From NCBI GenBank assembly GCA_012959665.1, contig DUCT01000187.1, forward strand, positions 27,598 to 76,448: a DNA stretch of 48,851 nucleotides, written 5' to 3'. Below, in pieces: positions 1-48,851 of the stretch; position 1 is the first letter of the stretch, and each line of letters begins with the position of its first letter. Below the pieces are notes generated by a model, which saw only the letters and a program-made list of their open reading frames with translations, had not been told where the DNA came from and searched no databases. The DNA is from Myxococcales bacterium (GTDB taxonomy: Bacteria; Myxococcota_A; UBA9160; UBA4427). The position numbers and the translations under genes were made by a program.

Positions 1-89
1 GTAGAAGAGCGCTTGTAGAAGAGCACTTGTAGAAGAGCGCTTGTAAGAAGAGCACTTGTAAAAAGAGCACTTGTAAAGAGAATGAGCGC
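1..89. repeat. Tandem array of 14-15-nt units (gtagaagagcgctt / gtagaagagcactt / gtaagaagagcactt), truncated by the window edge, next to the rsfS stop codon
   Basis: Units at 1-14, 15-28, 29-42, 43-57, 58-72 and a degenerate unit at 73-89. Confidence 0.9.
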
Positions 90-95
90 GGACCC

Positions 96-485
96 TCAGC
101 CGGCCGATGCTTCCGCTGGATCGTTGAGATTGATCAGGGGCGCGTCGCTCCAGAGCCGCTCAAGGGCAAACTCTTTACGGGTCTCGGGCTCAAAGATATG
201 AACCACGGCTTCGTTGGCATCGATGAGCACCCAGCGTCCCTCGCCTAGTCCCTCGACCCCCAGTGGTTCCTGGCCGGCGCGGCGAAGGGACTGGATGATC
301 GATTCGGCGATGGATCGGACGTGTCTGCTGGAGCGTCCCGAGGTGATCAAGAAGGTATCCGCGAAGGCACTGACCCCACGCATATCCAGGGCCACCAGGG
401 CTTCGGCCTTCAAGTCCAGCGCCGCTTCGACGATGAGGCCGGTCTTGGCACTCTCGGCGGGGTTGGGGGGTTGCAGCTCACTCAA
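96..485 (-). CDS. rsfS: Ribosomal silencing factor RsfS
   Basis: 129 aa; ALDMRGVSAFADTFLITSGRSSRHVRSIAESI and GRWVLIDANEAVVHIFEPETRKEFALERLW are RsfS-like; next to nadD. Confidence 0.93.
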   Translation of the reverse strand: MSELQPPNPAESAKTGLIVEAALDLKAEALVALDMRGVSAFADTFLITSGRSSRHVRSIAESIIQSLRRAGQEPLGVEGLGEGRWVLIDANEAVVHIFEPETRKEFALERLWSDAPLINLNDPAEASAG

Positions 486-527
486 TGGATCGCTCCTTTT
501 GACCCTCTCCGGGGACCGGGAAACGCG

Positions 528-1208
528 TTAGCGGTCTCCCGGTGCGACGCCGGGGGAAGGGTCGTTGTAGCACTGGCTGGCCACGATGGCCGCGTGGGCC
601 GCTGGGGGGACCATGTGGTCGACGGGAGCCCCTTGGGCGAGGCGCTCGCGTATAGCGGTGGCCGAGACGTCCAGGGCGGTGATCTCGAGCTGGCGGATCC
701 AGGTTCCCGCGCTGAGGTGGCGCCCCGAGAGACCGTCGGGTGCGAGTTCGAAATCGGCCCGGGCACACTCGGGCAGCCACTCGGCGAGCTGGCCTCCCAC
801 CACCGGAGGCCGAGAGGTGACTGCAATGTGGCAGGCGGCAAAAAGGGCTCTCGGGGATCGCCAGCTCCCCATTTCGCAGAATGCATCTCGGCCGACCACG
901 AAGACCAGTTCTTCGTCGGCAAAGCGCTGGCTCAGAGCCTCAAGGGTATCGACCAGGTAGGAGGGACCGGGGCGGTCCACCTCAATGGCGTCGACGCAGA
1001 AACGGGCATTGCCCTGGATGGCAAGTTCGACCCAAGCCAGCCGCTGACGCGCGGGTGCGATGATTCCCTCATCGCCCTCCTTATGCGGCGGTCGCGCACT
1101 GGGGACGAAGACCATGCGGGCGAGTTCAAGAGCATCAACCACTTCTTCCGCGGCGCGTAGGTGCCCGGAGTGGATGGGATTGAAGGTGCCTCCATAGATG
1201 CCGATCAT
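528..1208 (-). CDS. nadD: Nicotinate-nucleotide adenylyltransferase
   Basis: MIGIYGGTFNPIHSGHLRAAEEV nucleotidyltransferase motif; followed by rsfS. Confidence 0.93.
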   Translation of the reverse strand: MIGIYGGTFNPIHSGHLRAAEEVVDALELARMVFVPSARPPHKEGDEGIIAPARQRLAWVELAIQGNARFCVDAIEVDRPGPSYLVDTLEALSQRFADEELVFVVGRDAFCEMGSWRSPRALFAACHIAVTSRPPVVGGQLAEWLPECARADFELAPDGLSGRHLSAGTWIRQLEITALDVSATAIRERLAQGAPVDHMVPPAAHAAIVASQCYNDPSPGVAPGDR

Positions 1209-1239
1209 CGTTCCTGCCGATCGTCTCCTAGCCCCGAGT

Positions 1240-2376
1240 TCAGTCGTCGAGGACCACGAGGTCGTCGCGATGGATGACCTCGGAACCGTTGGAGTACCCT
1301 AGCACTCGAAAAATTTCCTTTGCTGCGATGCCTTTGATTCGCTGGATATCTCCCGACGTGTAGGCGGAAAGTCCCCGGGCCAGGGGGCGAGCCTGGGCGT
1401 CAACACAGACCACGGCGTCACCGACTCCGAAATCGCCCTCCACGGCCAGGATGCCGACGGGAAGGAGGCTGCGACCGTCGCTGAGCAGCGCGTTGGCGGC
1501 ACCGGGATCCAGGGTGAGGGTGCCTCGGGTTTGGGCCGTGAAGGCGAGCCAGTGTTTGCGGCTGGCCATTCGTTCCCCGGCCAGGAAGAGCGTGCCCACG
1601 GACTCGCCGGCCGCGATGCGGCCAATGGCGTCGGACTGGCGGCCATTGCAGACCACCGTGGCGGCCCCGGAGAGCGCGGCCATGCGCGCCGCCTCGAGCT
1701 TGGTCGTCATGCCGCCGCGTCCGAAGCGGCTGCCGGGCCCTTTTGCGGCGGCCTCGATCTCGGGTGTGATCTGTTCGACTACGTCGAGCAGATCGGGTCG
1801 AGGCCCAGAGGCCGCGGGGGGTTCGGCGTAGAGGCCGTCGACATCGGTCACGATGATGAGCAGATCGGCACTGATTAGGTTGACGATGGTGGCGGAGAGG
1901 CTGTCGTTGTCCCCGAAGCGGATTTCGTCGGTGGACACAGTATCGTTCTCGTTCACGATGGGAACCGTGCCCATCTGAAGCAAGGCCAATAGAGTGTGGC
2001 GTGCATTGAGAAAGCGCTCTCGATCTTGAAGCCCGCCCCGAGTCAGCAGAATCTGGCCGATTTGTCTCCCGTGCCGTGCGAAACGCCGTTGATACATATC
2101 CACTAGCCCGATCTGGCCCACCGCCGCCGCCGCTTGTTTTTCGGGAATCGAGTGGTCGCGATGGGTCCAACCCAGGCGATGACTGCCCGCCGCGATGGCC
2201 CCAGACGAAACGAGAACGACTTCCCGGCCCTGATCCACGAGTTCACTGATCGAGCGGGACAGTTCGCTGAATTTTCGAGGGCGAAGCTTGCCCTCTCGAG
2301 TGAGGGTGCTGCTGCCGACCTTGATGACGATCCGCCGCGCTTGGAGCTGGCACTCTCGTACGGGGTTTGGCTCCAT
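1240..2376 (-). CDS. proB: Glutamate 5-kinase with C-terminal PUA domain
   Basis: [53 protein letters not shown]-like C-terminus. Confidence 0.95.
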
Positions 2377-3476
2377 CAGTCCAGTCTTTCCGATTCATCC
2401 AGGACACGGGTTTCGGCGAGCTTTTCCAATTCGACGGCTTCTTCCACGGACTGGAGCATAGTGCGGAGTAGGGTCTCGGTGCCCTCGCCGGTGGCGCCCG
2501 AGAGCAGAGCGGGGTGGAGTCCGTTCTCGCCAAGCACGTTCTCCAATTCTGCCCGGGTCGAAGCGTCGTGGATCAAATCGACCTTGTTGAGGATCAGAAT
2601 CTCCCGGCGTTCGCTCAATTCGGGCCGATAGCGATGGAGTTCCCGGCGGATGGACCGGTAGTCCTCGACCAGGTTCCGGCCCTCGGTGAGCCACGCACCG
2701 GCGTCGAGGAGGTGGACGAGCACCCGGGTGCGCTCGACGTGGCGGAGAAATTGATGCCCCAGCCCGGCGCCCTCGCTTGCCCCTTCGATCAACCCTGGGA
2801 TATCGGCGACGACAATTCGGGCATCCCCGACCTCGACGACGCCCAAGGAGGGGCTCAGCGTTGTAAAGGGGTAGGAGGCGACTTTGGGTCGGGCCTCGGA
2901 GATGCGACGGAGCAGGGTGGATTTGCCGGCATTCGGAAAACCCACCAGGCCCACGTCGGCGAGCAACTTGAGCGACAGCCGGAGCTGGCGAATTTCGCCG
3001 GGCTTTCCGCTGAGGGCGAAGTCCGGGGTCTGACGGGTGGCATTCCGGAAACGCGCGTTGCCGAAGCCGCCGTTGCCTCCGCGGGCCACCACGAAGCGCT
3101 GGCCATCCTGGGTGAGGTCGACGACCGGCCCGTCCTCTTCGTCGGCAATCGATTCGTTACTGGGATCGCTGGCATAGACCAGAGTTCCCACGGGCAGGCG
3201 AATCTCCGTGTGCGCCCCGCTGGCACCGGTTTTGCGCGAGGTTCCACCATTGGCACCATTCTGGGCGCGGACCTCCGAACGGCGTTGAAGGTCGGTCAGG
3301 GTGTTGAGGTTGCGGTCGGCGACAAGCACCACGTTGCCCCCTCGGCCGCCGTCGCCCCCATTGGGGCCCCCCATGCTGACAAATTTCTCTCGCCGATAAC
3401 CCACGGTCCCGTTGCCTCCCGCCCCGGAAGTGACGGTAATGGCGGCCTCGTCGACGAAGGGCTGGGGGTTCTTCAC
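2376..3476 (-). CDS. obgE: GTPase ObgE/CgtA
   Basis: FVDEAAITVTSGAGGNG, GFPNAGKSTLLRRIS, ADIPGLIEGASEGAGLGHQFLRH, NKVDL. Confidence 0.96.
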   Translation of the reverse strand: MKNPQPFVDEAAITVTSGAGGNGTVGYRREKFVSMGGPNGGDGGRGGNVVLVADRNLNTLTDLQRRSEVRAQNGANGGTSRKTGASGAHTEIRLPVGTLVYASDPSNESIADEEDGPVVDLTQDGQRFVVARGGNGGFGNARFRNATRQTPDFALSGKPGEIRQLRLSLKLLADVGLVGFPNAGKSTLLRRISEARPKVASYPFTTLSPSLGVVEVGDARIVVADIPGLIEGASEGAGLGHQFLRHVERTRVLVHLLDAGAWLTEGRNLVEDYRSIRRELHRYRPELSERREILILNKVDLIHDASTRAELENVLGENGLHPALLSGATGEGTETLLRTMLQSVEEAVELEKLAETRVLDESERLD

Positions 3477-3666
3477 GGGTGGCTCTCCTCGGGGGGAGCG
3501 GGACAGCCTCGGCGGAAGGGCTGCGGGAAGGGCCGCTCAGCCGTCTCCGGGACAGAAACCCGGGCGACGAGAATTCAGCGGAAACGGAAGAAGCAAAGAA
3601 GGCACTCGAACCGACCGAGAAACCTCCGGGAAACGAAACGCGTTGGGCCGGGCCAGTGGAGGGCTC

Positions 3667-3712
3667 TGATAGAGCGCTGATAATAGAGCGCTGATAAAGG
3701 GCGGCTGGCTGA
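3667..3712. repeat. Short degenerate repeats (tgatagagcgctgataatagagcgctgataaag...) beside the main array
   Basis: Two copies of gata(at)agagcgct in the rpmA-obgE gap. Confidence 0.6.
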
Positions 3713-3724
3713 TAGGGTCCGGCC

Positions 3725-3880
3725 GACAGAGTACTTATCGACAGAGTACTTATCGACAAAGCGCTTATCGACAAAGCGCTTATCGACAAAGCGCTTATGG
3801 ACAAAGCGCTTATGGACAAAGCGCTTGTGAACAAAGCGCTTGTGGACAAAGCGCTTGTGAACAAAGCGCTTGTCGACAGA
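3725..3880. repeat. Tandem array of ten exact-length 15-nt units (gacaaagcgcttatc and variants) in the rpmA-obgE gap
   Basis: Units start at 3725, 3740, 3755, 3770, 3785, 3800, 3815, 3830, 3845 and 3860, plus a partial gacaga. Confidence 0.95.
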
Positions 3881-3890
3881 AGGAACGGGT

Positions 3891-4145
3891 TTACTCCGCC
3901 GCGTCGATATGCGCCAGCCTGCGACCCCGGGACCTGCCATAGCGCACCACGCCGTGGGCCAGTGCAAAGAGGGTGTAGTCGCGCCCACAGCCCACGTTTT
4001 CGCCCGGGTGGATCTGGGTCCCTACTTGCCGCACGAGAATCGAGCCCGCGGTGACCTTCTGGCCGCCGAAAACCTTGACCCCTCGCCGCTGGCCGTTGCT
4101 GTCGCGCCCATTACGCGAACTGCCCTGTCCTTTTTTATGCGCCAT
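3891..4145 (-). CDS. rpmA: 50S ribosomal protein L27
   Basis: [43 protein letters not shown]; start at MAHKK rather than the longer listed ORF. Confidence 0.97.
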
Positions 4146-4195
4146 CTCAAATTCCCTATTACATGCGGAGTGGCGCAAGCGCCAGCGGGCCGCGG

Positions 4196-4507
4196 TTAGT
4201 CGTCGATCGAGTTGACCTGGACCTCGGTGTAGGACTGGCGATGCCCCTGAAGACGGCGGTAACCCTTGCGCCGCTTCATTTTGAAGACACGAATCTTCGG
4301 GTGCCGACCCTGGGCGGTAATCGTGCCCGACACGCGAGCGCCTTCGACCACGGGCGTTCCGATCTTGACGGATTCTCCACCCCCGACCAGGAGGACCTGG
4401 TCGAACTCAATGGAGCTTCCTATCTCGCCCGCCAACTGCTCGACGCGGACGCGTGCGCCCGGTTCGACCCGGATTTGCTTCCCACCTGTTTTGACTACGG
4501 CGTACAT
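4196..4507 (-). CDS. rplU: 50S ribosomal protein L21
   Basis: [25 protein letters not shown]...[22 protein letters not shown]; true start is internal to the listed 319-aa ORF. Confidence 0.97.
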
Positions 4508-4532
4508 GATCTTCCTCGTTTTCCGGGTTGCC

Positions 4533-6716
4533 TCAAGAGCGCGGTAGTATCCGCGATTCCGCTTCTTCGTCAAGCGTTTGGCTGTCTTCGTGGGGGTTGG
4601 GGGTCTCATCACCCGCGGGACTCGCTTCGGGTTCACCCGATGCTGGCTCGGCTTCGGCCTCGGAGACACGCGCTTCGGAGCCAGGGGCCTCAGAAACAGG
4701 CACTTCGGAGCCAGGCGCCTCAGAAACAAGGGCCTCAGAAACAGGCACTTCGGAGCCAGGCGCCTCAGAAACAAGGGCCTCAGAAACAAGGGCCTCAGAA
4801 ACAAGCGCCTCAGAAACAGGCACTTCGGAGCCAGGCGCCTCGGCCGGTGACACGGTTGTTGAAGCAGAAGTTGAGGCTGCAGCAATGTTTTCCAAGGCCT
4901 CGGGGCTATCCCCAAGGCTATCCCCTGGAGACTCCTCGCCCGTGATCGGGCTTGGTGGCAATTTCTCCAACGGCGCGGGGGGGGGGTTGGGCCTGAGGTC
5001 CTGGGTTTCCTTTTCCACGGCCTCGGCCGGTTCGGCGTTGCCGGGCGCCCTGGACTCGGATTGGCTTCGCGAGCGTTTATCACCCCGCCGCGATCCGCGG
5101 TCTCTCCGGCGGCCATCGCGCCCGCCTCCGCCCTTCTTGCTCTGGGCCTCTTCATCCGCGGCTATTTCAGCCGGGTCCCGGAGCCAGCGCAGGGGAATCG
5201 AAACCGGAGGGGCTTGATCCAGGGCCTCCACTTCGAACTGCTCCTGGTGGATGCCGGGCCGGGCCCGAATCTCGATCTCTTGTCCAAGCGCATCGGAAAG
5301 CGTGGCCAAAGATTTCGCTTCGTGACCGAGCAACTGCTCGGCCACTCGGGGCGCCACGGTAATCGCAATCCGGCGCCCGTTGAAATGCGTGAGGGAGTTG
5401 CGGAGCTCGCGTAGCAAGTTGTACGTGACGGTTTCGTCCGAGAGCAGATAGCCCCGCCCCTCGCAGTGCACGCAGGGTTCGCAGAGGGTCTGGACGAGAT
5501 TTTCGCGGGTTCGTTTCCGCGTCATCTCCACGAGTCCCAGCTCGGAAATCTTAAGGATATTGGTCCTCGCCTTGTCGTGGCGCAGCGCGTCTCGCAGAGC
5601 CCGGTAGGTCTTCTCGCGGTGATCTGCCGATTCCATGTCGATGAGGTCGATGATGATCAGCCCACCGATATTTCGGAAGCGAAGTTGGTTGACCACTTCC
5701 TTGACGGCTTCGAGGTTGGTTTTGTAGACCGTTTCCTCGAGATCGCGTTTACCCACGAAGCGGCCGGTATTGACGTCAATGGCCGTGAGGGCTTCGCACT
5801 GATCCACGATCAACGAACCCCCGGACTTGAGCCAGACCTTGCGCTCGAGGTTCGCGTGGATCTGGGCCTCCAGCCCCATCCTTTGGAAAAGCGGCTCGAG
5901 CCCTTCGTGGCGATCCACTTGGGGCTTGGGATCCGCGACGAAGTCTTCGATGAATTTTTTCAGGGTTTCAAAGGCTTCGGGCTGATCGACCACGATTCGC
6001 TTGGTCTCAGGACTCGCGGCATCGCGCACGATGCGCAGGGGCAGATCGGGTTCCGCGTGAAGGACGCAGGGCGCGACTTTTTCCGCATGGGCCAGCTGAA
6101 TAGCCTCCCAGACAGTGCTCAGGTAACGGATATCGGCCTCAAGGTCGGCTTCCCGTATCCCGTCCCCGGCGGTGCGAATGATAAAGCCGAGGTTTTTGGG
6201 CCGTATCCGGTCGACGATCTCGCGCAGGCGCTTGCGCTCCTTGTCGGAATCGATCCGGCGTGAAACACCGACCCGGGGTGACCAGGGGGTCAGCACCAGG
6301 TGTCGTCCGGGAATCGAAATGTTCGAAGTGATCCGGGCGCCCTTGGTTCCAATGGGAGCCTTGGCGATCTGAACGACGATCTCCTGGCCTTCGGAAAGCA
6401 CGGTATCGATGCGGGGCGGAGGGCTGCGCCGGCCACCTCGACCCCGGGGCCCGCCTCGCCGTCCTGGGGATTCCTGTTCGCCGCCGGTGTTGTCGAAGTA
6501 GTCGCCGACGTAAAGGAAGGCGGCCTTTTCCAGGCCGATGTCGACGAAGGCGGCTTGCATTCCGGGCAGCACTCGGCTGACCCGTCCCTTGACGACGTTG
6601 CCGACCACGCTTTTGCTGCGTGCTCGCTCGATATGCAGTTCGGTGAACTGGCCTTGTTCCAGCAACGCGACCCGGGTTTCCCCGGAGTCCACGTTGACTA
6701 CGATTTCATTCTCCAT
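4533..6716 (-). CDS. rne: Ribonuclease E/G family protein with S1 domain and repeat-bearing C-terminal extension
   Basis: S1-like N-terminus, GGSLIVDQCEALTAIDVNTGRFVG, NLEAVKEVVNQLRFRNIGGLIIIDLIDM, CEPCVHCEGRGY; acidic pentapeptide-repeat tail. rne versus rng not resolved. Confidence 0.93.
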   Translation of the reverse strand: MENEIVVNVDSGETRVALLEQGQFTELHIERARSKSVVGNVVKGRVSRVLPGMQAAFVDIGLEKAAFLYVGDYFDNTGGEQESPGRRGGPRGRGGRRSPPPRIDTVLSEGQEIVVQIAKAPIGTKGARITSNISIPGRHLVLTPWSPRVGVSRRIDSDKERKRLREIVDRIRPKNLGFIIRTAGDGIREADLEADIRYLSTVWEAIQLAHAEKVAPCVLHAEPDLPLRIVRDAASPETKRIVVDQPEAFETLKKFIEDFVADPKPQVDRHEGLEPLFQRMGLEAQIHANLERKVWLKSGGSLIVDQCEALTAIDVNTGRFVGKRDLEETVYKTNLEAVKEVVNQLRFRNIGGLIIIDLIDMESADHREKTYRALRDALRHDKARTNILKISELGLVEMTRKRTRENLVQTLCEPCVHCEGRGYLLSDETVTYNLLRELRNSLTHFNGRRIAITVAPRVAEQLLGHEAKSLATLSDALGQEIEIRARPGIHQEQFEVEALDQAPPVSIPLRWLRDPAEIAADEEAQSKKGGGGRDGRRRDRGSRRGDKRSRSQSESRAPGNAEPAEAVEKETQDLRPNPPPAPLEKLPPSPITGEESPGDSLGDSPEALENIAAASTSASTTVSPAEAPGSEVPVSEALVSEALVSEALVSEAPGSEVPVSEALVSEAPGSEVPVSEAPGSEARVSEAEAEPASGEPEASPAGDETPNPHEDSQTLDEEAESRILPRS
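4661..4840 (-). repeat. In-frame 15-nt tandem repeat, 12 units, encoding pentapeptides such as EALVS/EAPGS/EVPVS in the RNase E/G C-terminus
   Basis: Twelve consecutive 15-mers (cagaaacaagggcct, cagaaacaggcactt, cggagccaggcgcct types) with no length variation. Confidence 0.95.
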
Positions 6717-6726
6717 GAGTTGAATT

Positions 6727-6912
6727 GCTCTCTACAGAGCAGCCGTACAGACGGACTTTCGGGACCCACAGGGTCCGCGAAAGATCGCTCTCAGCTTCTC
6801 CGGCCAGGTTCTCTGGCGTTGGCGAGCGATCTCAAGACGCTTCGGAAGCAGAACCGCGGCTTAGCGCGCCGCGGCGGGGTGAGGTCTGGGTCGCGTGCCG
6901 CTTTGGGAGCGG
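6727..6912 (-). promoter_or_regulatory. Structured rne 5' leader: run of inverted repeats upstream of the RNase E/G start
   Basis: Stems: 6727-6731/6736-6740; 6756-6761+6762-6767/6771-6776+6778-6783; 6782-6790/6824-6832; 6803-6807/6813-6817; 6854-6860/6868-6874; 6898-6902/6908-6912. Confidence 0.6.
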
Positions 6913-7283
6913 CTCGCGTGAATGAGCTTGTTTTCCAATGTCCTGAAATCTTTAATCAAAATGAGTGCTCGCGCAGTTGTCTGTGAAAATGTTCCTAGCT
7001 TGAAACGGTTGAAATGACCTACAACTTCCGTGAAATCCCAGTTTGGCGACACCCCCGCCGCCATTCATTTCTCGGAACCGCCCCGCGTTCGGATTCCACC
7101 GCAACCTTCGATACCCTCATGCATGTCGCATGGGGATCGGGGTGGCCAGTGTTCTGCCGATTCGAGCAGCGGCTTTGAGTTCGATTCCGCGTCGCTTCTC
7201 CTCCCGCCTAGAGACGTGAGGTTTTGAGACGCGGGTCGGACAATTCGGCCAGTTCCTCCGTGTAAAGTGAGGACGCAACAATC

Positions 7284-8708
7284 ATGGATCTATCGCGCCG
7301 CGTCAATACGGACCCCCGCCGGGCCCTGCCTTCTGTTCATCGGCTGATCGAAGCCATGGCCTCAGGGCATCCCGAGATCCCCCGCTGGGCAGCCTCGGAA
7401 GCGGCGCAGCGGCTCGTCGCGGCGGCTCGTCTGACGCTGGATGCCCGGCCACCGGGTTCGGATGGCTCGGAAGGAATCCCCTCGGGGGAAAACGCGTGGC
7501 TTGTGAGCGTGGCAACCCTGGCCGAGGAATTGTCCGGACCGCGCCCCCAGCGGGTGATTAATGCCACGGGAATCGTGCTCCACACGAATCTGGGTCGTGC
7601 CCCCATGGCGCCTGGCGCTGCCGAGGCGGCCGCCCGAGCCGCCGGTGGTTACACCGATCTCGAACTTGATCTCCAGCGCGGCGAGCGTGGCAACCGATTG
7701 GAGGGGGCTGCGCTTCGCCTGACGCTTTTGACTGGCGCCGAGGCGGGCTATGTCTGCAACAACAACGCCGCCGCACTGGTTTTGGCCCTCAACACCCTGG
7801 CCAAGGGTCGCCAGGTGGTGGTTTCCCGGGGCGAACTGGTTGAAATCGGAGGCTCCTTCCGGATTCCGGAGATCATGGAGCGCGCGGGGGTCGAACTGGT
7901 GGAGGTTGGCTCGACCAATCGCACCCATTTGCGCGACTACGCCCAGGCGATTGGCCCCGAAACGGCGATGTTGTTGAAGGTTCACCGCAGTAATTTCGAG
8001 ATTCGGGGCTTCGTCAAGGACGTGGGGTTGGGAGAACTCGTCGAACTCGGCGCCGCCCACGGAATTCCGGTGGTGGAGGATTTGGGAAGCGGAACCCTTG
8101 TGGATCTGGGGCGTCACGGATTTCCCGCCGAGGCATTCGTGCCCGGACGGATTGCCGAAGGACCCGACTTGGTCTGCTTTTCAGGCGACAAGCTCCTGGG
8201 GGGGCCCCAGGCCGGGATCGTTGTCGGTCGGTCGGCGCCTGTGGCGGCGCTGGGAGAGAATCCTCTGGCCCGGGCCCTGCGCCTGGACAAAATGAGCCTG
8301 GCCGCTCTCGACTGGACACTCGGTGCCTATCTGGAGGGCCGCGCCGAGGCCGAGGTACCTGTTTTGAAGCAGATTCTTCTCTCGCCGGACGCGCACGAAG
8401 CGCGAACTCGGGCTTTTGCGCACCAAATTCTCGAGGGCGGTGTGACCCGGGATTTGAAAGTGGATCTCGAGGTGATTCGCGATCGGGTTCCCGTGGGTGG
8501 CGGATCTCTCCCGGGTTTCGAGTTGGACAGCTGGGCGATCGCGCTTCGGGGCGGGGACGGGGCGGAGACCTTGGCGGCTCGCCTGCGTGCCGGCCGGGCT
8601 CCGGTTCTTGCGCGGGTTCGGGACGGATCGCTCCGGATCGATCTTCGGGCGGTGGACGAAGCCGAGACCCCCCGACTCCTTGCGGGTATATACGATGCAC
8701 TCCATTGA
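7284..8708 (+). CDS. selA: L-seryl-tRNA(Sec) selenium transferase
   Basis: RVINATGIVLHTNLGRAPM, GYTDLELDLQRGERGNR, VHRSNFEIRGF, CFSGDKLLGGPQAGIVVG. Confidence 0.96.
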   Translation: MDLSRRVNTDPRRALPSVHRLIEAMASGHPEIPRWAASEAAQRLVAAARLTLDARPPGSDGSEGIPSGENAWLVSVATLAEELSGPRPQRVINATGIVLHTNLGRAPMAPGAAEAAARAAGGYTDLELDLQRGERGNRLEGAALRLTLLTGAEAGYVCNNNAAALVLALNTLAKGRQVVVSRGELVEIGGSFRIPEIMERAGVELVEVGSTNRTHLRDYAQAIGPETAMLLKVHRSNFEIRGFVKDVGLGELVELGAAHGIPVVEDLGSGTLVDLGRHGFPAEAFVPGRIAEGPDLVCFSGDKLLGGPQAGIVVGRSAPVAALGENPLARALRLDKMSLAALDWTLGAYLEGRAEAEVPVLKQILLSPDAHEARTRAFAHQILEGGVTRDLKVDLEVIRDRVPVGGGSLPGFELDSWAIALRGGDGAETLAARLRAGRAPVLARVRDGSLRIDLRAVDEAETPRLLAGIYDALH

Positions 8709-8738
8709 AGCCCCTCACGCGGTCCTGTACTTTTTGAA

Positions 8739-8757
8739 TTCGCGCGCGTCGCGCGAA
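8739..8757. promoter_or_regulatory. Perfect 8-bp inverted repeat TTCGCGCG-CGT-CGCGCGAA between selA and the MinD-like ATPase
   Basis: Arms 8739-8746 and 8750-8757; function unknown. Confidence 0.5.
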
Positions 8758-8789
8758 AGAGTTCTCAGGCCGCATAGGGGGCGCTTGGG

Positions 8790-9764
8790 TTGATAAGAGT
8801 CCAGCCCAAATTGACTTCGCCACTCCAGGCCGGCTCTCTGCCGACACGGGTGCCACGACTTATCGCCATTGGTGGCGGTAAGGGGGGTGTCGGCAAGACA
8901 TTTGTGACCACGAACGTCGCCATCACCCTCGCACGGATGGGCCATCGGGTAGTGGCGATGGATGCCGATTTGGACGGCGCGAACCTCCATACCTGCCTGG
9001 GGGTCGCCAACCCCGAAATCAGCCTGGCGGATTTCGTGGCGGGGCGTGTGAATGAACCCGCCAAGCTTCTGATTCAGACGCGCGAATCGAATCTTCAGCT
9101 GATCGCGGGTACGCACTCCAATCTGCATCAACCCCAGCCCGACAAGACCCGGCGGGTTGAGTTGTTGCGCGGCCTCCGCCGTCTAGACACAGACTACGTT
9201 CTGATCGATCTGGGCGCGGGAAGTCAGCCCGCGGCGCTCGATTACTTCCTGGTCGCGAATGAGGGGTTGCTGATCATGCGACCCGAGCCGACCTCCGTGG
9301 AAAATGCCTACTCGTTTCTGCGCGCGGCCTTTTATCGGCGACTGCGTTTGGCAGCGCGTGGCCACGGTGTGCGGGAATTGGTCGAGGAAGCCACGGACCA
9401 GCGCAACGAGAAGGGGATTCGGACGCCCCACGACCTCATGCGCGAGATCGAGGCGATCAGCCCAGTGGAGGGCCGACGGTTGATGCACACCATGCGAGCT
9501 TTTCGCCCTAGGGTCGTTGTGAATGAAGCGCGGACCGCTGCCGATATCAAGCTGGGCTTTGCGGTGGTCAGCGTCTGCGAGAAATTTTTCGGCTTCAAGG
9601 CCGATTACCTTGGCTACGTGAATTACCAGAACGAGGCCCGGGAGTCGGTCTCGGCCCGCGAGCCTCTATGCGACTACAAGGCGGATTCGGACGCAGCTCG
9701 TTACCTGAGCCGTATCGCCGCAAAACTTGCCGGTGTTCCCTTAAGCCGGAGGGGGGAACCTTGA
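8790..9764 (+). CDS. MinD/FlhG/ParA-superfamily P-loop ATPase
   Basis: Deviant Walker A GGGKGGVGKTFVTTN, VAMDADLDGANLHTCLG, YVLIDLGAGSQPAALDYFLVANEGLLIMRPEPTSVENAYSF; start is TTG 8790 or GTG 8850. Confidence 0.9.
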   Translation: MIRVQPKLTSPLQAGSLPTRVPRLIAIGGGKGGVGKTFVTTNVAITLARMGHRVVAMDADLDGANLHTCLGVANPEISLADFVAGRVNEPAKLLIQTRESNLQLIAGTHSNLHQPQPDKTRRVELLRGLRRLDTDYVLIDLGAGSQPAALDYFLVANEGLLIMRPEPTSVENAYSFLRAAFYRRLRLAARGHGVRELVEEATDQRNEKGIRTPHDLMREIEAISPVEGRRLMHTMRAFRPRVVVNEARTAADIKLGFAVVSVCEKFFGFKADYLGYVNYQNEARESVSAREPLCDYKADSDAARYLSRIAAKLAGVPLSRRGEP

Positions 9765-9807
9765 CTCAATCGGAACTCAGGCGCGTTCCTGCTCTCGAGG
9801 ATTCAAC

Positions 9808-10446
9808 TTGCTAGGCCTCAACGAACTCGACTATTACGAGGTCCTGGAGGTCCCGAGGGACGCCTCTCTCGAGGAGATCGACCGAGCCTACCAAATCCTT
9901 CACGAAGCCTACGCGACCGAATCCCTCGCGCTCTATTCGGTATTCAGCGAAGGGGATGCGGAACTGATGCGGGACCGTGTCGAAGAGGCCCACCGCGTCC
10001 TGTCGGATTTTGAACTCCGCCGGGAGTACGATGCGTCCAGCCCCAAGGCGCCGGGAGGCGTGCCCGTGGCAGGGGATACACGGGTGGGGGGGAACGATGG
10101 CTGGGAGGAGGTGTCACCCCTTGGAAGTTCGCCAACACTGGGGGAGCAGATGGAAGAGCCCGAGGACGGGAATTGGAATGGGGACCTCCTGCGCAGGGCC
10201 CGCATTCATGCGGGCATAGAACTCGAGCAAATCGCCGAGATCACAAAAGTCGGTATTCGAACCCTGCGTCTGCTTGAAGACGACGCTTACGAAGACCTTC
10301 CGGCGACGGTTTACGTCCGTGGCTTTGTGACCGCCTATGTGCGCACGATCGGAATCGAATCGACCCGGGCAGTCGCCAGCTACATCCAACACCTTGAAGA
10401 GTCCCGGCTCGATGAGGGCCGAGGTCGTTTCCTCGGTCGTCGCTGA
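9808..10446 (+). CDS. J-domain-like protein fused to a RodZ-type HTH_25 domain
   Basis: N-term NELDYYEVLEVPRDASLEEIDRAYQ...VLSDFELRREYDAS (J-like, no HPD); C-term LLRRARIHAGIELEQIAEITKVGIRTLRLLEDDAYEDLPATVYVRGFVTAYVRTIGI. Confidence 0.85.
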   Translation: MLGLNELDYYEVLEVPRDASLEEIDRAYQILHEAYATESLALYSVFSEGDAELMRDRVEEAHRVLSDFELRREYDASSPKAPGGVPVAGDTRVGGNDGWEEVSPLGSSPTLGEQMEEPEDGNWNGDLLRRARIHAGIELEQIAEITKVGIRTLRLLEDDAYEDLPATVYVRGFVTAYVRTIGIESTRAVASYIQHLEESRLDEGRGRFLGRR

Positions 10447-10475
10447 ACCCTTGCGGCTTCCTGGGGGCTGATCCC

Positions 10476-11468
10476 ATGGCGGGAAGTGATGGGTGCGCGG
10501 GTGATTCTGCCGCCGGGTCCGATGCCGAGGGATTGAGTTTCGTGGTCGGTCCAGATCTGGGCGGGCAGCGAGTCGACCAGGCTTTGGCGGAACTCTGCGG
10601 AGTCCCCCGAGCCCAGGTGTCCCGCTGGATCACAGGGGGCCGAGTTCGGGTCGACGGCAAGACGGTGGAGCGAGGGAGCCGCCGGGTTCGGGAAGGTCAC
10701 CACCTGCAAGCGGAGCCGCCCGAAGCTCCCGAAGCGCGGGTTATCCCCGAGGCGATTGCCCTGGACATTCTCTTTGAAGACGCGGACCTCGTGGTGGTGG
10801 ACAAGCGTGCGGGAATGGTGGTTCACCCGGCGCCCGGACATGCGAGCGGCACATTGGTCAATGCGCTTCTTCACCATTGCGGTTCCCTCCCCAGTGTGGG
10901 CGGAGTGCTGCGGCCCGGCATAGTTCATCGACTCGATCGGGGAACCTCGGGCGTGATGGTGGTGGCCAAGAACGATTTTAGTCACAGGGTGATCGCCGAA
11001 CAATTTCACGATCACTCCATCGAGCGAATCTACCGGGCGGCGGTTCGGGCCGTGCCGACGGTGGGGAGCGGTCGGGTTGACCGACCCATTGGTCGGCATT
11101 TGCGCGACCGCAAGAAGATGAGTGTTCGCTCGCGTTCGAGTCGTCCGGCGGCGACACGCTGGAGGGTGATCGAGCGCTTCCCCGGGGCCGGGGTCGCCTG
11201 GCTTGAGATTCATCCGGAAACCGGGCGCACCCATCAGATCCGGGTTCACCTTGCTTCGATTGGCCTGCCGGTGTGCGGGGATCCCGTCTACGGACGGTCG
11301 CGCAAGCGTCCGCATAGCGGGGTTGCTCCGATTTTGAGGCCGGCCCTGCACGCGGCTGTGCTCGGGTTCAAGCATCCCCGTAGCGGGCGGAGCGTGCGCT
11401 TTGAGTCGCCCCTGCACGCCGATCTCGCGGATTTTCTGGACCGACTTCGCCGGGGGGAGGAAGCGTGA
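10476..11468 (+). CDS. rluD: RluD-family 23S rRNA pseudouridine synthase
   Basis: S4 domain, DLVVVDKRAGMVVHPAPGH, IVHRLDRGTSGVMVVAKN, ETGRTHQIRVHLASIGLPV. Confidence 0.93.
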   Translation: MAGSDGCAGDSAAGSDAEGLSFVVGPDLGGQRVDQALAELCGVPRAQVSRWITGGRVRVDGKTVERGSRRVREGHHLQAEPPEAPEARVIPEAIALDILFEDADLVVVDKRAGMVVHPAPGHASGTLVNALLHHCGSLPSVGGVLRPGIVHRLDRGTSGVMVVAKNDFSHRVIAEQFHDHSIERIYRAAVRAVPTVGSGRVDRPIGRHLRDRKKMSVRSRSSRPAATRWRVIERFPGAGVAWLEIHPETGRTHQIRVHLASIGLPVCGDPVYGRSRKRPHSGVAPILRPALHAAVLGFKHPRSGRSVRFESPLHADLADFLDRLRRGEEA

Positions 11469-12145
11469 ACGGCGATTCCGCCCCGGTGCCAGGGTTTCTC
11501 CGACATCCTTTGCTAGCGGATCGGGGCGTCGACCACGGTTTCGGAACTCGGGCGGCATTGGCCCCTTCCGGACTCGCGCGCCCGCGTCAGGTGCACGGGG
11601 TGAACGTCGCCCGTGCGGTCAATGGCGGTCAACTCGACCGAGAAGAGGCCGACGCTGTGATCTCCCATCGGCCGGGGGTTGGGATTGGAATCGTGACGGC
11701 AGATTGTGTCCCCATTTTGCTGGCGTCCCAGTCCGGGGGCGCGGTGGCGGCAATCCACGCGGGCTGGCGGGGGTTGGCGGCGGGCGTGGTGGAATCCGGT
11801 CTGGGGGCTCTGCGGGAGGTGGCGAAGCCGCAGGAGGAAATCGTGGCGGTGATTGGCCCGCATATTGGGCGCTGCTGTTACGAGGTGGACGCTCCGGTAA
11901 TGGACCCGCTTCACTTACGCTTCGGTGCGGCCCTCGAACCGGCGAGCGCATCGTCGCGCCCAGGCCACCACCGGTTGGATCTGGGCCAACTGGTTGTCGC
12001 CGACCTGATCCGGTCGGGGATTGAATCCGAGTCGATTGGCATTCTCGCCGAGGCCTGCACCGCGTGTGGGGTCGACCGCTTTCATTCCTATCGCCGAGAG
12101 GGGTCCGGCGCCGGTCGGCTTATCCATTACATCCAACCCCGATGA
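11465..12145 (+). CDS. pgeF: Peptidoglycan editing factor / multicopper polyphenol oxidase (YfiH family)
   Basis: RQVHGVNV, TADCVPILLAS, AAIHAGWRGLAAGVVE, CCYEVDAPV; GTG start overlaps rluD. Confidence 0.92.
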   Translation: MNGDSAPVPGFLRHPLLADRGVDHGFGTRAALAPSGLARPRQVHGVNVARAVNGGQLDREEADAVISHRPGVGIGIVTADCVPILLASQSGGAVAAIHAGWRGLAAGVVESGLGALREVAKPQEEIVAVIGPHIGRCCYEVDAPVMDPLHLRFGAALEPASASSRPGHHRLDLGQLVVADLIRSGIESESIGILAEACTACGVDRFHSYRREGSGAGRLIHYIQPR

Positions 12146-12174
12146 ACTCTACGGAACTCCCCGGGGCAAGTGCC

Positions 12175-12203
12175 TTGACAGGCTCCAGACCGGGTTCTAG
12201 CGT
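12175..12203 (+). promoter_or_regulatory. Candidate sigma70 promoter for rho (TTGACA - 17 bp - TAGCGT)
   Basis: Exact -35 consensus and 17-bp spacer; weak -10; about 230 bp leader before rho. Confidence 0.45.
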
Positions 12204-12387
12204 GACTTCGACTTGGCCCCTCACCCAACTCAGACCCTTTCTGACCAGAGATTCGATGGGGTGAGCATGGGCTCCCGCCCCGCCGATCGGTGAGGGCAAC
12301 CCTGGGCCGATCCAACCCTTCCAAGCAATTCCGATTCCCCTTTCACAATCGTTTTCAGAAAGTCAATTCGCTGGGAGCCCGAAACGC

Positions 12388-13893
12388 GTGCTCCAGAGCG
12401 CTGGACCGATCCCTCCGGCAAGAGAGCCCAACTCAGTGAGCACAGACCGATCCGACGGAAAACCCGGTAAGGGCACACCCACTTCTTCGGGAAGCGGTCG
12501 GACCCGCCGTGGCCGCGGCCGTCGTTCGTCTACTTCGGGCACGCGTGGGGCGCGGGTGGAAACCGCCCAGCGCGACTATTTTCCCTCGGAGGCGGAACTC
12601 GCCAAAGAGGAGGCGGCATTGGTCGACGACGACGGCGCGGATCGCCTTGACATGCACAATCTCAAGGCCATGCCCCCCCCGGAGTTGCTCGAATTTGCCC
12701 TTGAGATGAAGATCGAAAATGTATCGGGGCTGCGCAAGCAGGATTTGATTTTCGAGATTCTGAACGCTCACGCCAAGAAAAAAGGCCGGGTCTTTACCGA
12801 AGGCGTACTCGAGATTTTGGAGGACGGCTTCGGCTTCCTCCGGGAACCGGATCAGAGTTATCAAGCGGGTCCAGACGACATCTACGTTTCGCCGTCTCAG
12901 ATTAGACGCTTCAACATTCGGACCGGCGATACAGTCGAGGGTCAGGTTAGGCCTCCCAAGGAGAACGAACGCTACTTCGCGCTGCTCAAGGTTGAGGCAA
13001 TCAACTTCGAAGCGCCGGAAAAGGCCCGGGCCAAGACTTCTTTCGACAATCTCACGCCCCTCTATCCAGAGGAAAAATTCAATCTGGAAACCGACGAAGG
13101 ATCGTTGACGCCGAGGATCATCGATCTGATCGCGCCCCTGGGCAAAGGTCAGCGCGCTCTCATTACGTCCCCTCCCAAGGCGGGGAAGACGATGGTTCTC
13201 AAGGACATCGCCAACTCCATTGCGGAGAACCACCCCGATGTCTACTTGATCGTCCTGCTCATTGATGAGAGACCCGAAGAAGTCACCGACATGCAGCGTA
13301 CGGTCAAGGCGGAGGTGATTTCTTCGACCTTCGACGAACCGGCTACGCGACACGTCCAGGTTGCTGAAATGGTGATCGCGAAAGCCAAGCGGCTCGTGGA
13401 GCACAAACGCGATGTGGTGATATTGCTCGACTCGATCACCCGGTTGGCACGCGCACACAACACGGTGGTGCCCCATTCGGGAAAGGTCCTCACCGGTGGG
13501 GTGGACTCCAATGCACTCCACAAACCCAAGCGATTCTTCGGGGCCGCCCGCAATGTAGAAGAGGGTGGAAGCCTGACCATCGTGGGGACGGCGCTGATCG
13601 AGACCGGATCGCGTATGGACGAGGTCATCTTTGAGGAATTCAAGGGAACGGGAAACAGTGAGCTTGTCCTGGATCGAAAGCTGGCGGACCGGCGTAGCTA
13701 CCCGGCCATTGACATCAATCGCTCGGCAACCCGGCGGGAGGAACTGCTCCTGAGCGAGAAGGCTTTGAACAGGATGCACATTTTGCGCAAAGTCTTGGCA
13801 CCCCTTTCTCCCGTGGATTCCATGGAATTTCTCCTAGGCAAGATCAAGGCTACAAAAAACAACGGTGAATTCCTGGAGTCAATGAATTCGTGA
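12388..13893 (+). CDS. rho: Transcription termination factor Rho
   Basis: [81 protein letters not shown] start could instead be 12436. Confidence 0.96.
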
Positions 13894-14007
13894 ACATGGG
13901 TCTGCCCAGAAGGGCGATGGTTCGCCGAGTACAAGGGTTGAATTGAGCCCAGCCCTCATGAAATACGGCGACTGGATTGGTCCGATCCGATGTAGTGGTG
14001 GTGTGAT

Positions 14008-15086
<1,079 letters not shown>

Positions 15087-15090
<4 letters not shown>

Positions 15091-15992
15091 CTGATCCGAC
15101 CCACACGGGAACGAGTGGCGATGAGCGAGTCTGGACGGTGCTCGATCTACTGAAGTGGACCACCGACCACTTCGCCACCAAGGGGGTCGACACTCCCCGC
15201 CTGGACGCGGAGCTCTTGCTCGCTCATGCATTGGGTCTGCGACGTCTGGATCTCTACCTGCGCTACGAGGAACCCGTAGCGGCTGAAGCCCGCGCCCACT
15301 ACCGGCAGCTAGTCGTTCAGCGAGCGGGCGAACGCATGCCTGTGGCGCTTTTGCTGGGGGAGAAGGAGTTCTGGTCGCTGCCCTTCAAGGTGACGAAAAA
15401 TGTTCTCACGCCGCGCCCGGATACCGAGACCCTGGTCGAAGCGGCCTTGGCCCGGCTTCCCGACGCCGAGCGCGCGTACTCGGTGCTCGACTTGGGGACG
15501 GGTTCCGGGGCCATCGCTCTGGCCCTGGCCCACGAGAAACCCCTGGCCCGGATCACGGCCACGGATCTCTCGCCCCTCGCCCTTGAGGTCGCGAGGCAGA
15601 ATGCCGAGGCCCTGGGCGCGGGCGAGTCCGTACGCTTTCTCGAAGGGGATCTCTTCGAGCCGGTTCGGGACGAGCTCTTCGACCTGATCGTCAGTAATCC
15701 CCCCTACTTGGCCCGGGCAAGCGCCCAGGCGCTCGCCCCGGAATTGGCCCACGAACCCGAGCAGGCGCTCTTCGGGGGGGATGACGGCTACGCGGTCCTG
15801 GGACGTCTGGCCGAGCAGGTGAGGCCCATGCTGGAAGCCGGCGGCTGGTTTCTGGTCGAGCTCGATCCGGGCCAAGCCGCGACGGTGGTCGGTTGGCTCG
15901 AGGCTGCAGGCTTGGGCGAGGCCACGATCTTGAAGGACTTGGCGGGCCGGTCCAGGGTGGTGGCGGTTCAAAATCGGTCTCAGCCGGCCTGA
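15087..15992 (+). CDS. prmC: Release factor glutamine N5-methyltransferase
   Basis: [40 protein letters not shown]; overlaps prfA by 4 bp. Confidence 0.96.
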
Positions 15993-16261
15993 TTTGAGGG
16001 ACTCGATCCCGGCCTGTGAATCGCCGGGAAGCGCCCCGACCCGATGACCCGCGCCAGTCGCTGTAGCGGGCCGTGGCGGTTGCCGGGATCGGTGGCTACA
16101 CAAGGTCCGCAGCGGGCTCCAACCGTCCCAGGGGTGGGGAGCCAAGGGATGGCCTTTCGGCGGGGAAGGCTCGCCGCGGCCGCTGAGGCTGTGAAGAAGG
16201 CCTACGAACCGGCCCATGAGGCCGAGGGTCTGCCCCCCGGGGCGGGCCGAGGGAGCGCGAA

Positions 16262-16867
16262 ATGGCATCAAGTGGGGATTCGTGCCGCGAGGCAACGGTG
16301 GTGCGGGAGACCAAGGAGACCCGAATCAACCTCGAGCTGGCGATTGACGGCTCTGGGGAGTACCGAGTGGCCACGGGGATTCCGTTTTTCGATCACATGC
16401 TGGAGTCCTTTGCCCGGCACGCGCTCTTTGACTTGAAACTCGAGGCGGCGGGGGATACCGAGGTCGATTTTCATCATACGGTCGAGGATGTGGGAATCGC
16501 CCTAGGCCAGGCCTTTCGCGAAGCTCTCGGCAGCGCCGAGGGGATTCGCCGCTTTGGCTCCTTTGTGCTCCCCATGGCGGAGAGCAAGGTCGAGGTGGCG
16601 CTGGATATCTCGAATCGGCCCACGCTTTGCTACCAGGTCCCCCTCGAGAATGGCCGCATCGGAAATTTTGATGCCTCCTTGGCCGAGGATTTTTTCCACG
16701 CCTTCGCGCAGAACGCTGGGATCGATCTGCACATCGAGAAGCGTTACGGCCGCAGCCCGCACCATGTGGTCGAAGCGGCTTTCAAGGGCGTCGCTCGGGC
16801 CCTGCGCGAGGCGGCTTCGGTGGACCCCCGCGAGAAGGGTCTTCCCAGCGTGAAAGGTACGCTCTAG
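16262..16867 (+). CDS. hisB: Imidazoleglycerol-phosphate dehydratase
   Basis: ATGIPFFDHMLESFARHALFDL, DFHHTVEDVGIALGQA, HIEKRYGRSPHHVVEAAFKGVARALR. Confidence 0.97.
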   Translation: MASSGDSCREATVVRETKETRINLELAIDGSGEYRVATGIPFFDHMLESFARHALFDLKLEAAGDTEVDFHHTVEDVGIALGQAFREALGSAEGIRRFGSFVLPMAESKVEVALDISNRPTLCYQVPLENGRIGNFDASLAEDFFHAFAQNAGIDLHIEKRYGRSPHHVVEAAFKGVARALREAASVDPREKGLPSVKGTL

Positions 16868-16936
16868 GGCGATGACGGACGGGTGGGCCCGGGTGCGCAA
16901 GAGCGTTCCGGGTTTGGTCGGCCAAGGACGGGCTCA

Positions 16937-17584
16937 ATGAGTACAGCCGCGAAAGTGGCGCTGGTCGACTACGGGGCCGGCAACATACGCAGCGTCGCCA
17001 AGGCGCTCGAGCGCAGCGGCTTCGAGGTTGAGGTCACAGATTCGCCGTCGGTGGTCTTGGCCGCGGATGGAGTGGTGCTGCCCGGTGCCGGTGCCTTCGC
17101 GGATGCCATGGCGACCTTGCGCGCGCGCGGACTCGAAGAGGCGGTGAAGCAGACTGTTCAAGCGGGCCATCCCTATCTGGGCCTTTGCGTCGGTGTACAG
17201 GTGCTTTTCGAAGAGGGCGAAGAGCATGGCATCACGCCGGGCTTTGGAATCTTCGAGGGCCGGGTCGAGCGTTTCCCCGAGACGGACTCCGATGGCTCGC
17301 GCTTGCGGATTCCGCAGATCGGATGGAACGAAGTGCGCTTCCAAGGCGACCACCCGATGGTCGCGCACCTGCCCGAGCGAGATCACTACTACTTCGTTCA
17401 CTCCTACCGGCCCGTGCCGACGGATTCATCAGTGGTGGCAGGGATTTGTGACTACGGCGGAAACTTTGCGGCCGCGGTCGCAAACCAGTCCATCTTCGCC
17501 GTTCAGTTTCACCCCGAGAAGAGTCAGCAGGCGGGCAAGCGGCTTCTCGACGCCTATCGGAGCTGGGTGGAGGAAACACGGTGA
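16937..17584 (+). CDS. hisH: Imidazole glycerol phosphate synthase glutaminase subunit
   Basis: [61 protein letters not shown]. Confidence 0.96.
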
Positions 17585-18417
17585 CGCTGCTCAAGCGAGT
17601 GATTCCGTGCCTGGATGTGGATAAGGGTCGAGTGGTCAAGGGCGTGAAATACGTTGACCACGTGGACTGCGGCGACCCGGTACAGGTGGCTCAACTCTAC
17701 GATGCCCAGGAAGCCGACGAGGTGACCTTTCTCGATATCACGGCGAGCCACGAAGAGCGGGGCATCCTGCTCGATATCGTTTCCCAAACCGCCGAGACGG
17801 TCTTCATGCCCTTGACTGTGGGGGGCGGCGTCCGTTCCCTGCAAGATATTCGCGACCTGTTGAACGCCGGCGCCGACAAGGTTTCGATCATGACCGCTGC
17901 GGTGCACAATCCCGACCTCGTCGCCGATGCCGCGGCGAAAATCGGAAGCGCGAACCTGGTGCTGGCGATTGATGCCCGGGCGGTGCGAGATGAAAGCGAT
18001 CGCCCGGTGCCCGGGCGCTGGGAGGTCTATACCCATGGTGGTCGCCGGCCCACTGGGATCGACGCCGTCGAGTGGGCGGGCCGAATGGCCGAGGCCGGGG
18101 CCGGCGAAATATTGCTGACCAGCATGGATCGCGATGGGACCAAGAGTGGCTATGACCTGGCGTTGCTGCGCGCAGTTTCGGATCGCGTTCGAGTGCCCGT
18201 GGTGGCCTCCGGAGGAGGGGGGAGCGCTGACGATCTGGCCGCTGCGCTGAGCGATGGCCCGAACGGCGGCCATGCCCAGGCGGCCTTGGCGGCTTCAATT
18301 TTTCACTTCGGTGAAGCGACTGTGGGGGAGGTCAAGCTTGCACTCCTCGATCTGGGGATCGAGGTCCGCCCGCCCTCGCCCGATGCCAGCCAGGAGCGGA
18401 GTTCCCCCGGCCGCTGA
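17581..18417 (+). CDS. hisF: Imidazole glycerol phosphate synthase cyclase subunit
   Basis: [81 protein letters not shown]. Confidence 0.97.
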
Positions 18418-18640
18418 TAGGTTCTTGAGCAAGAGCAAAGGCTGCGCTAGCCTAGGGAATTCGTCCCGTAATCTTGCCCAAGTAGCTGTTTCGTTAGCGC
18501 TTTCTGAATTTTCTGTGTTCTCGGGGGGAGAGGGGTTTCACTGCCCGTTTTTGCAGGGAAACTCAGATCTACGGTGAGCCTCATCAATCGTGAACCGTGG
18601 CCGGCCCGAGAGAATAGGCAGAAAAATCGAGTCGATGGGA

Positions 18641-18688
18641 GACAGCGAGTAGGGACTAACGACGAGCGATTAGCGACGAGCGATTACG
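18641..18688. repeat. 14-nt direct repeats (gacgagcgattagc gacgagcgattacg, plus a degenerate upstream copy)
   Basis: Exact-length units at 18661-18674 and 18675-18688. Confidence 0.65.
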
Positions 18689-18710
18689 AAAAAAGAGGCC
18701 GCCTCCCTCT
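18689..18710 (-). terminator. Candidate intrinsic terminator on the minus strand (AGAGG-loop-CCTCT-TTTTTT)
   Basis: 5-bp stem with 7-nt loop followed by a six-T tract on the minus strand; no minus-strand CDS upstream of it. Confidence 0.4.
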
Positions 18711-18758
18711 GACTGAACGAGAGGAAAGCGGTAGGAATACGGAGAGCAAGACGCAATT

Positions 18759-18820
18759 GAGCGGGTGCATTGCTGAAATAGTTGCAGAATTTTTCATAAA
18801 AATCCGCAGGGGACCCGCTC
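18759..18820. other. Nested inverted-repeat element; candidate structured RNA upstream of rpsU
   Basis: Outer stem GAGCGGGT (18759-18766)/ACCCGCTC (18813-18820); inner hairpin TGCAGAATTTTT-CAT-AAAAATCCGCA (18783-18808). Confidence 0.5.
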
Positions 18821-19030
18821 GTACACGATAAAACTGAGCAAATTCAAAATTCAGAATAAAATCAAGACATTAAACAGGCTCAAGGGCCACTCACACACAC
18901 CGGAGCAATCGCCAATCACCCCAAAGACGGAGCGGGAACCCTCGCAAGAAAACGAGACGGGGTTTCTCGCCCAATGCGTCAAATATTAGGGCGCGCGGGG
19001 TTCGCGATCTGCCAGGAGCGATAAGAATAT

Positions 19031-19228
19031 ATGTCCGTTATGAAGGTCAAAGAAAATGAATCCATCGAGCAGGCTCTTCGGCGTTTTAAAAAGGTCTGCG
19101 AGAAGGCGGGAATTCTGACAGAGCTTCGGCGTCGCGAGTACTACGACAAGCCGAGCATTCGGAAGAAGAAAAAAGAGGCGGCCGCGAGGAAGCGTGCGCT
19201 GAAAAAAGTTAGACGCACGGGTCCCTGA
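19031..19228 (+). CDS. rpsU: 30S ribosomal protein S21
   Basis: [46 protein letters not shown]. Confidence 0.97.
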
Positions 19229-19259
19229 ATCTCAGAAGGCTCGGGTCGTGGAGTAGGCT

Positions 19260-21089
19260 TTGGGTCTCATCCCTGAAACAACAATCCAAGAGATACGAGA
19301 CCGAGCCGATATCCTTGGCTTGGTCGGTCGCTACGTAGATCTCAAGCAAGCCGGCCACAACAGTTGGAAGGGTCTCTGTCCCTTCCACGATGAGAAAACC
19401 CCGTCCTTCAACGTCAATCCGGGTCGTCAGGCCTATTACTGCTTTGGTTGCCAGGCCAAGGGCGACGTGCTCAGCTTCCTGGTCGACCATGAGAACCTGA
19501 CGTTTCCCGAAGCCGTGCGAACATTGGCGGCTGATCTCGGCATCGTGATTCCCGAATCAGATTCCGGTGATCGCAGCGATACCGAGAAAATTTTCGCGGC
19601 TCTCGAAGTGGCTCAACAGTGCTACCGCGAAGCCCTGCAGTCGCCCGAGGGACAGATCGCCCGCGAGTATCTCGAGCATCGGGGTTTGGACGCGGAGGTG
19701 ATCGATCGTTTCCAGATCGGGTATGCGCCCGATGCTTGGGACACCGTGGTGCGCGCCCTCGAGAGGGCCAAGGTTCCCGCCGACGTGGGGATGTTATCGG
19801 GCTTGCTCAATGAGCGAGCTTCGGGTGGTCACTACGATCGCTTACGCGGTCGCGTGATCTTTCCGATCCAGGATGTGCGGGGAAGGGTGATCGCGTTCGG
19901 CGGGCGGGCCCTCGGGGCCGATCAGGAACCCAAATACCTCAATACGCCCGAAACGCCGGTCTATCACAAGCGCCGCACTTTCTATGGTTTTCCCCACGCC
20001 CTCGAGCCGATTCGCCGGGCCGGCCGCGCCATCGTCTGCGAAGGTTATTTCGATGCAATCGCCCTGGCCCGGGCGGGCGTGGGTGAAGCCGTGGCCACGT
20101 GTGGGACCGCATTGACCTCGGATCATGCCCGGGACCTGAGTCGCCGTACGTCTTCCCTGGGGCTTCTCTTCGACGGTGATTCCGCCGGCAAGAAAGCCAT
20201 GGAACGAGCTCTGGAAATTCTGCTCCCCGCGGGCCTTCGAGTGCGCGCGGTTTCCCTGCCCGATGGTCAGGACCCCGACGATTTTCTGAATGCTCGCGGA
20301 CCCAAAGATCTGGTCGCCCTGGTGGATCGTGCGCCGGACGCGCTTGAAGTCGTGATTCGTCGCGCGGTGGCCGCTGGTTGTTCGACTCCAGCGGAAAAGT
20401 CCGATGCCGTGCGTCGAGTCGCGCCGCTGGTCGCGTCGATCCCCGATCCGGTGGAGCGCAGTGAGTACGCCCGTCGCCTCGCCCTCTTCGTGAGCGCTGA
20501 CGTGGCTGCGGTGGAGTCGGTGGTCCGATCGGTGAGGGGTGGCAAGAGTATTCCCGCAAATCCCCGGGTGGCCGCCTCCAGCTCAGAGTCCAAGCCGGTC
20601 TCGGGAGACAATTATGCGCCGATCAGCGATTCGGAAGCGCGTCATCTGCGACAGCTGGCCATGATTCTTTCGCGGCACCCCGAGCTGGCGAATGCCGCTC
20701 TCGTTGAGGAGATGCACGAAGCGCTGCCGAATTGTGCCCTCAAGGATCTTGTTTTTGCCTTCGTGGATGCGGGGGCCGAGGGGCATGTGGATGCCGAAGG
20801 GAGGGTCGACATCCTGGCCATGAAGGAACGTGTTTCTTCCGAATTGGCCGCTATGGCCTACGAAGTGGTCATGGACGAAAGCTTCTTTGCGAACGAAACC
20901 CCTGGATGGGAAGTCCTGACGCAGATATTGCGCAGGTTTGTTCTAAGAAAGCTCGATGCCGAACAAAAAATCATCAGACGTCGGCTCGATGATCCCGATG
21001 AGGATCAAGGGAAAGCGGTTGAAGATCTTCAGGCACTGCTGGTTCGCCGGCGAGCGCATGGAGCGACGGGTCTGGATACAGGCCTCTGA
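19260..21089 (+). CDS. dnaG: DNA primase
   Basis: [35 protein letters not shown] zinc-binding domain; [15 protein letters not shown] and [18 protein letters not shown] Toprim motifs. Confidence 0.97.
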
Positions 21090-21156
21090 TTGGCAAGAAG
21101 TAGCAGCGGGCCAAGTGCGCTCGGCACTAAGGAAAGAGAAACGAGGAGATTCCCCC

Positions 21157-22821
<1,665 letters not shown>

Positions 22822-22907
22822 GCCCGCCCTCAGGGGTTTTCCATGGCTCGCTCTTTGAGCGTGGGGTTTGAGGCGGATGCGGGTTCATCCCTTACCTGTC
22901 AAACCCC

Positions 22908-24245
22908 TCAGCAGGGGCCGCCCACGCTTGCGATCCATGCGGCAAAGTCGCCCGGGTAGTCGACCGCAGACTGTCGCTGGGCGATGCGCTTGAGCAGAGC
23001 CTGCCGAGCCTCGGCATCGTTGGCCGGCCCCGCAGCGAGTTCGTCGGCCACACGCTCGGCGACCTCTGCGCCGGGAGGCTCGAGGGCTACTGTGGCGTCG
23101 GGGTCGTCGGAAACCCCGAGAAAGACCTCGACGGCGTCTTGTGAAACAGCGCTCGCATGTTTTCTAGAAGCCACGATATTTCCCTTGCCGGTGACCACGT
23201 TGCCCACCGAGAAAACCGTGGGGTAGGGGGCGAGTCGCCCATAGGTCCAATCCATGAAGTTGAAGAGTTCCCCCTTCATCTCGATGCCCTCGATGGGGTC
23301 GGGAATGCTGCCGATGGAGCTGATGACAACCGGCCCCCGGCGCTCAAAGGTCTCGTCGGTGGTCTTAACCCGGCCGTTTTCGATCTGCGTACGACGAAAG
23401 CGAAGGCCGACCAATTGGCCGCCCTCCTCCAAGAGCCCATCGGGCGCGGCGAGGGGCTCGACCTTCAACTTGAACTTTTCGCTGGCCTTGTTGAGCAGAG
23501 TTCGGCGCGATTTCTTGACCTTCTCGATGCGCTCTGAAGACGCATCGTCGGGGATTGAAACCAGGGGCATATCCTCTTCGCGCCGGCGGTAGTAGATGGT
23601 GCAACCCGCGAGCCCCAGGTCTTCCCAGCTCAAATCGTGGGCAGCAAGGGTTTTCGGAATTCCCTTGACCTCCAGTTCCGTCGTGGAGAGGGCGATACCT
23701 CGCTCGGCGAGGGCGCGCTGGGTGCAAGTCAGGGTGATGATCTTGGCGACATCGATTGAGGCAAGCCCGCCCCCCACGACGATGCTGCCGTCGTGGACGT
23801 CGAAGCGCTCCCCGGAAAAATCGGGATCCTCGGCATGGTTGAAGGCGATGACGAAAGGGTTCTGGTAGACGAGCCCCTTTCCCAGATAACTCCCCGCGCC
23901 GTCGATGGGGAGCGGCCGGTCTTGCCAAGCACCATTCGCCAGAATCACGCTGGCAAATCCCCAATCATTGACGAGTTCGTCAAAGGCGACGTCTCGGCCA
24001 ATCTTTGTCGCCGGAATGAAGTGGACGAGAGGGTGCGAGAGCTTTTCGCGAATCGTCCCGTACTCCTTTTGCCGGAGTTTTTCGTGCCAACGCGGAAGGC
24101 CGTCTTCAATTTTCCCGTACGGGCGGCTGTTCTGTTCAAAGACGGCGACGGTCACACCTCGGTTTGCGAGTCGGTGGGCAATCTCAGCACCTGCGGTCGC
24201 TCCGCCGATGATTGCAACGCAATGGCCGGGAGAGGGATCTGTCAT
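22908..24245 (-). CDS. FAD/NAD(P)-dependent oxidoreductase (adrenodoxin/ferredoxin-NADP reductase-like)
   Basis: VAIIGGATAGAEIAHRLANRGVTVAVFEQN, GKIEDGLPRWH, VVGGGLASIDVAKI; start at MTDPSPG. Confidence 0.82.
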   Translation of the reverse strand: MTDPSPGHCVAIIGGATAGAEIAHRLANRGVTVAVFEQNSRPYGKIEDGLPRWHEKLRQKEYGTIREKLSHPLVHFIPATKIGRDVAFDELVNDWGFASVILANGAWQDRPLPIDGAGSYLGKGLVYQNPFVIAFNHAEDPDFSGERFDVHDGSIVVGGGLASIDVAKIITLTCTQRALAERGIALSTTELEVKGIPKTLAAHDLSWEDLGLAGCTIYYRRREEDMPLVSIPDDASSERIEKVKKSRRTLLNKASEKFKLKVEPLAAPDGLLEEGGQLVGLRFRRTQIENGRVKTTDETFERRGPVVISSIGSIPDPIEGIEMKGELFNFMDWTYGRLAPYPTVFSVGNVVTGKGNIVASRKHASAVSQDAVEVFLGVSDDPDATVALEPPGAEVAERVADELAAGPANDAEARQALLKRIAQRQSAVDYPGDFAAWIASVGGPC

Positions 24246-24375
24246 GCGGCGATTCTTGCAGTTTGTTTGCTTCGCCACAATGATGAGCGCCGGCCCAGGA
24301 GGCTCCGGCGCAGAAAATCCCCCCCCCATTGGCGGCCCTCGGCGGTGGGGCCGGATGCGGTACGCTGAGTTCGGC

Positions 24376-24451
24376 GGGCCCGTAGCTCAGCGGTTAGAGC
24401 AACCGGCTCATAACTGGTTAGTCCTCGGTTCAAATCCGAGCGGGCCCACCA
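24376..24451 (+). tRNA. tRNA with CAU anticodon (elongator Met or lysidine-modified Ile2)
   Basis: GGGCCCG/CGGGCCC acceptor stem, GCTC..GAGC D-arm, ACCGG-CTCATAA-CTGGT anticodon arm, CTCGG-TTCAAAT-CCGAG T-arm, encoded CCA. Confidence 0.95.
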
Positions 24452-24518
24452 CCTTGCTCCGCCGCTCCGATCCCAGGCTGTTCGGCCCGAGCTTCCCGGT
24501 GGAGTCGGCGCCCGGAGG

Positions 24519-25049
24519 CTAGCGCCCGGCCACTCGACGCATGGTGGGCATTTCTAGGGCGGCGAGATCGGCCTTCTGCTCGGCAAGGAAGATCGCGACG
24601 CCGCCGGTGGGCTCAGCCCCGGTGGACTCCCGGAGGCCAGCGGGGCTCCCGGCGTCTGCCTGGTAGCCGCTCCTGACCCGGAGATAGAGGGTTTGCCCGG
24701 GCTGGGCGGTGAATGCGACGCTATTCCATGCGCGCGGGATGATGCCCAACCACCTCAGCCGGGCCTTCAGGACGTGGCGCCCCGGCCCCAGCAGGAGGGA
24801 TAGGTACTCGCCCCTGTGCAGTTCTCCCAGGCTCTGGGCATCGATTTTCAGGTCGACGGCGGGAACGCCCCGAAGGGGTTCGGCCCGGTAGATGTAGACA
24901 AGGGCCTCGCCGGGACCGGGCTCCGTGGCCGGGACGAAGAGGGCGCCTCCGGGGCCGGTTGTCGTGCACCCGAACAGGGTCAGGCCGAGCAGTGCGATGC
25001 TCGCCCGGGCGACTCTCTGCCGGTGCGTGCGATTCTTCGGTCCGGGCAA
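24519..25049 (-). CDS. Putative lipoprotein, DUF2846-like
   Basis: Lipobox-like LTLFGC; ALVYIYRAEPLRG, LGPGRHVLKAR, GQTLYLRV. Confidence 0.65.
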   Translation of the reverse strand: MPGPKNRTHRQRVARASIALLGLTLFGCTTTGPGGALFVPATEPGPGEALVYIYRAEPLRGVPAVDLKIDAQSLGELHRGEYLSLLLGPGRHVLKARLRWLGIIPRAWNSVAFTAQPGQTLYLRVRSGYQADAGSPAGLRESTGAEPTGGVAIFLAEQKADLAALEMPTMRRVAGR

Positions 25050-25205
25050 GTTTCCTCCGTGGAGCGCGCTTGTCAGACTCCGGGGTTGGAACTGAATTCT
25101 GCTGGATTCTAGCGATGTTGCCGATCTGTGCGAGGGATCCGGGAGGGGGTCTCTCTGCTATGCTGGGGAGTTCAAACGCGACGGCACCGGCTGGGCAGAA
25201 TTTCC

Positions 25206-26288
25206 ATGAAAAATAACAAGGATCGCTACTGGGATTGCCTCGATCAGGCGATGGAAGCCTCCCACGGCGGCCGAATCGAAGAGGCCCTGGCGTGGCTGGA
25301 AGAGGCCCTCAAGGCGAACCCCGGAGGCGCAGAGGCGCACAACGGCCGGGGCGAAATTCTCTGGGATGAGGGACGCGTCGAAGAATCGCTCTACGAGTTT
25401 GAGCGCGCGATTGCCACCGATCCAAAGTTCGGGACCGCGCATCTCAATCGCATCGAACTTCTAGTCGAAGAGGTCGGTGAATTCGAAACCGCCCTAGAGG
25501 CCTGTGACGATCTGCTGGCCGGTCTGCCTTCCCGCCCACGCCTGGACCGGCCCTTCCAAGCGGAGCTCTGTTACCTGAAGGCCAAGTCTCTTTTCTATCG
25601 CGACGATCTTGAGGGCGCGGTTTTCTTGATTCGGCGAGCGACGAAATCGGGAGGCGAGCAGCCCACCTACAGCGCATTCGAGGGTCATGTGCTCTTCGAG
25701 ATGGGTGCCTATGCCGAGGCCCGGCGTGTGCTCGAACGGGCCCTTGCCTGTGAGCCCGATTCCCCCCATATCGTTTACAGTCTGGGTCTCGTGCTGGAGC
25801 GCATCGTCGCGTCGGGGAGTGAGGAGTTTTCGACGGGAGCCGTCGCCGCCGCTCGAACGGGTGCAGAAGCCGCTTTTGAACGCGCCCATGCCCTGGACCC
25901 GCTGCAGTTTCCGATCCCGGTTTCTGTGAGTACGAAATTTTTTGAAGAGGCCATCGCCGAGGCCTTGGATAATCTACCGCGCTCGATTCGGGAATATGTC
26001 GCAAACGTGCCGATTCTCATCGAGGATTTCCCGACTCTGGACCGGGTGGTGGGGGAACGTCTTTCGCCCCAACTACTGGGTCTCTTTGTCGGGATTCCGC
26101 GCACCCAGGCGGCCGCGACGGAGCAGGTGCCCGATCTCGATCAGATCCTGCTCTTCAAGGGCAATCTCGAAAAGATCTGCCGAGACCGCGAGGAGTTGAT
26201 CGAACAGATCCAGATAACGGTTCGGCACGAGATAGGCCACTACCTGGGCCTTGACGAAAACGATCTCGAGCGGCTGGGCCTGGCCTGA
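25206..26288 (+). CDS. TPR-domain protein with C-terminal zincin-like metallopeptidase domain (TTHA0227/PF06262-like)
   Basis: TPR-like repeats; C-term DNLPRSIREYVANVPILIEDFP...LLGLFVGIP...ILLFKGNLEKICRDREELIEQIQITVRHEIGHYLGLDENDLERLG with HExxH. Confidence 0.82.
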   Translation: MKNNKDRYWDCLDQAMEASHGGRIEEALAWLEEALKANPGGAEAHNGRGEILWDEGRVEESLYEFERAIATDPKFGTAHLNRIELLVEEVGEFETALEACDDLLAGLPSRPRLDRPFQAELCYLKAKSLFYRDDLEGAVFLIRRATKSGGEQPTYSAFEGHVLFEMGAYAEARRVLERALACEPDSPHIVYSLGLVLERIVASGSEEFSTGAVAAARTGAEAAFERAHALDPLQFPIPVSVSTKFFEEAIAEALDNLPRSIREYVANVPILIEDFPTLDRVVGERLSPQLLGLFVGIPRTQAAATEQVPDLDQILLFKGNLEKICRDREELIEQIQITVRHEIGHYLGLDENDLERLGLA

Positions 26289-26334
26289 AAGCGCTTGCCA
26301 CGGATGCGCCCGCGCCGAGCGCCCGGCTTCCGTG

Positions 26335-26444
26335 CCTTCGCTCCCATAGCTTCACCGTCGCGCCTATACCTTCGCGCCTATACCGTCGCTCCTATACCTT
26401 CGGTCCTATCCTATACCTTCACCTTCGCTCCTATACCCCCGCTC
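26335..26444. repeat. Degenerate 14-nt tandem repeats (cc[gt]tcg[cg][gt]cctata)
   Basis: Units at 26355-26368, 26369-26382, 26383-26396; expanded or degenerate copies to about 26444; flanking copy at 26335-26348. Confidence 0.85.
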
Positions 26445-26512
26445 CGGCGGGTCTCCGGCGGTGCCGGTTCGGTGAAAGTCCGGTTCCCGCGTATTGGGGC
26501 TAGGCTGTCGGG

Positions 26513-27982
26513 GTGAGCGAACCCCCCCTGACTTTCTCGGGCAGCCCCGCCATCTTGATCGAGCGCCTAATCGCCGTGGTGGGTGAGGATCACTGTCTCT
26601 CCCGGCCCGAGGAACTTTTCACCTACGGCTGCGATGGCCTGACTCTGGATGCTCATCGGCCCAGCGTCGTGGTTCTGCCAAAGAGCAGCCAAGAGGTGGC
26701 CGCCGCGGTGGCGATCTGCCGGGAACTGGGCTGCCCCTTTGTGCCCCGGGGCGCGGGGACCGGGCTTTCCGGGGGGGCGACGCCGCTTTTTGGGGCGGTG
26801 GTGATTTGCTGCTCGCGCATGGGGGAGATCCTCGAGATCGATGCCGAAAACCGAATTGCCGTGGTGCAGCCCGGTGTCGTCAACGCCCATCTCTCCCGAG
26901 CCGTGGCGGACCTGGGTTTGTTCTACGCCCCCGACCCCTCCAGCCAGCAGGCGTGCACGATCGGCGGCAACGTGGCCGAAAATTCCGGCGGTCCCCACAC
27001 GCTCAAGTATGGAACGACCACGAATCATGTTCTGGCGGTGGAGATGGTTCTTCCCGATGCCTCCACGGTTCGGCTCGGATCGCCCACGGGATTTTCCCCG
27101 GGCTACGACTTGGTGGGCGCGGTGGTCGGGAGCGAAGGAACCCTGGGCATCGTGACGGAGATCACGGTTCGATTGATGGCCATCCCCGAAGCGGTGGAGA
27201 CGATCCTGGCCATCTTTGACGATGTCCCCTCGGCCTGCCGTCTTGTTGGGGGAATCATTCGGAGCGGTATGGTTCCCGCGGCCCTCGAGGTTGTCGACCA
27301 ACGCACGATCCGTGCCGTGGAGGCGAGTGTCTACGCCGCGGGGCTACCCACCGAGGCTGGGGCCGTTCTGATCATCGAACTCGATGGCGCGGCCTGCGAG
27401 ATGGAGGGTCAGCTCGCCCGGATCCGCGCGCTTGCCGAGAACGAAGGTGTGCGCGATCTCCGGATCGCGGAGAATGCTGAGGAGCGAACTCTTTTCTGGC
27501 GCGCTCGCAAGGGAGCCTTCGGAGCTATGGGGCGTCTGGCGCCGGATCTCTACGTGCACGACGCAGTGGTTCCCCGGGCCAGCCTTCCCGAGGTGCTCGA
27601 GGAAATCTGCGCCATCGGGGATCGCTATTCGCTGAAGCTCTCCAATGTCTTTCATGCGGGGGACGGAAACCTGCACCCCAATATTTCATTTGACCGTCGG
27701 GATCCCGACGAACTGGCTCGGGTTCTCGCTGCGGGCCGAGAGATGCTCGAACTCTGTGTCCGCGTCGGTGGCGTGCTGACCGGAGAGCACGGCGTGGGGA
27801 CCGAGAAGCGTGACTATATGGGTATGCTCTTTTCCCCGGATGACCTCGATGCCATGCGGCGATTGCGCGATGCCTTCAATCCCGATGGCCTGTGCAATCC
27901 CGGCAAGCTGATTCCCACGACCCGAGCCTGCATGGAATCGAATCCCAAGGCTCGGGGTTACGATGAGGTTCCCCTGGAATGA
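26513..27982 (+). CDS. glcD: Glycolate oxidase FAD-linked subunit
   Basis: PFVPRGAGTGLSGGATP, PDPSSQQACTIGGNVAENSGGPHTLKYGTT, NVFHAGDGNLHPNISFD, GGVLTGEHGVGTEK. Confidence 0.93.
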   Translation: MSEPPLTFSGSPAILIERLIAVVGEDHCLSRPEELFTYGCDGLTLDAHRPSVVVLPKSSQEVAAAVAICRELGCPFVPRGAGTGLSGGATPLFGAVVICCSRMGEILEIDAENRIAVVQPGVVNAHLSRAVADLGLFYAPDPSSQQACTIGGNVAENSGGPHTLKYGTTTNHVLAVEMVLPDASTVRLGSPTGFSPGYDLVGAVVGSEGTLGIVTEITVRLMAIPEAVETILAIFDDVPSACRLVGGIIRSGMVPAALEVVDQRTIRAVEASVYAAGLPTEAGAVLIIELDGAACEMEGQLARIRALAENEGVRDLRIAENAEERTLFWRARKGAFGAMGRLAPDLYVHDAVVPRASLPEVLEEICAIGDRYSLKLSNVFHAGDGNLHPNISFDRRDPDELARVLAAGREMLELCVRVGGVLTGEHGVGTEKRDYMGMLFSPDDLDAMRRLRDAFNPDGLCNPGKLIPTTRACMESNPKARGYDEVPLE

Positions 27983-29247
27983 GCGAAGAAGTGGCCCCGG
28001 GAACAATCGATGGCCTGCGAGCCGTGGTGGCCGATGGTGTTCGATTGCTGGACCCGCCCGAGAGAACGGGCGGAAGTCGCTTGCTGGCCCGGGTGGAGCC
28101 GTCGAGCGGCGAAGAATTGGCCGAGTGTCTCGGCGTTTTTGCCCGCTGCCGGGAACCCGTGCTCGTGACCGGGGCGGGAACGCAGTTGGACCTTGGCAAT
28201 CCGGCCCGGGGCGTCTCCGTCGCGCTTTCGTGCCGCCGATTGAGGGGGATCGTGGAACTCGATGCCGCCGATGGGGTCGTGCAAGTCTCGGCCGGGACGC
28301 CCTTGGCCGAGCTTGACCGCGAGGTCGAGGCTCAGGGTTGGCTGCTTCCCCTGGATCCCCCCAACCGCGGGGGCACCGTGGGGGGGGCGTTGGCCACCGC
28401 CACCTGCGGCCCGCGCCAGCGCGGGTTTGGACCGGTTCGCGATGCAGTCCTCGGAATGGACACCGTGATGGCCTCGGGTGCGCGGACCCGATGCGGAGCC
28501 CGGGTGGTGAAGAATGTGACGGGCTACGACCTGGCGAAGCTCTATGTGGGCTCCCTGGGAACCTTGGCCGTCATGGAGAAGGTGTGGCTGCGCCTCAAAC
28601 CGATTCCCGCATCGATCCGGGTGCTGGAGGTCGATCCACTGGACGCTCAGGAAGCGTTCGGATTGGCGGTCGCCGCCGGGCGCAGGGGTTCTGCCCGGGC
28701 GGTGGCGCTGGTGGGACCCGAACCGGGGACCCAAGAAAAAAACTCCGACCCCTGGCGGCTTGTGGCCGAATTTGCCGGTGAGGCAGCGGCCACCGACGCC
28801 GATGCAAACTGGCTCGCTGCCGGCCGGCCGGCAAAGGCGGGCAGCGAGGCGAGTATCGAGGCGGTTCGTGTACTTCAGGGTGAGCGCAGGCCGATGGGTC
28901 TGAAGGCGCGGATGCATCTTTTGCCGGGGGCATTGGCGGCGGCTTGCGTTCACTTGCAAGCCTACGGCGCTCGGGTCCTTGCCTACCCCGAACCAGGCGT
29001 TGTTCACGCGAGCTTCGAGCCCAGGGGCGAGTCCACACCCGATTGGTTGCCCGGAGTCCTCGGGAGGCTCGAGGAAATTAGCGTGGCCGGGGGCGGCCAG
29101 TGGGTGGTCGAAGCCCTGCCCGAGGAGGCCCGAGCCGATTGGGATGTATTCCCGGGGGCGTCGGGGTTGGCGCTGATGCGTTCCATAAAAGAGCGGTTCG
29201 ACCCGGATGCGATCCTGAATCCCGGTCGCTTCGCTGGGCGGATTTGA
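27979..29247 (+). CDS. glcE: Glycolate oxidase FAD-binding subunit
   Basis: VQVSAGTPLAELDREVEAQGWLLPLDPPNRGGTVGGALATATCGPRQRGFGPVRD; between glcD and glcF. Confidence 0.92.
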   Translation: MSEEVAPGTIDGLRAVVADGVRLLDPPERTGGSRLLARVEPSSGEELAECLGVFARCREPVLVTGAGTQLDLGNPARGVSVALSCRRLRGIVELDAADGVVQVSAGTPLAELDREVEAQGWLLPLDPPNRGGTVGGALATATCGPRQRGFGPVRDAVLGMDTVMASGARTRCGARVVKNVTGYDLAKLYVGSLGTLAVMEKVWLRLKPIPASIRVLEVDPLDAQEAFGLAVAAGRRGSARAVALVGPEPGTQEKNSDPWRLVAEFAGEAAATDADANWLAAGRPAKAGSEASIEAVRVLQGERRPMGLKARMHLLPGALAAACVHLQAYGARVLAYPEPGVVHASFEPRGESTPDWLPGVLGRLEEISVAGGGQWVVEALPEEARADWDVFPGASGLALMRSIKERFDPDAILNPGRFAGRI

Positions 29248-29248
29248 C

Positions 29249-30535
29249 ATGAGCGAAACCTCGCCCCTCTTCGATCTGGACCCGAGTCTTCTCGATGACA
29301 GCCTCGACTGTGTGCATTGCGGGCTCTGTCTGAGTGCTTGCCCCACGTACCGGATCACCGGGCGCGAAAACAGTTCGCCCCGGGGTCGCATCTACCTGAT
29401 CCGGGGCGCCGCCGAGGGCAAGATCGAATTGGGGGGTGTGGTCGCCGAGGAACTCGGCTTGTGTCTGGGCTGCCGAGCCTGTGAGAGCGAATGCCCTTCG
29501 GGAGTTGAGTACGGAGCCATGCTGGAAAAGGGCCGGGCGGCGATTGCCGATGCCGGTCTGCGAAAGGGTTGGGCCTATCGTCTCGAGGGCTTTGCCCTGC
29601 GCCGGATTGTGGCTTTCCCCCGAAGGCTGCACGCGGCGTTTTCCCTGCTCGGGCTTGCCCAGCGATTGGGCATGGACCGCGTCGCAGGCCTGCTTCTTCC
29701 CTTTGTCGATTACGCGCGTGGGCTTTTGCCGCGGGTTCCTCGGGCGGCGGCTCGTCGCAGGCTGCCCGCCTTTACGCCGGCTCAAGGCGAGCGCCGAGGT
29801 CGAGTGGCTCTGCTCGAGGGCTGCGTGATGGCCGAACTCTTCGGCGATGTGAATCGCGCTACGGTGCGTGTGCTCGCGCGCAACGGCTACGACGTCGTGG
29901 TGCCCGAGGGTCAGGGGTGCTGCGGTGCCCTGCATGCCCACGCCGGCGATCTCTCTACATCCCGGCGACTGGCCACGAAGAACGTCGAAGCCTTCGCGCT
30001 GCCGGGGGGTGAGCCCGTGGACGCGGTGGTGAGCAACTCGGCGGGCTGCGGCGCTGCGCTGGGGGAAACCGATCAGTGGTTGCCCGGCCGGGGGGAGGAA
30101 TTGGCGAGGCAAGCGCGGGATGTCTGCGAATGGCTCGATGAGGTGGGCTTGCGCGCGCCTTCCGGGTCCCTCGCGGCCCGGGTCTGCTACGACGATCCCT
30201 GTCATCTCGTTCACGCCCAGGGAATTTCGTCCGCGCCGCGTCGTCTTTTGAGCGCGATCCCCGGTCTCGAACTGGTGGCGCACGCCGACGCTGAGAGCTG
30301 TTGTGGCGCAGCGGGTACGTACAATCTCCTGCAACGAGAAATGTCCCAGCGGGTCCTGGAGCCCAAGCTGGACGCACTGGCCGCGGCGGACCCCGATTGG
30401 ATCGCCACTGGAAATCCCGGTTGCATGCTGCAAATCGAGGCCGGCGTTCGGGCGCGGGGTATGGCTGCCCGAGTAGTGCATCCGGTGGAGTTGCTCGACC
30501 GCGCTTACGCGGGGAGCGCCCCCGGCGAAAGCTGA
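29249..30535 (+). CDS. glcF: Glycolate oxidase iron-sulfur subunit
   Basis: DCVHCGLCLSACPTY, CLGCRACESECPSGVEYG, EGCVMAELF, CCGALHAHAG, CCGAAGTYNL. Confidence 0.94.
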   Translation: MSETSPLFDLDPSLLDDSLDCVHCGLCLSACPTYRITGRENSSPRGRIYLIRGAAEGKIELGGVVAEELGLCLGCRACESECPSGVEYGAMLEKGRAAIADAGLRKGWAYRLEGFALRRIVAFPRRLHAAFSLLGLAQRLGMDRVAGLLLPFVDYARGLLPRVPRAAARRRLPAFTPAQGERRGRVALLEGCVMAELFGDVNRATVRVLARNGYDVVVPEGQGCCGALHAHAGDLSTSRRLATKNVEAFALPGGEPVDAVVSNSAGCGAALGETDQWLPGRGEELARQARDVCEWLDEVGLRAPSGSLAARVCYDDPCHLVHAQGISSAPRRLLSAIPGLELVAHADAESCCGAAGTYNLLQREMSQRVLEPKLDALAAADPDWIATGNPGCMLQIEAGVRARGMAARVVHPVELLDRAYAGSAPGES

Positions 30536-30553
30536 ATTTTAGTGCTTTGAACC

Positions 30554-30651
30554 ACGGGCTCATCGATACGGGCTCATCAATACGGGCTCATCGATATGAG
30601 CGCATTGATACGAGCTCATCGACACGAGCTCATCGACACGAGCTCACTGCA
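30554..30651. repeat. Tandem array of seven 14-nt units (acgggctcatcgat / atgagcgcattgat / acgagctcatcgac) between convergent genes
   Basis: Units start at 30554, 30568, 30582, 30596, 30610, 30624 and 30638. Confidence 0.92.
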
Positions 30652-30675
30652 GGCTAACCGGTGCCCCTCGAGGCT

Positions 30676-32958
30676 TCAGCGATAGAGAAAGATATCCGGG
30701 GTTTCCTTGGGTGGGCGCCAGCGCGGGAAGGCGCCAAGATTGAAATCGTTAAAACTGCCCTGGAAGACCAAGTCGAAGGGGAGAATCGACTCGCGTCCGC
30801 GCACCAGTCCGTAGCGCTCGCGCATGCTTTGATAGACATATGTGCTCTGGGCCGTGGGGCGCTTGTCCGGGCGACCCACCAGCCCGAGCAACGCGCGCTC
30901 GAGGAACTGATCGCGATCGGCATCGGCGGCCAGGGTGTCGTCGGGATCGATGAGCTGATTGCGACGGGTGGTCTCGTCGAGCATCGCCGCGAGCTGTGCC
31001 ATCCGCTGGGAAGAGATTTTTTTGTAGAGCGCGAGGGGCGGGGCCTTTTCGTCGCCCTCTTTGTCCACCATGTCGAAGCGCAGGCTTAGGCCGCCCAGCA
31101 AGGTCACACCGGCTGGATGAAGTTCGCCATCGACGATCTCTCCATTGATGAGAATGGGATTGATCCCGAGCCCTCCGGTTCCGGCGACACGCGGATTTTC
31201 CACCAGGAAATCCCGGGTGACGGTGATCTTCTGGGGAGAGGCGGTTTCGAGTTCGCTTCGTACCCGGTAGCCGGCGAGCTTGCCCCCGTCGTTGTCCGGA
31301 TATTCGATGGAGGTGTAGCGGAGGGCCTGGATTCGCCGGTCAGGGCGCCGAATTCCCTCGGCACTTCCGAGTTGTTGGGCTGCTGCGGCCTCGGCGAGAT
31401 CCGCGCGTTTTGCGTTTTCCATGGGGGGGAGAAAGTCGGCGATTCGTAACGCGCCCACGAAGTTGCCCCTGCCCTCCTCGTAAGTCAAAAGCCATGTCAT
31501 GAGTTCCTCGGCATGCTGACCATCGGGTTGAAGACCGAGGTAGCGGTAAGCGAGAATCGCGCTGGGCTGCTGGAAGTCAGGGGATTTCTGCCAGCGCCCG
31601 AAAATCATTCGTAGGGGAGAAGTCGCCAGGGCAGCGGCGATTCCCGGCGACTCCAAGACGACGGCCAGCGGTCGGGGAAGGTTCGGATAGCGAGTTTTCG
31701 TCGCGTAGTTGCCCAGCAGTCGCCAGCGAATTTCTTCGTTGCGTTTGCGTGTCCGCATCTCCCGGTAGGCGCGATATGGGTTTTGCCAGGGGTCTTGAAG
31801 CAAGTGGATGGCGTGTCGCACCATGAAGTTTTTCGCCGGGTCTTGCCGAGCGAGGGCGGCCAGGGTCTTCCAACTGGCCTCTGCCTCGCCGCCTTCGTAC
31901 TGGGCCAGGGCAAAGATGTAGGCCGCCTCTCCGCCCACACCTCCGCTGTCACGCGACTGCAATTCCAGGGTGTCGATGAGATCGGGTGCCAGGGGCTTGG
32001 CGCCCGGCGACGTGGTCAGCAGGGCGCTGGCGAGGGTGCGGCTTTCCGGGCCGTATTGGCGCCCCGGTGCCAGGGGGGCAGCCTCCAGTGATTGTTGGAA
32101 GAGCCGCCAATGCTCCGCGATGATCGCCTTGGAGCGCGCGAGGATCTTGTCGGCCTCGGGGCTGGGCCCCCAAAAGAGCGCACGCCGGGCCTCGAGCCCG
32201 GCCGCGCGGTATCGCCCGGCCTCTGCGGCCTGCCGGGCAGCGCGGAGCCGACGGGCGCGCATGGTTTCGGCCAGCTTCTTGTCCCCACCGGCGACCTGGC
32301 CGCGGACATACTCGGAATCGGCTGCGGCGGGATTGCGGGCCAGGTATTCCTTGCGCAGGGCGAGGGCCTGGCGATCGGTGGCCGGCAGCGCTTCGTCGTT
32401 GGAAAAACTGGCAAGGTAGTGGGCGACGCTTGTGGAGATTTGAAGGGGTGCGAGTATGAAGCCGTTGAAAACCGCTTGGCCCAGAGGCTGGGAAACGGCA
32501 TTGAAGGTGCGGGCCCAATAGCGTTCCCATGTGTCGCGCCTTCGGCGCCAGGCCAGGGCGAGCAGGTCGTCGTTGACCGATTGGGTGAGGCGAGCATCCA
32601 GGGCTGGGTCGGTTCCCCAGCCCCGGGTCAGTTCCCGGCTGGCGTCGCGGTAGGCCTCGGGGTTTTCCAGGGTGGAGTGGACCAGATTGGCGGCCAAGGG
32701 GTCGAGGTCCTCGCCCTTGTGCGCATCGGAAATTGTGCCCAACTTGGCCACGGCTTCCTTCAGGGCGGGCCGGTCATCGGCCAGGGCTGCCGCGGCGGCG
32801 CGGGCGGCCACCCGGTCCGAGGGCTCGGGAAGCCAGGGAGCCGGTGCGCTGAGAGGAATCAGGAGTGCACCGCCCGGCGGCGGCGGCCGACTGGCGCAGG
32901 CTCCCCCAGTCAAGGCCAAGGCCAGGGCCAATGGAAGGGCAACGGCCGGGCCGACCAT
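30676..32958 (-). CDS. Large putative lipoprotein, helical-repeat rich, no recognised domain
   Basis: Signal/lipobox-like MVGPAVALPLALALALTGGACAS; long continuous ORF; start may lie upstream (ORF open to 33060). Confidence 0.75.
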   Translation of the reverse strand: MVGPAVALPLALALALTGGACASRPPPPGGALLIPLSAPAPWLPEPSDRVAARAAAAALADDRPALKEAVAKLGTISDAHKGEDLDPLAANLVHSTLENPEAYRDASRELTRGWGTDPALDARLTQSVNDDLLALAWRRRRDTWERYWARTFNAVSQPLGQAVFNGFILAPLQISTSVAHYLASFSNDEALPATDRQALALRKEYLARNPAAADSEYVRGQVAGGDKKLAETMRARRLRAARQAAEAGRYRAAGLEARRALFWGPSPEADKILARSKAIIAEHWRLFQQSLEAAPLAPGRQYGPESRTLASALLTTSPGAKPLAPDLIDTLELQSRDSGGVGGEAAYIFALAQYEGGEAEASWKTLAALARQDPAKNFMVRHAIHLLQDPWQNPYRAYREMRTRKRNEEIRWRLLGNYATKTRYPNLPRPLAVVLESPGIAAALATSPLRMIFGRWQKSPDFQQPSAILAYRYLGLQPDGQHAEELMTWLLTYEEGRGNFVGALRIADFLPPMENAKRADLAEAAAAQQLGSAEGIRRPDRRIQALRYTSIEYPDNDGGKLAGYRVRSELETASPQKITVTRDFLVENPRVAGTGGLGINPILINGEIVDGELHPAGVTLLGGLSLRFDMVDKEGDEKAPPLALYKKISSQRMAQLAAMLDETTRRNQLIDPDDTLAADADRDQFLERALLGLVGRPDKRPTAQSTYVYQSMRERYGLVRGRESILPFDLVFQGSFNDFNLGAFPRWRPPKETPDIFLYR

Positions 32959-32989
32959 CCTCGGCGAGGCTCGGGGCCCCTGACGCTTT

Positions 32990-33955
32990 TTATCGGCTGA
33001 AGCGATCACCATCCACCCGGAGTGTAAAGGCCAAAAGGGCTTCGAGCCGACGGGCGTCATGAGAGGCGACGGATTCGTAGAGTTGCGCGGCGGGGTCGAT
33101 TAGATCCTGGAATTCCGCGGGATCGAATTCGAGGCTTTCGGGCGGGCTCGCGTCGACGTACTCCCGGGCCATTGCGTCGTAGAGGTTCGCCAGGGAGATC
33201 ATGTGGCCCAGGCGGTTTTTGCTGGCCGCGTGACGCGAAACCACCCGTTGAAGCTCGGCGACCGCCATGAGAGCGCCATCGGGGATAATGTGGCGGCGGT
33301 TGACGAAGTAGGCGGCGCGTACTTCATCGGCGCGTTCGATCTCTTCGGCAATGACCGCCTGCATGTAGTTGCCCCCGAGTTCATCGTAGAGGAAAGACAG
33401 CAGCGCCACGCGCTCCGCGAGTTCAGCGACCACCGCCTGGGGGTCTTCGAGCTCCCGGTCCGGGGAGACGGGCGGCGGGTCCAGGGGGTTTTCCAGGTGA
33501 GGACCCACGGTTAGGGCGGCGGTGATCTGCTCGCACACCGAGGCGCTGGCCTCGGCGGGTGCGCGTAATTCACCCTCGGGCCGTGCGGCTCGCAAGTAGT
33601 GGAGGGTGGCCAGGTCGTAGGCCCGCAAGCGCTCAAGGGCGCGGGCCTTGGCAAAATCCATGACCGGATCCATGTAGCCGCTGCGCAGGGGGTCGGCTTG
33701 GATTCGTTCGATGTTTTCCAGTCGGAGCAGGCTTGAGCGGTAGACGTTGCGCCCGGTGAAGTCGGTGGCGGGCGGAAATCGATATGTGTCGTCGGGCACG
33801 TGGCGGCGCAAGACCGCGACGACTTCGATGATGCTCTCGGTAGGCCCGTAAGTGGCTTCGAGCTTCTTGGTCTTGAGACTCGTGCACGAGGTGCTGACCA
33901 TGAGCAGGGCGCAGAGCCCGAGGCGGAGGCCAACCGCGCCTCGGGTCCAAGTCAT
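32990..33955 (-). CDS. Putative lipoprotein, no recognised domain
   Basis: MTWTRGAVGLRLGLCALLMVSTSCTSLKTKK lipobox-like signal; upstream of the larger lipoprotein on the same strand. Confidence 0.75.
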   Translation of the reverse strand: MTWTRGAVGLRLGLCALLMVSTSCTSLKTKKLEATYGPTESIIEVVAVLRRHVPDDTYRFPPATDFTGRNVYRSSLLRLENIERIQADPLRSGYMDPVMDFAKARALERLRAYDLATLHYLRAARPEGELRAPAEASASVCEQITAALTVGPHLENPLDPPPVSPDRELEDPQAVVAELAERVALLSFLYDELGGNYMQAVIAEEIERADEVRAAYFVNRRHIIPDGALMAVAELQRVVSRHAASKNRLGHMISLANLYDAMAREYVDASPPESLEFDPAEFQDLIDPAAQLYESVASHDARRLEALLAFTLRVDGDRFSR

Positions 33956-33958
33956 TTT

Positions 33959-35581
33959 TCAGCGCGCCGATTTTCGCGGTTTTCGGGTGGCTCGGCGATC
34001 TTTTCCGGTTCGAGCGGGCTTTCGCTTGGGGGCGATCAGGTTCAACATCTTTTCCGTGGCGATCACCGCCGCGGCCATCTGATCCGAGTCGACGCCGAGG
34101 GTTGTAAAAGTCTCGCCCGGGCCGCGTCCGCTCTTGACCGCGGTTCGTTGCCAGGTCACTTGGGTTTCCACCAGGGCGCCGGTCCGTCCACCGGGCGGAA
34201 TACGAACCTTGAAGTCCGCGAGCTTGGGGATGTCGAGTTCAAAAGCGCGCGCGGCTTTCTTGAGCGCATTCATGAGGGCGTCGTAACCGCCATCGCCCGA
34301 AGCCTCGGCTTTCTCCACGTTGCCCTCGTACGCCAGGGTGACTTCGGCCACGGGCGTCTCGCCCTCAGCGACGACCACTCGGTAGTGTTGAACGCGCAGC
34401 ATCTGTTCATCCGGAGACTTGAGCACGTCGGCAATGATGTAGGGGAGATCCTCCGGGGAGACGACGTGCTTCTTGTCTCCGAGTTCGATGATTCGCTTCA
34501 GCACCAGTTCGCGGTGGGCGGTGGGAAGCTCGATGCCCAGCCGCTGAAGATTGTGATCCAGGGATGCCTTGCCCGAGAGTTTGCCCAGGGCATACCGTCG
34601 GGCTCGTCCAAAGCGGCCGTGTTCGAGGCGGGTGTGGTAGAGGTCGCCCTTGGCATCGCCGTCGGCGTGGATTCCTGCGGTCTGGGTGAAAACGTCACGG
34701 CCGGTGATCGGCGTATTCGCGGCGATCTCCTTGCCGCTGAAGGTCTCCACCATGCGCGAGAGAGTGGTCAGTCGACCTTCGTTGATATCCGTGCGCAAGC
34801 TCGTGTGATCGTGAAGGGCGGTGACTACCTCGGTGAGGGACGAGTTGCCCGCGCGTTCTCCCATGGCGTTGACGCTGGTGTGGACGCCCCGGGCTCCGGC
34901 CTCCACAGCGGCCAGGCAGTTGGCCGTGGCGAGGCCGTAGTCGTTGTGGCCGTGGAATTCGAAATCGACCTGGGGCCAGGTTCGTGTCATCAGCCCGACG
35001 TAGCGAGTGGTGTCGCTGGGCGAGAAAATGCCCAGGGTGTCGGGCAGGTAGATGCGCGTCACCCGGAGCTCGCGCAGATGCTGCACGAAGGCGAACACGT
35101 AGTCGAAGGAATCGCGCACCCCGCTCGACCAATCCTCGAGATACACGTTGACCGTCAGGCGTTTGCGCCGGGCATAGCGGACAGTTTCTTCGACTCGGGC
35201 ACGATGCTGCTCGGGGCTGAGCCGGAGTTGCTCCCGGCAGTGTTTCTCGGATCCCTTGGCCAGGAGGTTCAGGACTTTGCCCCCCACATCGGCGATCCAG
35301 TCCACCGAGGTCTTGCCGTCGCAGAAGCCCAGGATTTCCACGCGCTGGATCACCCGGGCCTTGCGGGCCCACGCGGCGATGGACCGAGCCGCTTCGCGCT
35401 CGCCTTCGGATACTCGGGTCGAGGCGATTTCGATGCGATCGACCTCGGCTTCAAGCAGGAGCATCCGCGCGAGTTGGAGCTTCTCCGCCGGCGTGTACGA
35501 AACGTCGGGGGTCTGTTCTCCATCGCGCAGGGTGGTGTCCATTACGGCGATGTGCGGGGAAAGGTTTGCCTCTTTAGCCAT
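33959..35581 (-). CDS. cimA: (R)-citramalate synthase, Leptospira-type (alpha-isopropylmalate synthase family)
   Basis: MDTTLRDGEQTPDVSYTPAEKLQLARMLL, DRIEIASTRVSEGE, FEFHGHNDYGLATANCLAA, VFTQTAGIHADGDAKGDLY, ALVETQVTWQR; resembles Leptospira CimA from memory. Confidence 0.85.
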   Translation of the reverse strand: MAKEANLSPHIAVMDTTLRDGEQTPDVSYTPAEKLQLARMLLLEAEVDRIEIASTRVSEGEREAARSIAAWARKARVIQRVEILGFCDGKTSVDWIADVGGKVLNLLAKGSEKHCREQLRLSPEQHRARVEETVRYARRKRLTVNVYLEDWSSGVRDSFDYVFAFVQHLRELRVTRIYLPDTLGIFSPSDTTRYVGLMTRTWPQVDFEFHGHNDYGLATANCLAAVEAGARGVHTSVNAMGERAGNSSLTEVVTALHDHTSLRTDINEGRLTTLSRMVETFSGKEIAANTPITGRDVFTQTAGIHADGDAKGDLYHTRLEHGRFGRARRYALGKLSGKASLDHNLQRLGIELPTAHRELVLKRIIELGDKKHVVSPEDLPYIIADVLKSPDEQMLRVQHYRVVVAEGETPVAEVTLAYEGNVEKAEASGDGGYDALMNALKKAARAFELDIPKLADFKVRIPPGGRTGALVETQVTWQRTAVKSGRGPGETFTTLGVDSDQMAAAVIATEKMLNLIAPKRKPARTGKDRRATRKPRKSAR

Positions 35582-35818
35582 GGTTTCTTCTACCGTGCTT
35601 GTGGGTATTCGAGTTGTTAGTTAAAGGGGGAACCCGGGTATTGTCCGGCCACGAAGTCACCCGGTGAGCCGGACTTCCCAAGGCCCCTGGCTCCAGAGGC
35701 CAACGTCCGGGGCGGGCTGCGGGCGCTGGGAGGGTAACCGAGGGGCGGATCTCCTGTCGAGATGGCCCCGCTACACTGGAGGCCCCCCGGCGCGGCCGGC
35801 CCGGGCCTTGGAGAAACC

Positions 35819-36805
35819 GTGAACGAAGCCAGTCCAGAGCCCCGCCCCAATTCGCCAAGCGCCCGAATTATTTCGCTTTCTCCAGCGAATACGGGGGTTC
35901 GTCTGGACCTTTTTCTGGCGGCGGAACTCGACCTGTCCCGGGGCCAAGCGCGCCGGTTGCTCGAGCGGGGGGCGGTCTCCCTGGGCCAGCGCTTGCTCAC
36001 GCCCGGAGACAAGGGCATGGTGCTTCCGGTAAGGGGTGAGCTCAGTGTGGAGGCCTTCGTGGCGCCGGCGGACCAGCGGGCCCCGCAACCCGAGGCGAGT
36101 GAGACCCCCCCGACCCAATTGGCCGAAGGGGCGGGCTGGCTGGCCATGGACAAACCTCCAGGGATGCCCGTCCACCCGCTTCGACCGGACGAGACCGGAA
36201 CCCTGCTGGGTCATGTGGCGGTGCTTCGTCCCGAGGTTCACGGGGTGGGCGAGGGGGGTCTACGCAGCGGCGTGGTCCACCGTCTGGATGTGGATACGTC
36301 GGGTGTGGTTCTGGTAGCCACCGATCCCGAGCAGTGGGCCCGGATTCGCGGAGCCTTTCACGAGCATCGGGTGGCCAAACGTTACCGTGCCATTGTCGAG
36401 GGCAAGGTCGATTGGCCGGCGGAGGGGCTCGAGCTTCGGCTTCCGCTTCGGGTGGCGCGTCATAAGCCGGCGCTCGTCCGGGTGGCGAACCCCGAGGAAT
36501 CCGCCCGGGGTCGTTCCCGTGAAATCCAGCAGACCATGCGATGTATCGAGACCCTGCCCGGGGCGACCCTAGTGGAAATCGAACCGAAGACGGGTTTTCT
36601 ACACCAGATCAGAGCCAGCCTGGCCCACCTGGGGCACCCGGTGCTCGGCGATGAGCGCTACGGCGCCACCGCGGGTCGGGCCGGGGCCACCCGCCATATG
36701 CTGCACGCCGCCGAGGTCCGTTTCGAAGAGGTCACCGGGGCGGCGCCGGACCCGGAGGATTTCTGCGCGGTGCTCGCGCGGCTCCGCGGGGCAGAGGCGG
36801 ACTGA
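35819..36805 (+). CDS. RluA-family pseudouridine synthase
   Basis: S4-like N-term, LAMDKPPGMPVHP, VVHRLDVDTSGVVLVA, EPKTGFLHQIRASLAHLGHPVLGDERYG; GTG start. Confidence 0.9.
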   Translation: MNEASPEPRPNSPSARIISLSPANTGVRLDLFLAAELDLSRGQARRLLERGAVSLGQRLLTPGDKGMVLPVRGELSVEAFVAPADQRAPQPEASETPPTQLAEGAGWLAMDKPPGMPVHPLRPDETGTLLGHVAVLRPEVHGVGEGGLRSGVVHRLDVDTSGVVLVATDPEQWARIRGAFHEHRVAKRYRAIVEGKVDWPAEGLELRLPLRVARHKPALVRVANPEESARGRSREIQQTMRCIETLPGATLVEIEPKTGFLHQIRASLAHLGHPVLGDERYGATAGRAGATRHMLHAAEVRFEEVTGAAPDPEDFCAVLARLRGAEAD

Positions 36806-36856
36806 GGGCGCGCCCCTTTGTTCCGTCCAGGCCGGTCGGGGTGTTTCTCCCCGGGG

Positions 36857-37525
36857 CTAGTGAACCCGCAGCAGGGACAAACCGTCGGAGATCGGAAGCA
36901 TCACCGTATCGAAGCGTTCCTCCTGACTCGCCCATTCGTTGAAGGCCCGGATCGCCTGGGTGTTTTCGCTCTGATCCTCCAGATCAAGGACCGCACCGCT
37001 CCAGAGCACGTTGTCCACCAGGATCAGGCCGCCCGGGCGGACCAGACCCAACAGGGCCTCGCAGTAGTTGCGGTAATTGGTTTTGTCGGCGTCCACAAAG
37101 GCGAGATCGAAAGGCGCGGTCTTCCGACGGGCGAGATCGGCCAGGGTATCCAGGGCGGGGGCGATCCGCAGGTCGATCCGGGCGGCGACCCCGGCGCTCT
37201 CCCAAAAAGGCAGGCCCACCCGGGTCCACTCCTCACTGCGGTCGCAACAGATGAGTTCGCCGTTCTCTCCCAGACCCCGGGCCAGACAAAGCGCCGAGTA
37301 GCCGGTAAACGTGCCGATCTCGATGGCTCGGCGGGCGCCGGTGACCTGGGCCAGAAGGGTCATCAATGCACCCTGTTCCGGCGCAATCTGCATGACAGAA
37401 ATGCCTCCGAGTTCCCGGGTGGCCTCGATCAAGCCCTGGGCAATCGCGTCGGGTCGCGTGCCGTGATCCAGCAGGTAGTCGTGAATCTCCGGGGAGAGGG
37501 TGAAGGATTTGGGACGTTTGGCCAT
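36857..37525 (-). CDS. Class I SAM-dependent O-methyltransferase (CCoAOMT-like)
   Basis: RAIEIGTFTGYSALCLARGLGENGELICCD, DLAFVDADKTNYRNYCEALLGLVRPGGLILVDNVLWSG. Confidence 0.92.
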   Translation of the reverse strand: MAKRPKSFTLSPEIHDYLLDHGTRPDAIAQGLIEATRELGGISVMQIAPEQGALMTLLAQVTGARRAIEIGTFTGYSALCLARGLGENGELICCDRSEEWTRVGLPFWESAGVAARIDLRIAPALDTLADLARRKTAPFDLAFVDADKTNYRNYCEALLGLVRPGGLILVDNVLWSGAVLDLEDQSENTQAIRAFNEWASQEERFDTVMLPISDGLSLLRVH

Positions 37526-37536
37526 GGGATTCCAGT

Positions 37537-37645
37537 GGGGTGAGGTGACGTGGGGCGGAGCGGGGTGAGGTGAGGGGGGTTGGGGGGCGGGTTGGGGAGG
37601 AGCGGGTTGGGGAGGGGCCGGGAAGGGCGAGTGGGTGTCGGGCGG
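37537..37645. repeat. G-rich (plus) / C-rich (minus) imperfect tandem repeat upstream of the O-methyltransferase
   Basis: gcgggttggggagga...gcgggttggggagggg and ggggtgaggtga copies; many G-runs of 3 or more. Confidence 0.75.
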
Positions 37646-37854
37646 GGCTGAATGGCCTTGCGGCTTTGGATGGGTGCGGCGTCCAGTCTACAGAAGGAAG
37701 CCCGTGGTCGAAAATCTGCGGAGCCAATTTGGCTGCCCGGTTGTCGGGGCGGTCGCCGTCGGTCTAGGATGGATTCGGGCTGGGGACGCCCGGGGGTTCC
37801 GTGGGTACCGGCGGACGAGTGATTCGAGGGATCGCAGAAAAGGGGGAGAGCGGA

Positions 37855-38178
37855 GTGGCCGACCAGGAGCGCTTCGAAGTGCGCGTGAGTCCGATTCACG
37901 GCCGAGGGGTATTCGCCCAGCGCCGCCTGCGGGCGGGCGCCCATATCGCGACCTTCGAGGGCCGTCCCACTCGGCGTGACGGTATCCACGTTCTCTGGGT
38001 TCTCGACGACCACGAGCGTGAGATCGGGATCGAAGGGCGCAATGGGCTGCGCTTTCTCAACCACTCCCAGCATCCCAATGCCGAGTTTTCCGGGCTGGAA
38101 CTCTACGCGACCCGCAATATCCAACCGGGTCACGAACTGACCATTCACTATGGGGAAGCCTGGGAAGACGTGGATTGA
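37855..38178 (+). CDS. Stand-alone SET-domain protein
   Basis: SPIHGRGVFAQRRLRAGAHIATFEG, GLRFLNHSQHPNAEF, ATRNIQPGHELTIHYGEAWE; GTG start with RBS. Confidence 0.87.
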   Translation: MADQERFEVRVSPIHGRGVFAQRRLRAGAHIATFEGRPTRRDGIHVLWVLDDHEREIGIEGRNGLRFLNHSQHPNAEFSGLELYATRNIQPGHELTIHYGEAWEDVD

Positions 38179-38220
38179 AGCAGGTTTCGTCCGGGGCAAC
38201 CGAATCCGGGGCGAGCCGGA

Positions 38221-39543
38221 TTAGAGCACCCGATCGAGGATTCGCTCGGGGTCGGTTTCGCCGGTTTCGTCCTGATGGGCTCGGCAGCGGGTCAGGAGTT
38301 CGGCGAACTGGGGTCCAGGCACGAAGCCGCGTTTCACCAGGTGCTTGCCTTGGACGATGTCCGGCTCGGCGGCTTGGGCCACCCCCAAGGCGCCGGCTTC
38401 CCGAAGGAAGCGGTCGCCATCGGGGAAGGCACGAGCCAGGGCCTCTTCGGTGGTGCGTCCGAGATGGTCGGCTCGGGCAACCCGGGCCAACAATTCCATG
38501 GAGAGGTGGGAGGCTTCCAACTTTCGCGCCAGGCGTCTGTAGCCCCGAGGTCCGGCGGAGTTCCGGGGGTAGAGGGCCGGGGCCAGGTGATGCTCGACGA
38601 GTCCCGCCACTTTGCCCACCAGCCGGTTGGGCGCCCGCATCCCTTCGAGGAAGGCCACTGCAGCTAGGATGCCCCGGGCCTCGTGCCCCTGGGCTTGAAC
38701 ACGATCCTCTTCGATCCGGGTTTGCTCGGGTTTGCCCATGTCATGGCAAAGGGCACCAAACATCAGGGGGAGGTCGTCTTCATCGCCTCGCCGCAGAGCC
38801 GCGGCTTCGTCCACCACCATCAGGGTGTGGACCCAGACATCGCCTTCGGGATGCCAGCGTGGATCCTGGGGGACGCCGCGCAGGGCGTCCAACTCGGGAA
38901 AGTGGCCCAGCAAGTTCGCCTCTTCGAGGAAGTGGAAGGCTGCCGATGGACGCGCTGCGTCGAGCAGGAGCTTGCGAAACTCGTCAAAGATGCGCTCTCG
39001 CGCCACGCCGGAGAGGTCCTGCTCGCCGCTCAAGGCGATCAATTCGGTATCGGGGTGCATGTCGAGCTGCGCCGTCAGCCGAGCGACGCGCAGGGCTCGC
39101 AGGGGATCGTCGCCGAAGCGAGTGGGATCTGTCGAGCGCAGCACTCCCGCCTCAAGATCCCGCCGACCGCCGTGGGGGTCAAGGATTTCGCCGGTCAGGG
39201 GATCCAAGGCCATGCTGTTGAGGGTGAGATCGCGTCGCCGAGCGGCGGTGGCGAAGTCGAGTTCCGGACTCTCCGCCACGGCGAAGTCGATATCGAGACC
39301 GGCCAGGCGCAGGGACTCAAAGCTTTGTCCCATCCGAATCGGGCGACCGAACTCAGCGAGGTGCTCGGTCAATTGATCGAGGTTGCAGCCGAGGACCTCG
39401 ACGTCTTGATCCCGAGCCGGGCGCCCCAACAACTGATCCCGGACCGAGCCGCCCACGATCAGCGCCCGTCCCCCGGCCTGGGCAATATGGCGCGCGATGG
39501 CCGCGATGGTGACTTCCGGTTGCTGGGATGAGCTAGAGGGCAC
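38221..39543 (-). CDS. cca: CCA-adding enzyme / tRNA nucleotidyltransferase with HD domain
   Basis: ALIVGGSVRDQLLGRPARDQDVEV, RRRDLTLNSMALDPLTGEILDPHGG, DPLRALRVARLTAQL, FGALCHDMGKPE. Confidence 0.92.
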   Translation of the reverse strand: MPSSSSQQPEVTIAAIARHIAQAGGRALIVGGSVRDQLLGRPARDQDVEVLGCNLDQLTEHLAEFGRPIRMGQSFESLRLAGLDIDFAVAESPELDFATAARRRDLTLNSMALDPLTGEILDPHGGRRDLEAGVLRSTDPTRFGDDPLRALRVARLTAQLDMHPDTELIALSGEQDLSGVARERIFDEFRKLLLDAARPSAAFHFLEEANLLGHFPELDALRGVPQDPRWHPEGDVWVHTLMVVDEAAALRRGDEDDLPLMFGALCHDMGKPEQTRIEEDRVQAQGHEARGILAAVAFLEGMRAPNRLVGKVAGLVEHHLAPALYPRNSAGPRGYRRLARKLEASHLSMELLARVARADHLGRTTEEALARAFPDGDRFLREAGALGVAQAAEPDIVQGKHLVKRGFVPGPQFAELLTRCRAHQDETGETDPERILDRVL

Positions 39544-39649
39544 GGGGGAAAGCCTGGCACAGATGGACCGCGCGCCCCTCCTCGAGGAAGGCGGTCTGGG
39601 CTGGGGGCTGGGTCGGTTTTTTCACGCCCGTATCACCACGCCGCCCGGG

Positions 39650-40216
39650 TCACCGGGCCAGCATGACATAGAGGGCACCCCGCCCGCCGTGCCGGGGTTG
39701 AGCCGGGGCGCAGGCCGCCACGATCCTGCCCAGGGCCGGCTCCCTGAGCCAGTCGGCCAGGCCCTCGCGCAGGCGCGCCACGCCGTCCGGCGAATGGTGT
39801 CCCTTGCCGTGGACGATCAGCACGCAGGCCTCCCCGGCCTGTGCCGCCGCGGCCAACTCCGCGTGGACTCGTCGCCGGGCCGAGGCCAGGTCTGCGCCGT
39901 GGAGGTCGACTTTCCGGGTGCAGTCGAGATGGCCGCGTCGCAGTTGGTTGAATTCCCGTGCCCGCACCGATGAGCGCCGGCCGAGCAAGGGTTCGTCGGG
40001 GTTGGCAAATTGGAGTTCGGGCCCGGGGGCGCCGGAGCTTGGGCTCGAGGCGTCCCCGGCGGCGCTCGATTCGGGCCTCGGATTACCCGGGGCCTCGGGA
40101 GAGACTCGAGGGCCGGGCTCCAGGCGTTCGAGGTCCTCGATATTGTCGGCGAGATCGGAAAAGGAGCGCGCGTCATCGGGAGAGTCCGTATCGTTTTTTT
40201 TCCCGCCCGTCATCAT
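39650..40216 (-). CDS. Smr-domain protein
   Basis: RKVDLHGADLASARRRVHAEL, VLIVHGKGHHSPDGVARLREGLADWL, HGGRGALYVML; ATG overlaps the mutY stop. Confidence 0.88.
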   Translation of the reverse strand: MMTGGKKNDTDSPDDARSFSDLADNIEDLERLEPGPRVSPEAPGNPRPESSAAGDASSPSSGAPGPELQFANPDEPLLGRRSSVRAREFNQLRRGHLDCTRKVDLHGADLASARRRVHAELAAAAQAGEACVLIVHGKGHHSPDGVARLREGLADWLREPALGRIVAACAPAQPRHGGRGALYVMLAR

Positions 40217-41373
40217 TCGGATTGCGCCGAGGAGGTCTGGCGGAGCCGGGCGCGGTGGGGCCGGGGGCTGGCTTGGCCGAGCAGCGCCAGAGCCTTCCGG
40301 GTGGGACCGCCGTGGGGTAGGTCGGCGAGGCCCGAGGGCGCGAGCCAACGGTGGGCCTCGAAGCCTTTTCGATTGACTCGGCCTGCGGACTCAGCGACGC
40401 GAAAAACGTGCAGGCGCAATCGCCGATGACTGAAGAGGTGCTCCACGGTTCCCGCGGTCTCGAGCCCGGTCACCTCCAAGCCCAGGGTTTCGGCCAGGCA
40501 CCGACGGAGACCGGCCTCGGGGGTTTCCCCCGGCTGCAAATCGCCACCGGGGAGTTCCCAGAGTCCGCCGAGCAAGCCACCCTCGGGTCGTTGCACGCCG
40601 AGGACCCGCCCTCGGCGTTCGATCCACGCCGCGGTGGCCTCCACCCGGCGCACGGGGGTGCGCTTTTTCTTGATGGGCAGGCTTGCGGGATCTCCCTGGG
40701 CCCGAGCGACGCAGGGCGACTCCAGGGGGCATCCTTCACAGGCGGGGTTGCGCGGCGTACAGACCGTGGCACCGAGTTCCATGAGGGCCTGGTTGAGATC
40801 GCCGGGACGGGGACCGGCGACCAGTTCGCTGGCCAAGCTCCAGAAGCGACCGATTACCTTGCTCTCGCCCACGTCTTCGCGAATGCCGACCAGTCGCGCG
40901 AGGACTCGAATCACATTGCCATCGACGATCGGTTCCTCGCGGTCGAAGGCGATGGAGGCGAGGGCGCCCGCGGTGTAGCGCCCGATTCCCTTGAGTTCGC
41001 GCAACGACTCGGCTCGGTCGGGCAGCGCCCCACCCCAATCCGCCACGACGCTCTGGGCCGCGCTGTGGAGATTGCGGGCCCGGGAGTAGTAACCGAGTCC
41101 GGTCCACAGGGTGTAGACGCTTTCGAGGTCGGCGCGTGCCAGGCTCGCCAGATCGGGGAAGTGTTCGAGGAACCGCGTGTAATAGGGAATCACGGTATCG
41201 ACCCGGGTTTGCTGGAGCATGGTCTCCGAAACCCAGATCGCGTAGGGGTCCCGGGTCCGGCGCCAGGGCAAATCCCGGGCGTTGGCGTCGTACCAGGCCA
41301 GCAGGGTCGCGCGCACGCGACCGATGTGGGTCGGGGTCTCTGGCTTTTTTTTCTGTTGCGGCTTAGCGCTCAT
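40213..41373 (-). CDS. mutY: A/G-specific adenine glycosylase
   Basis: DLPWRRTRDPYAIWVSETMLQQTRVDTVIPYY, LWTGLGYYSRARNLH, LKGIGRYTAGALASIAF, ACEGCPLESPC; NUDIX-like C-term. Confidence 0.95.
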   Translation of the reverse strand: MSAKPQQKKKPETPTHIGRVRATLLAWYDANARDLPWRRTRDPYAIWVSETMLQQTRVDTVIPYYTRFLEHFPDLASLARADLESVYTLWTGLGYYSRARNLHSAAQSVVADWGGALPDRAESLRELKGIGRYTAGALASIAFDREEPIVDGNVIRVLARLVGIREDVGESKVIGRFWSLASELVAGPRPGDLNQALMELGATVCTPRNPACEGCPLESPCVARAQGDPASLPIKKKRTPVRRVEATAAWIERRGRVLGVQRPEGGLLGGLWELPGGDLQPGETPEAGLRRCLAETLGLEVTGLETAGTVEHLFSHRRLRLHVFRVAESAGRVNRKGFEAHRWLAPSGLADLPHGGPTRKALALLGQASPRPHRARLRQTSSAQSE

Positions 41374-41404
41374 GGGGTTTCCTGGGACCCGGTGGGTTTG
41401 CATG

Positions 41405-42157
41405 TCATACCACGACCGGCAGGGCTTTCTCCAGCAGGATTTCGTGGGCCTTGACCCGGGCCCGAACGGCACGGATTTCAACGCCCCGGTTCGCCGCCGA
41501 GCGCAGCGCCTCCGCATATGCGGGATCGATTTCCTCGGCGCATTCTACTCGCTGGCAGTCCCCGCGCTGGACAACGAAGAGCAGAATGGCGCGGTGGCCC
41601 TGGGCCCTCAGAGCCTCGAGGGTTTCCATGTGTCGCCGCCCCCGGGTGGTGACGGAATCGGGGAAGCGGGCGGTGTCGCCCCGGGCCAGGGTGACGCTCT
41701 TGACTTCAAGCCAGGCGGGCCGGGGGTCGTCGGGGTGTTCGGTCAGGCCGAAATCCAGGCGAGACCCGCCCGGAACCGGGACCTCGGGCCGTATAGAGGG
41801 ATAGCCCTGTACGCCGGGCAGCCGATCCGCAGCCAGGGCTCGGGCGACCAATTGGTTGGCTCGCAGGGTGTGTACCCCCACCCAGATCCGGCCCACCCGA
41901 ACCATCTCGAGGGTATGCGGCAGTTTTCGCTTTGGGTTATCGCTGGTGGAGCAGCGGACTTGGGCGCCGGGCCGGTCGGTGCCCGTCATGGCGCCCGGAT
42001 TCGGGCAGTGAACCGTCAGCATTTCCCCGGATTCGGTTTCGATGTCGGCGAGGAAGCGCTTGTAGCGACGCACCAGTCGGCCTCGAATCAGCGCGGGGAC
42101 CGGCAGCCTCAGGATTGGGGGGGCTTGAGCCGTACGTTGATATGGCTTCGCACCCAT
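41405..42157 (-). CDS. sfsA: DNA-binding/sugar fermentation stimulation protein SfsA
   Basis: GRLVRRYKRFLADIETESGEMLTVHCPNPGAMTG, LEVKSVTL, FPDSVTTRGRRHMETL; start uncertain (overlaps upstream gene). Confidence 0.92.
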   Translation of the reverse strand: MGAKPYQRTAQAPPILRLPVPALIRGRLVRRYKRFLADIETESGEMLTVHCPNPGAMTGTDRPGAQVRCSTSDNPKRKLPHTLEMVRVGRIWVGVHTLRANQLVARALAADRLPGVQGYPSIRPEVPVPGGSRLDFGLTEHPDDPRPAWLEVKSVTLARGDTARFPDSVTTRGRRHMETLEALRAQGHRAILLFVVQRGDCQRVECAEEIDPAYAEALRSAANRGVEIRAVRARVKAHEILLEKALPVVV

Positions 42158-43464
42158 TTCGGATCCCACCACTCCAAGGGGTTCACGTAGGTCTCGCCGA
42201 CGAGAACCGCAAAATGCAGATGATCGCCTTTCGCCAGGCCCGTTGCCCCCGAGAGGCCGAGAACGGCGCCGCTCTCGACGTCGTCCCCTGGCCCCACCCC
42301 GATTTCGGACAGGTGGGCATAGAGGGACGAGAGGCCGAGACCGTGGTCGATCAAGATGCACCGGCCGTAGATGCCCAAGTCCTGGGCGAAGACCACCCGC
42401 CCCGCCGCTGCTGCGGTGACGGGTGCGTGGGCGGTGGAAGCCAGATCGAAACCGTAGTGCCGTGCCTGGGAGACGGGTTGGCCCGCGAGTCGGTAGCTGC
42501 GCAGTTCGGCGAACCGGCTCATGACCGCCGAGCCGGGGAGCTGACGGAATGCGCCCGCCCACCGCCGTTGCTCAAGGGGTGCATTGGCGAGTTCTTCCCG
42601 GATGGTTGCCTCGTTGCGCGCACGTAGGGTTTCGTTGACCGCTTGGAAGATTTCACTCGGGCTGCCCAGGGGCAGGCCAGCGCTTTGGGCCAGGGGCGCG
42701 GCGACACGCTCCACGAAGGTTTCGTCAATTTCGATTTCGCTTTGCTGAAAGATCCGCTTTTGAACCCGTGCGGGAAAGCGAACCGAGCCCTCGTTTTGGG
42801 CATGGTCCGTGGCCACGACCCGGATGGAGGGCTGATCGGCGGCTTCCACGGGAACCGCAAAGAGCGCGATGCGAAGGCCCTCCTCGCCGCTGGGATGGGG
42901 GAAGCCGGAATAGAAGATGTCGTCCACGCGCACCCCGTCCTGGGCGGTGCTTTCGCCCAGGCGGTAGACGGCCGCGGCCGCCCCGCCCCGTTGCAAATAG
43001 GTGAGTCCGCTCACCATCTGTACTTTCGGGGGCCGAGTATCAATGAGTACCGGAATGCTGAGCTCGGTTCGGTTGCCTCCGAATCCGTCGCGCCAGGACC
43101 AATCCCGGGCGCTGATTACGAGGGTTGCGGTGCCGTCGGGAACTCGAAGCTCGGCAGGATCCAAGTGGAGTTCCAAACGCCTGCTCGGGCTAGCCGAGTC
43201 CGCTCCGGTGAGCAGGTCGCCGGGAAAGTTCTCTTCGGCCAGGGTTCGGGAGCCGGCTTGATCGAGTAGTCGGATGTGCAGGCTACGCGGCCCGGAATCG
43301 GAATCTTCCACTTCGATGACGAAGTCAAAGCCTCCGGGGCCGAGGACAATCGTTTCATCCGTCACGAGTACTGGGGCCGAACCTTCGAAACGCTGGGCCG
43401 CAAGGACACCGAGGCCCGCCAACAAGACGAGGACGGCGAGAAATATCCAGACCCCTCGCTTCAT
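42109..43464 (-). CDS. M23-family peptidoglycan metalloendopeptidase with N-terminal membrane segment
   Basis: HYGFDLASTAHAPVTAAAAGRVVFAQDLGIYGRCILIDHGLGLSSLYAHLS, GDHLHFAVLV. Confidence 0.92.
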   Translation of the reverse strand: MKRGVWIFLAVLVLLAGLGVLAAQRFEGSAPVLVTDETIVLGPGGFDFVIEVEDSDSGPRSLHIRLLDQAGSRTLAEENFPGDLLTGADSASPSRRLELHLDPAELRVPDGTATLVISARDWSWRDGFGGNRTELSIPVLIDTRPPKVQMVSGLTYLQRGGAAAAVYRLGESTAQDGVRVDDIFYSGFPHPSGEEGLRIALFAVPVEAADQPSIRVVATDHAQNEGSVRFPARVQKRIFQQSEIEIDETFVERVAAPLAQSAGLPLGSPSEIFQAVNETLRARNEATIREELANAPLEQRRWAGAFRQLPGSAVMSRFAELRSYRLAGQPVSQARHYGFDLASTAHAPVTAAAAGRVVFAQDLGIYGRCILIDHGLGLSSLYAHLSEIGVGPGDDVESGAVLGLSGATGLAKGDHLHFAVLVGETYVNPLEWWDPKWVRSHINVRLKPPQS

Positions 43465-43565
43465 GCTCGCCTCCCCCCATTGGACTCGATGCGCAGTCTA
43501 ACAGATGGTCCCGAGATTGACGGGGAGGGGGGTCTTTCCGATGCTCAATCGTGGAGGGAAGACGC

Positions 43566-44144
43566 ATGAAAGAACCGGTTCGGCTCGCATTGGTTCGCCA
43601 CGGCGAAACCGTGGGGAGTTCGAGTATCCGCTACCACGGGATTACCGATGTGGTTTTGTCGAGCCTGGGCCGCGCCCAAGCCCACGAAGCCCGAACCCTT
43701 TTGGGGAAAACCGAGTTTGACCGAGTGGTGGCGAGTTCCCTGACCCGGGCATGGCAGACGGCCACGGTTCTTGCGCCCGAGCAGCCAATTCTTCTGGAGG
43801 AGGATTTGCGCGAGGTGGATTTCGGAAATTGGGAAGGCCTAACCCGGGAGGAGATCGCCGCGCGCGACCCGGTGCTCTACGCCGAATGGCAGCGAAGTTT
43901 GCAGGCGTTCAACTACCCGGGCGGCGAGGCCCGGACGGATTTCCGATCCCGCATCGAGGCTGCTCTGCAGCGATTGCTGATCATGGAGGCGAGTTCGTTG
44001 CTGCTGGTCGCCCACAAGGGCGTGATTCGAGTTCTGGCCCAAGCGTTGCTGGGCCGAGACCTTCCGCCGGGCCAACCGGAACTCGGCGGTGTTCTCCAAC
44101 TGGAGCGAGTTCCGGGCGGCCCCTGGCGGGAAATTGCCGATTAG
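43566..44144 (+). CDS. Histidine phosphatase family protein
   Basis: [54 protein letters not shown]. Confidence 0.9.
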
Positions 44145-46096
44145 TTCTCGTCGGATTCCTTGAGCGACGCGATCACGCTGAAATCCTCCAGTGTGCTCGT
44201 GTCCCCGGCGATCTCCTGGCCCGAGGCAATATCCCGCAGCAGACGCCGCATGATCTTGCCCGAGCGGGTCTTGGGCAGGGCATTGGTGAAGCGAATGTCG
44301 GCGGGCCGGGCGATGGCGCCGATCTCCTTGGTGACGTGGGCCTTGAGGGCGGTGACGAAAGGAGGCCCGGGTTTGATCCCACCCCGGGGCGTCACGAAGG
44401 CCACAATGGCGGTCCCCGTGATTTCGTCGGGTCGACCCACTACGGCGGATTCCGCCACATCCTTGTGGGAGACCAGCGCGCTCTCCACCTCCATGGTTCC
44501 GATACGGTGCCCGGAGATATTCATGACGTCATCGATGCGCCCCATGATCCAGAAGTAGCCCTGGCGGTCGCGATGGGCGCCATCGCCAGGGAAATAGGTG
44601 TTCTTCCACGTGCTCCAGTAGACCTCCTTGAAGCGAGCCTTGTCGCCCCAGATACCGCGAAGCATGCCCGGCCACGGCTTTCGCACGGCGAGCAGGCCGC
44701 CATTGGGGGGAGAGACTTCGTTCCCGTCTTCGTCGAGAATCGCGGCATCGATACCGGGTAGGGGCAAGGTGGCTGAGCCCGGCTTGGTGGAGACGGCTCC
44801 GGGCAGGGACGAGATCATGATCCCCCCGGTTTCGGTCTGCCACCAGGTATCCACGATGGGGCAGCGCTTCCCGCCGATGACATCGCGGTACCAAATCCAG
44901 GCCTCGGGGTTGATGGGCTCGCCCACGGATCCCAGGAGCCGGAGGGAGGAAAGGTCATGGCTCTTGGGGAGATGATCGCCCAGGCGGATGAAGGTCCGGA
45001 TTGCCGTGGGGGCCGTGTACAGAATCGTGACCCCCCACTTGGCGATCAGCGACCACCAACGGTCCGGTCCCGGATGGGTGGGGACACCTTCGTACATGAC
45101 GGTGGTGGCTCCGCAGGCCAAGGGGCCATAGACCACGTAGGAGTGCCCGGTGATCCAGCCGACATCGGCGGTGCACCAGTAGACGTCGGTTTCCTTGAGG
45201 TCGAAGACGGCCTTGGTCGTCGTCGCCACATGGGTGAGGTAGCCGCCGGTGGTATGCAATATGCCCTTGGGCTTGCCGGTGGTTCCGCTCGTGTAGAGAA
45301 TGAAGAGGGGATGCTCGGCGTCGAGTTTTGCCGGGGCGCAAACCGGAGAGGCCTTTTCGATTTCCTCGTGGTACCAGCAGTCCCGGCCGCGTTTCATGGT
45401 GACCTTCTGGCTCGTTCGTTCGACCACCACCACGGTTTCCACGCTGGGCGAGCGCTTGACCGCGGCATCGACCTGGGCCTTGAGCCCGAAGGCCTCGCCC
45501 TTGCGGTAGCCGCCGTCGGAAGTGACTACGAGCTTGGCCCCGACATCCACGATCCGGTCGCGTAGAGCCTCGGCGGAGAAACCCCCGAACACGATACTGT
45601 GGGCCGCGCCGATTCGGGTGCAGGCCAGCATGGCCACCGCAGCTTCGGGGATCATCGGCATGTAGAGGACCACGCGATCCTTCCGGGTGACCCCTTTGCT
45701 CTTCAGCACGTTGGCAAAGCGACAGACCTCACGGTGCAACTGGGCGTAGGTGATGACCCGGGTGTCACCGGGTTCCCCCTCCCAGATGATGGCCGCCTTG
45801 TTTCGTCGCCACGCGTTGTCGCCCTCGAGGTGCCGATCGAGGCAGTTGTAGCTGACATTCGTTTTTGCGCCGACAAACCATTTCGCGTAGGGGGGTTTCC
45901 AGTCGAGGACTTTCTTCCAGGGAGAGAACCAGCTGACGTTCTCTTTGGCCATTCGGGCCCAGAAACGTTCGAAGTTCTTTTCACCCAGCTTGCGGTACTC
46001 GGCCACGGTTTTTTTGTTCCAGTGGGCCGCGCGGGAAAATTCCGGATCGGGCTTGAACGTCCTGGACTCTTTGAGGAGGGATTTTATGTCGGCCAT
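44141..46096 (-). CDS. acs: Acetyl-CoA synthetase
   Basis: [74 protein letters not shown]. Confidence 0.94.
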
Positions 46097-46158
46097 GGCG
46101 CAGGAACTCCTTCGATGAATTCACGAGATGCGTTGCGAGGGGTCTCCCAAGGCAAGGG

Positions 46159-47460
46159 TTACCGGGAGTCGTTCACCCAGGCTTCGACTTCCGCTGTGGT
46201 CTTGGGAATGGCTTCGGTCAGATTTTCGTTTCCGTCGGGAGTAATGACCACGTCGTCCTCGATCCGAACGCCCATGCCCCGAAAGGCTTCGGGCGCTTCC
46301 AGGTCGTCCTTCGCGATATACAGCCCGGGTTCGACGGTGAAGACCATGCCGGGCTCAAGACTGCGCGGCTTGTCGGCCTCGGCATAGCGGCCCACGTCGT
46401 GGACATCGAGGCCAAGCCAGTGGCTTGTTCCGTGCATGTAATAGCGCCGGTGGGCTTCGGATTCGATCAACCCGTCGACATCGCCGGTGAGCAAGCCAAT
46501 GGCCACCATGCCCTCGGTCAATGCTCGGGAGGTCAGGTCGTGGAGTGCGGGGAGGGTGGTGCCCGGCAGAGCCTGGGCCATGGCGGCTTGCTGGGCTTCG
46601 AGGACGACCTCGTAGATCTCTCGCTGGGGGCCTTCGAAGCGTCCGCCTATGGGGTAGGTGCGGGTGACGTCGGACGCGTAGCCCTGGTATTCGCAGCCGG
46701 CATCGATCAACAACAGGTCCCCGGCTCGAAGGGGCTGATCGTTCGTTACGTAGTGGAGCACCGCCGCGTTGGCCCCGCCCGCCACGATGGACTCATAGGC
46801 GGGACCCCAGGCTCCGCGCCTTCGGAACACCGAGTCGAGAGCGGCTTCGATTTCGTATTCCTGGCGTCCGGGGGCGATCCCCCGGGCGGCTTCCGCGTGG
46901 GCTTCCCGGCTGATGTCGGCAGCGATCCGCATTAGAGCGATCTCTTCCGAGGACTTGAAGAGGCGCATCTCGTGAAGGATCGAGCGGGGATCGATCCACT
47001 CGGCGGCGGGGAAGGCGCCGCGTCGGCTTTGTAGCCGCAGGGCATCCTGTATTTCAATCAGCTTCTGGTCGAGTTCCGGCCGGCGACCGAGGGCGTGGTA
47101 GAGGCGAGTGCTCCCCGCCACGATTTTGGGAAGGCGGGCGAGAAGGGTACCGCAGTCCGCCGCTTCATCGGCTTGATAGGTCGACTGGGCACCTTCAACA
47201 CCCGGCCGATAACCGGTCCAGATCTCGGCCGCTGGATCCCGGGGCTGGACAAAGAGGGTATAGGCCGGTCTCCCGGGCAGGGTGGAAAGGATGGCCGTGG
47301 CGTCGGCGTGTTCGAAGCCCGTCAAGTACCAGAAATCGCTGTCCTGGCGAAAGCGGTAGCTGGTGTCGTTGGATCGTTGCACGATTCCGGCGCCGGAAAT
47401 GATGGCGACTGCGTCGGGCCCCATGGCGCTGAGAAGCTGATTTCTTCTTTCGGCGAACAT
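46159..47460 (-). CDS. pepP: Xaa-Pro aminopeptidase (M24B)
   Basis: FRQDSDFWYLTGFEHADA, LLLIDAGCEYQGYASDVTRTYPIGGRF, HGTSHWLGLDVHDVG, GMVFTVEPGLYI. Confidence 0.92.
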   Translation of the reverse strand: MFAERRNQLLSAMGPDAVAIISGAGIVQRSNDTSYRFRQDSDFWYLTGFEHADATAILSTLPGRPAYTLFVQPRDPAAEIWTGYRPGVEGAQSTYQADEAADCGTLLARLPKIVAGSTRLYHALGRRPELDQKLIEIQDALRLQSRRGAFPAAEWIDPRSILHEMRLFKSSEEIALMRIAADISREAHAEAARGIAPGRQEYEIEAALDSVFRRRGAWGPAYESIVAGGANAAVLHYVTNDQPLRAGDLLLIDAGCEYQGYASDVTRTYPIGGRFEGPQREIYEVVLEAQQAAMAQALPGTTLPALHDLTSRALTEGMVAIGLLTGDVDGLIESEAHRRYYMHGTSHWLGLDVHDVGRYAEADKPRSLEPGMVFTVEPGLYIAKDDLEAPEAFRGMGVRIEDDVVITPDGNENLTEAIPKTTAEVEAWVNDSR

Positions 47461-47583
47461 CGCGCGAGTCTATCGCACCGAGTCGGCACCGGAAAATTGG
47501 GCCACCGAGTGCGATAGGTGCGCGGCCCCTGGGCCAAGCACCCCCGGTCAATGACCGGCTCAAAGACAGCGGCCAGCGGCCCT

Positions 47584-48786
47584 TTATGATTTCCCGCCGG
47601 GCTTGTTGCCCTTTTGAGCTTCGTGATCGACCATCAGCGCCGACAACTCCGCGCCAAAACTCTCCGCCAGCCAGCGCTTGAGTTCCGGGATGGCCACCAC
47701 GTCTTCGGGGGTTTTCGGGTTGGCCAGGGCAATGGCTTCCAGGGCTGCATTGGGGCAGAGCACGCCCGGATCCAGGGAGAGCTCCTTGGAGCGCGGGGCC
47801 CGCCAGGCTTTTAGGCTCGCGAGCCGGCGCTCGGTTCGTTTGTCCATGCGGCGCCGGACTGGGCTCGGGGTCTTGGGAATCGGCCCGTGGGGATTCGCGA
47901 TGCCCCGTTTGATGGCTTCGAGGAGACTGGGGCCCATGCGCCGGACGATCAACTCGCTGATTCCCTTGACTCGGCCGAGTTCTTCCTTGGTGCTCGGTTG
48001 CGCACTGACGAGATCAAGCAACGTGCGGTTGCCCAGGACCTTGAAGGGAGGGCGGTCGATTTCCTGCGCCCGGGCGTCGCGTACCAGAAAGAGTTCGCGC
48101 AGCACTGCCAGGGGAACCGGGTCGAGGGATTTCGACCCCTTGATGCGTAGGTAGCCGAGGGCATCGAACTCACGGTCCGGCCACTTGCGCTGGGTCAGGT
48201 TGTTGAACTCGTCCATCGCCCAGCCCAGCCTTCCCTTGGCCTTGAGTTCTTTCTCGATGGCTTCGGCGAGGGGGATCAGGTAGAGGACGTCAGAGGCGGC
48301 GTACTGGAGTTGCTTGTCCCGGAGTGGACGGCGGGACCAGTCCGACCGCTGCTCATCCTTGGGCAAGTGGACGCCAAAATGGTGCTCGATCAGCGCCGCC
48401 AATCCTACCGCTGGGTACCCGAGGAGTTGGGCGCTCACCATGGTGTCGAAGAGGTTTGAAAAGGTGAAGCCGCAGTCGCGCTTGAGAATGAAAATATCGT
48501 ACTCGGCGGCATGGAAGAGCACTCGCACATCCGGGGAGGCGAAAACCGGGCCAAGAGGCGCCAGATTCGCCGGGCCGCCCAGGGCCAGGGGGTCTACCAG
48601 CCAGGCATGGTCCCGGGTCGCGACCTGGACGAGGCAAGTCTTGTCGAAGTAGTGGTAGAAACTGTCGGCCTCGGTGTCGAAGGCGACGATCTCCTCTTTC
48701 AGAAGGTCCTCGGCGAGTGCTTCGAGCTCCTGCGCTTCAGTGATGATGTCGAAGTCGGACACTCCCGGCTTTGCTCCCTCGTCCAT
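47584..48786 (-). CDS. rnd: Ribonuclease D
   Basis: EEIVAFDTEADSFYHYFDKTCLVQVATRDHAWLVDPLAL, FHAAEYDIFILKRDCGF, NLFDTMVSAQLLGYP, YAASDVLYLIPL, HRDC-like C-term. Confidence 0.92.
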   Translation of the reverse strand: MDEGAKPGVSDFDIITEAQELEALAEDLLKEEIVAFDTEADSFYHYFDKTCLVQVATRDHAWLVDPLALGGPANLAPLGPVFASPDVRVLFHAAEYDIFILKRDCGFTFSNLFDTMVSAQLLGYPAVGLAALIEHHFGVHLPKDEQRSDWSRRPLRDKQLQYAASDVLYLIPLAEAIEKELKAKGRLGWAMDEFNNLTQRKWPDREFDALGYLRIKGSKSLDPVPLAVLRELFLVRDARAQEIDRPPFKVLGNRTLLDLVSAQPSTKEELGRVKGISELIVRRMGPSLLEAIKRGIANPHGPIPKTPSPVRRRMDKRTERRLASLKAWRAPRSKELSLDPGVLCPNAALEAIALANPKTPEDVVAIPELKRWLAESFGAELSALMVDHEAQKGNKPGGKS

Positions 48787-48851
48787 TTCGCCCGTTCCCG
48801 GAGGCCACACGGGATGAATTCAGTTGCCTACGGGGGGCCGTGTAGGAAGTC

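Follow-up and report, generated by a model that had tools for sequence, protein, structure and literature searches.

Short tandem arrays, some sharing an AAGCGC core, probably arise in place at gene ends and within genes of a Myxococcota genome

Tandem arrays of the window and their gene neighbours

The window, a stretch of 48,851 nt, is part of contig C187 of a metagenome-assembled genome (MAG; 3.57 Mb in 268 contigs, 80.5% complete) whose closest named relatives by Obg are Myxococcota MAGs. The genes for the GTPase Obg (obg, 2376..3476) and for ribosomal protein L27 (rpmA, 3891..4178), both identified with Pfam, are co-directional on the minus strand. These two genes usually lie in one operon. 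Delimiting the tandem arrays of the window with TRF placed two of them, both on the minus strand, in the rpmA-obg spacer. One is short and has an AGCGCT core (3669..3697, 2.1 x 14 bp). The other, the main array, has the core AAGCGCTT and sits immediately beyond the rpmA stop (3725..3880; TRF 3734-3878, 9.7 x 15 bp), with eight exact copies of AAGCGC. A preliminary description of this DNA had reported that the core AGCGCT changes to AGTACT within this array. The change is real and affects the first two units, at the obg-proximal end, where it amounts to two transitions at the central CpG.

A 14/15-bp array with AGCGCT/AGCACT cores (1..80, minus strand, 5.6 x 14 bp by TRF) begins 15 nt beyond the stop of rsfS (96-485, minus strand, RsfS by Pfam). 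Both variants, AGTACT and AGCACT, can be read as CpG transitions. An array missing from the preliminary list, representing the same phenomenon, lies in frame in the C-terminal tail of RNase E/G (4657..4841, minus strand). TRF, the sequence and its translation showed a 15-bp unit with 45-bp higher-order structure there; one unit reads AAGCGCCTCAGAAAC, and the peptide repeats are VSEAL/VSEAP.

The remaining arrays of the window are without the AAGCGC core. These comprise 6.8 copies of a 14-bp unit at 26354..26445, 6.6 copies of a 14-bp unit with a GAGCTC core between two convergent genes at 30554..30646, and two weak 14-bp units (CGACGAGCGATTAG, 1.9 copies) at 18660..18686, whose likeness to the core was not significant. 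At its stop codon, the TPR/Zincin gene (Zincin_1 and TPR by Pfam) has one lone AAAGCGCTTG (26288..26297, plus strand), an unamplified seed. The ORF convergent to the glcF-type gene (30676-33060, minus strand, 794 aa) had no Pfam match.

TRF recovered the arrays that had been listed beforehand (1-80, 3669-3697, 3734-3878, 26354-26445 and 30554-30646), that at 18660-18686 only weakly, and Pfam bore out the reported gene contexts of the rsfS, rpmA, Zincin and glcF-type genes. The units had also been called related by eye. Among the six window units alone, this likeness was not significant in best-window matches against shuffles (P 0.06-0.9); it became significant only genome-wide, for the AAGCGC core.

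An AAGCGC core across the genome

We scanned about 0.89 Mb of the genome, with genes called using a hexamer model. The periods of tandem arrays peaked at 13-15 bp between genes and were mostly multiples of 3 within coding sequence. Arrays with a period of 10-17 bp numbered 70 in 894 kb, compared with 3 in 706 kb of mixed other taxa, the latter drawn from regions around obg that are possibly repeat-poor. The arrays ran head to tail, and their units were homogeneous within a locus and different between loci. We collected 32 distinct intergenic core arrays in 1.05 Mb sampled, from contigs that were partly hit-chosen. A genome-wide set of related-looking 13-15-bp arrays that prefers gene 3' ends, as had been supposed from the window, does exist.

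On contigs that were not hit-chosen, AAGCGC was repeated at 13-16 bp at 6 intergenic loci, compared with 0.24 expected, and ranked first of 605 hexamers; the words next in rank included its relatives AAGAGC and AGCGCC. Among 46 TRF arrays, again without hit-chosen contigs, AAGCGC was present in 5 (0.82 expected; P 0.001 for a pre-named word, but with all words allowed a top count of 5 is not unusual, P 0.24). The excess came out stronger when the hit-chosen contigs were included. Whole-genome counts are free of this bias, and here the strict pair AAGCGCTT-N4..9-AAGCGCTT occurred 27 times in this MAG, 5 times in the sister species, twice in another congener and 0-2 times per genome elsewhere in the phylum (about 280 genomes). 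A reversed version of the strict pair, used as a control, did not occur in this genome (0 occurrences), and a relaxed form of the pair gave 61+64 occurrences against 9+5 for its control.

The preference for the core is moderate, with the exact core absent from most arrays, and within coding sequence of the unselected sample AAGCGC pairs showed no enrichment (1 vs 1.2 expected). Near stops without an array, AAGCGC seeds showed only a mild enrichment (71, with 45 expected; rank 103 of 1768). The seed pool therefore does not explain the AAGCGC arrays, and seed abundance at stops was rejected as an explanation. Genome-wide, a subset of the arrays shares the core. A search of the literature on AAGCGCTT arrays or on intergenic repeats of Myxococcota found nothing relevant.

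Local origin of units at gene ends and within coding sequences

At several sites the unit came from the end of the adjoining gene. Read in gene sense, these ends were ...AAGGGGCGCTGA/TCGAGGGGCGCTGA-TCAAGGAGCGCTTA... (also written TTCAAGGGGCGCTGA/TCGAGGGGCGCTGA...), ...ATGGGCGCTTAG/TGATGGGCGCTTAG... (also written TTCATGGGCGCTTAG/TGATGGGCGCTTAG...) and ...GGTAG/AAGCGCTTGTTTAG..., i.e. CGGTAG/AAGCGCTTGTTTAG... In the sister species G004, at 79-86% nucleotide identity, the array was absent at 6 of 6 orthologous ends, and a precursor was visible at two of the six (AAATTTAAGGGGCGCTAG and TAGAAGCAGTGG). No array was present in the rpmA-obg spacer of any of the four congeners G001-G004. Local derivation and orthologous absence hold for a subset of loci. 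The flanks of different arrays shared no sequence between loci, and what the core arrays have in common spans 6-8 bp only. In G002 (record L041, 4491-4574) we observed a 13-bp array formed from the last rplU codons and the stop, with an unrelated word.

One site was found in two versions. On contig C80 (L134 13223-13584, G000), between two convergent genes, the same sequence stands on either side of a 10-N scaffold gap, in two versions that match over about 160 bp except for a small number of substitutions and 17 bp of AAGCGC array. These are probably two strain haplotypes of the population, carrying a short and a long allele; an assembly artefact is a possible source of the double version.

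A whole-genome pattern search also found 15-bp AAGCGC units within coding sequences, in proteins that we take, by sequence recognition and not by family search, to be LarE, a TrmH-like methylase, an acyl-CoA-dehydrogenase-like protein and PBP1A. In frame, such units encode the C-terminal ends GSLNEALSNEALSNEALS... of LarE (a NEALS repeat) and HHFREALVDEALVDEALV... of the TrmH-like methylase; the acyl-CoA-dehydrogenase-like protein ends in GEALEGEARGGEALE (a GEALE repeat), and PBP1A has the linker DEALGNEALLD, both from 15-bp AAGCGC units. In the TrmH-like methylase all four congeners have FREAL without repeats, written in synonymous codons (gaggccctt/gaggctctc/gaggccttg), while G000 alone spells gaagcgctt and alone has the array. 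For the RNase E/G tail, G003 has just a single seed, SEAPG, at the counterpart of 4657-4841. The C-terminal array of LarE is partly shared between G000 and G004, and the 15-bp array of G004 is spelled GAAGCCCTGAGCAAT where G000 has GAAGCGCTTAGCAAT, which suggests either one common birth, with the word altered later in G000, or two separate births. The G004 LarE array (L303, 15-bp, C-terminal) is without the exact AAGCGC word.

An earlier view took the arrays for copies of a single repeat family and not for the outcome of independent slippage. This view is not supported, given units taken from local gene ends, array-free sites in the sister species, unlike flanks and coding arrays grown from native codons. 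The likeness of the units reflects a shared seed word and thus points to convergent local births, not to one travelling element. The arrays are real and have a sequence preference, and they are not a dispersed family.

Explanations for the arrays and comparison with known systems

We propose, with a probability of roughly two in three, that the arrays are bacterial minisatellites born in place, with birth or growth biased to AAGCGC-type seeds. A site's own sequence, often the last codons, the stop and the next bases, would undergo tandem duplication, 12-16 bp at a time, after which the array would grow and homogenise locally. The order of the units and their local origin suggest slippage or unequal exchange as the process of growth. 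Birth or growth would favour seeds with AAGCGC, in most cases with a pyrimidine as the next base and often extended to the full dyad AAGCGCTT, and through this bias unrelated loci would come to resemble one family. Arrays would persist at places where they do no harm: beyond stops, in the spacers of convergent gene pairs and, where they come in multiples of 3 bp, in the disordered tails of proteins. They are presumably neutral.

The placement of the core arrays bears on a different reading, in which tandem AAGCGC dyads form a selected 3'-end element, serving as binding sites or as hairpins that end or insulate transcription. Such an element would be most useful between convergent genes, and selection, not mutation bias, would make the cores alike. 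Among the core arrays for which both neighbours are known, 11 of 27 are flanked by convergent gene pairs, compared with 11% of intergenic bases (P 7e-5 by bases; P 0.002 counting intergenic regions), and only 2 of 27 by divergent pairs; promoters alone, however, may exclude arrays from divergent regions. With 20 of the 27 nearer to a 3' than to a 5' gene end, the placement first noticed in the window extends genome-wide for core arrays. Non-core arrays showed the same trend more weakly (7 of 39 between convergent genes, P 0.05 for the difference), and the stronger convergent placement of the core arrays could mean function. Against versions with permuted columns, core arrays fold better on average (mean z about -1.1, with +0.1 for non-core arrays), but several of them fold no better than chance. 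Dyad-keeping variants also occur: AGTACT and, through a paired change in one array, GGCGCC. Against selection, the main array interrupts the rpmA-obg spacer, the sites are not conserved in the sister species, the core is amplified within enzymes as well, and its orientation relative to the upstream gene is mixed. These last two observations also mean that a 3'-UTR function, which had been raised earlier, is not required. Taken as a whole, a selected element appears unlikely to us.

Two narrower forms of function were rejected. Core arrays fold similarly on both strands, with no strand-specific RNA structure relative to the gene, and RNA-strand-specific hairpins (G-U tolerance) were rejected on the mixed orientation. 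Titration of DnaA was considered since some units contain TTGTCCACA, a putative DnaA box, but this box is not conserved from array to array.

Hairpin-stabilised slippage on its own would expand any palindromic unit, AAGCGCTT being just one such palindrome. Neighbouring AAGCGCTT cores can indeed form 8-bp stems with 6-7-nt loops, and a dyad of at least 6 bp was present in 5 of 21 long arrays. However, dyads were not enriched over shuffles (5 vs 3.4, P 0.24), other palindromes were not favoured, and the dyad is imperfect in about half of the core units, which have AGCGCC. We consider this explanation improbable, and palindrome-driven slippage as a general process was rejected for lack of a dyad excess. 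A REP/REPIN-like mobile repeat, in which a single ancestral element with AAGCGC had reached many intergenic sites and grown into an array at each, would account for the restriction to one lineage and for the core and the similar period that about 32 intergenic loci (in 1.05 Mb sampled) have in common. It is disfavoured and highly improbable: the spacers vary from locus to locus and correspond to the ends of the local genes, flanks share nothing, coding arrays derive from native codons, and the Y1/RAYT transposase (PF01797), the lack of which speaks against REP/RAYT mobility, was absent in five genomes of the genus (this one being 80.5% complete) with control genomes positive.

If minisatellites are born in place, their seed bias may come from a nick or break at a specific sequence, from pausing of the polymerase or from slippage that is stabilised. 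Since dyads are not favoured, AGCGCC makes up about half of the units and seeds are only mildly enriched, neither palindrome slippage alone nor seed supply is sufficient; the cause may be a break or pause at a specific sequence, or selection for a site that is bound. We tentatively suggest that a factor acting at AAGCGC(Y), such as a nickase, a recombinase, a polymerase pause or a DNA-binding protein, might drive the stepwise 13-15-bp duplication of its surroundings, whether in noncoding sequence or, with the reading frame kept, in the tails of proteins. A search for a HaeII-type (RGCGCY) enzyme with PF09554 gave no match in the genome, and control genomes gave no match either.

Loss of the ancestral site generally hides how minisatellites are born and why some of them have a core in common. 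The five related genomes compared here retain both stages, sites still without an array and sites where one has been born, in coding as well as noncoding sequence. A specific word is linked to the birth or growth of the arrays, and the coding cases show how conserved enzymes can acquire peptide repeats at their C-termini. Human minisatellites likewise consist of different units with a short common core, which has been proposed to promote its own instability, but they belong to a eukaryotic, meiotic setting and are of other sequence. This old idea of a core promoting its own amplification becomes testable in bacteria.

In behaviour, the closest analogue is the tandem repeats of Borg elements, which are independent and recent births with units unique to each locus and suspected seed sequences, and which are found both between genes and in ORFs, where they are in frame with unit lengths divisible by 3 (PMC9879509). 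The present arrays differ in lying on a bacterial chromosome, in their period of 12-16 bp with imperfect units, in a seed bias for the hexamer AAGCGC and not for A-richness, and in their bias to gene 3' ends and convergent pairs (PMC9879509). REP/REPIN sequences, which are moved by RAYTs, are similarly mostly extragenic and lineage-specific and have a palindromic core, whereas here no RAYT/Y1 was detected, the units are locally derived and the arrays run head to tail (PMC3116915). In place of a conserved 20-60-bp element at hundreds of extragenic sites, we found 6-8 bp at about 32 loci. The TAACTGA direct repeats of Beggiatoaceae are likewise short, numerous intergenic arrays built on a single word, and they occur sporadically among genomes, but they have 7-bp units mostly just upstream of start codons, in contrast to the 13-15 bp, variable spacers and predominance near stop codons seen here (PMC4679880). 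Intergenic repeats in freshwater Planctomycetota MAGs are likewise length-variable and attributed to slippage, and the sections of that report considered here describe no shared core, unlike the present arrays (PMC9426551). What differs from known tandem repeats is the sequence preference for AAGCGC.
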